From Sipunculus nudus (taxonomy: Eukaryota; Annelida; Sipuncula; Golfingiida; Sipunculidae): 64,000 nucleotides of DNA. The position numbers and the translations under genes were made by a program. Where the stretch lies: positions 38,770,676-38,834,675 of the forward strand of contig CM049311.1 of assembly GCA_026874595.1 (NCBI GenBank), read 5' to 3'. Below, piece after piece: positions 1-64,000 of the stretch (within the stretch, counting starts at the first letter, position 1; every line of letters begins with the position of its first letter). The notes below the pieces were generated by a model. The model was not told the DNA's origin and ran no database searches. It saw only the letters and a list, made by a program, of their open reading frames with translations.

Positions 1-86
1 CGTGGCTTTAGTCTTACTGTCAGTGTGCAGCTTACCATCCTTCTTAAGGGGTGCAACTCCAACACTGTCCTGACGGCGTGCCTTAA

Positions 87-353
87 CCCTTTACTGTTTA
101 CAAGCCACTAAAGAGCACTCTAAATGGGCAACTAGAATGCCATGATATGTATAGATTCTTTCAGGACAAAAAATATTGCATATTATTTCTAAGTTTCAAT
201 GATTTTCAATAATCTTCAGCAAACCCTCTTAGTGGGAACTGTTGAAAATTTGATAAAGATACAAAAAGAGCTTGAAAAGATATGGCTGTTAGTGTAAATA
301 TAAAAAGTGTCAGAATTTGTCGGAAATCTAAAATAAATATAAACAGTAAAGGG
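87..353. mobile_element. piggyBac-type MITE (267 bp)
   Basis: The segment begins CCCTTTACTGTTTA (87-100) and ends with its exact reverse complement (340-353). It is flanked on both sides by TTAA (83-86 and 354-357). A TTAA target duplication with CCC-initial inverted termini is the signature of piggyBac superfamily elements. The interior is AT-rich and non-coding, so this is a non-autonomous copy. A second, truncated copy of one end lies near 17301. Confidence 0.7.
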
Positions 354-357
354 TTAA

Positions 358-734
358 TGAAACACCAAAATGGCTTGTACATATAATCATTTCACTTCCA
401 TGCACATGTACCAGACAATCTCCATATAACCTGTTGATCACATGATATGCAAATCAACCAGGTATTCTACACTTCATTGATTTGCTGGTGGGTTCCCTAC
501 AGGTCCAATGGACATAAAAACATCAGAATAATTGAAGAATGTTTTCTACTTAATAGCTGATAGTCAGTTGTATTCACTATATATTAACTGAGAGTCCTAT
601 ATGTAACGGTCTATCTCCGATGCGGGGCTCACACTGATGTTGCGGGAATCTATCGTCACGGATCGCGACCACTCTCCCAATCTCCGAAATGGACAAACAA
701 GGACAAATGACAGTTGTCATTGAAATCCTTTGAT
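358..734. other. non-coding, no feature seen
   Basis: No reading frame with protein-like composition, no splice-compatible exon and no recognisable repeat was seen. Only short fortuitous open frames are present. Confidence 0.5.
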
Positions 735-797
735 GGACCTGATGATGAAAATAGACCAGTGTAGTGAAACGTGTGGTTTCCACAAAGTCCTATGGCA
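735..797 (+). repeat. direct-repeat copy 1 with hammerhead-like core
   Basis: This block is repeated almost unchanged at 1070-1134. It contains CTGATGA (739-745), then GAAAC (766-770), then a short TGTGG-TTT-CCACA hairpin, then GTC. That is the order of a hammerhead ribozyme core. The segment between CTGATGA and GAAAC does not fold into a convincing stem II, so this is at most a relic. Tandem hammerhead-like motifs are known in Penelope-like retroelements; assignment to that class is inference. Confidence 0.4.
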
Positions 798-1069
798 GAG
801 TCTTATATACACAGTCACCTGATGAACATTAATACTAGCAGTCGAAATATATATAAGCGATACAGAGTTAAAACACAGAAACACATAGAAAACAGCTTAA
901 ACCTAAAACCTTCCGATGAAGGCATTATGTACCATTTTGTACAAAACACTTAAATATGACTTTGTGAGTCTTAAGACCTGTTACTGGAGGAAATAAAGGA
1001 AGAAAAGGGAATGAATGACTGAAATTAGCAAGGCAACTGTAAGGAACTAAAGGAATGAAACAATTTCTC

Positions 1070-1134
1070 ACCTGATGATGAAAATAGACCAGTTTAGTGA
1101 AACGTGTGGTTTCCACAAAGTCCTAGGGCAGAGT
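1070..1134 (+). repeat. direct-repeat copy 2 with hammerhead-like core
   Basis: Second copy of the 735-797 block, 333 bp downstream in the same orientation. CTGATGA is at 1072-1078, and the GAAAC, hairpin and GTC succession is the same. Differences from copy 1 are a few substitutions. Confidence 0.4.
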
Positions 1135-1229
1135 GACTGATGAACAGACTTCTGGTCCGGGATTCCGCCACTCTGCACACTGTCAGGTGTTAGTTTGTTC
1201 ATTAATTAAGCTTATTTAAATAATTTAAA

Positions 1230-2285
1230 TATTATAGGCCGGACTTGACAACAAACAAGCGGGTCGTTGACGACCCAGTGCATTTTGGTCTTGTGTTTAA
1301 ACAATCACTCATTTTTGCAACCAGTTTAAACAAAACACTGTCCTGGCGGTTTTGTCCTGGTGAAGTAAGAAACATGCTGTTTGTCCTGGCAATGTAAGAA
1401 ACAAATACCCGTAACACTCTCCCCCCGGTTTCTAACTGGCATCCTGCCAAATTTTAATATATCAGACATTATAATGTTTGAATATCACAATAGTTTGGAC
1501 CAACATGGCATAATGAATGGACTGACCATTCATTTGTTGGAAATTGTATTACCTATTCTTAAATCCTCGAATGTAATCCCCTGAACGTAATTTGGCGGGT
1601 AATTGCCGTTGTCGCCTCGGACAGGCTAAAGGTGCATTATTTATAGATGGTGAAGATTGATTTAAGCTGTGATCAGAAACATTTAAATTTGGTTTCCTCA
1701 TCCCATATAACTGGATCCAGTGGAATAACTGGAACGTTCTGGTCGGATGACGTTTAGAAATGAACAGGTATTTTCTGATATATTAATGGGAATTCCAGGG
1801 AATTCCTCTGCATCGGGATAAGACAAGTTTTGTATTGTTACTGGGATACGATGTTTAGTTCCTCTGGAAAAATCAACCTCATGTAGTGATGAATGTTATA
1901 CTAATCCATATTAGGGTCTGTTACAACCAGAATTTTTTCCTGGGGTAGACGCTCTACACATCTCATCGACAGTGATTGTACTGAGCGGCGGAACATTAAC
2001 TGATTTGGTTGAATAAACACAGTTTATTTTACCAAAGGCTTTTATTTCCTTGGTATTGAGACACTGGAAAACGATTTTCCATGGTGTGGAAATGTGTTTT
2101 TTCTGTATGAAGTTAGTTCCAACCTGTTAATGTAGGGTCTGTCTGCATGAATTTAGAACGTTTGTGCCAGTTAAAAAGGAACTTCTTGGTTAAACTGAGT
2201 GTCCTTCATGACAAGTACTGGGACAGAAAATATTTGGTCAGGTTTAATTTCATAAAATACAAGGTCAACTGGTACAGTGCCAATA
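1230..2285 (-). mobile_element. decayed Ty3/Gypsy-like pol fragment (protease/linker)
   Basis: Reading the minus strand from about 2280 to 1230 gives stretches of protein-like sequence broken by stops and frameshifts. One frame gives VPVLVMKDTQFNQEVP. After a +1 shift comes a GTNVL motif, resembling the end of a retropepsin domain. Further stretches (GKINCVYSTKSV, and later RIPVTIQNLS) resemble the linker between protease and reverse transcriptase in Ty3/Gypsy polyproteins. No reverse transcriptase or LTR was recognised. This is a dead fragment. The family call is by eye and moderate. Confidence 0.4.
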
Positions 2286-2289
2286 TATT

Positions 2290-2895
2290 AGACTTGTTCT
2301 CCTGCACAGCCCAGCACTAACGCTGTCTAGTTAACCCTGGCTGCAATGTGAACTGTACAGCACCATTTCTGTTGCCAGGCCGGCCCCTAATCACTAAGTA
2401 TATATAAGCCTGTCAGTAAAAACTAAGTATTTTTTGCTCTGTTTGCCTTCGTCTGCACATTAAAGAACTGAGGGAGACTTTTCATTATAATTTCAAGAAA
2501 CCTTCAGCGAACTTGGAATTTTCAGTGATGCTAGTATTTTACTTCTGTTCCTGACATTTCTATAAAGACTTATTTTTCACTTTTTAGTATTATGCTTATA
2601 ACAATAAACATATAATTAAAAATCCACCTCACACATACCTGCACACTAGCTTCCTCAAACAGAAACAAACAGGCTATACACATCACCTTATATAAACACA
2701 TTTGGTAAAATAAATGATAATAAAAAGAATGTGTATGTTGATGTTATCTGTTGCCCTAAATAATCATCACAGCATCTGGAAAAAACACCATTATTTCTCA
2801 CTGAAATCTAAGAGAAACTATAAAATAATCAGTGCATGCCCCTCGGTAAAATATAGGGAAAACTTTAAATACTGAACTACTGAGGTTTATGCACT
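2290..2895. other. intergenic, no gene seen
   Basis: AT-rich DNA without a coherent reading frame or clear repeat structure. Confidence 0.5.
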
Positions 2896-2904
2896 TAGTG
2901 ATGA

Positions 2905-3010
2905 GGGGCCCGGCGGTCGAAATGGTGCTCTCTGCTTACTTGAGCTGGGGGCCTAAATCACCTGTCTCTGGTTTGAACATTGGTTTGAGGCTAGTGGCTT
3001 ATATCAACTG
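2905..3010 (+). repeat. tRNA-derived SINE-like segment
   Basis: The segment starts GGGCCCGGCGGTCGAAATGGTG, which resembles a degenerate A-box region. About 60 bp later comes CTCTGGTTTGAAC, which resembles a B box (GGTTCGAANC). The spacing fits a tRNA-derived SINE head. No intact cloverleaf can be drawn. Confidence 0.3.
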
Positions 3011-3189
3011 CCATCCATATATCCCCATGCCAATGTAACAACATTGATTCTGGGTGGTCCTCGCTGGGCAGGTAGCCGTTTTGCTGGCAACAGATAAATG
3101 GCTACGTTAAAACATGTCAATTTATGTCATAATAGGTTGATGAAGCAGGAAAAAAAGGGCCAAGCATAATATAGCCTAGCTGTTTATCA

Positions 3190-3330
3190 TAGTAAGGAGC
3201 ATACAGCCCAAGCAGCCATATCAGGTGCTAGAAGGTGATTTGTTCCACATTTTCCTGCCGCATACAACCAGTACTCCTGGTTAGAGAGAGCGCACCCTTG
3301 TGGTAATGATTCTGGCTAAGAGTCTTAGGG
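3190..3330 (+). repeat. dispersed repeat, copy 1 (partner at 62040)
   Basis: Contains GGAGCATACAGCCCAAGCAG and, further on, AGAGAGAGCGCACCCTTGTGG. Both blocks recur in the same order and spacing at 62046-62180. Identity is patchy, so these are old copies of one interspersed family. Confidence 0.6.
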
Positions 3331-4245
3331 CAGAAGGCGGTCGGTATAAGAACAAGATGTGACCAACATGATCTTGTTAGGAATCATGATTTGTTTTCTG
3401 TTTCTGGATATCAGGTTTATATTTTATTTTGTGGGCACAATCAAAAGGGGTTTTTATTAACGTAGGCGGACAGGGTCGGGCCATCTGGGAGGGGTTAGGT
3501 CTTTTTTTAGTTTTTTTTCCTGGTTCGACTTTTTGTTTTGTTATATTTTTTCTGTACTTGAAAAAAAAGAATGTATTTTTGAATAAAAAGAGTAATCTAT
3601 TCATGTAAATAGTAGAGTAATATATTGATAAATACCTTTAAATAACATGTAAAATATTGTATATCATGTAAATATATATATTGTGCATACTGTAAAATGC
3701 ACTGTTTTGGTTGATTTCATGCAAATATGTTTCACTTGTTGTCTATGGCACTGGAAATTGTATTGCTTTAAAATTACAATTTTTCATTAGAATATTTTTA
3801 ATTTTTATCTATCTTGATAAATAGCTTTGAAAATGAATGGGTTGTGTTAAGAAAGTGAATTAAACCAGAATGATCACAGGATAAATACACAAATTAGAAA
3901 AGAATGAAAGAAAAAATGGATCAACAACAAAAAATGAAAAAAAAATAAAAATAAAAAACTCTGCCCCAAATAAAAAAATTTAAATCATCTTTGACCTAAA
4001 TCGACAACCTCACCTGTCGCTTCTTCAACTACCCCAAATAGAACAAAAACATAAAATCTCTCCAAAACATAAATAAATAAAAACAAAACCCCATAGAACC
4101 CTGTGATGTCACATCACTTTTGATCCCTTGAGGCTGTTACCTTTCTGAATTATTCCTTATGATTTTGTGAAATAATAGCATATGCACTACTTTTATGTAA
4201 ATATTCAAAACAACAGTAATAATATTTTTTTGTTTGTAATTTCAG
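3331..4245. other. upstream region / probable 5' UTR intron of the ankyrin gene
   Basis: AT-rich non-coding DNA with A- and T-runs. It ends in a pyrimidine-rich tract and TTTCAG (4240-4245), a good 3' splice site 22 bp before the ankyrin-SOCS start codon. A non-coding first exon should therefore lie upstream, but its donor and the promoter could not be placed. Confidence 0.5.
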
Positions 4246-4267
4246 GCTCACAATAACATTTGAAATC

Positions 4268-5710
4268 ATGGCTGAGGAAGACTCAACAGAAACTCAACTG
4301 AAGGAGGACTTTTTTAGTGCAGTGAAATACAATGATTTTGAGGTGGTGGACCAGCTTTTAAGAAACCCTGGTCTGGATGTCAACTGGGAAGTTGATCAGA
4401 GAACAGCATTGGCGTTGGCTATAGAAAATTGTAACCCTGTGTTAGTAAGACGTCTCATAGATGCAGGAGCCGATATCAACAAACCCAACTATTGCCGTAT
4501 GTATTACACTTACGAAACACCAATTGTTGAAGCAACCAGGAAAGGCAGTAATGAAATATTTGATCTTCTTTTGAATTCTGCAACTCCAGTAAACCTGGCC
4601 AGTGATGGTCGTAAAAATGCTCTGATGTGGGCATCGTCATACTCTGACGATCACATGGTGACGGGTTTGCTGAAACAGGAAGATATTGATGTGAACTGGG
4701 TCGGTGATGATGGTAACACTGCCCTGCACAGTGCGGTGACCCACGGGAGAGAGAACATAGTTGAAATTCTACTCAGCCATGGAGCAGAGGTCTGCTATAA
4801 TCGTGAGTTACGCACCCCACTTCATACTGCAGGAGTATATGGATATGAGCGTATAGCGAAAGCTCTTTTAAAACACAGAGCTCGGATTGATGCAGTAGAT
4901 ATTTATGGTAACACACCCTTTTCTTTAGCTTGTATGAGAGACCATCTGGAGGTAGCTCAAGAAATGAAGGCAGTGTTTGATGGGGATGATGATATTGACT
5001 GGCATGATTTATTAGGGAGTGGCCTTCATGGGGCCTGTATGTTAGAAAACATTGATGTGCTAAAATGGCTTCTCTCTGTAGGGGCAGATGCAAATTATAC
5101 AAAGAAAGATGGATCAACACCTTTAATAACAGCCGCAGTATCAAAACCCAGTTATGAGAAACTTTCGCTTTTGATTGAAAACGGTGCCCAGGTGAACCAT
5201 GTGACCACTAAAGGTCTTACAGCTCTCCAGCATGTGTTAGAAGTCAGCCATGATTGGCGTGTACATGACTTGCTAGTGTATCACGGAGCTGATATAATTC
5301 CTCAGACAGTCAGTAAACAGTTGCTGTTGCCTATCTGCCTTGCCTGCCCTGCTGACACACTGACTGTTCTGCTTCACAGCGGAGCGTTATCACGCAACAG
5401 CACTAAGGCTTACATGCAGGAGTGGTGCTCCATGTATGCTGACACTGTCACCAGTGAAATGAATGATACACAGGCATCTGTAGAAATTAAACAAGTTCTC
5501 AAGTTTACAAAGTTGATGGACAGTGTGTTGCTTCATCCACCCAAGCTAATCAACATATGTAGACACACTGTCCGCAGGTTAATGGTCAGTATTACAGGAG
5601 GTAAGAGTATCGTGCCATTAACAAAGACAATATCTTCAGTCCCAGCTCCAGTTGTGGAATTTCTTTTGTTGAATGATATTCGTCAAACAGAACCTTCCCA
5701 TGAACACTGA
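4268..5710 (+). CDS. ankyrin repeat and SOCS box (ASB-type) protein, 480 aa
   Basis: The whole protein is in one exon. Residues 11-345 hold about nine ankyrin repeats. The clearest are TALALAIENCNPVLVRRLI (46-64), TALHSAVTHGRENIVEILLS (151-170), TPLHTAGVYGYERIAKALL (183-201) and HGACMLENIDVLKWLLSVGA (254-273). Residues 423-468 (HPPKLINICRHTVRRLM, then PAPVVEFLLL) fit the SOCS-box pattern of a BC box followed by a proline-rich Cul5 box. Family members act as substrate receptors of Elongin B/C-Cullin 5 ubiquitin ligases; the substrate here is unknown. The start is the first ATG after a splice acceptor at 4245, in the context ATCATGG. ASB genes form large, rapidly duplicating families, so no subtype is assigned. 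The SOCS assignment is less certain than the ankyrin repeats. Confidence 0.88.
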   Translation: MAEEDSTETQLKEDFFSAVKYNDFEVVDQLLRNPGLDVNWEVDQRTALALAIENCNPVLVRRLIDAGADINKPNYCRMYYTYETPIVEATRKGSNEIFDLLLNSATPVNLASDGRKNALMWASSYSDDHMVTGLLKQEDIDVNWVGDDGNTALHSAVTHGRENIVEILLSHGAEVCYNRELRTPLHTAGVYGYERIAKALLKHRARIDAVDIYGNTPFSLACMRDHLEVAQEMKAVFDGDDDIDWHDLLGSGLHGACMLENIDVLKWLLSVGADANYTKKDGSTPLITAAVSKPSYEKLSLLIENGAQVNHVTTKGLTALQHVLEVSHDWRVHDLLVYHGADIIPQTVSKQLLLPICLACPADTLTVLLHSGALSRNSTKAYMQEWCSMYADTVTSEMNDTQASVEIKQVLKFTKLMDSVLLHPPKLINICRHTVRRLMVSITGGKSIVPLTKTISSVPAPVVEFLLLNDIRQTEPSHEH

Positions 5711-6231
5711 GTTGCGTCATTTGGGTGAATCTTAGCAGGTCATGACATAGAATCTTAGGTTTTATGAGAATGTGCCGAATCCAGGCTTTGGTCGAGTACA
5801 TTTATTTTTACCTTGATAATACAAAAAGTTATAATAACTAATCCTTGGTGCTCTCCGTTGCTCATATGCTGGCATTCAGTAGTCTCAAGAGGTGATGAAA
5901 TCCCGAGAATCTGGAGAAAACCACTGACCCTGGGCAGGCCACTACAGTTAACCAGCTCTCATAGCCACTTGATGGATTGAATCTGGGTCTCCAGTGGAGC
6001 TTGTCATGACTGAACTCTCCAGGCCCCAAGTCTGTACAATTTTACAAGTACCACAAGACTTATTTAGTGAAGTTGGGCATAGGGTCTGTACTTGACTAGA
6101 ACTACTGTTATGTTTTGTTGTATCCGCCAAAACAGAGTTTTGTGGATACACTGTTTTCAGCCAGACGCCCCCTCTGCATAGGTTTCTGGAGGACTCCCAC
6201 TGTCTTTACGGGTATATATCCAGGGGCCATT
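5711..6231 (+). other. probable 3' UTR of the ankyrin-SOCS gene
   Basis: Non-coding DNA between the stop codon and the first good polyadenylation signal. About 5945-6075 has a SINE-like look on the minus strand (an AGATTCAATCC B-box-like motif), so a repeat may be built into the UTR. Confidence 0.4.
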
Positions 6232-6237
6232 AATAAA
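6232..6237 (+). terminator. candidate polyadenylation signal AATAAA
   Basis: Canonical hexamer 521 bp after the ankyrin-SOCS stop codon, and the first clear AATAAA on this strand after the gene. Confidence 0.45.
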
Positions 6238-6532
6238 CATTACCATATCTGCTATGTGATCTTGTGATTGTATACCACCCAGTTACCTTATATATTTACC
6301 TGTGATGTTTGGTGCCTTTACCATTTGCTGAATGTTTGTGTTACATTAATAGATCATTATACAGCTTTACGTATAGCACAAGTGCCCCCTATTGGACATT
6401 TGAATAATGATGATACGCTCCTGCTGTTTACATGTGAGCATGTATAGCTGAACTGACACAAGGGACATCATTTTACTGGAAATCACTGAGATTGTGCAAT
6501 ATACTATAACAATTACAGAAATTTCAAATGAA

Positions 6533-7030
6533 TTCATAGAAAAGAGTAGCTTTTATTCAAGTTTTTAGACACCATGTCAAGTGTTGTTTACATCAAGCCA
6601 ACCGGCCACTATATGAGTTATGCAGCCCTCACCTTTGTTATTTAACTACTCAAGGCAGCTGCCTTGGCTCAGCTTGACTTGGCATCCACTCAGCCCTTTA
6701 TTAAATATGGTTTAATATAAACTTCAAAGCATTATTCCCCCTGAAAGTGAAATAAAGGTATCAGTCCTTTCTATCCACCTGTCCGTCTGTAAATATTTCA
6801 TATGCAACAGTATCTCAAAACTGTTACTGTTTTTTATGGCAGTCTTGTCAGATTTGCAATTATATATTTAGAACTTTACTAACCAAGTAGGACTCAAGGA
6901 GGGCCATTTCCTCATAGCTTTCATGTGCTCATACATAAGAAAACAACTACAATAGAAATAAGCATGCATATTTTGCATTTGCTAAAATTGTTCAAACTTC
7001 ATCTGAGAGCCGTGGACCATGGGTCCCTAG
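6533..7030 (+). mobile_element. Helitron-like element, 5'-truncated copy
   Basis: It shares three blocks in the same order with 8011-10270: GAAAAGAGTAGCTTTTATTC (6540 and 8699), a 140-bp block (6712 and 9587), and the 3' end (7001 and 10242). The 3' end is a GGACC-ATG-GGTCC hairpin followed by CTAG (7027-7030) and T. A short terminal hairpin before CTRR is the Helitron 3' hallmark. No transposase is present. The 5' end was not located. Confidence 0.5.
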
Positions 7031-7033
7031 TTT

Positions 7034-8010
7034 CAGTAAGTATAGAATTACTACAGGTACAAGTGATATATACAAATGTATTCTGAATGTAGTATTTCTG
7101 CTGTTAGATTAATAGAGGCAAATTAAGGTTCCTCAATTAAATTTTGGAAAAACAAATTTTTCGGAAAAAAAGAGATATGGAAATTCCAGGTCCAAATGTA
7201 TATTGAATATTATGTGCAATAGCTTGATAATTGGATATTAGGACCCAAGGAAATATTGAATCAGTGGAAATTGTTCATTATTAGCAGATACTTTGTGAGA
7301 TCTAGTATTTTTTAAAATTGCAACTTTTCATTTTCAGGTAACATATAAGATGTATTATTATTTAAAATACCAGTCTTTTGTCTTTTGATTTGTCTCGGAT
7401 GTTTGGGCCTCATATTCATAAAGGTTTATGACAATATTCCTTTTGTGAATATCACAAAATTTAAACTCTCGTGAACAAAAATGCAAGCACAGTATACTCA
7501 TATATTACATACACGTCAGACACATGCAAACACCAGTTACATATGAGGTATGATTCCAAATGCTTATGCCATGATGGTGGAGAGTAAGTCCTGTGATTCA
7601 GCTTGACCCCAAATGGAAATTTAATGCAAATTAACTGGAAGGTCAATACAAATTACCAAACACCAGATAGATGGTGATTCCCTCATAGGTCCCCATGATA
7701 CATGTAGACCCTCCATAGCCTTCCCAGCATGCCTTGCCAGGCTGTAAACAAGAGTTGATGGAGACAACAATGATCTGCTTTTCTTGAGAGTAAGTGCCAA
7801 TGTTTTACAGTAAGTTATAATTTATGTACCAACTGAGTCCATTCATCAGTATTATGTGTACTTGGTAAGGTGTGTTGCATGTCCTCTGGCTAAATGCCCA
7901 ATACAGTGATCTGTGCCACTTTGGTCAGATCTGACCCTAGCTTTACAGGGTAAACTGCTCCCCACGCAAGAGCATGTAGTGTAATGAATCACAAGTAAAA
8001 GACTGTTTTT
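7034..8010. other. intergenic, no gene seen
   Basis: AT-rich sequence with no coherent coding frame and no repeat recognised within this window. Confidence 0.5.
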
Positions 8011-10270
8011 AGCTCAGCTGACTGTAAGTCATCTGAGCTATAGTCGTGGTCCTTTGTCTGTCGTCCATCCGGCCGTACGGCCGTCCGTCCGTTAACAGGG
8101 TACGTTTTAAAACCGTTGGACCTATGAATCCAAAATTCTGCATACCATTAGATGTCCCCAAAATCTCCTACCATACTGATACTACCATATTGGGTCATTA
8201 GGACTTCGTTCCTTCGAAGGAAAAACCTCCGTTTTCCATAATAAAGCAATTGTTACACTTCAAGTCTGCCTAATATCAAAACCACTGATCTGTTTTTGAT
8301 CATATTTAGTATTCATATTCTTCCATATATTTTCTATGCACATACCAAAAATTAGGTCAGTATTGGGTATTATTTTGAAGTTATAGGCCCAAATATAATG
8401 CAATTTTTTAAAAATCAGGAAATATATTTGCTCACTTAACATGAGAATTGCTGAAGCTGAAGACTTTTTTTCAGGAATATAACTTTATTTAATCAAGATT
8501 CAATTGTTTGCCCAAAATTAGATCTGAATTTTGCAAATTTTTCAAGTTATTAGCATAAATTAAAAAATAATACCTTAAATTTTGTCCAACTTTGGCAGTG
8601 GCACGTTTTTTCCCTGTAAGCACTGTTGATTTAATTTTCACAGCATATATACATAAGGATTTAATCTTTTAAAATCTGAAATTTCAAAGAAATTGTTTGA
8701 AAAGAGTAGCTTTTATTCAAGTTTTCATACACCATGTCAAGTGTTGTTTATATCTGGCCCACCTATAGCTTGTAGTACAGCCTTCACTTGCATTATGTAA
8801 CCCACCCCAGGCAGCTTGCCTTGACCCAGCTTGGCCACTACTAGCAGGCTTCTCCTCTGCCCTGCACTTAACCCCCCCCCCCCCCCAGCTGGTGCATAAA
8901 CTAGATGAATGTTATAATTTTCTGTATTTCATTTTATTCTTGGACATGCTACATTTTAGATTTTGGATTGTACCACCAGGGTTACAATGATTAAAGTGCA
9001 CATTTAATTGTGTCCACAAAGTGATGTATTGCTATGAAAGTATGGATGTTCATCAGATAAGTAATGCTTTACTTCAGAAGAGTAAAACTTCACCAGGTGT
9101 GAAATTGACTATTAATTCCAGTTATTAATTATAGCTTAGATTGTAATTAGCATAATGATATTGTTTGTCCCTCATTCAACCAACAGTGTGTATACTTTAT
9201 TTGAAAAGATGTTTTTATTTTATCAAATTTACTGAATCTTTTATTATATTTCGGTGAATAAAATTAAGCTTGTCCTGAAAACTCCAATGTGCAAAACTTT
9301 TTAATAGGAATTCAAGGAATAATTTTGAAGATGCTATGTTGTGGCATTATTTTCTTTTACATTCAGTTTAAACATTTGATTTAAAAATAATAAAATATAT
9401 GTGTATGCATAATATGACCCAATGTGAGCTACAATCTGGAAATATAATGATTGCAACTTAGAATTCTAATATTTTAACTTATATTTTCACTTTTATATTA
9501 CAAATTTATAACACTTGTAAATAAAAAAAATGAATCAGATAAAAACTATTAATGAAAAAAGTGGATATGCTAAAAAAATAGGCTTATATATAAACTTAAA
9601 TGCATTATTCCTTTGAAAGTGAAATGAAGGTATTAGTCCATTCTGTCCACTTGCCTGTCCATCTGTAAATTTTTCATATGCATCACAGTATCTCAAAACT
9701 TTTACTGTTTTTCTTCATGATAAGACATGGTGCAAATACTTTGCACATGTATATGAATATGAATATGAATATGTACTCCATTATAAAATTTCTTGCATAA
9801 AAATGGGAATTCAGGTAAAAATGAAAGTATTTGAATACCAGTGCAAATACTTTCAAAATGTATTCATGAATGCATATATTCTATAATATTATTTTAATAA
9901 TTAGTTCAGTTATATTTTATTAAAAAAATCATATGATTCTCTTATTATTTTTAATAAATATTATATTGGCACAACATTTGTTATTAAATTTTAATAAATA
10001 GTTAAACTCTTTTATTTTATGTGCTGCTTATAAGTTATATGGCCAGGTCAAAATCTGTGTGACAATAGCACTCCATTTGTTAATAAAATAAATGAAATCA
10101 ATCCTCTTCCCTGTCTCCAAAAATACTATCAAAATCATACATAAGCTAAACACCAACAACTCATAATAAAGCTTATATTTATTACCACACAAAACCAGCA
10201 TATGCCTCTTTCCCAAATCATATTTTTTATCATATATAACAGCTGAGCGCCGTGACCCATGGGTCCCTTG
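8011..10270 (+). mobile_element. Helitron-like non-autonomous element (2.26 kb)
   Basis: The 5' end directly follows a T-run with AGCTCAGCTGACT, then a palindromic partner ATCTGAGCT, then CCGTCCGTCC. The same 5' terminus occurs at 63361. The 3' end carries the palindrome GACCCATGGGTC followed by CTTG (10267-10270) and T, matching the end of the 6533-7030 copy. A poly-C run lies at 8872-8886 and a GAATAT microrepeat near 9750. No Rep/helicase reading frame exists inside. Insertion between two T residues would fit the Helentron branch; this is inference. Confidence 0.5.
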
Positions 10271-12190
10271 TTAAAAGTGAATTTGATTACAGGCCTGCAG
10301 GCTGTAGCTGGTGTTGATAATTGGTTTGAATTGTGTGGTTTGCTTTTCTCAGTGCCTTTGTCATTTCACTATTTGTATCCCAGGCATTTTTCAGTGTGAT
10401 ATTTTCCGTAAAGGAAATTGTAGGCTGTGGCCCTCTTTTATGTTGCTCTTGCCTGCTATATACTACTTTTAAGTTGTTACTTCTGCACGGGGCAAGGTAT
10501 GTATTATCCTGTAAGCTTAGTTTCTTGCAAGATGCAAGAGCCCGTGTAAATTTGCACAAAAAATTGTACCTATGAAATTCATGATTTTCATGAATTTAGG
10601 CTAGGTTTTACACATGCTACCTATATTCCTACTGGTAGAAAATGAGGTATAATAGTTTTTTTTTAATGTGATGGCTAATGTATTGTGTACACTAAGAATA
10701 TTTTGCCAACAATTTTTATTTTTTAATGTTATTTATCATCAGGATTGTGTGTATTTTTCATTATACTTTATTTATGATCAAGTACTTTATGTAGATTTTC
10801 ATCGACTTTTTATAATAAATAAAGCAGAGGAAAATGAGATGATCTTAATGATAATTATTAACCAAGGATTATTCCATTAGTATAACATTCTGCAAGGTAT
10901 CCTGAAAAGTCAAGTATAGCTTTTTAGTGAAGTAACTTTATTTAGCATGTTTGAAATTGGGCATGACGTATAGCATAATATATTTTAGAATAACACAGAA
11001 TTTGTAGTTTTCAGGACTTATGTTTTGATTTTTTTCCAAAATGAAATGACTTGCATACATCACTGGTTATTTATTTTGGTAGAGATGAAAATCATGAAAC
11101 AATAATTATCTGTGTTGATATCAAAAATACTGTATTAGTCTGTACCAAGACTTCATGCCCTATGTTATGCATCATGTTTAGTTTGGGAGTGCTGACTTTA
11201 TTTCAAAATAAAGAAGAGTCTGTTTATGTTTATGACAGTGTTTTCATTGATATTAGAATGTGCGTTTGTACTTGACTTGTTCTTTCAAAGTTAGTGGCAT
11301 ATCGGGGCATGATTTTGTTCAATGTTCCTGTTCACACTCTGTTCATGAACAAAAACACAAAAACACAGACATATTCCTTTGGATCATAAAGAAAAACAAA
11401 ACAACCTCTTGCAGCTGGTTAAACCACCAGGGGGCAAAGGAATGATGCCAAGGCTTGCAATAATATGGCAAGGAAACATGTGCCTTCCCACTTTTGGAAT
11501 ATTCATTATGACCCCTTTAAAGGGGCCCAATCACCTATAAAGCATGTTGAATTAACACAAAACACGGGGGGGGGGGGGGGGGGATTAGCGAAAAAATCCC
11601 AAATCAGCTGAAAATCTAAAATAATATTAAATGGAGATAAAGTGTAAGAGGAAGAGGTAATAAAGGCCATGGTTGGTCTTCAATTTGCTCAAAGGAGAGA
11701 ATGGTAAATGTAGTTTTGTGTCCTGTCCAGAGAATGCACCAGATGATTGCCCATGCATTTAAGTGTTTTTAGTTTCACCATGTTAACTCCAATATCACTG
11801 AAGATATGTTAAACTGGAAAAAATAAAAAAAACCTGAAATTCTGAAAATTCATCAGGGATACAGACAATTTGTTGCTTTAGATGGCAGAATATCAAACAC
11901 AAGTAATACTTGTACTCAGTAATTATTATGAGAATTCTAGTCTCATATGGAATCAACATTCAAAACATTTTTATTCATTCTTTCATTCTGTTACTTTTAT
12001 GGTCAATATGAAAGAATACAACATATTTGCAAAGGGAATATCAGTTTATTATGAAATGAATATGAATGTGGTTTAAAATTTATGCATAAATATATATATA
12101 TATAATATATATAATTTGTACATATTTGTATAATTTGTACATATTTATATATATTATAATTTGTACTATGCACATTACTTCAAGAGAAAA
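10271..12190. other. intergenic region between the two gene blocks
   Basis: No gene was recognised. Open frames on both strands near 10290-10575 do not have convincing protein composition. 11520-11566 is related to the MITE-like sequence at 40634-40682 (CCAATCACCTATAAAGCA), followed by a G homopolymer (about 11566-11583). An AT-rich palindromic tract spans 12088-12165. Confidence 0.5.
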
Positions 12191-12799
12191 CTTTACAAAC
12201 AGTACTTTATTAACACTTTCTTTTTATCAAATTAATTGCTTCTGACATCTACTAGCCAGTTGCAGATATCAATTTCTTATTTAAACATAAAGCAATGTAT
12301 AACTGTATGGTCACAGAAAGTTCTGTTGAAGTGCATTCAGTGGATAAAACTTAATATGTTATGACAACTAATGAAGTGCACCCAAAAGGGTAAATCTCTT
12401 TTAAAGAATAAAATCACATCAACAAGAGGTATCAACAAGCTATCACCATGCAATCCCAACTGTGGGATGTGAACAAACTTAAAATATCACAGATAATGTT
12501 TGGCTCATACCTTTACAACTCAAAATATCAACACAAGTTTTACTATTCACAAATTCAAAATACAGATCTTCACTTTGCCATACACTGGTGAGAGGTTAAA
12601 CAGTTTACACTACAAATATTATTTATAAAGGAAATTTATCTAGCTGTAATTTATTATATTCTTTATAAAATGTAAAGAAATACTATAAGGTAATTTATAA
12701 CAATCAAATGGAAGGATATCTTTGGCAAACTTGTGACATTTTTGTAAAACATATCTTCTCTTAAATTGTTTTTGGCCATCACCATTTACAGTAAACTGT

Positions 12800-12822
12800 T
12801 TTATTATTACTTGTAATTTATT
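12800..12822 (-). terminator. candidate CCDC81 polyadenylation signals
   Basis: Two AATAAA hexamers on the minus strand (12817-12822 and 12800-12805) lie about 365 bp beyond the CCDC81 stop codon. Others occur further on, for example at 12206. The actual cleavage site is not determinable from sequence alone. Confidence 0.4.
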
Positions 12823-13184
12823 TACATGCAATATTTGTAACATTTTCTTGAGAAGGTATGTGTAGAGTTATTAAATGACATTTCATGTATTTCATGTGTA
12901 TTTGCCATTATCATATACAGCAAAATATAGTTAAGATAATGCCAAATAATGAAACAGCACACCAAACTTTGGCATATTTGTGACCTTTTTCTGTGAAATG
13001 TGTGTAGAAATGTTGGTGACTACTGAAATAGTCACACAAATATTAGCAGTGCAACCATAGAAAGTGTATGTATATAAATATCATTAAAAACACTACTTTA
13101 CATGTAAAATGTTTGTACAATACTGAAGGGCAACGCTAAAGGAGATGTGACTACTACATTAACATTCGATATGACTGTTCACCT

Positions 13185-13449
13185 TTAAACCATGAGACGA
13201 GACCCCGGAATGTAACGAGACTCACACCAAATGTTTGATTCACCACAGTTGTTAAGTTGACGTTTACACTGAGAACAGCGTTTGTATTTATCGCACTGCT
13301 CGTGGACTAACATGCCGGGGCTTCGCGTGTACTGGCGCTCATCATGGTCTTTCTGAAGCTTGGACTCCACTGCACGTGCCCAGTCATCCTCTAATCTTTT
13401 ACGGCTGTTGAAGAGGCGCTCAAATCTTTGGGCCCTGTCCTCTAATAAC
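13185..13449 (-). CDS. CCDC81: CCDC81 coding exon 15 (last)
   Basis: Acceptor ACTTGTAG, then 87 codons and TAA. It carries the conserved C-terminal end: CDKYKRCSQCKRQ (possible zinc-binding C-x6-C-x2-C) and the terminal PGSRLMV. It joins exon 14 through a split GAG codon. Confidence 0.93.
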
Positions 13450-16400
13450 CTACAAGTCATTTTAAAATATTATTAGTAAGTGGTTGGAAACATCTGTAAA
13501 TATGTGCATCTTCATCATAGTTAAAACTGATACACTGACTTCAGGTAATATTCAGGTATATTTGATAAATTGCAGAAGCCTTAATAAAATGAGACAACAT
13601 TTATGGACCCACAAAAGACTACTAATTTTTTTTCAATAATATCTGTACAATTACAGATATAACACTAAATAAACTAACTGGATTAGCTGGAAAATAAGTG
13701 GACATGTTGAAATCTATATTTGTGTCAGATGTTATATGATAATCAGGCTTAATAATCCAGTAATTCTATATTTGCTTAAAGCGCTAATAAAACCGTTTGA
13801 GATTTGATGGGAAATTTCACTGACGATGCTGGTAGATATCTGACAGAAATTAAAAGACCTTGAAAGGTGAAAGCAAACATTACTACATAACGATCATCAG
13901 GTGATATATTTTATACTGCAGTATGGATCACTGCCATCAAAACACAAATCACATTTAGTTACAAAATACAAGTAATAAAGAGCAGATGTACTCACTCTTT
14001 CTTTGTTCTTGAGAGCATTCCTTCTTCCTCTTTTTGTTCCTGAAGTCGCTTCAAGATGGCACCACGTTTGCGCTGTTCCACAATACTCAGCTGTTCCTGG
14101 TACAGGTCATGGGCACGACGCCTCTTCTCGGCCATGGATTCATTGGTCATATCATTCCTACCGAAAACTGGCTCTGAACTATCAGGGACACGTGCAGGGA
14201 TCGGCAAAGGCTTGAACTTAACCTGTGGAAAAAAATAATTACTCATACTTGAAGCCAGGAGCACTCTGGAAAATAAATCTGGTGCCTATTAAAATTTATT
14301 AATATTAGTATTATAGATTCAGATCTTGGTTAAATTATTTGCCTGACATTATGTACATTGTAAGTAGGTATTTCTACCTTTTTTCTTAAAAAAAAACTGC
14401 TTCAGTTACAAACATATATTTTGGTGAGACAATCATTTACTAATCATTATATCTAATTTATAGTCATTATACACATGTCTTATAACCATTTAACATTCAT
14501 CTTGTCACTGATGTACAAAATTCAAATGATCAGTAATCTGGCAGAATGTTAATTAACCTCAGAAAAGTCAGTAAAAATGTTTTACTACACATGCATGAAA
14601 GAAATGTGTTATTTACTAAGCAATGGCATAATTAATCATATTCAAACTTAAACTGAACATAAAACTGTACAAGGTAGCGCAAAGCATTAAAACCTAACCT
14701 TGTGCAGCCAACAAGTGTCAACAACTTGGCTATTACTTTGGCCTTTCAGTATGATGTACTAGTTGGAATGAATTTATAAGTCAACATTTTAGGTATGGTG
14801 CTATTAAGCAAATTTCGTGAAAATGTAGAAGGTACACAAATGATCAATTAATAATTGATCATCTGTCATTTGTTTACTTTCAATCATCGAACATGATTTT
14901 AAAACCTATTTCGACCACTCGTGCATATCCACACACAAAATTTAACCGATATTAAATTATAGCTTTATGAATGACAAGGTTGGATTATTATAAATGGTAA
15001 TGATTTCTTTTAAAGGATCAAGAGCAACAATATTAATCAGGAATAAAAAAAAAACAATTTTGGTGATTCTGTAGAACAACTTTATTTTGGTGTGGCATTA
15101 CACAGGATTGGGGAATAGGGGGGGGGGTTGGGTTGTTAGACATTAATACCATGCGTTTATTTTGTCCAAATCCTTCTTGAATCTTCATAGTGCAAGTCTG
15201 TGCAAATGGCAGAATGATTTGTGTGCGAGGCAGTGTTACAGGACCAAGGCGTTTGTTGACGCGGATACCAGGTTTCGCTGATGAGGTGGGACTGCGAACA
15301 CTATCACGTACCTGAATCTAATGTGGGTCAACATGCAAGGGTTAGAGACAAGCTGCTACACAAGGAAAATAAAGTTCCATAATCATACAGTTTTCTCAGT
15401 TGTTGGTTTCTTCAGAAATACTGTCATTGCAACAGGAAGGGTTTAAATTTTCTTTGTCAAAAAGCTGCAGGCCACTGAAGCTTGCAGTATTCAGATTACA
15501 TAGGCCAACCAATATAACCCTGTGGCCTGCTGGCTCATTCATATTTCTTACCATGAACAAGCAATAACAGATTCAATCATTTTTACTTTTGTTGGTATGA
15601 TTAAACTAGCCAATATAACAAAAATTAGTCACCAAACCCTTTCTTTCATTTCCCAGCAAAACAACTAAAAAAGGAGACTGTTTTAATTGTTATAATACAT
15701 CCTAGTTATTTTCAGTGGAATAAACCAACAACTGACAAAAGTTTATGTGGTATTATGAAGGTAGCTAGTGTAGTGAAGTCAAGGTGCACCCAACATTACA
15801 CAGATAAATAACAGTATGTATCATGCAAGAATGGTTAGGAAAGTACTAGCAGCCGAATAAGGTAAAATCTATAGCTTTAAAATGTTAACTAAGCAATAAG
15901 CAAGAAGATCACAGATATGGTTTTACATGTCAAATATGAAAGTTGAATGATAAGAGCAGATTAATATGTGAAAAAGTGAATGAACTATTTCTTAAATACT
16001 TAAAGAAAAGTTATTTGCCAGTCCATTAAGTTGAGGGAAACAGAGTATTAGCAAATCACAAGCATGCATATAGTTATTCTCTTATCACAGACTTAAGCTT
16101 TTGAAAGCAGAATAGATAGTGCTAGAGTAACACTCACAGCAGAACCTGGATCATCACTGGCATTAACAATGATTATGTAACATATATACAATCTGCTTGT
16201 TAAACATTAAGGTTACTGTGGTACATGGGGCATTAACTTTTATACATACTATCAAAATCAGTTCTGTATCTTTAAAACCAAGACCTTTATTGTAACTATA
16301 AACTGCTGAATCCATGCAGGCTTTACCATTTGTATTCTATTTTTCCAGAAACTTGGGAACTTTTGTCATTTACAACACCAGTTTCAAACTGGTAATATAT

Positions 16401-19400
16401 GTGAAAAACTATTAACAAATAAATTGTTACTATCACTTTTCATATTATAAATAAATCAAATATTCTCCAGTTGAAAGGGTTGTTTTCTGTTCCCTACTTT
16501 CATTTACAGATAAACATATGTTTGGGTAAATGTGGTGCGGTTGATCAAGGTTCTGCTGCACTTGCCAATTATATTCAGTAAGCATTTATATACAGAAGAC
16601 ACACAGGTGAACATACCTGAGCGGAGAGAGCCCTCTTGTACATGTCTTGTTGATCCACCTTATCCTTCAAGTACTGTTCTCTTTGAGCAGCCAGACTAAA
16701 AAATAATACAACTAATATAAAAAAAGTTTGATATGGAAACGCAAAACATGGAAGACAATGCTAAAACTATCTCAAGCTAAACGCAAACCCTGCATGGAAA
16801 AACAGTGCTAAAACTATCTCAAGCTAAAAATATCTCAAGATGGTTACCTGAAAGGATGGATGTTAACCAATATTGCTCATGGAATTTTTTTTATGGACTT
16901 TGTCTTGAAAAAGAGCTCTGGGCATTGTGATATTGCTGCCCTAGATTAAACATACCTTCAATTATCAATATTCATGACTATTCTGTATGTTCAGTTATTG
17001 CCATCTTTCAAGGAAACTTTGTCTACTGATGGCTCTAATGTCATGTCACAAGTCCTAGATGATAACACTGCTGCCAAACATCATGGGGTGATGTGAATTT
17101 CACTTGGATTTACACCAAATTTATTCACTTGGGAGATTTTCATACATTTGACCCAATAGTCATGTTTCAATCATGCAAACCATTCCTCAGATATCTTGTG
17201 GACACGCGCACACACACACACACACACACCACCGAAAACAATACCTTTAGCTTGCACAGGGTAAATATTCAGTGCTTAGATCTGTTTCATCAGTCTCTTT
17301 AACCCTTTAGTGTTTATATTTATTATAAATTTTGGACAAATTCTGACATAAATTTCAGTGAAATTCATGGAAAACTTAAGGAGAGACTGTGGCTGGCTTC
17401 AAATTCATATTTACAGAGTTTTTTTTTTTTAATTTTCCAAATTTCCCACTTCTGAGATTTTAATTTTTCACATTTACATAACCATTATTAAATCAATGAT
17501 CTGGTATGCACACAAAAAAAACTTAACCATTTTAAAAAGACCTAAAGAAACATCAAATAAGTGGAAAATCTTCTTCAATAGTGGCAAATATACAAATGAT
17601 TTGTTAATATTTATAATATCAATCTTTTATTTACAGCTTACATATATATATATATTAATTTTGATGTTAATGGGCATATTATGCATGAGATGCAAATAAG
17701 GCTATTGTATAAGCCTTGTATACCTGTGTATGTGAGTTGTCTTTTTCACAAAGGTTTCATTTTTGCAATAATTTCCCTTTCCCAAAATCCCAAATTTGAT
17801 AACTGGCGCAAACAAAATGCCAGCCACAGCATGCTGTGGACAAACAGACAGACAAAATTGGATGAACATGATGACTTACTCTTCAGCTAATTGCACCTGT
17901 TCCAGTCTCTCCAGAAACTCCTCGTCAGACTTGATCTTCTTAGATACATCATTTTTAGATCTGACCTGTCACAGAACAGCCAACATAAACATCAATATCC
18001 TGGCTGTCAACTTACAAAATCATACAGTTTAATATCAAATTTTACTTGTTATCTTAAATTTTTTACTGGATTTAACTATTAAATAGTAAAGACAGTGAAC
18101 CCTTATGCTGTCAAACACTGAATACCCCTGCCATGTTGAAGTCTTATATAAGATTCCTTACATACGGCATGCAGAATGCAAGTTGATAGATTTCATATGT
18201 ACCAGCAAGACAACATTTATATTTTCTGTGTCGCTCCATGATTACATGCAAAACTGGAGAAGCACTATATAGTTAGCCTTTCGATACGCATTCTGGATGC
18301 CAGATACGTGCATAAGGAATCTTGCTTTATTTATTCAGTTAATACCAATTTTTATCTGCATTCAGTACATCAGGAATCTTAGCTTCAAGCTTTTGGTTCC
18401 TCAGTTACACTATTACCAAATGAAACTGGCTTGTGTTGAAACCTAGGTGTCAAATTATTTTTTTTGGTCTCTGGGACTTCACACATACAGTTTACTGTTT
18501 TGAATTTCATATGCATTACAGCTTAAATTTACAGTATGCTCTGATTATAATTTATATAAATTTATACTTCAAGTCTGGCATCAGAAGCAAAAATGACTTT
18601 AAACTCACCCTATGAGTACTGGCTTAAGTAGCTCTTTTCTTTTTAAATCAATGAAAACTGAAACATTAACATAACTCTTACCTGATCAGCTAAAGCATTA
18701 TAATACTTTTCTTGTTTTATAAACCTTGGTGGTGTTAGTGGCCTCTTCTGGAATATATAGGATGGCTGCAAGAGGAAGAGTAAAAAAGAAATATAGTACT
18801 GCATTCCAAATAATCTGTATAATCATGAATTAACATGAACAGTCACTGAATAGTTAAAATGTATGGTGAGGAATGCAGATGGTTTAATTTTTCACAAATA
18901 CACCAGCTCTGCTCGCCTCATTAACTGAAAGCAGTTCTTTGATCTCTGTAAAAAGCAAATGCAATTACACAATGGTTGTGCTTAAGGTATGACGCAGTGC
19001 CTGAATGTCACAAGCGTTCTGAAAAAAGATTACTATTGGTTAATACTATGGTTATAACAATATTATCTCATAAAAAATATGTATCATGATACTCCACTCT
19101 TGATTTAATAGATGATACAATATATACAACTTCCTTTTCCATAAATGATACCCAAACTTCCCCTCATAATCTATTTTCAAAGTACAAATAAGATTTATTT
19201 CCAGATACCATGCACCCTGTTTATGACCAATGATGTTTCTATTTTCATGCTTTACATGCAGACTACTATTTTTGGTAAATAATGGTCTGATGTCACTTTC
19301 AATGGGATGATATACAGTGCCAATGTATCAATACAGTGCAAATGTATCAATTCAGTGTTAATGTATCAATACAGTGTCAATGTATCAATTCAGTGTTAAT

Positions 19401-22400
19401 GTATCAATAGTGTCAATGTATCAGTACAGTGTCACTGTATCAAGACAGTGTCAATGTATCAAGACAATGCAATGTATCAATACAGTGTCAATATATCAAC
19501 GAAGTGTCAATGTATCAAGACAATGTATCAATACAGTGTCAATGTACCAAGACAGTGTAAATGTATCAATACAGTGTCAATGTATGAATACAGTGACCAC
19601 TGGACGATACTGATACAACATTTGCCTTTGTATTATGATATATTCCTACATGTTACATATATAAGAAAAAAAAAAGCAGTTACTGGAATCTTGAAAAATA
19701 TGATACACTCTATACAACTGTGTACAAACTGTAAATATACATAAGAAGGTCCTGGTTCTGCACAAATTCCAAGAATGATTTGAAAGCTGAACTTACATGA
19801 AAATCTGTTGGCCTTGCAGTCTTTTTGAGTTTAATAGCTTCTGAAATTCCTAAATTGAAGGCAGCCATTTTCTGGTTACTGTGACGTTTAGCTAACAGTT
19901 CCTCCTAAAAATACGAGCAAATATATTAGTCATACATGGGATAAATATTGAGTTTATAAAACAGCATTTCCCCAATTAAAGTCAACTGTACCATTTTACT
20001 GTATGGCACAAGAGTATGAGAATTTTAACATTTCAACATAGAAAATGCATGACTTACTCTGAAGAAAGACTCCACCAATTTGCATTTGCTTATAAGGAGT
20101 GGATGTCTTTTGTCTTTTAATTTCTTAGCCAGATCAATGTAATCATATAAGCAATTCACATATTAATGGTATTATCCAGAGATATGGTTTGTGAAAGTTA
20201 TGATCCACAATTTTCAGCGCAGGTCTCAATAAGACTGCCATCATGATTACAAACAATCTAGCCTCCTCCTTAAATGCCCTGGATAAATGACTATAAAATA
20301 ACTTTAAAAATTCACCTGTTTATTAAAATTTAGTGGTTAAAAACTAGAATAAACGCATTGATCCCATGAAAGTATACACAATGGGGAAGGACATAATCTA
20401 GTGGATGAAGTGCTGGATTTTGCAGCTGAAGGTCCTCATATCCTTTGGGCTTATTCTAATTAATGTAGATAAACACAATTTAACCAAGGTCATCATGACA
20501 AATTATGACTTCTTGATGAAGTTAAGTTTTTATAGTAGTGGACGGAATCTGCTATAAAATCATATTTAATGACTGAAAGATAGAAAATGAATGGCAATAG
20601 ATTATCAATCGATTATGTCATACACCATCTGTATTACTGTGAAATCTTCAGTATAGAATCATACCTAAAATATTGACAGAGTAAATGCAATTTGACTTTG
20701 AAATAATGCTGGAAGGTCAAGGTAATGGCCTTGATGGTTGTTGACATTTATTCGTTGCACAAGTTTTAATACTGTTTGCTGTTTTGTGCCCCGTCTTTCA
20801 AATACCTTCGACAGAATAACAATATTTCATCAGGATAATATGACTTGGTTTAATATGTACACATAATCATTTTTGATCGATTATGCAAAAATACAATCGA
20901 TTATATCGATAAGAAAGAAAACGACCAGTCATCAATATGAACAATTAATTGGCTAGCACTAATATATAGTATAGATCAGATGACTGACCTGTTCTCCAAG
21001 GATGCCCTCCGTATCCTTCATGTGTTGATACTGCTGTAGGAGACGGTCTTCCTCCTTTTCACGTCGGTTCCTCTCCTCAGTGAATGACACGGGTATATTA
21101 CGACGATCACGCTGATGACACAGGTAGCACAGCTCTTGTCCTGCCCCGGCGTGTCCACATGATCCAGCAGTACCAGGTTTTTCTGGCGGTGGCTGGGCAA
21201 TCCTGATTGGGAGAGGGGCGGTCTTTTCGCGGTGATCCAGCATGGACTGGGATGGCACTTTTCCAGGCACATGGTCAGAATGCTGGGACATTGGGGAATG
21301 GACCTGGTCCATGCCTTCTAATCCAGGCTGCCGAACAGCCAATCTGGAAGATAACAGGGCATGTTTAGAAGAGCGAGTTTTCCTAGGAAACCCCCTGTAA
21401 TGAATTTCATATTCAGATACCCAGTCTCGCGGCAGGATTGCATAAGGCGGGTTGTAATGTATCAGCTGTAAGCTGCATTTTGATGAAGTTTTTTTCATGA
21501 CTCCCGGCTTGCTACAGTAATGCACGGCCAAAGAGTTAGTGTCGTCAACCTCTGGAGGCACGATGCATGGACACTGCTGTCTGATCATATTTCCTTCCTC
21601 TGCAGTATCATCAAGAAAACCACTCGTAACAACAAAGTTGTCATGTACTTTATCATTAGGATTTAAGCACATGGGGCTTGGAAACTCATGACTTGTCATC
21701 CTAAATGGAGGTGGTACAATCTGCAAATCTAATTTGTACTCATAAAACCCCGGTTGTGTCATGGATCTTGCAGTCTGTGGTACTTTTACCCCTGGATTTT
21801 CATGTCTGGCACCTCTGACAAAGGGCAGCCTCTTATGATATTTAGTTTCATTAAAACCTAAAGAGGTGACAGGTCTGGGCTGGGGATTAACTCCAGCATC
21901 TAGACTGTACAGAGACACATCAAGGGATTCTGTATCGTCCTCATCAGAGATTAACTCCGGCATGTTGATTACAGATATCCATGGTTTAGTGTACTTGGAA
22001 CAATCAAAGGTCCCATCATTGAGGTAAGACAAATCTTGCACTGGCATATTTACAATTAAATCAAACCCCTATAAAATTTCAAGGTAAATTCCAGTTTTTT
22101 TTCATCAGTTTTGTGCCACTTTCTGCTAATAGCTTCCCTCTGGTAAAAAAATTTTCAGATGCTTTTACCATAATCATACATTTGCCATCTGATAATTGAG
22201 AATCAAAAGTAACTGGTGCTTGGTTCAAATGTTTCTAGATATCCAAGAGAAATCATGGCTGGTGTCAATCATTTTGCAAGCAGCTTTCATAAACCTTATT
22301 CCGATAAACCAATTGAGATATAGCAAGCATTCAAGCTAATAGACACCAGCATATAAAATTCATGCTCCTCCTGTGTTTAGATCCATTAAATAGCTGATAA

Positions 22401-25400
22401 TTTTTTTTTAATCCACACAGATAGCAGTAAGTTTCAAGTCATAGTCATGGCTCCCATGCAGCAGTTTCTGGAAAAGATCTTGAGAATTCTTGGAAAATGT
22501 GAACTCAGCACCACAAGTTGCTAAATTAATTCACCTGCCATCATGAAAATTATCTTTATACGTCTAAGCTCAGCAGACCAAAGATAAACCAAACAGTTAT
22601 CAAGTGATAAGCTTAGTCTGAATGAGACACAGAGATAATCCAAGGCCAGGAGACATAGCTCTGTTGAGCAGCATCTAAGACGTAAGGACTTTAATCCCAG
22701 TCTGATCTGTGTTGCCAAGGGTAACTATATACCGTCAGTGTCACACCAACTGAGGTATCACCGACAATAGTATGACATAAGAGCTATGCCAGTGGTGTGA
22801 ATGGATAAATGAAGCAATCAACGGAGGGCTTCACAAGTCAAATGTTCACAAGCATGCAAACTAACAAGCCCGCAGACATGACATGTGATCATTACGTTCA
22901 TTCCGTACAGTGGCCAAAACAGCCACAGCTTCATAAAATCTAACCAACCGGGAGCCATCGCTGGCTCTGACATGATCATAACAGAATGCAGATTCATTAA
23001 TCAAAGGCTCAAACACCGTGAACTGAGCGTTCAATGCTCTTGGAATAACACCATGTATATATTCATAAGCTGGCTTACTGAACATGGTGAATATCTGTTA
23101 CTTGACGACTGAACCACTGCTGGTCAAAACTAAATATGTGTTAGTGTTTATAAAGAAGTCAATTATCTGGTCACAATAGCCATTCAACCACAAGAAATGA
23201 CTACTGAACGATAATTTTATACAGTACCAATACAGAATTAACATGCAGGGAGATATTATTAACAATGATCCACCTCTAGGACACACTGACAAAAGGCATA
23301 AGGTCATACCTTTAGGTACTTGCAAAATACACCTGATTATTTATTTCCATTATATTTATTATTATGTATTCTAACTATTTAACATACAAAATCATTGAAG
23401 GTCTCTATTTTATTTTTTTTAATAAAAACTAAAATTATTATTATAATATTATCATTATCACTTTATCATAAACCATAAACAATAATCTTTTTCATATATA
23501 AAAATCAAACAGACATTTATAATACATAAAAATAAAATACAACAAAAAAAATGTATATTATTGTTGTTATTATTATAATTGTTATTATTATTATTACTTC
23601 ATCATATAAACAAAAACATTCATATTTTCACATATATGAATTTATCAAACACACATTTATCATAGATTAAAAATAAAATATAATAAAAGATTATGAAACT
23701 GTTACAGCATCATCATATAACCATAAACATTCATCTTTTTCATATATCAACTGCTATTTATTCACATCTAACTTTTGATAATAAGCTAGATCATACTTAC
23801 GGGCTGGTGAGGGGTGATAATGATCGTTTCATCATTAGTGGAGTAGGGCTAGATTTGACGAGTGGACTTTGACGAGCTACTTTAGGTGAGGCCATGCCTG
23901 GAACCAAGTCCTCTGAGAAGCTGACACCAGTCGCCTTGGCTATAGGGACAGCCAAACGAGACCCAGAGCGGCTGGGTGCACCTGGTGGGGGACTCGGTTT
24001 CTTGATCATGTTGTCTGAAATCAACGTAATGGAGAAATTAAATAAAGTTTATTCAACATTAAACTATATGTATACCTGTATAAACCCGCAGAAAAATATT
24101 TTCTAACACTTTCAATTCCATCCATCCATTCTTCAATATAACTACCCTATTCCTCTTTAAAATTTCCTTTTTCAATGACAGCCTTTTTTCCCTTTTTGTG
24201 TTAATTTCAATGTTCTTCAATGACATGCACAATTATCTTTGCTCTATTACTTGGTTATTTTACTGTAAATGAAAAAAAAAAAAACTGGGAAAAGCTACTA
24301 ATTAGCTTTGCTCATGCTCAATCTCAAGCTATTTGTACCATGATGTATATTGTAACAATCAAAATATTATAAAAAAAATGTTTCTCTGAAAACCAAGATA
24401 ATTTTTAACATTTACTGTTGGCACCTGTCAATAAAATAAAGGTGAAGTCAATCAAAATGCAGAAATACTTCTATTTAGTATTATTACAGGCCAAGATATC
24501 GTTTCACCAACTCCCCTATCTTAGAGCATAGCCTGACCCAGGCTCTGCAACGAAATGGCCACCCACCAGGTTATCCATGAATTTTAAAATACACACCTAT
24601 GTATCAACATTAATATTATCTATATGTCAGTGTATCATGTATATTATGTCAAAATTAAGTAGTAAACATAAGTATTATTAATATTACCTGAGGATTGTCC
24701 ATCCAACCTATATATAGCTGACCAAATACAATAATAAAGTACCTCTGTGGCTGTGTAAATTCATATTCTCACACCTAGTATATATATCCCAATACAAAAT
24801 CAACCAAGTCATCTATGCTATAAAGTGTGACCTCAGTATCACTGTAATGAACACAGCACAGTATGATACAAATTAGCTAATATGTTAATTACTGCCAGGT
24901 GAGCTTTATTGACATGCAACTACCTCAGCAATGTTGTTGACACTATTAAAGTGTTAATTAAGTATATAACGTGGTTTGAAATTTATTAAACCCTTTGCCT
25001 ATGTTATTATTTACTGAATATATTTCTTTACCATTGATTTTTCACAAGGTCATTACATAATTATTGTAAATTTCTCATGAAAATTTTTAAAGATATTGAA
25101 GAATTTTATTGGAAATGATAGGTATGATGTTATCAATCCATAATAATAATGTGAATATTATCAAACATTTTATTCATGTAATCACTATCAATGATAAACA
25201 TATCAGAGAGATATTCAGAGTAAAATGAATTAACTACCTATCCCAGGCAGCTTCACTCCAGAGTTCTTGATCCGCCATATTCCACTGGTTGGTTTCTTTT
25301 CAGGTTTTAAATCCACGTATTCTAAAATGTATCCTTTGTGGTCTGTCGTCCTATAAATTGCAGGCTTAACTGTCATAGCCATTTTCTTTTTTTTTCTATT

Positions 25401-28400
25401 TTATAAAACCTACCAGTTGAATTAGAAAATGTTCAAGCCTACCACTATTAATTTTCAACTGTTTTGTACAAGGTCCCCAAAAACTACATAAATTGCTTTT
25501 GATTCTGATATGAAGTATATATAAACCTATAAAGCTTTCCTTAAGAAAACCCCACTGAACTGATTTAGTACTTTTTACAAAAATAATGAATACATCCTTG
25601 GTTAAATCACAATTTTTAGTCCAATATAACTCCAAACAGACTTCTCATCTGATCCGCGGAACATGTATTGTAGAACTAGAAACAAACTTAAGCCATGTTT
25701 CCATGGTAAGTATATCACCATAGCGACCTGCCATATATGGAAACTAAGAAATACTTGCACGGTATAAATTTATAATTCAGCAGCAACCATGCCTTGTTAA
25801 TGACATATTAGTGGAAGTCAGCATGCAATAAATAAATGAATGACTCTTGTGCGTTTTACACAGCATGTTAAGTATTGATGCAGTGTTCAGGGAGGTCCGT
25901 TTAATTATGTCATAATGAAATGGAGTCATCTATTATGCAGGAACCTCCCACCATCCTTGCTTGGCAAAAGGTTATAAAAACGGATGGAACGGAACAATTG
26001 CCTTCACTTGCATCAACAAAAGATCAGGATTTCAAATGCCTATTCCTGATGTTATGGTAAGAGCATATTCTCTTAATATTTTATTTTCAAATAAAATTTA
26101 TCAGATCAATTTTTTAACAGTAATCTTAGTAAAAATGTAAATTTATGATTTGCCTGCACACTTGATTCAGCAAATATATTAATAACCTCAGTAGTTTGAG
26201 CAACAACTAAGGAGTTACAATTTAATAAAATAAACTGGTACATAAACTAATAAAGCAATGAGTAACTATCACTGAAAGTTTCAGGGCCTGTTTTGATATA
26301 TGATGTTGATTAACTAACAATAGTCCTATTTTATGAATATATGCCAGAAAATCCTGGTTGTTCGTTTGGTTTATATCCACATGTTTAAACAACTTAAACA
26401 GAATTACCCACAGATTATTAATTTGTACACAAGATAAGCCATATTTTAGCTATATATTCTACAAAAAAGGTAGGTGAATAAGCAGATTTAAATTGTTTCA
26501 GACAATTAAGAAGCTTTATTTAACATATTTTGTCCAATCAAATGTATTTTACCACAAATGAAACAATCTATCAACCACAATGTTGGAAGTACTAAAATAT
26601 TGTGCCAGCTTCAATGACCATATCACATGAACATGAAAGCTTGTTGGTTTTATTATAGTAAGTTAATACTAAGTCTCAATTTAAAAAGTAATTATTTATC
26701 AATACAAAGCCTATATCCACCCGGATTTGTGAAATCAAAGAACCAGAGCACTAGCTTTTAAATCTGATTGACAGTAAAACAAGAATAAAAAGTCAAAATA
26801 ATGAAAGAAATTCTCCCAGGATAACTCTTTATGTACCATAAAAATGCTAAAAAAAGAGATCAATAGCCTTCTTAATTGTAGTCTGAAGCAACAATGTGGG
26901 AAATTACACTCATTTCAATCACTTATTCTGTTACCCAATAGCTGTGTAACAGAGAGCATGGTAGGCTTGATGGCATTGCTAGGCAACAAGAAGGGTTCGG
27001 GGCTGGCCTTGGAAACCTTTTCATTCTAGCATTATTAGTAAGTGGGTGATTGCGCAAATTCAACAACTGAGCAAACGTTATGAGAATAAATTGGACAAGA
27101 CATCAAGGAGCAGTCAAAATCTCCTTGAAGCTATTAGACTTTGGATTGTATTTGTTGAGATATTCCAGCCCATACTCAAGGTTATTGGTGACAGTGATAT
27201 TTCAGCTTCAATCAGTTATATGTAAAGTCCACTCAGTCTCTAAAATCTCCACTGGTTTTGATCATTTTCTTTTATCTGATTTTCTTGTTGCAAACAAGTA
27301 TACTGTAGGGAAAGACAAGACAGGGTGATCAACTTAAAATAAGCAAAATTGTAACACACCTTATATCTTTTATATGAGTATTTTTCATACGTGAGACACT
27401 CCCTGTAAATGCCAAAAGGATTCATGTCACCGGTATTTTCTATGCATTCAAGTAAATTTAGGTACTGTACTACATTATAAACTGAAGGAATACAATTATT
27501 TTATAATGTTTATTTATGATTTAATTATATTATCTATTTATGCTTTTGGTTATTTATAATGTTTAGTATATCCTAGACAGTAAATATTTATGATGTAAGA
27601 ATTCTGCTTAATATATATGGAAGATGATACTACCCATGGAATTAGAAATATAAAACAACAAGAGCACCCAAATGGTGCATAATTCACCTGTCGCATATCT
27701 TGTGACCTTTGACCTCATGAAATATGTGTGTATTTTGATGAGAATGAATTCAGGGGAGAAACTGTATTGGTTAATATTCATAATGAGTTTCATGAAAATC
27801 CTTCAGATTTTTGCTAAGTCATCATGGTGCCACCTAAGTCTGGTGACCTCTGACCTCATTAAATACACATATTTTGCTGGAAATCAAAATAATATTCCTA
27901 TTGAAATTTATCAAAATCCATCATACTCCTGATAAGTTATCATGGCGACACCACAAAGTAGTCTAGTGACCTTTGACCTAATTAAACATGCCTGGATTTT
28001 GCCCATTATCAAACTCTGGCAAAATAACCTATTGGTAAGTAGTTGTGGTGAGTATCATGAAAATCCATTAAAGCCCCAGAAAGTTATTGTGGCAACACTA
28101 AAAGTTAACTGACAGACTGGCCATGCGTATACCATTATATGTCCCATCATAGATGGCGTATAACAACACTAAAGGAGAGGAGATGAACAGGATAGAAGAA
28201 ACAACAAAACCAAAGGAAAGTAAATGAAGAGGGAAAAAAAAAACCAACAAAACCAATGGACAGGAAATGAGGAAGAAAAGAAAGAGCAACAAAATCAAAG
28301 GAGAGGAGATGACAAGAAAAATATGAAAAATAATTGCAAGGGAATGGAGATTATGAAGGAAAGATGAAGCAAACAACCAACAATGTGCAAAAGAAGAGGA

Positions 28401-31400
28401 AAACATGAAACAAAACAGAGTTGAGATAAAATGAGAAAATATCAACACTAAAGATTTGGACAGGAAGATGAAAAGAAGAAATCAAAATACCAAAGGAGGG
28501 GAGTTGATGCAGGAAAGCGTAAGCAACAACACCAAAGGTAAGGAGTAAAAGGAGGAAAACATGAAACAATCTTGATTACAGGATAAAAACACCTACCTTC
28601 TCTTTCATCAAGATCCAGTGCAATATCATTGAGTTCTCGTTCCTCTAGGTCTTGTCCCATTGGCTCATCCATTTGGAGATCATTGGGGATGACTGGCTCC
28701 TCATCCATGGGGACAGCTTCCTCGGTTTCTGTGATTGTTGGCATCAATGGCTGCTTTATCTCTGCCTCCAAGTTCAACCCTGTTTGACCTTGAGTAATCC
28801 TATGAAAGTGAACAGATGATTGAAGGTTTCCACTTTTGAAAATGAAAGATGCAAAAATCTGAAGCTGACCCTGTTTTTGAAAGGATATGGCTGGTTCCCT
28901 AAATCTGAATGAAGCCCACACAGAAACCCTTAATTTTGTCTTAAGTAAACCCTTGTTAATAAATTTAGATGATATGGGATGAACTTACATAAGGGGGCCA
29001 AATAAGGGGTGCATGCATCAATTAATTATGGTATATATCCAAAATTATTTGGTAAGCAACTGTGTCAGACATTTCTCAATAAGTAAGTACAATCTCCATC
29101 AGAAAACAACACTAACTGTAGATTGACTGGAGAATAGTTCTACTTCAGGATCTTGCTAGACATCTGCATGTATGCAGTGAAAATTAATATGAACCTTCAA
29201 GCACATATTCAAAATTAAGTTTATCAATTAGTATTACAGAACATTTAAATCTCAACTTAATTTCTCAAAAAATGCAAGTTTATCACTGTATTACACTTGA
29301 GTATATTTTATCACAGTATACTGAATCCTTTGTATATACAACTAACAAGTATGTAAAATATGAAATGTGACAGGTTACAGTAAAAGGAAATTGTCACAAT
29401 CTTAAACTGTGAATCTGAAAGTAGGATGTTCCATGCAATAAAATAATAGTGCATTTGGTGAACATAAACCGGGTGATATTTGAATGAAACATGTAACATA
29501 CAATTCTGTGCATGTGACGCTGTGGTAAAATTCACTGTAATGATATTCATACAAATATGATCTTATTTAGCATGAGCAAACTGTAAATCGCAAAGTATAC
29601 TTAAAATATTGACATCTCACCAAGGTACGCAACTCAACTTTTGATAGTGGACAAAGCTTGATGCAAATCTTTTTCAGCCAATAAAACAAGCACACTATAT
29701 TTGCTATGTATTGTGTTATATCACATTAAATATATGATATAAACCTACGTCAGCCTAAAATATGCAGCTTTTCAAAAGTAATGTCTAACATGTAAAGGGA
29801 AAATACCATCAAATAATGAAGGTTTAAGAATAGCTTTTCAAACAATCAGAAAATACCATAAATCATTGTAAAATTTGGAAATAGTTGATAAATTGTTCCT
29901 TGTGAATGACAATGCTGTCCATGCATGGGAAAACTAGTGAAATGGCAAGCCATGAAGAAACTTACCATGACTGTTCTATCAAGTTACAGCATGCAATGGT
30001 GGAACAAATGTTATTATCATTATTAAGACTAATACCAGAATGATGATTATTATCTAAGTAGTTCCTATGTTATCAGTGAATGAATAAATAACTCCTATTA
30101 ATGAGTCGTAAAAAATTAATGTCCTTGAATATATAATATTTATTTATTTTTTTTTTCAATTATTCTGATGGTAATTGAAACTGCAGCTATGGTTTTAAGA
30201 CAAGTCATGTGTTCTCAGTATATAAAGCTTGGTTAAATGTACACATGGATATTCCAGATCCTTGCCAAGTCAGCATAGGAAAACAGGGATGCGTGAGCAG
30301 GAGTGCTAAACTCTACAAGGCTTTCTACAAGTCTGGAAGGTTTCCCACAGGGAAAGGAACGCTCAACTACACCTCCTGGTCAACACCATTTACAGTCTGC
30401 TTGTCCTAATACTGACCTTGTTGGGGTTCTAGTCCTGTGTAAAAAAGAATCATATCAATTCTAATCTGATGTATGGTGTTTGACTGCTTTAACTATATAA
30501 AGTATGAGCAGAGATAAAAAAACAAGAAGTGAAACTTCAAAGCCATGGTTAATAATATATGCAATATTATGTCAGAGGAAATTCTTATTTTTTTAATTGT
30601 GAAAGGGGATATGAAATATGTTTCTAAATATAGTTTGGAATTTTATCAGAGATAATTTTTATGTTATAGGAATCTTATAAGACTCCGTCTAGATATAAAC
30701 TGCTAATTACCCTTCCAATCTATCTTCTCAAAACTAACTCAGCAAGCATGAACAGTGACAGGTGTAACAAAAAATTTATGAAATAATTTCTTGTTTACTT
30801 AAGGTATTTTACCACTGGCAAAATTTGGGCAATAAAAGAAACACTGACAGTACAGATGAACTCATGAACTCAGCTGACTGAATAAAAAGGTTCCTGTAGA
30901 TTGTTCATAGGGGTCTAAAATCAATAAATCTATAAATACTATGTACAAACACACTTTAAAATCAATGGTTTGAAAAAGCATATCTGCACAAATTTTCTTT
31001 AGGTTAAAATAATGCAAGCATTTACAGTTTGGAAAAGTGGCATGCAGTGATCTTTTTTTAAGCACCAAAAATCTGGAAGCTTGCATTATTTGTTGGGTTT
31101 TTTATGATTTATTTATTTATCATTATAATCTTAATATAATATTATCTTAATAATGAACTGGCAGTTCTGGGGAGGACAGCATGAAATACAACTGTGTGGT
31201 GAATACTGAAAAATAAGATTGAGATGATGAATATTTATATTTCAATTTGATGACCAAAGGATATAGGTGTGGGAGTAAAGTAGGTAAAAATTTGGACCAA
31301 GTGCAATAAGAAATACCTTTCTTTACCTTAAAAGGGTGCATATTTGTATAAAAGTTTAATCTTTCATGTTAGTTAATATCAAATAAAATTACAATTAAAA

Positions 31401-34400
31401 ATAAAATGATAAACTTGTGCTCAAAAATTAAAATTAATCCAAAATAATTATTAGGATTGTTATCATGGGCAATTTGCCTAATTATATGCCTAAATAAAAT
31501 TGAAAATGTTATTTAATAAATTATCTTATTTTTTTTTTAATATAAAATTGAAACGAAGAAAAAATTGCCCAAGGGTGACAAAGTGACATCATCCAGAGTT
31601 TCATTTTGGACCATCCGAGCAATAAAGTCTTGTACATCAGACTTTTATAAAATACTACTCCACCCCCCCCCCCCCCATGATGTATAACAGAATCAGAAAT
31701 TCTTACTCCTGAACAACCATTTAATTCTGATAAGTGGTTGGTAGAGGTCAACTGATTCTTACAGATGGTCGATCATAAAATTACAATCAATTCCCAACAT
31801 GGTTAATTCATTCAGAAAACTGATCATCAGTACAAAATGAAATAATAAAAAGATTGGGGGAAAATAGAATAATCAAATAACTGATCATTAGATAACAAAA
31901 ATATGAAAAAGATATCATATTGGAAAAACTCATAAGATGAAGCATGTTTAGTTCAACCTAATACCAGATCATTAGATAACATTAATATGAAATATGATAT
32001 CTATAGAATTTTCAGGCTGTCTAAATGAAGTAACAGATAATCAATGCTGAGATGAATGAGGCTGCGCCATTTTCAGACTTAAACTGGCATCCTTGATTGA
32101 CTGAGTTTGATTCTGTGGAGCTTGAGAATGAAGGCTAATATTTATACAGGAAGGACCTACCTTGGGAGAACGAGAGTGTTGCTGGAGAGTGGCCTGGATG
32201 GGGCACGATCTGACATCACAGAGTCCATTGTTCCTGGTCGCTGTTAATCAATAATGTCAATCATAAGTATAGAACACACAAATTATGGAAAGTTGAATTG
32301 AAACCAGAAGAACCCATAAGGTGATGGTTTAATCAATTACAAATCAGTGTGACAGCAAATTCCATCAGCATGTCACATGTAGATTTAAGTATTTCATAAG
32401 CACTTTTTCTAAATACCGTAGTGAACTTCTTAAGAAAATACTTGCACTATATTGTCAAGGATGGAATTTCTATTTAAACCAAATCTGAACCAGTCTGCTT
32501 GAAAATCTGAAAGGCCAAGATAAACCTGTCAAGGCTAACAGGGTTCAATATTCTCTGCAATCATAGGTAGGAGTTCAAGATATTTATCTGTCATCAACAG
32601 AAGTATCAGTGCATCTAGTACAGTTTCAAGTTAACAAGCATAGCTTTTTTTATCATATCACTCCTAAAACACAATACTAACTGTGCTTAAGACACGATTA
32701 CTTACATTTTCAAAATTTATTTTAAAAAATATCTTCGCTATTTTCTAAATTTAACAAACCTGTGGACTTTTTCAGGTGAAATATAGATTTACCAATGAAG
32801 CAGCCAGTGTCAAATATACACTGATCACACTGCTGATAACCGTTTAGTTGATCATTTCAAACTTTTTATTTCCCTCATTTTATCAGGAGAAACAACTAAC
32901 AGAGATATAATATCCTCTTTCATCATCTATAAAATGACATCCTGGATACCATTTTATCAATTTTAATTACATGGATTATTTACATACATTAGGATAATTT
33001 TTTCTTTGGTCACTGATGACATCAAGAAAAAGGACTATGTTCTCATTTACCCCTTTATTCTCTTTCACGTCTCAGAAGAAAATACTCAGATGAACTATCA
33101 GATGAACTATCGTCATCAGGAAAGAACCACAGAATATCTATTTAGTATAAATAGGATTCAATACCTCCAAATATCATGGACAGAAAAAGTATGCTGAAAT
33201 ATGTATTTTTAACATTTGCAGAGTTGGCTAAAAATGGCAGTATCAGTATGAGGGTGATATAAATAATGTTATGATGTATAGGTGCATACAGAAGTATAAG
33301 ATAAATAGGAGCAGATTAGAGTTTATAAGCAAGTGCATTATCACAGTGTACACACATCTTATCAACACAGGTGTGCATGCTGGAGGGTTAGAATGATGAA
33401 ACCGTAACTGATGATCAGTATTATCAGGTCCTTCAGGTGCTTCGGAATAATCCCATAGATAAACTAGAATGATAAACCACTCAGTGAGAGCACGCTTATA
33501 GCCTTAATAAGTGAGGTCTTCATATGGATGCTATCCCTGAGTACAGCCTTAATAAGTGAGGTCTTCAAACTGAGGCTATCCTTGAGTACAGCCTTAATAA
33601 GTGAGGTCTTCAAACTGAGGCTATCCCTGAGTACAGCCTTAATAAGTGAGGTCTTCAAACTGAGGCTATCCCTGAGTCCAACCTTAATAAGCGAGGTCTT
33701 CAAAATGAGGCAACCCCAAAGCTTTTTGGGGGAAACTACAATGTGTGTCCCCTGGAATGTTCAAATCAAGTACAATTACAAAGCAAGACTAAGACACAGC
33801 AGAACCTTCCGGTTATGGTCACCAGGGGACCTGTGTTTCTGCTAGTAATACAGAGGTGGAAACATTAGAGAGGTATCCATAAGAAGTAGTTTCCTCTGTA
33901 TCTGTCATCATCACAGTTACCATGTTACACTAGAATCGATTCCAATTATTGATTACCTTTAATTCATTCTTTGGTTCCATGATTATTTTAGATGTTAATT
34001 TTGGACAATTTTTCAAAAAGCAAATATTTTAAAACAATAGATATTCATATATTTTAGCAAGTAATGCTACAATTTAGCACTCCCTCTATTAATTTATTGC
34101 CAGCCCAAAATTTTTGTTTCTATATTGTATGAATGGAACTTTCTACTGACAAACACTGAAACTGTATTAGGCACAAACACTATGCATAGCCTCAATTTTT
34201 AGGCAATGTCATTGCTCCAACAAATGTGACTGTTAATAAAGGGCTCCAGGGTGGTATTTGCAAATGAATCAGTTCCTAGAGGGCTCAAGGGTGGTACTTG
34301 CAAATTAATCATTTCAAAGAGGGCTCCAGGGTGGTATTTGCACATGATTCGATTTGAAGATTAAAACTGATACTAAGTCAAGAACCTGAGCTTGCGATAC

Positions 34401-37400
34401 ACCCTCCTCCCCTCAATGTACTCTGACAATACATGAAATTTGCAAAATACAATGGAGTACTATTCTGAATGTATGAAAATTACATAATGCTAGACTGGTC
34501 CTGTGCTTAATACTTTGGCTTAATTAGGCCGTATAAAAGCTGGCAAGTAAACATTATGCTATTCCTCCTTTATACAAGCCTCTGGGGTTTCCTACAATAC
34601 TGCACACTTTTATCTCATTTTTTAAATGAAACAGATCAAGAAATATACCTAGAATCATCTGACATCATGATGAAGATAGAAATGAACCAGCTTTTCCAGA
34701 GAATATGCAGAAAAGTGCAACAAGGTGAAAGCAAATGGTGCAGGCTATCAGACTTACATTGTGTAAATGAAACTTTCTAGAGTTATTTACATGAATATTC
34801 ATCTACAGGTCAAAGGTAAATGTAAAAGTCAAAGTTCAAAAAGAAATTATTTAAGTTGTGCTTACCAGCAGGACCTACCACCAAGATTGGTAACTTGAGC
34901 ATTTATAGTTTTTATAAATGATTCATAAATCTGACAGTAATTTTTCAGCTGCACATAAATTTGAAAAAAAAATGAATTCAGATTTTCCTTGTTAAATTTA
35001 CACTTGTAGACTGATACAACATCCGCAAATTACAAAATAACATATTTCCAAAGGAAGTTGGTAACCTTTGACCTCTCTCTTACAAAAGAATTTCATTTCA
35101 AACAGTCATATATAAATCTGATGACATTTTGATAACTCTTACATTCCCAGATCATCAAGCATTTGATAAATTAAACAATCCCCAGATTATGTTTTTCTGC
35201 AGGTTATCTATTATGAAAAGTATCGTTCGAACTTCAAATATAAATGGATCAATCTCCCCCTCCCCCCTGAAAATGCTCATGTTACCATGACTCCAGCTGA
35301 GACGGACACAAGTGCAAGGTGAAAGGAAAAGGTGCATCTCCACATCTACTTACACTCAGCTTACTCACGTCTTTGAGGGCATCAACAAGTCTACCAGAAC
35401 CATCCATACTGTTCAAGAAATCCTTGTAGAACTTCATCTTAACACGACCCTCTCTCATCTGGAGGCGACCAATGCCACTGAAGGTGAACTCCACATTCTT
35501 CTTGGCCCCGACGGAACGAGATAATGCCTGGAGGACTTCTCGTACACATGATTCTACCGTGTCACGGGGGAAAGGAGTCTCAAAGGATAAGGCTGCGAAA
35601 TTAAGCTGAACCACAGGGATCTCTCCTGAAAGTAATATAAATTTAACACAAACTCAATACATGAGAGGCAAAACTGACAAAATCCAGAGGCATTAGTTTA
35701 CTTTGCTTTCTCATGTGTACTGTGCATACACACATTTTAAAAAATGAATAAGCATGAGAAATATTGCATATGTCAAAGGTAGTAGCTACTGACCTAATAC
35801 CCCCTGGGTTTTTGCCTTGGTTTTTTCACGCAAGGAACTGACTCTCTGTTGCTAGCACCTTGTTACCAGGTGAGGAAGCCCTCCCAAGTGGCGGTTCAAA
35901 ATGGGACTGTTCCATTTTGATAATCATATCAGTTATAAAGGTTACAGCACCAGTCACTAGTGACCTATTCTGTCTACTACTGATACTATAATTCAATTCA
36001 CATGGAATTGGTAAGGCATCTACTTGACCAGCACCAAGGAGAATATAACGCTCTACATGGATTAAAACTAATACTGAAAAGGAAATATTTATTTATCATA
36101 CATATTGATCATAGAGAAAATATAACACAGATGTATAACCCACATGTTCTGTTTAAAGGTTAAAATTATCATTTAGCACCATTTTTTGTGCAGGGGTATG
36201 GGCAACATACTTTAAGTATGAACCTAATCTAGTCAAATTTACATGTTCATGTGAACAATCATTTAAATTCAATACTGTATGACAATATACTTCTTGCTGC
36301 TGTAATAAAGACCACCTTTGAAAAATTCAAGACTTTTTACAATTTAATACTTAAAAGACTTTGCGGATCTGCAGGGCCTCTATAAAAGATAAACTGTTAA
36401 ATGATTGAAAACAACTGATAAAACTTACAGCTTAATCATACAGGACCTATTGTAAGCAAAAAGGAGGTTGTTAAATGCTATTAACCTTTGGTATCTACCC
36501 AGCCAGTTATGGTATCCGACCAAGTTTACCACGATTATGGAACCAGAAAAATGTTGATCGCCTATCTGAATAGCTATCCAGCACATAAGAAGATTGTGTT
36601 TACTTTCCGTACATACAAGAAGCCAAAATTCAACACAACAGACCCTCATCAAACACAAGTGACCCTTACAGTTAATGCTGAGGAACTGTAGCGGGTCTCC
36701 CAGCAGAATTGCAATCAGAGCGTGCAGCTTCTTAAGCAGGTTAAACAAAACTATACAAACATTGCATGTACCTCTACACCAAACTTTACACCAGGGCCAC
36801 CCCTGTATATTAGTGTGCATGACCTATTATCAAAACCAGTGTGGCCCTATATTCAAAGGGTGAATCAGAGCTACAGAGTAAATACAGTACAAAATCATGA
36901 TTTGATATGCTGTCATGACCATGACCTTCTATGTCAGTTTATTTTCATGGCCCTGGAATATTACTTTACAAGTAACAAACCCAGAGGTATGTATGAGGGG
37001 ACTAGCCCAGATGAAAACTGCAATACCTTCCTAGAAATGCCGCCTGGAACAATACACACAACTGACTGGCAATCATTAAAATTGCCTTTTCCCAGATCTG
37101 AATTATATATCAACACTATCTTTTTGGCATTTTTAAATTAGAAATCTACGTATACTGATAAGTAAATAACTAATTTAATTCCTATTTGTGTAATTCCATC
37201 TTAGATGCACTTGCTAATTTTTTATGTAGTACTTTCCCTGTGAATATTTTGGACTTAAAATTTTTCTTTAATATGTTTATTGCCAATAACAAAACACAGG
37301 GGTTACACTGTTAATGATCATGCTGTCTCAAGTTATACCTGCCTGTACAGTGGTTACAAATATTGATAAATGTTAGTGACAAATTAATAATAGATACTCA

Positions 37401-40171
37401 AGTTCCATAGAGTACAATTCAACCAATTCTCATCTCATACATAATTATTAATATTTCTCCCATCTTTCATATAAATTGAGTAACTTTTGTGCCAACATAC
37501 CTGTAGTCTTTTCTCATATATTTCAATATTTAATAACAAGCTTTTTGTTTGACAAGCTGATGTTCAATATTTCATAGCAAAATAATTACTATAGGGATAT
37601 TGTAATACATGCAAGATGATTAATTTGCTAAGCAATGGCATAAAAAATACACAAAAAAACAGAATGTTCTCATTTAATTAGTGCAGCAAAGATTTTAGAT
37701 TTTTTTTAATTTGCCCTGCACAGAAACATCTATTAAAATATTTCAAGACATAAAACTGTAACAGAAACCTGTAGCATTTTTACTGGCAAATTCAAGAACA
37801 TGAGATATTTAACTACTTCTTTTATTGCAGGTTTAAAAAAATCATGATTTCTTTAAAAGAAATTAAATAAGTCAGATTTATTTGATTTAAATTAGACTTA
37901 TTTGATTTAAATCAACTTTTTATGATGTTTTAGACTTACTCAAATATTTCCATTATTTAGCTTTAAAACTGAATCAGGTATTTAAACTGTATAATATGCT
38001 GATATGCTAAAAATGAATAAGTAAATTTAAAATAAAATGCTATAATCTATGGGATAAAGATTGTTTTAATTAAAAAAAAATGCACATATACATCCAAATC
38101 ATATTTTTAATTTCAAGCCAACCCATATTACCTTTTCTTTTCACCTGGCTTACAAAGTTAATGAATTAGATTTAAATTCATTTATTTATAATTATAACAC
38201 ATCAACAAGTTCTTAGATGAATGTCAAAATATAAAAAAAAACAAACATTATAAATTGTTCCACAGACTCTGGGACCATAATAAAGAGCGAATAATCTTGT
38301 TATGTACAGGTGTTGACAAAATATTGGAATATTTATAAACTAAGGGATTGTGGAAGAGCAACAATGAGCAACATTATGAAAGACTTGGTGCTCATTCCCC
38401 ATCCCCTCCTCCCCAGAAAAGAGAAAATTGATCCATGATAAATTTGAGCCACACACTGTAAAACAGTTACCTTATATTCTAATGTGGACTAAATCAACTA
38501 TGCTTTTACCATTCCATTTTTGTTCATGAGGTTATTTTTGTTCATGAGGTTTTGTTTATAATTTTCTCAGCTTTTCTGTGTCTAACCTATTCTTAAATGT
38601 TGAGCGCGAATGAATCAAAATGTTGAGCATACCATTTCCACACAATCAAAGGAAAATACAGTATCAATCATCTTTTTACAGAATCATATTGGAAGGTTTT
38701 AAATTCTGATTTGAATAAAAAATTGATCAATTATTTAAATTTTTATTCAAATAATGATTTTTCTTGAACCCTGATCAATAGGGGCTGTAGTGGTTTCTGC
38801 ACTGTTGAAGCAGCTACTGCTATTCAAGTGTTTATAATGCACACTGAAATGGGTACCTGGCTCCAGAGAATTGTGTAAACCTGTCAACTGAAGCAAATCA
38901 GCAAAGTATCTAAATTAACTGGCCTATTTCAACTACCTGGATGAGAATATATTTGTCATACAATGAATTTTTACATTCTTGCGACTTATAATTGTTCTCT
39001 CTAAAATACAAAAAAAATCAAAATTGAAAAAAATCATGATTTTTTTGCACTGATTTTAATCATGATTTTAATCAATTATTTAGATTAATCAAACCTATTT
39101 TATTGTCCACCTGCCACAAAGTTTCTGCCAGGCAAAATCATTTAAACTAACTGTACAGACATCTAATCATAAAAATATCCACATTTTATTGATAATCCAC
39201 TCTATGAGTGATATATTAAATGATCTCAATATTAAACCCTAGTTGTATTAATGATGTTGAACCAGCCCTGATGACTGGTACTAACAAAAGCCATCCCCAG
39301 TATCTATTGATGGGTAAGTGCTCAAGACTTATTACCACCTTCTTGCAATAAATACTGAACTCGTCTGTAGCAAATGACAATTTTATAACTGAATTATCCA
39401 CTTAATGGAAAGAATGTTTCATTGAAAAGATAACTAAAATAAAAAAAAAATAGTGAAACTACACTATTGATTATTAATCATTATTAGTGCCATATCTAAG
39501 CAAAATGTTCATTCACTCATCAAAATGCCCCCCTCCCCTTCAGACTCTAGCCATGTGTATCTATAAAAGCCTACTTGCTTATTGCTTTAACAAGTCAAAA
39601 CTACAAGAACTGCTACAAAGTCCATACAAAAGATAAGTATACTAAAACTTCTTATCAATTTCTTGCCAGAATATACTACATATATTGCTTATGTTCATAA
39701 AGATTTTCCCTTCTTTTTTCTACCCTGCTCTATGAGCACACTAAAATACACAGAATTATGAAGCCATTGTATCCTTAATAACACAAGGTACTACAGAATT
39801 CCTCACACAATTAATGTGTCACAATACTATCACTACCGGTATTCAAGTTTCCACACACTGCAGCATGCAATTATTATTCACACACCCATATAATTCCTAC
39901 ATGGCCATGCATTATTTAGCTCTGTCTAATGTTACAAGACCACCCAGGGCAGCAAAGGTACAAACTATTCAATATAGCAGGAAGCAAGCTTAATTGAATA
40001 TGTAACAGTTACATTCTATTCCATGTTCTCGTCTGAGTACAGAGTGATATTGCACATGTCAACTGAATAAAATGTGAACATACGTGGACAAACATTTTTT
40101 CATATTTGTGTGTATCATGAAATAAATAAGCAGGAAGGATGGGATAAGTTATCAATGGGGCTGTGGTATAA

Positions 40172-40257
<86 letters not shown>

Positions 40258-43052
40258 ACTGAAAGTTTTATTTTTGAGACAGTATCGCTTACAAATCATA
40301 AAATATCACTGGACAGAGGCAGCCTGATCAATTTCATTTTATATACTGCAAGGACCTTGCCAGAAGTGTTAAATGGTATCTAAGCTTAAGAATTATAGTG
40401 TGGTTAAATGATCTATAATCCTGATAAAATTGTTCAAAGCCAGCTATTCACATGCCTTATTTATAGGATTCATGGGATTCCTAGCTTACTCTAGGTATTT
40501 ATATATCAATGAACTAATTCCTGCAGTGAAAAGTTACTGTGAATGCCCTGTTACAGGTGTACAAGCTTGTTTATCTACAAGTTATTAGTAAACATGGTAC
40601 AAATGTCCAAGTTTACAATATGATAAACCTTAAAGGAGCCCAATCACCCAATCACCTATAAAGCACGTTGAATTGACACAAAAAATGGCTTCTTCCCTTT
40701 AAAATAAATCTGTACCTGCCAAAATATTGCCTTGAAACTGTTTGTTTGCTCCCGTACACAAGTGTTAAAAACAATGGACCGGGCGCAATCACAGGTGTCA
40801 ACATAAACACAGCAACTTGTGTCAATCAGGAGATGCCCTGACTAATACATGTACCCCCTGGCTGAAACAATGCGTGTAGTGGTTCCCTGTTAGACCACCA
40901 TTCATGTGGCCTTGTTAGGATAAACAGACACACATGAACTGTGTTTCCAATATGCTGGCAGAGCCATAACAAGGTGTTTAACAGCCGTATGCAAGGTACT
41001 GAGACTGTCTGCTGGGATGGTTTTGCTGGAAAACTTTTGTATAAAGCAAAACTGAACATATAGTGTGAAAGGATAGGCACATTATTTTACCTGATTATGT
41101 CCCTTTAAAGGTGGTCAGTTGAACATGTGCAAAGGTTGAAAGGTCACTAGTTTGTTAACAAGAGCATGTGTAGCATCTCTCATCCTTTGTAATTTGCAGA
41201 ACATTAGCTGGATGTCATTGTTGTGTGCATTTGGGTTACAATCATTAGCCAATTTAGCTCCCTCCCCCTCCCCTATGTCAACATGTAAATATAAAACAAA
41301 AGGGACAAGCTGTGAACCATGGGATCATCCTTTTTGGCTTCTTTTTATTTAAGGCCAAAGATATTATAAATTGTTATTTAATACTGTTACACAAGATGGA
41401 TTCCTTTTATAATGCAAGGAATATTCACTTCCAGGATGTTTTTTTTTTCATATATAAAATCAACAAGGTTCTGATATATTGGGTATTATTACTGACCAAA
41501 ATGATGACCTCTCTATATGAAGGTATGTATAGAGGTTTAGGAATTTCTTATGCACTAGAGATACAAGTTTATTATTAGAATATTAGTTAGTATTATAGTT
41601 ACCATATAAAAATCAGCATACTTATAACGGGGTACAATTGTTGAGTTGAACTTTCAGGCACTTATAAGATAAGCATTTAACAAAAATGTACATCGATGAT
41701 CACAATAACATAGGAAACTGCTTTCAGGGGGGGGAGAGAGGGGGGGTTTATTGAAAAGAATAGAATCGTACCTGTGAGGAGGTACCAATAGGTCAGGGTC
41801 TGTTTATCTTATTTAGGGTAAGATAAAGAGAGATGATTTTTTTTTAGAACCAATTTTTCAAATGGACCCTTAGTTTTGAGAAATAAACAGTTCACTGCTT
41901 CAAGCATAGACTTGAGCCCAATTAAAGTAAAAATGAGTGTGAAAAAAGGTAGACAACTTACCTGTTGTGTGATGTTTGGTATAATGAAGCCCATGGGTTT
42001 GTGCGAATCTCTCTGACAGCAAAAATACAGGTCTCTGGATGAGTATAAATTTGTTATTACCTACGTCTAGCTTCTTTTGGCTAAAACTGAAAACTCCAAG
42101 TCCTGGTATATTAACTCCCTGAAAAAAATTAAATGCATATTATTAATCAATATGCATACATTGGCTAAAAAAAGTCAGAACAACCTGGAAAAACATGTCT
42201 GTATGTTAAATTATACAAGTGCAGGAAATAACAAGTATGGGAACTCCAAATATAATCAAAATGCTAGATATATTACACTCACCCAGTTATATCAATATGA
42301 ATAACAAAAATAGATTTATAGTGAAATAATACTGTAACATTTAACTTTGTATTTAATTCTGGGCAGTGGGAAGGCATGTAGGAATTGTAATAATCCATTA
42401 TTTGTCAGTAAAGTCTAGAGGTACAGATTATTTGATAAGTGGACAATTATGGCAAACTAACTTGAATACTGTTCATGAAAACTTGATTTTAAAAAAAAAT
42501 AACAGATCTAATTATGATAAATAAAACTTGGAATGCCCTAATATAAAGTACTATGTAAGCTGTGATTATAAATTAAATACTTTTTTTTATTAGTTCTTAG
42601 ACTTTTATACGTCCATAAGACAATATATAATATTAATAACAATGATAAATATTGATCTGATAGATTGAGCATGTTATGACAGGTCCAGATTTCCAAATAA
42701 TGTAAATTATGCATGCACCATCTAAAACTTTGATTTTAAATAAAACTTAAGAAAGGTTTAGAACTGTCTATAATTGCACATACCTTCTGTTGTGACATCT
42801 GCTTCTCAATGAAGCCTGAAACGTTATCCCAAACACTGACAACATCTGGAAGACAAAATGGAACAAATTTACCATCAAATGCTGCAAGAATACGTTTAAT
42901 AATAAACTTGTCAAATGTAAACAAACAGCTGACAGACCACGGAGGACGCCATTGGCTGATGACAACTCACCTTCATCTGTCAGGGAAGGTCCGATTGTTG
43001 AGAACTTGTTCTTCTTTGCCTCAGATACTAATCCCTGCATAATTTCAGTCAT
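13185..43052 (-). CDS. CCDC81: CCDC81 (HU-like domain centrosomal protein), 15 coding exons
   Basis: CCDC81 is a centrosome-associated, mostly coiled-coil protein. Rebuilt exons, 5' to 3': 43052-42971, 42845-42784, 42118-41962, 35625-35369, 32240-32161, 28799-28597, 25369-25238 (cassette), 24014-23801, 21343-20989, 19904-19797, 18765-18682, 17965-17880, 16695-16617, 14222-13996, 13449-13185. Every junction has AG/GT borders and matching phase, giving 796 codons (752 without the cassette); vertebrate CCDC81 is about 650. Residues about 10-100 and 104-184 are the two HU-like domains (first: GVNIPGLGVFSF, NNKFILIQRPVF; second: VEFTFSGIGRLQMREGRVKM). An acidic/proline-rich linker follows, then a CYLC motif, a long charged coiled coil, and the family's C-terminal block CDKYKRCSQCKRQ...GESNIW...PGSRLMV. 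The upstream neighbour is RPF2, divergent. Identity is firm; the extra linker length and exon 7 usage are less certain. Confidence 0.93.
13996..14222 (-). CDS. CCDC81: CCDC81 coding exon 14
   Basis: Acceptor TTTTTTCCACAG, donor GTGAGTA, 227 nt. Encodes VKFKPLPIPARVPDSSEPVF, a family-typical motif, followed by a basic/glutamine-rich coiled coil. Confidence 0.93.
15150..15311 (-). CDS. candidate CCDC81 cassette exon
   Basis: Between exons 13 and 14. An acceptor-like TTAGATTCAG precedes 54 stop-free codons (VRDSVRSPTSSAKPGIRVNK first), ending at a weak donor ATG/GTATTA. Both sides are phase 0, as are the neighbouring exon ends, so inclusion would keep the frame. The codon composition looks less random than surrounding intron. 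I find no counterpart in vertebrate CCDC81. It could equally be a transposon-derived or captured fragment: the frame stays open past the donor, through a run of ten C, to about 15020. Confidence 0.3.
16617..16695 (-). CDS. CCDC81: CCDC81 coding exon 13
   Basis: 79 nt, donor GTATGT. Encodes LAAQREQYLKDKVDQQDMYK and the following ALSAQ, matching the family segment LAAQRAKFLKDKM. Confidence 0.93.
17207..17229. repeat. (CA)n microsatellite
   Basis: Short CA run, about 11 units, in a CCDC81 intron. Confidence 0.9.
17301..17360 (+). mobile_element. piggyBac-type MITE, truncated end
   Basis: TTAACCCTTTAGTGTTTATA and the following GGACAAATTCTGACA match the reverse complement of the right end of the 87-353 MITE. 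No opposite terminus was found within several hundred bases. Confidence 0.55.
17880..17965 (-). CDS. CCDC81: CCDC81 coding exon 12
   Basis: 86 nt, acceptor TGTGACAG, donor GTAAGT. Encodes a coiled-coil stretch with FLERLEQVQLAEE, closely matching the vertebrate protein. Confidence 0.93.
18682..18765 (-). CDS. CCDC81: CCDC81 coding exon 11
   Basis: 84 nt, acceptor TCCTCTTGCAG, donor GTAAGA, phase 0 at both ends. Encodes PSYIFQKRPLTPPRFIKQEK and more; FxKRPLTP is a conserved family motif. Confidence 0.92.
19311..19600 (+). repeat. minisatellite, about 19-bp unit (CAGTGTCAATGTATCAATA)
   Basis: About fifteen imperfect copies of a 19-bp unit with variants (CAATGTATCAAGACAGTGT). It lies in the CCDC81 intron between exons 10 and 11. 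The repeat creates open frames in several phases that are not genes. Confidence 0.85.
19797..19904 (-). CDS. CCDC81: CCDC81 coding exon 10
   Basis: 108 nt, acceptor ATTTTTAG, donor GTAAGTT, phase 0 both ends. Encodes HSNQKMAAFNLGISEAIKLK, matching the family's NQKNAAYNLGVAEAI. Confidence 0.93.
20550..20965 (+). repeat. interspersed repeat, copy 1 (partner at 61246)
   Basis: An AATGACTGAAAGAT start, a CACCATCTGTATTAC block and a run of TAATATGACTTG, CAATCGATTATATCGAT and GACCAGTCATCA blocks recur in the same order at 61246-61675. Total length is about 415 bp. The right end lies about 23 bp from the donor of CCDC81 exon 9. Confidence 0.7.
20989..21343 (-). CDS. CCDC81: CCDC81 coding exon 9
   Basis: 355 nt, acceptor TTATCTTCCAG/ATTGGC, donor CAG/GTCAGT. 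Encodes the CYLCHQRDRRN motif and the start of the coiled coil (SFTEERNRREKEEDRLLQQY), both conserved in CCDC81. The same frame stays open upstream of the acceptor for 704 nt more (see 20989-22047). Confidence 0.93.
20989..22047 (-). CDS. CCDC81: alternative extended CCDC81 exon 9 with its own start
   Basis: Upstream of the exon 9 acceptor the same frame is open for 234 further codons, back to an ATG at 22047 (MPVQDLSYLNDGTFDCSKYT first). The composition is protein-like throughout: acidic patch ISDEDDTESLDV, PPPF, paired cysteines QQCPCIV. In this AT-rich DNA such a run is unlikely by chance. Splicing from exon 7 or 8 to the only nearby upstream acceptor hits a stop, so the simplest reading is an alternative first exon from an internal promoter. 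That would give an isoform of about 635 residues lacking the HU domains. Intron retention of older coding DNA is the alternative. Confidence 0.6.
23400..23745. repeat. AT-rich degenerate tandem repeat
   Basis: Blocks ATCATATAAAC, CATTCAT, TTTTCATATAT, AAACACACATTTAT and TAAAAATAAAATA recur about every 115-125 bp, two to three times. TTATTATTA microrepeats are included. Intronic in CCDC81. Confidence 0.5.
23801..24014 (-). CDS. CCDC81: CCDC81 coding exon 8
   Basis: 214 nt, acceptor TGATTTCAG, donor GTAAGT. Encodes a serine/proline-rich, basic, probably disordered linker (IKKPSPPPGAPSRSGSRLAV, ... VARQSPLVKSSPTP). Its phase fits both exon 6 and exon 7, so exon 7 can be skipped. Several SP sites could be phosphorylated by proline-directed kinases (inference). 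Confidence 0.85.
25238..25369 (-). CDS. CCDC81: CCDC81 coding exon 7 (cassette or alternative first exon)
   Basis: 132 nt (44 codons), phase 1 at both ends, so skipping keeps the frame between exons 6 and 8. Encodes VKPAIYRTTDHKGYILEYVD and a lysine-rich tail. The donor ATAG/GTAGTT is acceptable. The 3' splice site (ATGGCTATGACAG) has no pyrimidine tract and is preceded by an A-run. In-frame ATGs lie at 25382 and 25376 (MAMTVKP), so the segment may instead open an alternative transcript. Confidence 0.65.
27650..28155. repeat. interspersed repeat with internal 125-bp periodicity
   Basis: GTGACCTTTGACCTCAT-like blocks recur near 27700, 27839 and 27967. ATGAAAATCC and the AAGTTATCATGGCGACACC/TTATTGTGGCAACAC blocks recur between them. 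The end (ATTATATGTCCCATCATAGATGGCGTAT) resembles the tails of common marine-invertebrate repeats. Non-coding, inside the CCDC81 intron between exons 6 and 7. Confidence 0.5.
28160..28565 (+). repeat. purine-rich degenerate minisatellite (about 50-bp unit)
   Basis: Repeated AACAACAAAACCAAAGGAGAGG and ATGAGGAAGAAAA blocks on the plus strand, almost pure purine plus C. The minus strand is correspondingly U/C-rich in the CCDC81 transcript, starting 30 nt downstream of the exon 6 donor. Open frames here are low-complexity artefacts. Confidence 0.6.
28597..28799 (-). CDS. CCDC81: CCDC81 coding exon 6
   Basis: 203 nt, acceptor CACTTTCATAG, donor GAAG/GTAGGT. Encodes RITQGQTGLNLEAEIKQPLM, then a strongly acidic region (EEAVPMDEEPVIPNDLQMDE). 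This is a probably disordered linker after the HU domains; the first residues align with vertebrate PRIELKEMENK. Confidence 0.88.
28800..32160 (-). other. CCDC81 intron between exons 5 and 6
   Basis: AT-rich non-coding DNA. A poly-C run lies at about 31663-31676. No embedded gene or well-defined transposon was recognised. Confidence 0.5.
32161..32240 (-). CDS. CCDC81: CCDC81 coding exon 5
   Basis: 80 nt, acceptor GATTAACAG, donor CAAG/GTAGGT. Encodes RPGTMDSVMSDRAPSRPLSS and then NTLVLP, aligning residue by residue with the vertebrate RPDTVDSVLSSREALRKWPS segment. Confidence 0.92.
33501..33715. repeat. 45-bp minisatellite, five copies
   Basis: Units start at 33501, 33546, 33591, 33636 and 33681. 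The core is CCTTAATAAGTGAGGTCTTC followed by AAACTGAGGCTATCCCTGAG. The middle copies are nearly identical. The period is a multiple of three, so the array is open on both strands, but the composition and the position inside a CCDC81 intron argue against coding. Confidence 0.9.
34232..34350 (+). repeat. short tandem duplication, about 48-bp unit, three copies
   Basis: GGGCTCCAGGGTGGTATTTG recurs at 34240, 34280 (one change each in two bases) and 34321, separated by CAAATGAATCA-type spacers. Confidence 0.8.
35369..35625 (-). CDS. CCDC81: CCDC81 coding exon 4 (second HU-like domain)
   Basis: 257 nt, acceptor ACTTTCAG, donor AAAGAC/GTGAGT. Encodes the entire second HU-like domain, from EIPVVQLNFAALSFETPFPR to KFYKDFLNSMDGSGRLVDAL. 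This is the best conserved stretch of the protein (VEFTFSGIG and FYKDFL are near-invariant). Confidence 0.95.
40174..40252. repeat. (TA)n microsatellite, 79 bp
   Basis: Uninterrupted TA dinucleotide array; open frames across it are artefacts. Confidence 0.98.
40630..41112. mobile_element. MITE-like element with imperfect inverted termini
   Basis: The left end CCTTAAAGGAGCCCAATCACC and the reverse complement of the right end, CCTTTAAAGGGACATAATCAGG, are imperfect inverted repeats about 480 bp apart. A related end (CCTTTAAAGGGGCCCAATCACC) occurs at 11514-11537. No coding capacity. The target duplication is unclear. Confidence 0.4.
41962..42118 (-). CDS. CCDC81: CCDC81 coding exon 3 (end of first HU-like domain)
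   Basis: 157 nt, acceptor TTTTTTTCAG, donor CAACAG/GTAAGT. Encodes GVNIPGLGVFSFSQKKLDVG and NNKFILIQRPVFLLSERFAQ. This corresponds to the GVQIPAFGTFTF and NNKFILIQRPVF segments of vertebrate CCDC81 and was diagnostic for the gene. Confidence 0.95.
42784..42845 (-). CDS. CCDC81: CCDC81 coding exon 2
   Basis: 62 nt, acceptor TGTCTTCCAG, donor AAG/GTATGT. Encodes DVVSVWDNVSGFIEKQMSQQ, the helical part of the first HU-like domain. Confidence 0.94.
42971..43052 (-). CDS. CCDC81: CCDC81 coding exon 1
   Basis: 82 nt from the ATG at 43052 to donor GAAG/GTGAGT. Encodes MTEIMQGLVSEAKKNKFSTI and GPSLTDE. The start is the first ATG facing the shared promoter; the context is TCACCATGA on this strand. 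Confidence 0.9.
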
Positions 43053-43338
43053 GGTGAAAGATGGTATACCCAGAGGCTGTACAGCCTTACTAACTTCCCT
43101 CTGGACTGATTACAAGACGTTAATTTCTTTAATTAAACTGCGAAACTTGGTGGCTTAAAAGGCGTGCTTTATCAAGTCACTACGGCAGCCCCACAACGTT
43201 ACCAAGGTGATAGAGCTCGCCCATTGGTTCGCGCCGTCTGACGTACAGACATGGCCGAACAATCTAATCTCAAAACCTGATTAGCGTCGAGATTACTTTA
43301 CTGCTTCCGCCGGAACATAAACACGTGAAGCCACAAGC
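43053..43338. promoter_or_regulatory. bidirectional CCDC81/RPF2 promoter
   Basis: 286 bp separate the two opposite start codons. Locally GC-richer than its surroundings, it includes both 5' UTRs. Sites seen: X-box-like GTTACCAAGGTGAT (43198-43211), inverted CCAAT box ATTGG (43223-43227), CRE-like TGACGTAC (43239-43246), ETS-like TTCCG and CCGGAA (43305-43315), and E-box CACGTG (43322-43327), just 12 bp before the RPF2 ATG. There is no TATA box. RFX sites are typical of ciliary/centrosomal genes, and E-box and ETS sites of ribosome-biogenesis genes. The architecture is read directly; factor binding is inference. Confidence 0.75.
43198..43211. promoter_or_regulatory. RFX X-box-like motif
   Basis: GTTACC-AA-GGTGAT: the first half-site is perfect and the second matches the inverted half-site at four of six positions, with the standard 2-bp spacing. 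It lies 146 bp from the CCDC81 start codon, within the usual X-box range for ciliary genes. Confidence 0.5.
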
Positions 43339-43358
43339 ATGGTGCTCCGACGAGTTGT
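43339..43358 (+). CDS. RPF2: RPF2 coding exon 1 (20 nt of coding)
   Basis: Codes only MVLRRVV, the last codon split GT/T. Donor GTGAGTG. The peptide aligns with the RVV start of vertebrate RPF2 and joins KPK in exon 2 exactly, which fixes the start despite a 7.5 kb intron. Confidence 0.9.
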
Positions 43359-46300
43359 GTGAGTGAAGAAAAGAGTTATTTTGTACATACACACACCCAC
43401 TGCACATAATCAGTTCAGTTTTAATGGATGTTTGACTCTTTATTATATTTCAGATGTTAAATTGTACAGTGTTTTGACAATAGGTTCGTGAGAAGGATAC
43501 CCTCGAAACAACCAAACACCGGTGTTTTGGGTATATTATTATGACGAAACACCTATTGCCTCTTAAATTAGAGAAAAAATACCATTACCAGGCTATCAAT
43601 AGTCACTAAACCTGTATATTCTAAACTTAGAAAATTTCATGAAAAATAGAATTTTTCATGACAAATACATATATACGGTCCCTCGAAACACCCAAAACAC
43701 CGTGTTTTGGGTATACTATGACGAAACACCGCGAAACACCTATTATCTCTCAAAGGAGAGGGAAAATATTAATTCCAGAGTATCAATTGTCACTTAAGTG
43801 GTATACCTGTACAATTTGGGGGGTTAATTCTTTAAAATAAAGTCACACGGGAGTGTTAAGTGATACTGTCCGCATGTTCAGTTCAATGCGGCCATATTCA
43901 TATTTATGCTACTGCCCCTGGCGGAGCTGTCATAAACGATTCTGAACCGTGTTTTGGGTGATCAAATTATGATTTTAAGCTTCTGATCATTAACAATGAA
44001 TATTTTAGATTTTATTTCTGTGTATTTGGTATTGGTAACTTTTTTACACTTTCGTCAGGGTGTGCCTTTTTGTAATTGTGATTATTATTATTAATATTCA
44101 TGTGTCAATGAAATATTTTCATTATCATAAATTAAATAGAATACTGAACAAAGACATACGTACATTTTCTTTAATCTCTTCATTAAGAGTTGTTGATAAG
44201 AATAACCACTCTGCTCAGTAAACATTTTTTGCACATCAGTTGACATACAGAAAGACATAAGTTTGACAGTGCTCACAATGTCAAGTGAACTCGCAACGAT
44301 CTCACAGTTTGTCTGTATTCAAGATGTCATGAGCAACTTATGTTTATTCAAACGTGTCCACACTGGTTATAAGTGACTATCATGATGACACAATGTAAAT
44401 AAGCGCTTCAGTGGGTCTTCAGTGGATTAGGCATATGGGAGTATTTTCTTAATTACCCCTTTGAACTACTAGATCAAAGACCATTTATCGCAACAGTGGT
44501 TCGGGGTTGAGTAATCACCCATGGCCGTAGGTGTGAAATGCCGATTGACATGGTTCACAGGATCGTAAAAATCATTAGTTTTAAATCTAATATTATTTCC
44601 TTAACAATGCAACTTTTAATACCAGCATTATTCTGATGAAGATGACCGTTTCAACTATGACCTTGCCATTTCACGCTTGCAGAGATCGTCAAGAAAGAAC
44701 TTAGGGCAGCTAAGAAGCCAGGCCATTGTTGAGGGAATTCTTATTCGAGATGAATTTTCCTCCCAGCAGCAAAGATCCAGGCATTCTCTCAGGACTGACC
44801 TTACATTAGGATAACAAATGAACATATTTACATTAATAATCATTGATAAATGATCAGAAGCCCAAAATCATAATTTGATCTCCCAAAACACCGTTCAGAA
44901 TTGTTTATGACAGCTCCGCCAGGGGGCAGTAGCATAAATATGAATATGGCCACATTGAACTGAACATGCCGACCGTATCACTAAACACTCCCGTGTGACT
45001 TTATTTTAAAGAATTAACCCCCCAAATTGTACAGGTATACCACTTAAGTGACAATTAATACTCTGGAATTAATATTTTCCCTATCCTATAGGGATAATAG
45101 GTGTTTCGCGGTGTTTCGACATAGTATACCCAAAACACCGTGTTTTGGGTGTTTCGAGGGACCCCATATATACAGACTTTTTTTTGCAATGCCTGCAGAT
45201 ATTGATTATTGGCCTGATTTTTAGTGTGTGGGCAGATAATGACCAGTTACAGATTGAGTTCGCGTTTCGTCCAGGTTGACCTACATTTGACCGTTTTATG
45301 GCTCCTAAACTAAGAAAATTTTATGAAAAATAGAAATTTTCATGACAAATACACATGAAGACTTTTTTTCGCAATGCCTGCAGATATTGGCCTGATTTTT
45401 GGTGTGTGGGCAGATAATGACCAGTTATAGATCGAGTTCGCATTTAGTCCAGGTTGACCTTCTTTTGACCGTTTTATGGCTCCTAAACTTAGAAAATTTT
45501 ATGAAAAATAGAAATTTTCATGACAAATACACATGTACAGACTTTTTTTCGCAATGCCTGCAGATATTGGCCTGATTTTTGGTGTGTGGGCAGATGATGA
45601 CCAGTTACAGATCGAGTTCCCGTTTCCTCCCAGTTGACCTACTTTTGACCATTTTACGGCTCCTTAACTTTAAAAATTTCATGAAAAATAGAAATTTTCA
45701 TGAAAAATACACATGTTCGGACTTTTTTTCACAATGGCTGCAGATATTGGCCTGATTTTTGGTGTGTGGGCAGATAATGACCAGTTACAGATCGAGTTCG
45801 CGTTTGACATACTTTTGACTGTTTTACGGCTCCTTAACTTAGAAAATTTCATGAAAAATAGAAATTTTCATGACAAATATACATGTACAGCCATTTTAGC
45901 CCTCAGCTCATAGGCTGATGGGCTATTGTCGTCACCCAAGCTGTCCGTCTGTCTGTCCATCCGGAGTCTGTCCATCCTGCGTCTGTTAACTTTTACCTTG
46001 TGAGCGGGATATATATATCTCTAAAAGGATTCACCGTTGCAAATTTATTTCATCAGTGAATATGTATATCGATAAAATCTTGGTCAAGTTCAAAGATGGG
46101 TGACCTTGACCCATTTTTCTACATTTTTGAGCTGATTATACAAAAACACTCAAAAGCTTATATCTCAGGAACCATATGGTGGATTGTTATGAAACATGGT
46201 ACATACCTCTCCAATTTAAATTTATAACTGATTATCAGCTTTTACTACTATCCTAGTTTCGCAATGCACTGCTTACAGATACTGGCCTAATGTTTGGTCT

Positions 46301-49300
46301 GTGGGCGCATAATGACCACTTACAGATCAAGTTCGCATTTCATCCCAGTTGACCTATTTTTGATCATATGACAGATCCTGAACATAGAAAATTTCATGAA
46401 AGACAGAAATTTTATGAAAAATGCACATGTATGGACTTTTTTTCACAATGCCTGCAGATACTGGCCTGATTTTAGGTGTGTTGCTTGATAATGACCCGTT
46501 ACAGATCATGTTTGCATTTTGCCCATATTCACCTACTTTTGACCATACGACACCTCCTGAACTTAAAAAATTTTACAAAATTTAACAAATGTTTCTAATT
46601 TGCCCCAGGCGGGGGCATTCGTGTCGTTCTGACACATCTAGTTGTATCAACTTTTCCACTGAAAACATGAGGTTGTGTGATTTGTTCAAAATCCATTGGC
46701 ACATTTATGAGCACTGTCAACTCGGCAGTTACACACTTTGAAGTCCCCCGTGACTAAAAATTATGAATCTCAGTAAAAGCACAGTATTTCTGCCTCTGTC
46801 AGTCCCAAATATTCAGCAGAGAATAAAAACAACATGCATTACTAGATCTGAGTTGTTGATAAATTCAGTCCTTGATGTCACATGTACTAGCCAATCAAAT
46901 CGGGGCAAAGTCTAAGATCTGGATGAAATCCTCCCATCACACAACAAACGTACATGGAATAGGTTTACATAACCTTTAGAACTGCCTAAAAGTAAAAGTG
47001 TGCACGCTGGCATGAAGTTTCCCCTACCTAAACAATTTACTAAGACACTTGCAGCCAGATTAAGAAGACAATGTTCGTCATGTTACCCAAATTACTAAAA
47101 TTATGCTAGGTCACCTTTTCAGTGTATTTAAATTTTAATTTAAAAAATCAAATTAAAATGTAGCTCCAGTCCCATTAGTTTATATGTGATAAACAAAACA
47201 GAAGGCACTATGTGGGAGAAAAAAGGATTATCAATCATTAAATTTAAATAATTTTACAAGCCGGCTCAATTTTTAAATTCATCTAAAGAATATTATTTAT
47301 CACTAATAATGTTTCTTGGGTGTTTTTAATTTTATTCAGAGCAAGTGGAATGAAGACGTATTGGTTGCAACTAATTTATTTATACAACACATTATATTCA
47401 GAAATTTGTTATACAGTTAATATATACAGAATACCATTATTGTTATAACAAATAAAAATGAGCACAAAAGATAAATATATTGTGACAAACCAGTTACTGA
47501 GACCTGTACATATTCTAGTCCCACTAAAAAAACGAGCCACCAAGAATATTTAAATTTGGACTTGAATATAAAATTTGACTTGTAAATACCATTATCTCAA
47601 AGTAAAATGAGTACCATACACAATGGGTGTATTCGACTGGTCGATTTTTGACACAAATGTGCTACCCGCCTAGTGTATGTCAAATGGAATGTCATAAATA
47701 ATGAAATAAGTTAGGGAAAACATAATTTCTGCAGTGCATTAAAAGGTCAGTTTATATTAAAATGAAATATCAGATCATAAAGTGTAGTTAGAGAGACAGA
47801 GCTAATAATATTTGGTGAAGTTGTCAGCTGTTGTTGTCATCATGTTTGTTTACATCCGTGCTGACGACGCTGGGGAATTGTTCCATAGTATTTTATTTAT
47901 TATGTAAATAAATGGACTTACTGTACCATGATTTATTATAATTAGATGACAGAAGGTTCTAGAGAATTCAGGTAATGTGTATTTTCCAATAGGTAAATTC
48001 TAGAAAATCCCGTAGGAGCTAGTCTTGACCAGAAACAACCTGATTGTTCTAGAGACTTCTAGAAGTTTCGGTTACCCAGGTATAAATAGGGCGGTGTCAA
48101 GGCCGGGGGGGTAGTGAATGAATTTGGAAGTTACCATCGACTGGTGACAGGTCGTTTTATGTCAACGACAGATTAGTTGAACACCGAGCGGGGTGTGTTA
48201 CAAATTCCGCGAGGACAGTTTTAGTCCTGGAGAGAATATACATAGGTGCAGCCGATCAGGGCGTTAGAAGATATACGTGATTGGTATTTGTTGAAGACGT
48301 TGTTATTGTGAGATTGGAGCCAGTCAACGACGACGGTGGCCAATTGTTGGATGTTACCGGAATAAACCGTGTTATTCAGTTCAGACAACGAGTGGTACTT
48401 TGGACTTTTCTGTGTGAAAGAACTCGGGAATATATGTCCGCTGCGTGTGTGGTGTGACAATTTTGTGTAGCACATTCTCCCCAATCTACACATTTTATAT
48501 TCGGCTGGTAGCTTGTGTTACACGAACTCCTTGCCCGTGTAGCACAATCTCCTTGGATAAAATCAAAGTGTAGTAAGTAGTGAATGGATAAAGTCACACG
48601 ATCGGTAATTTTGTGTCAGCCAAACCAAGCAAGATTTTGTATTTGGTAGTCCATAAGAATTGATACCTCAATCTCTTTTTTCTGTGACCAGCTGAATGAA
48701 AAAAAACTGTAGCTTCACCATCTGCACTATATTCATGGTCACCAGCAGACATCATTACTGGATGTCATTTGACTGGTCCATTTCTAAGTAAGTACTACTT
48801 TTTGGCTACTGCGAAAGTGGGTGGAGCTTAATTTTACTCCTCGAAAAGTACCAGTCAAATATGGCTAAAGTAACAATCAAGAATACTGATATAAAATATT
48901 TGCAGTTCTAACTTGAATGTAAAATACCTTTTTATAAACTGTACACTTTTTATACATAGGGGACAAATCCACTTCTTTGCTTCCCCATACTGGATAACCT
49001 ATAACACATGAAAAGATATATTAATCTATCAGTTTCACTGGATCTCAAAATAGCTGTTTTTCCTAAATACTATTGCTTGTGTTTTAGTCTTTACACCTTT
49101 TTTTCTCCACATGTATTGAACACATGACATTGAAGTACTAAAAATGACACAAGGGGTCTAAATAAATAAAGTAAATAATAAGTAGCATGTTTTTACAAAA
49201 AGCTATTTGCAACACATATACTTACCAGATCATTGCCTCCAGATTCAGTCATTATCAGACCTAATTTTAACATGTTTGACGATCTTTCAGCCTTGTTGGT

Positions 49301-52300
49301 GATGTACTTACAGATTTTTGCTCATATGAACAGTGAGAAAATATATTGTTGATGTTAATCCCCGCATAAATTATATCAAGTTCCATCAATCAAATTAACA
49401 AACACCCCACAAAATTAATTTTTCAGGCCAAACGTTGTGGTCTGTAAAATCTGGCTGCACCCTTTTTCTAGGCACTTGTTTAGGTAGGCTAATCTTCATG
49501 CAGGCAGGTGCCCATGCATGCATGCACCCTTGTTAGGCAGTCCCTAACATAACAAATACACACGTATTGGCCGCAGGGTTGGTTTCTGCCGGGCAGAAAT
49601 AGTTTCTGCCCGGCAGAAATGGCAGATAGATAAGACAGAAATTGCTACATATGGCAAGGGGTTATCTATATAAGATTTATCAGCAACAGCAAATGGAATA
49701 TTGCATGTATAGAACAGTTTGGCCATCTCTTTATCAAGTGACGTCTTTGTTGATGAACTGGTGCATATGAAGCTGTCAGTCACCTGTGGCTGTAGTTTGG
49801 CATCAGCTGATGGAGTTGTTAAAATACACTTTTCATTATCCATTGGGAAAGAGTCCTCTCTTTTCCTTTTTGATGGAGGTGGCTGTTCAGAGGCAACACA
49901 TTTTTTATAATGTTCTCTGAGTCTGGATTGTTTAGGTAATTGTCTGTTTCCACAGTTGCTGCATTCAGCTAGGGTTTTACCATTAACCTCAACCTCAAGG
50001 AAATGTACCCATATAGGGTCTTTCTTTCTTCCACCTTTGAACATGATTACTTACACAGGCTAATGACAATGTGTCCAGTAGAAGTGTTCAAGTGAATGAT
50101 TATCAGTAATCCTCAAGTATCATTATATAAGGTGAATTACCTGCACAGTGTCCACTTATGGTTAACCTGCCTAAACTTCCCATTGCTAAATTGCCTAAAA
50201 TGCCCATCACATGGCTATTGTATTGCTTTCCCCTGTTTGTTATTACAACAGCTCAGTACAGGACTGGGGCAAGGGGAGTGATGATGTGCATGGCTTGAGC
50301 TAATTAGTGATGTACTAATCTCACTAGGTACAATAGTCAATTACAAACATGTCATTTATTTGATACTGTTTAATGTCACAAATAGTTATCTTTATCCTCC
50401 TTCTTTATGTAGTTGCTCTTTTTTTAAAATATGTTTACCGCAGTTTCAGGGTATTTCTGCCCTAGGGGCAGTAATAAGGGCAGAAAAGTATTTCTGCCGC
50501 CCGGCAGTTGCCGGGCAGAAAACCATGGCAGAAATGGCAATGGCAGAAACTTGTCAACCCTTATTGGCCGCAAACTCACCATATTGGCTGCCAGCTCTTT
50601 ACATAATATGACAGAAGAAAACTATATATGAAGTGTATTGCAAATTGACTTGGCTCATAATTTCACAACCTTCGTTTAAGTTCATGTTTAAGTGCAGGAT
50701 AGTGAATATTGTGTCCACTTGATGTATGGAAGCTTGTGTGTCCTGGTGTCTCCATGTTTGTACATAAAGCACACAAGTCCAGTTTGATTTATGTTATTAT
50801 TCTAAATGTTTAAGATATCAGCCATATGCCTGTTCACATTCCTTCTATTGTCTTTACAGTAAACCCAAGAACCAAAGAGTGAAGAGGGCCCTTGAAAGAA
50901 AGGAACCCAAACTCCATGAAAATGACAAGGTGGCGATGTTCATTAAAGGTGGACGCACAAGTGAAACAGTTTCAAATTTGCTCAAGGATTTGGTAAGATA
51001 TTCTTTTAACAAAATGTCGACTAAGCCTTACCAAGTGCAGACAGTTTACTGATATTGCCTCTTGCACCTATCTAACCACAGCAGACAGATTTTAGGAAAT
51101 TAGTTAACTGTTTATTCATTCTAATTAACAGATATTTGCCTTCAAGAATGTAAAATATAGGTTGTCTTAGAAAAGTTTGATGTTCATTATTTGTAATTTT
51201 TATTTACATCTCATTGCATATTAAGTTGGTGTAGTTTATATTATTTGTAAATCAAATGACATTTATTCATTTGTTTAATGCATATGTTGAAGATCACCAA
51301 TAGCTATATATATATATATAAAATCTGTATGAAATAGACCAATGAGTGGCCTGCTCCTAGGCCCTTTTTATTAAGCTATTATTACAACCTACAAAAAAAC
51401 GGTAACTTGTTCATGAATCATAATAGAAAGTGTATACTGAAAGATCAGTAATTTGTATCAATTTGCTGTAACATGTGTTACATTTATGTCTGTTTATGTT
51501 CCATTTTCTGTGGACTTTTAAGGCGAACCTGCTCTTTACATTTCAGTATTTGTTAAAGAAACCCTTGGCTCGCATGTTCAAAAGGTGAGTTATTTTTATT
51601 GTATCCTTAAAATTACTTGACATTACTTTTAGCAGACTTTGAACAATATAAGTAGTTTAATAATAAATACAACATTACATCATCATATATTTCATAAATT
51701 ATCGTCTTTAGTTAATAATATCATAGTGAAACCAGCAATAATGGAGTAGTCTCAAATGCAACTTAACTTTTTAATAAACATATTTTCTCTGTTACCTGTT
51801 TGAGGATTAAAACCAGCATTCCATTTAAGTTTGGACAAAGCCTAGTTGTTAAGGCATTTGACTTCATAGTTGAAGGTCTCCTGTTCATACTCCACCAGTG
51901 CCTCAATGACAAAATGGTGAAAGCTGTTTAGAACCAAAAAAAAAAACAAAAACAAAAAAAGGTTTAGAGATATTATTATGTAGTTAAATATAAGCCCACT
52001 AAATGTGGTTTGCTAGTATTTGTAATATGAATTTAAAAACAACATTTGGATTGATTCTTGATGTATGGGCTTTTTGCCATGGATGCTCCCTTAATATCAC
52101 ATTGGATGGCTCTAAGAATATTTTATTTTTGTAGGTTTGTATGTTACATTCACTATGTATTTTATCTATTTACAGAAGAAACATTGTGAGGCCATTTGAA
52201 AATGCCAATTCTGTAGTAAGTACAGACACACTAATATTAGAAAATAATGTTTCTGTGTTCATTGAGAATTTGTTATTTTAGATCAGTGGTATACACAAGA

Positions 52301-55300
52301 TAAAAAAATGTAATTTCATCCCAGATATATATAGATAAGGGACAACACAGGATGATCAAGAGTTTACATTGATATATCAATATACTGCATGATGATTATT
52401 GTCTATGATTGGACCTTCACCTTTTGTTAGGCTCCGCCAGTTTGGCTTCTGACACAAGACTTATTATAGTTATTCAGTTATTACAGTATTTATGCTTATT
52501 TAATATTATTTTAACATATTGTTTTGTTATTTACTATTTCTATTGCTTCTCAACTCTTAATGAACTTCTAACCCCTTAATTAGCTTTACCATTCTAGACC
52601 ATACTTGCTTGCCTGAAGGTTAGGTAAATAAATGTCTGTGCATCAATTAGTATGTATTTGTCAATTTTGATTCAAGCACAGTAATCAGGAATAAGTCATG
52701 TCATACATGTGGACTAAAATGTACAAGCAAACAAAATTATGCATTAAACAGTGTATGGTGGAAGTAAGACAAAAATATTTGAATATTAAAGAATAACAAA
52801 TTTATACAAAGGCACATGACCTGAAACTGATATTTAAGGACTTATCATAAATGACTTCATGCTTTACTTGAAGGAGTTTTTCTCTGAGAAGAACGATGCA
52901 TCACTATTTATGTTTGGTTCTCATTCCAAGAAGAGACCACACAATATTGTCTTAGGTGAGTTTGTTCATATATCACATTATTATCCATGGTTAAAGAAAA
53001 TTATCAAAAACATCTTTCAATAACTAACCATTGGACATAGTTTTGTATGTGCATATTTCTTCCCAATCCTTCTCATAATTAGATTTTTCTTGTTTGGTGG
53101 TCACTTGGAGGACTGTAATAGCTTTCTTTAAATAACACTGTATAATTTATTTAATTAATATCCCGCAAATTTGTTAAAAGATCTGCGGGTTTATGACAAA
53201 TCTGGGAAGTTATTTATCAGACATATTTAACTATTCCATGATCATGGTTGATCTACTGAGTTTATGTACGTCTAAAGAATGCAAGCATATCTGTCTAGTA
53301 TCTGGTTCTTTTATTTTCATGGACTTTTCTAAGCAGTCCGTGATCGGCTTCAACGTCCCCTGCAGCAAAGCCCTGCTCCTCCATATACAGTAGCCCTGTT
53401 TCTATTCCCCCAATCGTGTCTCTGGGAGTTACTTGTTCACGAGGATCATAGTCTCCCTCAGACTCGCTGTCACTGTCGCCTATGTCTACTTTGACCATTG
53501 ACACAATATCAGTGGCCGTCGGTTTTGCTTCCGTGGGCTCCATGTTGTCCAATATGAGGTACTCCTCCCCCGTCACACGGTCAGCGCTGTTGAGTGCCTG
53601 GATAAGGTCTCTTGACCTCGTCCTCCACCTGCGCATGTTGCAAACACGGAGAACTTCATGTCTGGCACATACGGATCCAAACTGACTTAATTAGTGAGCC
53701 AAATTGACTCAATAATTGGCTCCAGTATACGGTTAGAAAAAGACGCATCGCTGGATTTCACACCTAATTGACCAGGGTGCCGAGTGCATGAGCCCGCCGA
53801 CTGACATCAAAGGACAATATACCAGTCGGATTTTCAAGTCAGAAAATACGTCGGCATCCTTGTTTGTGTCGGGATGTCATGTCGGAGTCGAAATCAAAGG
53901 GTATTAGATTTAATTTTGATTAAATACATTAACTACTTCATTTGATTTATCAAAGGGTATCCAAGGGTATTAGATTTAATTTTTATATCAAATACATTTA
54001 CTACTTTATTTGATTTATCATCGTTTGAGCTCATAATGTCATGGACCAGCAAACCTGTAAGACTGCTCTGTCTTCAATCAAATAAGTAACAGTAAACTGG
54101 TCGATGTTATATTTTATGGTGGCGTAGCCTGAAAATTTATATAAAAAAGGGTAGCAGATGCTGGTATTTGATTTAATTTCGATTACATGTATTAACTACT
54201 TTAATTAATTTATCATCGTTTGTGTTCATAATGTCAAAGACCAGCAAACCTGCAGGATTTTCTTTAATGGCTTAAGTTGGGATCGGGCCAAGGGCCGGGA
54301 AGTCCAGATGTGGCTTTAACGGGGGTTTTTCCAGAATTTGCTTTTCTAAGTGCATTACGGACAGGGAACAGGAAAGTCTGGGTGCGGCTTATAATAGACA
54401 TGCGGCTATAGATAAAGAATCTACGGTAATGAATGAAAGTAAAAATGTCAACCCCTTTAGGTCTTTGCATCTTTTTCCTTTGGAATATTCTTTTATTGAC
54501 ATCTGACTGATATAACATTCATCTTGGTACAAGCTGTTTAGGATTGAGCACAAGCATAGCTCATTAGTCGCTCTTTCATGTATGGTTCATATAAGAAAAG
54601 TTAGAAAACATGATCACACAATTGAGAATGAAAATTATGTGTGTCCTTCATGAACATAAATAACTGTGAATATAAATGCCATGCAATACTGGAAAAAGTG
54701 TTGGTTGTATAAAGTAGACACGGACATAAAAAGAAGAATGGGTAATATGGATGGTTGGATGTTATGATAAAATAGATGTTGATTTTAAATTTTACACAGT
54801 CATGCTAAGATCAATGAAAACATTTTGTTTAGATAAGATTGTGTAGGCACTGGAATAATTCCTTGTTGAAAGAGTAATCCTTAATAGGGTCACCATTTCC
54901 TAATAGGGTCCATATCTTGTTCGAGGTTGTGTAGATGTATCTATCTTTCATTTTTATATGATGCACACTCAAGTAAATATGGTTGGCATCTTCTATCAAG
55001 TATCTTCAAACTACCTTGTTTCAATTTACCTTTAAATTCTTCACTAAAATCAGTTACAGCTCTGAAGATATACTGATATTTGGAATCCTCAGAATATCCT
55101 GAAAAATACTGCTGTGTAGATAGTGAAATTGGCTGAAATACTGTTAGAGAAAATGGACCCTGTTTTGCATCTTGAGTAATTTTATTCTGGTTGGTGTACT
55201 GAAATGTGACCTCTAGTGACAGTCCTGTAACATTATTCAGTGGTATGCACTTATATTGGTGTCTTGCACCTGCATTATTTCAGGCATTTAACATGTATAA

Positions 55301-58300
55301 AAAGTGATATAAAAGCAAACTGTCAAGTATGTATGTAACAAAATCATAAGTAGGCAGAGCCTATGATCCACTTGTAATTAATTGACAAAGCTGCCCTATC
55401 TTGTACTAATTGATGTCAATAAATAGGGGCCAGTAATACAGAAAAATTGCATAGTGGAAAGACCATATAGCCCTGGTCACACTCACAGTTGTCAGTGAAA
55501 GACCTGGTCTTTTTATTAAATTTAATCAATGGGCAATGAATATGAGTTGGTTGCCAAAAGTCATATACATGTGGTTTTGTGTACTCTCTTTTGTGGTTTA
55601 CAAGTCGATTAAAATCTTAATTAACTTAATGAGGAAATATCAACAGCATGTTTATGTGACAAGATGGATATAACAATAACCTAGTAGTTAACAAATTTTA
55701 TGATAACTGACCATTTTGTTATTTTAAAACAATACAGAGACCTTAAATATCAAAATCCCATGTTTGAGCGAATAAAAAAACTTTGTCCACCCATAAGATA
55801 AACATGTAAGCCAATGGATCGTAGTTTCTTTGGAAATGTTGATTGATTAGAAATACACATTCAGATCTTGAAGAGATACTGAGTGTCTCAGCTATGGCCT
55901 TAAATATTACAAAAATACAAGTACTTGATAGTTGCTTTGTAGTGATATGTACCATGTGTTTTTACAGGGAGACTGTTTGATGCACATATTCTGGATATGA
56001 TAGAGCTGGGTATTGACAACTTCAAGACCATGTCAGAGTTCAAGGTGAGAACCTACTGCTGTCATAGCTACCATATATAATACACAAACAGAGTACAGTG
56101 GTCCCTGCACTGAGCAACCAACCATTGTGCCAAAGAAAAACGGTTGTGACTGCAAGTGTTTGTTAATCAGGAGACGTGAATATTGGTAACTGGTTACAGT
56201 AACATGAGTTGGAAATCAGAGTGATATTTGGTCTGTTTACCAAATTACTGAATACATAAATGTTATATTTCTTTTATGCTAAAGTGATTGCATATTTCAA
56301 GTTTGTTAAAACTTATGATGGATCAAGATTAACATACAAGTTACTAAAATGCAACAGTCTAATTTTGATTAATATATAACATACCCTTATCTAGATCACA
56401 GTATTAATATATCAGTCTCCAAAGCTGAATATCAGTCATGACCACCTGCACATCAGCCTGATAACATCTGTATGCTTGTTTCAGGTTAGTAAATGTGCCA
56501 CGGGGACAAAGCCTGGTCTGCTGTTTGCTGGAGAACCCTTTGACAATGATCCTGAGTACCAGAGACTGAAAAGCTTGTTAATAGGTATGCTGATACAGGG
56601 GTTAACAATTTTGATACTCTAGTTTAACTGTGCTGATACTCTAGGTTAACAATTCATTGTTAATAGGTAAGCTGATACTCTGGGCTAACAATGATGATAC
56701 TCTAGTTTAACAGTCCTGATACTCTTGGTTAACAATGTTGATACTCTAGTTTAACAGTGCTGATACTCTAGGTTAACAATTCATTAGGGCCCTGCTTGAC
56801 AAGGGATGATTGGTACCTATAAGGGCTCAAGACCAATTGATTTACAGACCTGTCGGAATTCAAATATGGCCGCCAGAGCCCAATCGCTGATTTTCTCTTT
56901 CGCGCGCGATAATCCAACAACAACATACTGCAGCTTTCCCAAATTCACAGGGATGATTGGTACCTATGAGGGCTCTAGACCTATTGAATTACAGACTTGT
57001 TGGAATTCAAATATGGCCGCCAAAGCCCAATGGCTGATTTTCTTTCCCACGCGATAACTCAACTACAACATACTCCAGCTTTCGAAAATTCACAAGGATG
57101 TGTGGTACCAATGAGGGCTCCAGACCTATTGGTTTTCAGACCTTTCTGAATTCAAATATGGCCGCCACAGCCCTATCGCTGATTTCTTTCACGCACAATA
57201 ATTCAACAAGAACCTACTACAACTTTCCCAAATTCACAGGGATGATTGGTACCTATGAGGGCTCCAGACCTGTTGTATAACAGACCCGTCTGAATTCCAA
57301 TATGGCCTCCTCAGCCTAATTGCTGATTTTCTTTCGTGCGCAGTAACGCAACAACAACCTCCTGCAGCTTTCCTAAATTCCTTACAGGTACCAAGGATGA
57401 TTGGTACCTGTAAGGGCTCCAGACCTTTTGAAGTACAGACCTGTTGGAATTTCAATATGGATGCCACTGTCCAATTGCTGATTATCTTTCGTGCGTGATA
57501 ACTAAACAACAACATACTTCAGCTTTTCCAAATTTACAGGTATCATTAGTCCCTGTGAGGGCTCCAGACCTATTGAATTACTGACTTGCTCAAAATCAAA
57601 TATGGCTAACAGACTACATTCAATGATTTTCTGTTGCACACATTATTTCAGACATATCTTCTTTAATCCAGTATGATTTTTTCCCTCATGCATATAAATA
57701 AAAACCTGTTTCTGTTTGTGATATTTTTTAAATTTAACTTAATTTTTCACTCATATGTAAACTAGTCCTGCACTAGCAGAAATGTGGGGCCCTCTGAGGA
57801 CCATTGTCCGACCACATCTAGTTGTTAATAGGTATGCTGATACTATGGGCTAACAATGATGATACTCTAGTTTAACAGTGCTGATACTCTTGGTTAACAA
57901 TGTTGATACTCCAGGTTAATGATCATGATGTTAATACTCTAGTTTAACCGTGCTGATACTCTAGGTTAATAATACATAGTTAATAGGTATGCTGATACTT
58001 TGGGTTAACATTATTGATACACTGGTTTAACAGTGCTGATACTCTATGTTAATAATGCTGATACTCTAGTTTAACAGTGCTGATACTCTAGGTTAACAAT
58101 GCTGATACTCTGGTTTAACATTGCTGATACTCTATGTTAACAATGCTGATACTCTAGTTTAACAGTGCTGATACTCTAGGTTAACAATACATAGTTAATA
58201 GGTATGCTGATACTATGGGTTAACATTATTGATACACTGGTTTAACAGTGCTGATACTCTTTGTTAACAATGCTGATACTCTAGTTTAACAGTGCTGATA

Positions 58301-59335
58301 CTCTAGTTTAACAATGCCGATACTCTGGTTTAACATTGCTGATACTCTATGTTAACAATGCTGATACTCTAGTTTAACAGTACATGAAAAGCTCGATTTT
58401 ACCAGATTTGTTCTTATAAAATTAATTGATTTCACAGTATATATAACTTCCAAATTAATCATTTCATGTTACAGTACTATATGTATTTGTGTTATTTGCA
58501 TTTCAGATTAGTAAGTGGGAATCATTTTGCTTTATTTCAGACTTCTTCCGTGGCCCAAAGATTGATAAAGTGCGTCTTGCTGGATTAGAACACGTCCTGA
58601 TGTTTACAGCTATAGATGGAAAAGTTTATCTTCGTAGTCACAGGTATTGCATTTTTGTTTTCAGTGACCTTTCTGGACTGCTTTGTTTAAAGCATAACTT
58701 CTTGGTTATTATATTAATAATAACAACAATAATAATAATAATTATAATAATATCATTGATAGAGCACTGCAGTACATATGTTTCAATGCCCTGTACTATA
58801 CACAATAAAAAGATTATAAAAGTTATAGCATCAGATTGATTGTCACCAAACTCGCACTGCGACATATGTCCCAGTTCTTCACACCATTACAAATGAAGTA
58901 GACGTCTAGAGTTTCCAACAAAACAAATATATGTATAATCTAGTAAATGCAATGTACACACACAACACAATATTCCTAGACTGAAGAGTTTGTGTAACAA
59001 AATATTGCATGATACTGTACTTCTTAGACTGGCTCTAGTCTTAAAAGTCTGCCAGCCACTGGTGATTTAACTACAGTTTGTCCACAGTTGCGGACAGTCA
59101 GTGATTGACTGCAACTGTGTACATAAAAACAATTTTCAAAGCTTCTAAGAATTACAACATTAATCCAGTATTTTCCAGAAACATCTAGCTCTTTCACAAC
59201 TAGATAATCAGCCTAAAAATGTATTCTTTAACAGATAACTTTTTCTGCAATACTATATTAAAAGCAGGTGCTGCCATCTTGTGAACAGTGTGTACATTAA
59301 AATGCTTCAAGTCAGTAGGGTGTTATTAATTCATT

Positions 59336-59422
<87 letters not shown>

Positions 59423-61148
59423 GAGGCCCAGGTTAGAATCTGGTCCAATTTAAAACTGGGCCAGCCCAGATGAAAATTTTTATCTGGGCTGGTCAAGATT
59501 GCAATGGCAATCTGGCCAAGCCCAGTTTTTAAATTGGACCAGCCCAGATTAAAATTTTGATCTTGACCAGACCAGATTCCAGTCACAATCTGGTCGAGCA
59601 CAGCTCTAAACTGGACCAGAACAGATTAAAATCCTGTGGTGGAGATTTCATGTTTAAAATCTGGTCCAGCCAAGTTTAAAACTCGGCTAGCCTAGATTAG
59701 AATCATGATCTACCCTTGACTGGCTGATAGTTAGGCATAATTGTACCATAGATTCTGAATCTATTCCAATTGCACCATTTATTACAACATGAACACTTTC
59801 AGTTGAAGCAAGAATATTGACAAAAAGTTTATATAATATGGGAAGCTGTATCAAAAAGTTAAGAAGAGATAATTACTTGATAATATCACAATCACAAATA
59901 CCATCATTATTGTGTTATCATTGATTAATCCAATTTAAGCCCCCAAAAAATTAAAACCACTATAATCGATAACTAAACCTTCGTTATGAATCATAACCTT
60001 TACAATATCAGAAGACATTTTAACACCTAAAAAAACCAACTAAATGTGAACTGCAGGAAAGGACAGATTATAGATAGCACATAGATTCTTACATAAGCAT
60101 CAAAAAGTAAAAAGCAATTATTGCTAAACGGAAAGGCTAGCATATAGTTTCATATGAAAGCTTCAAAAGGCAAAAATCAACTATTGCAAAACGTCAAGGC
60201 TGAGTTAATAGTCAGTTCCACCTTTATAGAGAATCAAAGAAAAATGTAAATTTTATGTATTTCAACTAAAAAGTTATGTGTCACAGAATCATTCCAAAGA
60301 AATAAATACAAGCAAAAGATTAAAAAGAGGACACTTTTTATGAGAGCATAATGAGTGTGAACACCTCTGTGTGTTGAAAATGAATGTTTGAACACTTTTT
60401 GGCTCAGAAATTTTAAAATGAAATATTCAAGATCAACATTTTGTAGTCTATATAAAATGAACAAAATTGTCAAACCTAGTCATTCTAAGCATGGTCCATG
60501 AAGTATATTTGCCTTGGTTATCTATCAGCTTAGTCTAGAAGCCAAACGTGAGTGATTTATTTATGTTAGAATCGGGTTAATTAGATTTTAACCAGAGGAA
60601 AAATTAAAAGGCAACACTTTACTAATTTTCATGTGATTTATACTACATTTAAAACATTAATTATTAAACACCACATGTATTACATTAAATTAATCACATA
60701 TAACTAGATTTGAAGACTGCATTTTGCAAAACTCATTTGACTTCTATATATTTATAAACAATATTATTTCTGTTAGGTTCATATGTAAAGGCTATTTTAT
60801 GTTTGTTTTATAGAGAGGGTGAAAATAAAACAGTTGCAGTATCATACAAGTTAAAACCACGGGTTTAATGTCAGTTCCTGTATGATTCCTTTTATGCAAT
60901 CATATTAGAATCATGCCTGCCAAGGAGTAGGTAAGGATTCAAAGATCCCTATCTGGGCTGGCCCACTTTAAAATCTGACCAGATCAGGTTTCAGTCCTAA
61001 AAATCTCCAGCACAGGATTGTAATCTGGACTGGTCAAAATCAAAATTTTAATTGTGGCTTGTCCAATTATAAACTGGGCTGGCCTAGATTAAGATTGTAA
61101 TCTGGATTGGCCCAGTTTTAAACTGGACTAGATTCTTATCTGGGCCTT

Positions 61149-61234
<86 letters not shown>

Positions 61235-62901
61235 GTAGGAGTCATTTGTAAAATCATATTCAATGACTGAAAGATGAAAAAACAACTAAAAAAACGATTG
61301 ATGATCAATTATTGATTATTTTTTTGGTACCATCTGTATTACCTTGAAATTTGTTGTACAGAATAAAACCCTAAAATATGGAAGGTTCAAATTCAGTCCA
61401 ATTGGTATAATGCTGAAAGGTCAGGGTAATTTCCAGGTATGAAACTTATAGGTTGCACAAGGTTTAGTTTTAATGCTGTTCTCTGTTTTATGCCCTGTCT
61501 TTCTTATATCCTTGACAAAATATGAATATTTTATCTTGATAATATGACTTGTTTGGATGTGCATACATAATTGTTTATGATCAATTATACAATAATGCAG
61601 CCATTTTAATCAGTTATGAATGAAAATGACTAGTCATCGATAAAATGGATTCATTGGCACACCACAAGCATATATACATTTTTTTTCAGAATTCTACTGA
61701 AGAAATCAGGGAGTAGAACACCTCGAATTGAGTTAGAAGAAATGGGACCCTCTATTGACTTTGTGATGAGGAGGACTCATTTAGCGTCAGATGACCTTTA
61801 CAAACGAGCAAAACAGGTTCCCAAAGAGGCCAAGGTCAGTACATAGTGGAAACACAGTCAGTCTATAATATATCGAAACAACTTTGGCGGCCAGATCTTA
61901 AATCTGCAACCAAATCTTTAAATAAAACTAAAGGAGGGTGTTTATAGTCTGATATCACCAACGATGTCAGTCTTATCCAGCTTTACACTTTGCCTTCCTT
62001 GTTTTTCGGGCTTATTCATTCTTGTAGCTTTTTTTGGCTCCCTGGGGAGCATACAACCCAAGCAGCCGTATCAGGCACTAGAAGATGTTCTACATTTGCC
62101 TGCACCCATGACCAGTACCCATTCAATCCAAGGTAGAGAGAGTGCACCCTTGTGGCAAAGACTTTGGCTAGGAAACTTAGCCCACAGGGCAGTCAGAATT
62201 GGATGCAAACCCAAAACCCTATCCATGTCAGACATATTTGATGACAGTGTGCTCCTAGCTAGCTTATTAAAAATGTATATACAGTGACTGACATCATCAG
62301 TGGAAGTTGCTTGTTTATATCTGTTCTCTGGTGATGAATATAACACAATCATTGTGAAGTGTTAGTCATATTTGGATTATTTGTCTCATACAAATTCAGT
62401 ACAAGGAAAGACATTTCAGATGACAGGCAGCAGAATAACTAATGCAACCCTTGGGCCTAAACATTTCAAGTCTCCTTTGTATGAAAAAATATCAAAGAAA
62501 AACATGCAGACAATGATACGGGCATTGACTAAAGGTGTTCATGGTGGTTTTTGGAGCGCGCCCAAATCATTCAAATTTTGCGCTTGTCCAGTTTCTTTAT
62601 GGGTTACTCACAACCGCTCTGCTCGTGGTTATTCATTGAATGTATACACTGTTAAGGTCATGTATAGTTTACGGTTAGGTCAAATAAATTAGCCTTTTCT
62701 TTTTTATCATTTCAGCCTAAGAAGAAGAAGAATGTTTCCCAGGACGTGTTTGGCACCAAGGAGGGTCGTATTCACATGCAGAGACAGGATTACAGCAAAC
62801 TGCAAACACGGAAGATGAAGGCACTGAAAAAACGGCCCAGCAGTGAATCAGCCTTAGAGCAGCCACAAGCAAAACTGCAGAAACAGAGTGAAGAGACTTG
62901 A
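43339..62901 (+). CDS. RPF2: RPF2, ribosome production factor 2 (Brix domain), 10 exons
   Basis: RPF2 works with RRS1 in the nucleolus to bring the 5S RNP (5S rRNA, RPL5, RPL11) into the pre-60S particle. Exons: 43339-43358, 50860-50992, 51547-51584, 52176-52215, 52874-52955, 55968-56044, 56485-56584, 58541-58643, 61690-61834, 62716-62901. All junctions have AG/GT borders and compatible phase. The protein is 307 residues, against 306 in human. It follows family order: MVLRRVVKPK start, basic N-terminus, ENDKVAMFIKGG, Brix core about residues 30-235 (SLFMFGSHSKKRPHN, HILDMIELGIDNF, DFFRGPKIDKVRLAGLEHVL, PRIELEEMGPSIDF), then the basic lysine-rich tail (PKKKKN, KLQTRKMKALKKRP). No key segment is missing. 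Intron 1 (7.5 kb) and intron 7 are loaded with mobile DNA. Confidence 0.97.
43494..43617. mobile_element. partial, diverged copy of the MULE-like terminal repeat
   Basis: Reads ACCCTCGAAAC..ACCGGTGTTTTGGGTAT..GACGAAACACCTATT, matching the outer 130 bp of the inverted repeat starting at 43677, with small deletions. It sits just before the intact element and 135 bp inside RPF2 intron 1. Confidence 0.65.
44278..44376 (+). other. short open segment inside the MULE-like element
   Basis: ATG at 44278 opens 32 codons (MSSELATISQFVCIQDVMSN first) ending in TGA. It lies in the interior between the inverted repeats. It may be a captured exon or chance; it resembles nothing I recognise. Confidence 0.25.
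44626..44814 (+). other. exon-like 62-codon segment inside the MULE-like element
   Basis: An acceptor-like ACTTTTAATACCAG precedes 62 open codons and TAA. The peptide is charged and non-repetitive (YDLAISRLQRSSRKNLGQLR; later RDEFSSQQQRSRHSLRTDL). Its composition and the splice-site-like border suggest the 3' terminal coding exon of a host gene picked up by the element. The source gene is not recognised. Confidence 0.35.
45165..46641 (+). mobile_element. satellite-cored Helitron-like element (180-bp units)
   Basis: Units beginning ACTTTTTTTCGCAATGCCTG start near 45177, 45361, 45541, 45721, 46257 (5' part lost) and 46435. Each is about 180 bp and ends with AAAATTTCATGAAAAATAGA-type sequence. 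The last unit runs into GTGTC-GTTCT-GACAC (46621-46635) followed by ATCTAG/T, a Helitron-type 3' hairpin and CTAG end. The tail of an earlier unit lies at 43619-43676, left of the MULE-like insertion. The 5' end is not identified. Non-coding. Confidence 0.6.
45898..46256 (+). mobile_element. 359-bp Helitron-like element nested in the satellite
   Basis: It interrupts the fourth satellite unit: the unit's T-run is split, and TTTCGCAATGC resumes at 46257. It begins AGCCCTCAGCTCATAGGC after a T and carries CTGTCCGTCTGTCC runs. It ends with a CTGA-TTA-TCAG hairpin 14 nt before CTAG (46253-46256), followed by T. Confidence 0.6.
46642..47900. other. RPF2 intron 1 segment without recognised features
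   Basis: AT-rich, non-coding. No exon, hairpin-terminated repeat or gene was recognised. Confidence 0.45.
47952..48088 (+). promoter_or_regulatory. heat-shock-element cluster with TATA box
   Basis: Three groups of alternating inverted GAA/TTC pentamers: 47952-47969 (GAA-TTC-GAG-TTC), 47998-48005 (TTCTAGAA), and 48047-48069 (TTC-GAG-TTC-GAA-TTC, each with 2-bp spacing, the last three perfect). TATAAATA follows at 48081-48088, 11 bp after the last element. This is the layout of an HSF1-driven promoter pointing along the plus strand. It lies 2.8 kb upstream of RPF2 exon 2, within intron 1. It may be the U3 of a solo LTR, a lncRNA promoter, or an alternative RPF2 promoter. Confidence 0.65.
48089..48600 (+). 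other. GC-richer transcript-like region downstream of the HSE/TATA promoter
   Basis: Clearly less AT-rich than its surroundings. AATAAA at 48361-48366 lies about 250 nt after the expected start. The similar GTGTAGCACATTCTCC and GTGTAGCACAATCTCC blocks lie near 48464 and 48536. TATA, downstream AATAAA and short repeats fit an LTR (U3-R-U5), but TG/CA ends, a primer-binding site and flanking duplications were not found. No protein frame. Confidence 0.35.
49544..50044 (-). pseudogene. hAT transposase N-terminal fragment (BED zinc finger)
   Basis: ATG at 50044 opens MFKGGRKKDPIWVHFLEVEV, then a BED-type finger: aromatic residues followed by CSNC and HYKKC (C-x2-C ... H-x3-C). It continues to DKEMAKLFYTCNIPFAVADK, the hAT segment just after the finger. 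Similarity then stops, where the frame runs into the element's left terminal repeats. The catalytic RNase H-like core is missing, so the gene is an internal-deletion remnant. It lies entirely within the hAT element 49574-50562 apart from its last 30 bp. Confidence 0.8.
49574..50562 (-). mobile_element. non-autonomous hAT element with 8-bp target duplication
   Basis: The identical octamer ATTGGCCG flanks it (49566-49573, 50563-50570). Ends are CAGGGTTGG...TTTCTGCC on the left and GGCAGAAAC...TCAACCCTT on the right, short imperfect inverted repeats of hAT type. Subterminal GGCAGAAA/TTTCTGCC motifs are repeated many times near both ends, as expected for transposase-binding sites. It carries only the N-terminal part of a transposase. 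The perfect duplication suggests a fairly recent insertion. Confidence 0.85.
50860..50992 (+). CDS. RPF2: RPF2 coding exon 2
   Basis: 133 nt, acceptor TTGTCTTTACAG, donor GTAAGA. Encodes KPKNQRVKRALERKEPKLHE and NDKVAMFIKGG, the basic N-terminus leading into the Brix domain. Confidence 0.97.
51547..51584 (+). CDS. RPF2: RPF2 coding exon 3
   Basis: 38 nt microexon-sized piece, acceptor ACATTTCAG, donor GTGAGT. Encodes YLLKKPLARMFK, equivalent to the vertebrate ALKKPYGVLYK segment. Confidence 0.93.
51830..51925 (+). repeat. tRNA-derived SINE-like fragment
   Basis: GCCTAGTTGTTAAGGCATTTG resembles an A box and GGTCTCCTGTTCATACTCC a degenerate B box about 35 bp later. A nearby A-rich tract (51938-51960) could be its tail. 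Intronic in RPF2. Confidence 0.35.
52176..52215 (+). CDS. RPF2: RPF2 coding exon 4
   Basis: 40 nt, acceptor TATTTACAG, donor GTA/GTAAGT. Encodes RNIVRPFENANSV, matching the family's NITRPFEDQTSL. Confidence 0.94.
52874..52955 (+). CDS. RPF2: RPF2 coding exon 5
   Basis: 82 nt, acceptor CTTGAAG, donor GTGAGT. Encodes EFFSEKNDASLFMFGSHSKK and RPHNIVL. The acceptor has a weak pyrimidine tract, but the protein alignment leaves no doubt. Confidence 0.95.
53290..54435 (-). mobile_element. decayed pogo/Tigger-like DNA transposon
   Basis: The minus strand from 54435 starts TACCGTAGATTC and contains ATAAGCCGCACCC, a terminal motif common in pogo/Tigger-type elements. At 53636-53295 an open frame has the look of a Tigger/Jerky-type transposase tail: an acidic stretch DIGDSDSESEGDYDP, then YMEEQGFAAGDVEADHGLLR and a basic end. 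The catalytic core is absent, and the second terminus was not found. 53900-54200 holds duplicated blocks GGTATTAGATTTAATTT and TTATCATCGTTTG. Confidence 0.4.
54436..55967 (+). other. remainder of RPF2 intron 5
   Basis: AT-rich, non-coding, no recognised repeat; ends in the good acceptor TTTTTACAG of exon 6. Confidence 0.5.
55968..56044 (+). CDS. RPF2: RPF2 coding exon 6
   Basis: 77 nt, donor GTGAGA. Encodes RLFDAHILDMIELGIDNFKT and MSEFK; HxLDMIELGIxNF is a signature of RPF2 orthologues. Confidence 0.97.
56485..56584 (+). CDS. RPF2: RPF2 coding exon 7
   Basis: 100 nt, acceptor GTTTCAG. Encodes VSKCATGTKPGLLFAGEPFD and NDPEYQRLKSLLI. The donor context TTGTTAATAG/GTATGCTGATAC is copied several times downstream in the intronic minisatellite. 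Confidence 0.97.
56585..56785 (+). repeat. 22-bp minisatellite, left part
   Basis: Repeats of TGATACTCTAGTTTAACAG and TGATACTCTAGGTTAACAA, starting directly at the exon 7 donor. One copy includes a pseudo-donor, TTGTTAATAG/GTAAGC, with GT at 56667. Confidence 0.9.
56785..57822 (+). mobile_element. Helitron-like element with 146-bp tandem core
   Basis: It splits the minisatellite: the flanks AATTCAT and TGTTAATAGG rejoin to give the sequence of the intact unit at 56651-56666. It starts (T)AGGGCCCTGCTTG and ends CACATCTAG/T, the same 3' end as the element ending at 46641. The core has six units beginning GGATGATTGGTACC near 56804, 56951, 57096, 57240, 57395 and 57539, spaced 144-155 bp. Open frames across units are shadows of the repeat. 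Confidence 0.65.
57823..58385 (+). repeat. 22-bp minisatellite, right part
   Basis: About twenty more alternating TGATACTCTAGTTTAACAG and TGATACTCTAGGTTAACAA units. Three copies contain GTTAATAG/GTATGCTGATAC pseudo-donors with GT at 57832, 57987 and 58202. A longer-order repeat of about 215 bp is visible between the last two. Confidence 0.9.
58541..58643 (+). CDS. RPF2: RPF2 coding exon 8
   Basis: 103 nt, acceptor GCTTTATTTCAG, donor GTATTG. Encodes FFRGPKIDKVRLAGLEHVLM and FTAIDGKVYLRSHR, the C-terminal half of the Brix domain. Confidence 0.97.
59339..59419. repeat. (TA)n microsatellite, 81 bp
   Basis: Nearly perfect TA array with one phase slip; abuts the inverted repeat at 59421. Confidence 0.97.
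59421..59715. repeat. inverted repeat arm A, CTGGGCCAGCCCAG-rich
   Basis: Repeated modules AACTGGGCCAGCCCAGAT and ATCTGGTCCA, rich in self-complementary sequence. The reverse complement of 60945-61148 matches it from the outer end (AGGCCCAG..TTAGAATCTGGTCCA), so the two are inverted copies about 1.2 kb apart. Confidence 0.7.
60945..61148. repeat. inverted repeat arm B
   Basis: Inverted, diverged copy of 59421-59715. Like arm A it has a microsatellite at its outer end, here (CA)n(TA)n. Confidence 0.7.
61149..61231. repeat. (CA)n(TA)n compound microsatellite
   Basis: About 20 CA units to 61189, then about 21 TA units. Confidence 0.97.
61246..61675 (+). repeat. interspersed repeat, copy 2 (partner at 20550)
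   Basis: Same orientation and block order as 20550-20965 (AATGACTGAAAGAT, CACCATCTGTATTAC, GATAATATGACTTG, GACTAGTCATCGAT). It ends 15 bp before the acceptor of RPF2 exon 9. Confidence 0.7.
61690..61834 (+). CDS. RPF2: RPF2 coding exon 9
   Basis: 145 nt, acceptor TTTTTTTTCAG, donor AAG/GTCAGT. Encodes ILLKKSGSRTPRIELEEMGP and SIDFVMRRTHLASDDLYKRA, near-identical to vertebrate RPF2. Confidence 0.97.
62040..62195 (+). repeat. dispersed repeat, copy 2 (partner at 3190)
   Basis: GGAGCATACAACCCAAGCAG at 62047 and AGAGAGAGTGCACCCTTGTGG about 90 bp later parallel 3197-3320. Open frames across it are incidental. Confidence 0.6.
62716..62901 (+). CDS. RPF2: RPF2 coding exon 10 (last)
   Basis: Acceptor TATCATTTCAG, 61 codons and TGA. 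Encodes PKKKKNVSQDVFGTKEGRIH, then SKLQTRKMKALKKRP and a divergent glutamine/lysine-rich tail. This is the basic C-terminus used for nucleolar retention and RNA/5S RNP contacts in the family. Confidence 0.97.
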   Translation, partial: PKKKKNVSQDVFGTKEGRIHMQRQDYSKLQTRKMKALKKRPSSESALEQPQAKLQKQSEET

Positions 62902-62925
62902 CTCTTACATTAGAGGGTGGGGGTT

Positions 62926-63072
62926 AATAAAATTGTATGTTCTGTTAAAGTCATATAAATAAAAAGTACCAGCATTCTTAAACTACCACAGGAATGTGTA
63001 GTTATGAATTGCTCCTTGTGGTTTTCTGCTATCTTAGGCCTACTGATGATGACTCTTGTTATGTGAAATAAA
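62926..63072 (+). terminator. RPF2 polyadenylation signals
   Basis: AATAAA at 62926-62931, 62958-62963 and 63067-63072, all within 175 bp of the stop codon; alternative 3' ends are plausible. Confidence 0.6.
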
Positions 63073-63360
63073 AAAATTATATACAGTGGTTTACATGGTT
63101 TTCTTTGATTGATATTTCATTTCCATTCTATATGATTCCTCAGGCCCTGTCTTCACCTAAACCTTGTCCTCGAATCCAGATTCATTTCCGGAAAATCCTA
63201 ACTTGAAACCCCATCTCTCCTTGGACTGTTGACCTCTCTGTGCTGCCCCCAATTGATGAACTATGGTATTTATCTACCCTCTGCTGCAAAGAAACCCACC
63301 CAATAGACATGGGGGGGAAAAGGGTAGTAGGTTTTATCTACTTGCTATCATTTTTATTAG

Positions 63361-64000
63361 CTCAGCTGACTAAAAGTCATCTGAGCTATAGCGATCACTC
63401 TTTGTCCGTCGTCCGTCTGTCTGTCCGTCTGTCCGTTAACCAGGCACAAATCGTAACCGCTGGACCTAGAACCTTGTAACTTGGGATTCTGAGAGGTCCA
63501 TGAAAATCGCCTTGGAAACCAGAAATTAGGTCTCTGTTACCCATATCCTTCGAGCTATGGGGCCCCAAAGTACCCCCCAGAAAAGTAAAAAATTTCATAC
63601 AAAAACTTCAATATCTCATTAACTACTTGACTGATGGTCATGATTTGTGGCATAACTATTGATCATGAGATGTTCCATCAGTTCCTGAAGACTGATGGCG
63701 CCACCTGTATTTTTCGATTTTTTACGAATTTTTTTCTCTATTTTTGATACCTTTAAAAATGTGAACATCTTTTAACAAGGTACAAATCGTAAAGACTGGG
63801 CCTAGAATCTTCATTCTAGACACACTGAGAGACCTATAAAAAGTCTCCATGGAAACTAGAAATTAGGTCTCTGTTACCCATATCCTTCGAGCTATGGGGC
63901 CCCAAAGTACCCCCCAGAAAAGTAAAAAATTTCATACACAAACTTCAATATCTCATTAAATACTTGACTGATGGTAATGATTTTTGGCATACATATTGAT
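63361..64000 (+). mobile_element. AGCTCAGCTGAC-type Helitron-like element, cut by window end
   Basis: Starts AGCTCAGCTGACT after a T-run, followed by the palindromic arm ATCTGAGCT and CCGTCTGTCTGTCC runs, the same 5' end as 8011. Inside, a block of about 145 bp (GAAATTAGGTCTCTGTTACC to CATAACTATTGAT) at 63521-63663 is repeated nearly unchanged at 63859-64000, so the core is tandem with a 338-bp period. Non-coding. Confidence 0.6.

Follow-up and report, generated by a model that had tools for sequence, protein, structure and literature searches.

The window analysed in this study, a stretch of 64,000 nucleotides of Sipunculus nudus DNA, contains at positions 43677-45164 an insertion which a sequence-only reading had taken to be a Mutator-like element (MULE) of the Pack-MULE type, that is, one carrying exon sequence without a transposase, located in an intron. 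The locus raises the question as to which family the element belongs to and where its interior originated. Based on the findings presented here, we conclude that it is very probably a non-autonomous, internally deleted derivative of a DNA transposon family whose MULE transposase is combined with a PHD finger and an OTU domain. The family is new, although of the known MULE kind, while the window copy is an ordinary one. The features of the element and its target site are as follows, where L numbers denote loci retrieved from the same genome and P0001 is the transposase encoded by one of these (L009).

43668-43675 (no strand): target site duplication on the left, CATATATA; with 43676 included, its length is 9 bp
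43676 (no strand): additional C just outside the left TIR, the same letter as at 45164
43677-44004 (plus): left terminal inverted repeat (TIR), approximately 328 bp, with the tip GGTCCCTCGAAACACCC
44005-44637 (plus): 5' non-coding region, common to L011, L012, L015, L017 and L018
44634-44800 (plus): transposase ORF fragment, residues 74-128 of P0001, with a 4-nt overlap at the left deletion junction
44803-44835 (plus): subterminal stretch adjoining the right TIR, also present in other copies
44836-45163 (minus): right TIR, approximately 328 bp, 94% identical to the left arm
45164 (no strand): additional C just outside the right TIR, assigned by family comparison of end spacing
45165-45172 (no strand): target site duplication on the right, CATATATA, followed by the C that is position 180 of the repeat unit

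Comparison of the left arm (43677-44004) with the right arm (45163-44835/6) revealed 93.9% identity over 330 columns (blastn, E 1.5e-142), a match far above chance, and the two long inverted repeats previously put at 325 bp are thus present at a length of approximately 328 bp. TIRs of such length are common, but not universal, in the MULE superfamily. The left TIR contains a subterminal near-palindrome, ACCCAAAACACCG-TGTTTTGGGT, in addition to repeated CGAAACACC. The element is flanked by an exact direct repeat, CATATATA(C), at 43668-43676 and 45165-45173. The left flank stops at position 180 of a 180-bp repeat unit (43676) and position 1 of the unit restarts at 45174, while the flanks, when joined, resemble the unbroken unit boundaries at 45359, 45539 and 45719 with few mismatches in each case. 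The insertion into the 180-bp unit is therefore real, as was proposed from the neighbouring units that are intact across the site.

The host genome (1,426,538,692 bases in 153 contigs) was searched with the 334-bp left end, which produced at least 41 matches including both arms of the window element (40 of 319 first-look candidates scored); the best 22 of these 41 by E-value are 94-100% identical. The 25-base tip, allowing up to three mismatches, was encountered 181 times in forward and 194 times in reverse orientation, as compared to zero for a reversed control. Twelve loci were retrieved from the terminus search, followed by 12 long or partial and eight short elements, 40 further short elements and then another 20, together with four transposase relatives and four 180-bp arrays. 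The genome search that the sequence-only reading had suggested thus located same-ended copies genome-wide. At G000:C3:67323244-67323293, two tips are positioned back to back within 50 bp, forming a nearly pure foldback of ends alone. Tips of the subfamilies contain a conserved subterminal palindrome, ACCCAAAACACCGGTGTTTTGGGT (shorter or mismatched in some), followed by CGAAACACC repeats, and this block is a possible candidate for transposase binding.

Some of the copies are very young. Over 1417 bp, L016 and L009 share 99.9% identity; for L019 and L009 the figure is 99.8-99.9% across two stretches, one of 1661 bp and one of 2579 bp (4.2 kb together), while other stretches are mostly 94-99%, and some 84-93%, identical to L009. 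The near-identity of L016, L019 and L009 indicates that the family has been active recently. The window copy is 3-4% diverged from L009 across its alignable parts. TIRs of the diverged relatives L085 and L086 measure 131-134 bp, and no TIR pair was found in the transposase relatives L083 and L084 as retrieved.

The family also appears to have a miniature partner (MITE) of approximately 472 bp (L033-L078 and L087-L106) with the tips GGTCCCCCTAAACACC and GGTCCGCCTAAACA. Approximately 64 bp of the MITE tip is about 90% like that of the long elements, and tips with at most one mismatch gave 116 + 135 = 251 matches, both ends counted. The shared tips suggest that the transposase of the long elements would move the MITE, which is thus likely to be a partner of the long MULE family.

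L009, which measures 5598 bp from GGTCC to GGACC and is flanked by 8-bp direct repeats (GCTATAAC), harbours an intact ORF of 1007 aa (P0001) between the same termini as those of the window element. Pfam domains exceeding their cut-off in P0001 are PHD (residues 23-71) and OTU (residues 152-238; 27.1 against 23.3 bits), whereas the MULE match (739-795; 23.7 bits, cut-off 27.6) and the Transposase_mut match (765-894; 20.5, cut-off 21) remain below theirs; no other transposase model and no integrase model is found among the Pfam matches to E 1. Since P0001 is itself below both transposase cut-offs, its assignment to the MULE type rests on relatives that are 36-74% identical to it. Pfam was also run on nine ORFs from relatives within this genome, two of which matched nothing; the MULE cut-off (27.6 bits) is passed by L083 (29.6) and L014 (30.1), with L084 and L024 below it, and the Transposase_mut cut-off (21) by L024 (26.5), with L014 below it. 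Residues D767, C788, H791 and E884 are invariant in all seven aligned proteins, as is the WTNNN block preceding the E, and all five alignment rows that extend to the first D retain it (IGIDRTF; VDKTY in L083). A same-ended family member thus possesses the DDE residues and the C-x2-H between the second D and the E that define the MULE superfamily.

The best PDB matches of P0001 are Pygopus PHD fingers, in addition to one OTU chain at E 0.61. A DGNC motif and an NHF further along, which we take to be the OTU catalytic residues, are located in a single ORF in P0001 and L084 and are split between two adjacent ORFs in L083 and L085, while L024 exhibits a GNGNC form with NHF, also spread over two ORFs. 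In L014 (4491-6065) and in L026, an open ORF of 524 aa combines PHD finger and transposase but contains no OTU, and is perhaps a variant that spread.

The interior of the window element was compared with that of the other copies. Element positions 1-961 are present in L012 and L015, 4-961 in L011 and 185-961 in L017 and L018; positions 958-1124 are present in L009, L011 and L012, and in L015 as far as 1122. Positions 1127-1488, apart from at most the last 9 nt, match L008, L009, L010, L012, L017 and L018. The whole interior of the window element except 2 nt is thereby recovered in other family members. The parts meet at two deletion junctions, the first with a 4-nt overlap (element 958-961) and the second with a 2-nt gap, and a 391-bp probe spanning both yielded a full match at the window locus only (36 of 36 candidates scored). 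The coding piece corresponds to residues 74-128 of P0001 at 94.5% identity (tblastn). Element positions 437-861, in the non-coding interior, are 75% alike in the diverged copies L013 and L014, the TIRs of which are only about 80% alike, indicating that this is old family sequence as opposed to a recent capture. The window copy carries neither captured host sequence nor a working gene.

Two other explanations have to be weighed against that of a deleted MULE derivative. Duplications of 8 bp are typical of hAT and P elements also, and one may thus consider that the element derives from another superfamily with duplications of about this length (hAT, P or Merlin) and possesses long TIRs by chance; this would seem exceedingly improbable, as P0001 matches MULE and Transposase_mut, but no further transposase model at E <=1, and its relatives pass the cut-offs. 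The Mutator-like assignment of the sequence-only reading is instead substantiated: the same-ended element encodes a MULE/IS256-type transposase, three relatives pass the cut-off of one model each, and L009 represents the autonomous relative which that reading had proposed to look for between the same termini, where a partner from another superfamily would have spoken against it. The Pack-MULE explanation, according to which the interior represents host-gene sequence captured between MULE ends, draws on the fact that the window copy possesses a coding-looking stretch without a transposase gene of its own, and on the Muta1 derivatives of Aedes, approximately 20% of which carry host-gene fragments (PMC5225508). 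We nevertheless consider it highly unlikely, since the coding stretch is a portion of the family's own transposase, and the remaining interior, with the exception of 2 nt, is common to other members, positions 437-861 being retained even in the copies with TIRs that are only about 80% alike. A suspected animal Pack-MULE is thereby settled as an ordinary deletion derivative.

As a deletion derivative, the window element would have been mobilised by a PHD-OTU-MULE transposase supplied in trans. As the family at large suggests, binding of this protein to the long TIRs would be followed by excision of the element and its insertion at a target cut with a stagger of 8 or 9 bases, which would generate the duplication in the 180-bp repeat. 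Two internal deletions in a long copy most likely gave rise to the short form: the first would have joined the 5' region to approximately codon 74 of the transposase and the second approximately codon 128 to the 3' end, in agreement with the junctions described above; repair of an excision gap is one example of a process by which such deletions may have occurred.

The ends were read at 73 loci (the window and L007-L078), both tips being present in 49, and the addition of L085 and L086 brought this number to 51; a second set of 20 new MITE copies, 11 with both ends, resulted in an overall number of 62 two-ended loci. An exact direct repeat with a spacing of one base per side was observed at 45 of the 62, with a length of 8 bp at 26 loci, 9 bp at 17 and 10 bp at two. 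The first set accounts for 36 of 51 (8 bp 23, 9 bp 12, 10 bp 1) and the second for nine of 11 (8 bp 3, 9 bp 5, 10 bp 1), such a repeat being absent from 15 of 51 and two of 11 loci, respectively. The lengths observed (8-10 bp) fall within the 8-11 bp range given for MULE target duplications in the cited part of PMC6446971. The 9-bp duplication held to be characteristic in the sequence-only reading is therefore a feature of 17 copies, but 8 bp is commoner, 10 bp occurs in two copies and 17 of the 62 lack an exact repeat of this kind.

In all 45 loci, one extra base separates the duplication from GGTCC/GGACC at each end. The coordinates 43677-45164 originally assigned to the window element fit a 9-bp duplication with an extra C on the right, whereas comparison with the family favours 8 bp plus one C at each end; the window duplication reads as the latter, although this single copy fits the 9-bp reading too. 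As a family rule, a 9-bp-only duplication with an extra right C was rejected, as 20 of the 36 first-set copies (C..C 15, G..G 4, G..T 1) fit only a spacing of one base per side, and not 0/0, 0/1 or 1/0.

The letters of this outer base, read on the top strand of the 45 loci, are C..C in 34, G..G in seven and other in four; the same letter is present at both ends in 41 of the 45 copies, while C..G and G..C occur in none. The 36 first-set loci comprise C..C 26, G..G 7, G..T 1, T..C 1 and A..C 1, and those of the second set with a repeat C..C 8 and T..C 1, its two loci without a repeat both being C..C. The 15 first-set loci without such a repeat comprise C..C 9, G..G 3, G..C 2 (L011 and L015) and C..A 1, and include L007, where the repeat is set off by two bases on the left side, L059 with a 7-bp repeat and two bases on the right, and L013 with an imperfect repeat.

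When the short elements are oriented with the GGTCCCCC end on the left, C is present at both ends save in L035 (G..T), L037 and L101 (T..C), L067 (A..C), L053 (C..A, no repeat) and L054 (G..G, with the GGTCCCCC tip at both ends), and a written prediction for new MITE copies, namely C beside GGTCCCCC, was borne out in eight of nine. Among the long elements, oriented in the direction of the transposase, the window element, L007, L010, L012, L024, L025 and L030 are C..C, and L009, L013, L014, L016, L085 and L086 are G..G (L016 being oriented by its match to L009, and L007 and L013 lacking a repeat at one-base spacing). L009 and L010 carry opposite letter pairs, yet their alignable stretches are about 96-99% alike. 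The coupled letter spans subfamilies with transposases roughly 44-77% identical to P0001, and both gene orientations. In the long elements, neither TIR side nor haplotype fully explains the outer base (N-side C 6, G 4, T 1).

The cutting and pairing of ends is less worked out for eukaryotic MULEs than for their bacterial IS256 relatives. For this process, the paired outer base provides a specific and testable lead, which a specialist might follow. It is unlikely that the base is chosen anew at each jump, as the MITE letter tracks the adjoining TIR variant. The simplest account, we infer, is one of truly unequal ends (CGGTCC at one TIR and GGGTCC at the other) which are inherited, with recombination between the long TIRs having sometimes flipped the interior. 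Alternatively, the coupled base may be a scar left by a TIR-N-TIR intermediate whose junction measures one bp, in the form of an IS256-like circle or a copy-out/paste-in process, or else unequal ends may be required in the synaptic complex. The equality of letters in 41 of 45 repeat-flanked copies, with C..G and G..C never encountered, would agree with such a scar, as would the occurrence of both C..C and G..G relative to the gene, even between copies as close as L009 and L010. IS256-family elements form circles with TIR-TIR junctions, but the spacers reported in the cited part of PMC7780238, which deals with ISCth4, exceed one base (5-8 and 19 bp). The dependence of the MITE letter on the adjoining TIR variant (8/9) fits fixed, unequal ends that are inherited, and head-to-tail junctions were not found in the genome using two exact patterns (0-12 bases between ends, no mismatches), which is a weak test. 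On balance, both the scar and the synaptic requirement are unlikely, and the simple inheritance of unequal ends is preferred.

Concerning known systems, Muta1 and other MULEs of Aedes aegypti are likewise animal MULEs with long TIRs bearing a palindromic tip motif, duplications of 8 or 9 bp and many non-autonomous derivatives (PMC5225508). They differ from the present family in the 504-aa transposase of Muta1, encoded by two exons as compared to a single 1007-aa PHD and OTU ORF, in that the term OTU is absent from the cited text of that paper, and in the host-gene fragments of about 20% of Muta1 derivatives, of which the window derivative has none (PMC5225508). MuDR-6_HM (Cnidaria, group 14), compared by description only, is a MULE with OTU ('Ovarian Tumour Gene'; PMC6446971), and this combination of OTU and transposase is present in P0001 (27.1 against 23.3 bits). 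MULE-Cg and MULE-Mollusca (groups 15 and 19), again by description only, are of MULE type, the TIRs of MULE-Cg measuring 48 and 296 bp; the cited descriptions of these three list no zinc-finger type, as opposed to the PHD found here (PMC6446971). Rehavkus, also by description only, shares a MULE-like structure with a PHD finger, duplications of 9 bp and TIRs (26-400 bp), but possesses a minisatellite before its 3' TIR, and OTU is unlisted in that description (PMC6446971).

Ginger1 transposases also carry an added OTU or Ulp1 domain, and one a PHD, while Ulp1 and PHD are mentioned in Mutator transposases too (PMC2836005). Ginger1, however, belongs to a DDE superfamily resembling Gypsy integrases, with OTU at the C-terminus (PMC2836005), in contrast to the N-terminal position in the MULE described here, and no integrase model to E 1 was matched by P0001. 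Pack-MULEs (PMC8277862) share with the window element MULE ends without a full transposase gene, but their defining captured host sequence is missing here. According to the cited part of the same source, no Pack-MULE was reported from 100 animal reference genomes, although Ssk-FB4 in Drosophila is described as Pack-MULEs. MULEs of arthropods and molluscs are treated in PMC13359780 and PMC10294476, respectively. Among the open-licence literature listed, no title or abstract opening names a PHD-OTU-MULE transposase or a paired outer base. The present study describes a MULE family with very young copies, a PHD-OTU-transposase and many copies with exactly readable ends.

The surroundings of the element contain the following features.

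42972-43052 (minus): CCDC81-like gene, apparent first coding exon, MTEIMQGLVSEAKKNKFSTIGPSLTDE, with a GTGAGT donor after it
43500-43618 (plus): older TIR remnant of the same superfamily, 90% identical to L030 and 76% to the window TIR
45171-45897 (plus): 180-bp repeat array, the insertion target, part of a dispersed repeat

A match to HU-CCDC81_euk_1 is located at 41984-42121 on the minus strand (E 7.6e-13) and one to HU-CCDC81_euk_2 within the ORF at 35282-35653, while the exon at 43052-42972 presumably itself resembles the start of CCDC81. Genes of this sort point to an animal host. The Egg_lysin and mollusc haemocyanin models gave no match, an outcome of little weight since their controls were equally silent. 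The window element is located 624 bp upstream of this apparent first coding exon, and its proposed location in an intron is thus unsupported; it may lie inside a 5'-UTR intron of the CCDC81-like gene.

The presumed 180-bp satellite does consist of 180-bp units, but these form a short array within a dispersed repeat, for which 3523 first-look candidates were obtained from the genome (40 scored), and the array and its downstream tail are common to the four retrieved arrays and the window at 88-91%. Further units are present at 46257-46575, the downstream flanks being shared with L079-L082. The possibility that the array represents the interior of an older MULE was rejected, as no TIR-like match was found at the four other arrays (best E 0.55). 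The TIR remnant at 43500-43618 ends where a 180-bp unit begins, and the repeat region seems to have been struck twice by the MULE superfamily.

Elsewhere in the window, positions 4223-5710 are occupied by a long single ORF of ankyrin repeats. In the assembly (G000), the small contigs C61, C62, C72, C74, C75, C82, C83 and C89 gave HU-like matches in stop-free frames of 94-119 codons, below the cut-off, and these contigs are possibly bacterial or other foreign sequence.
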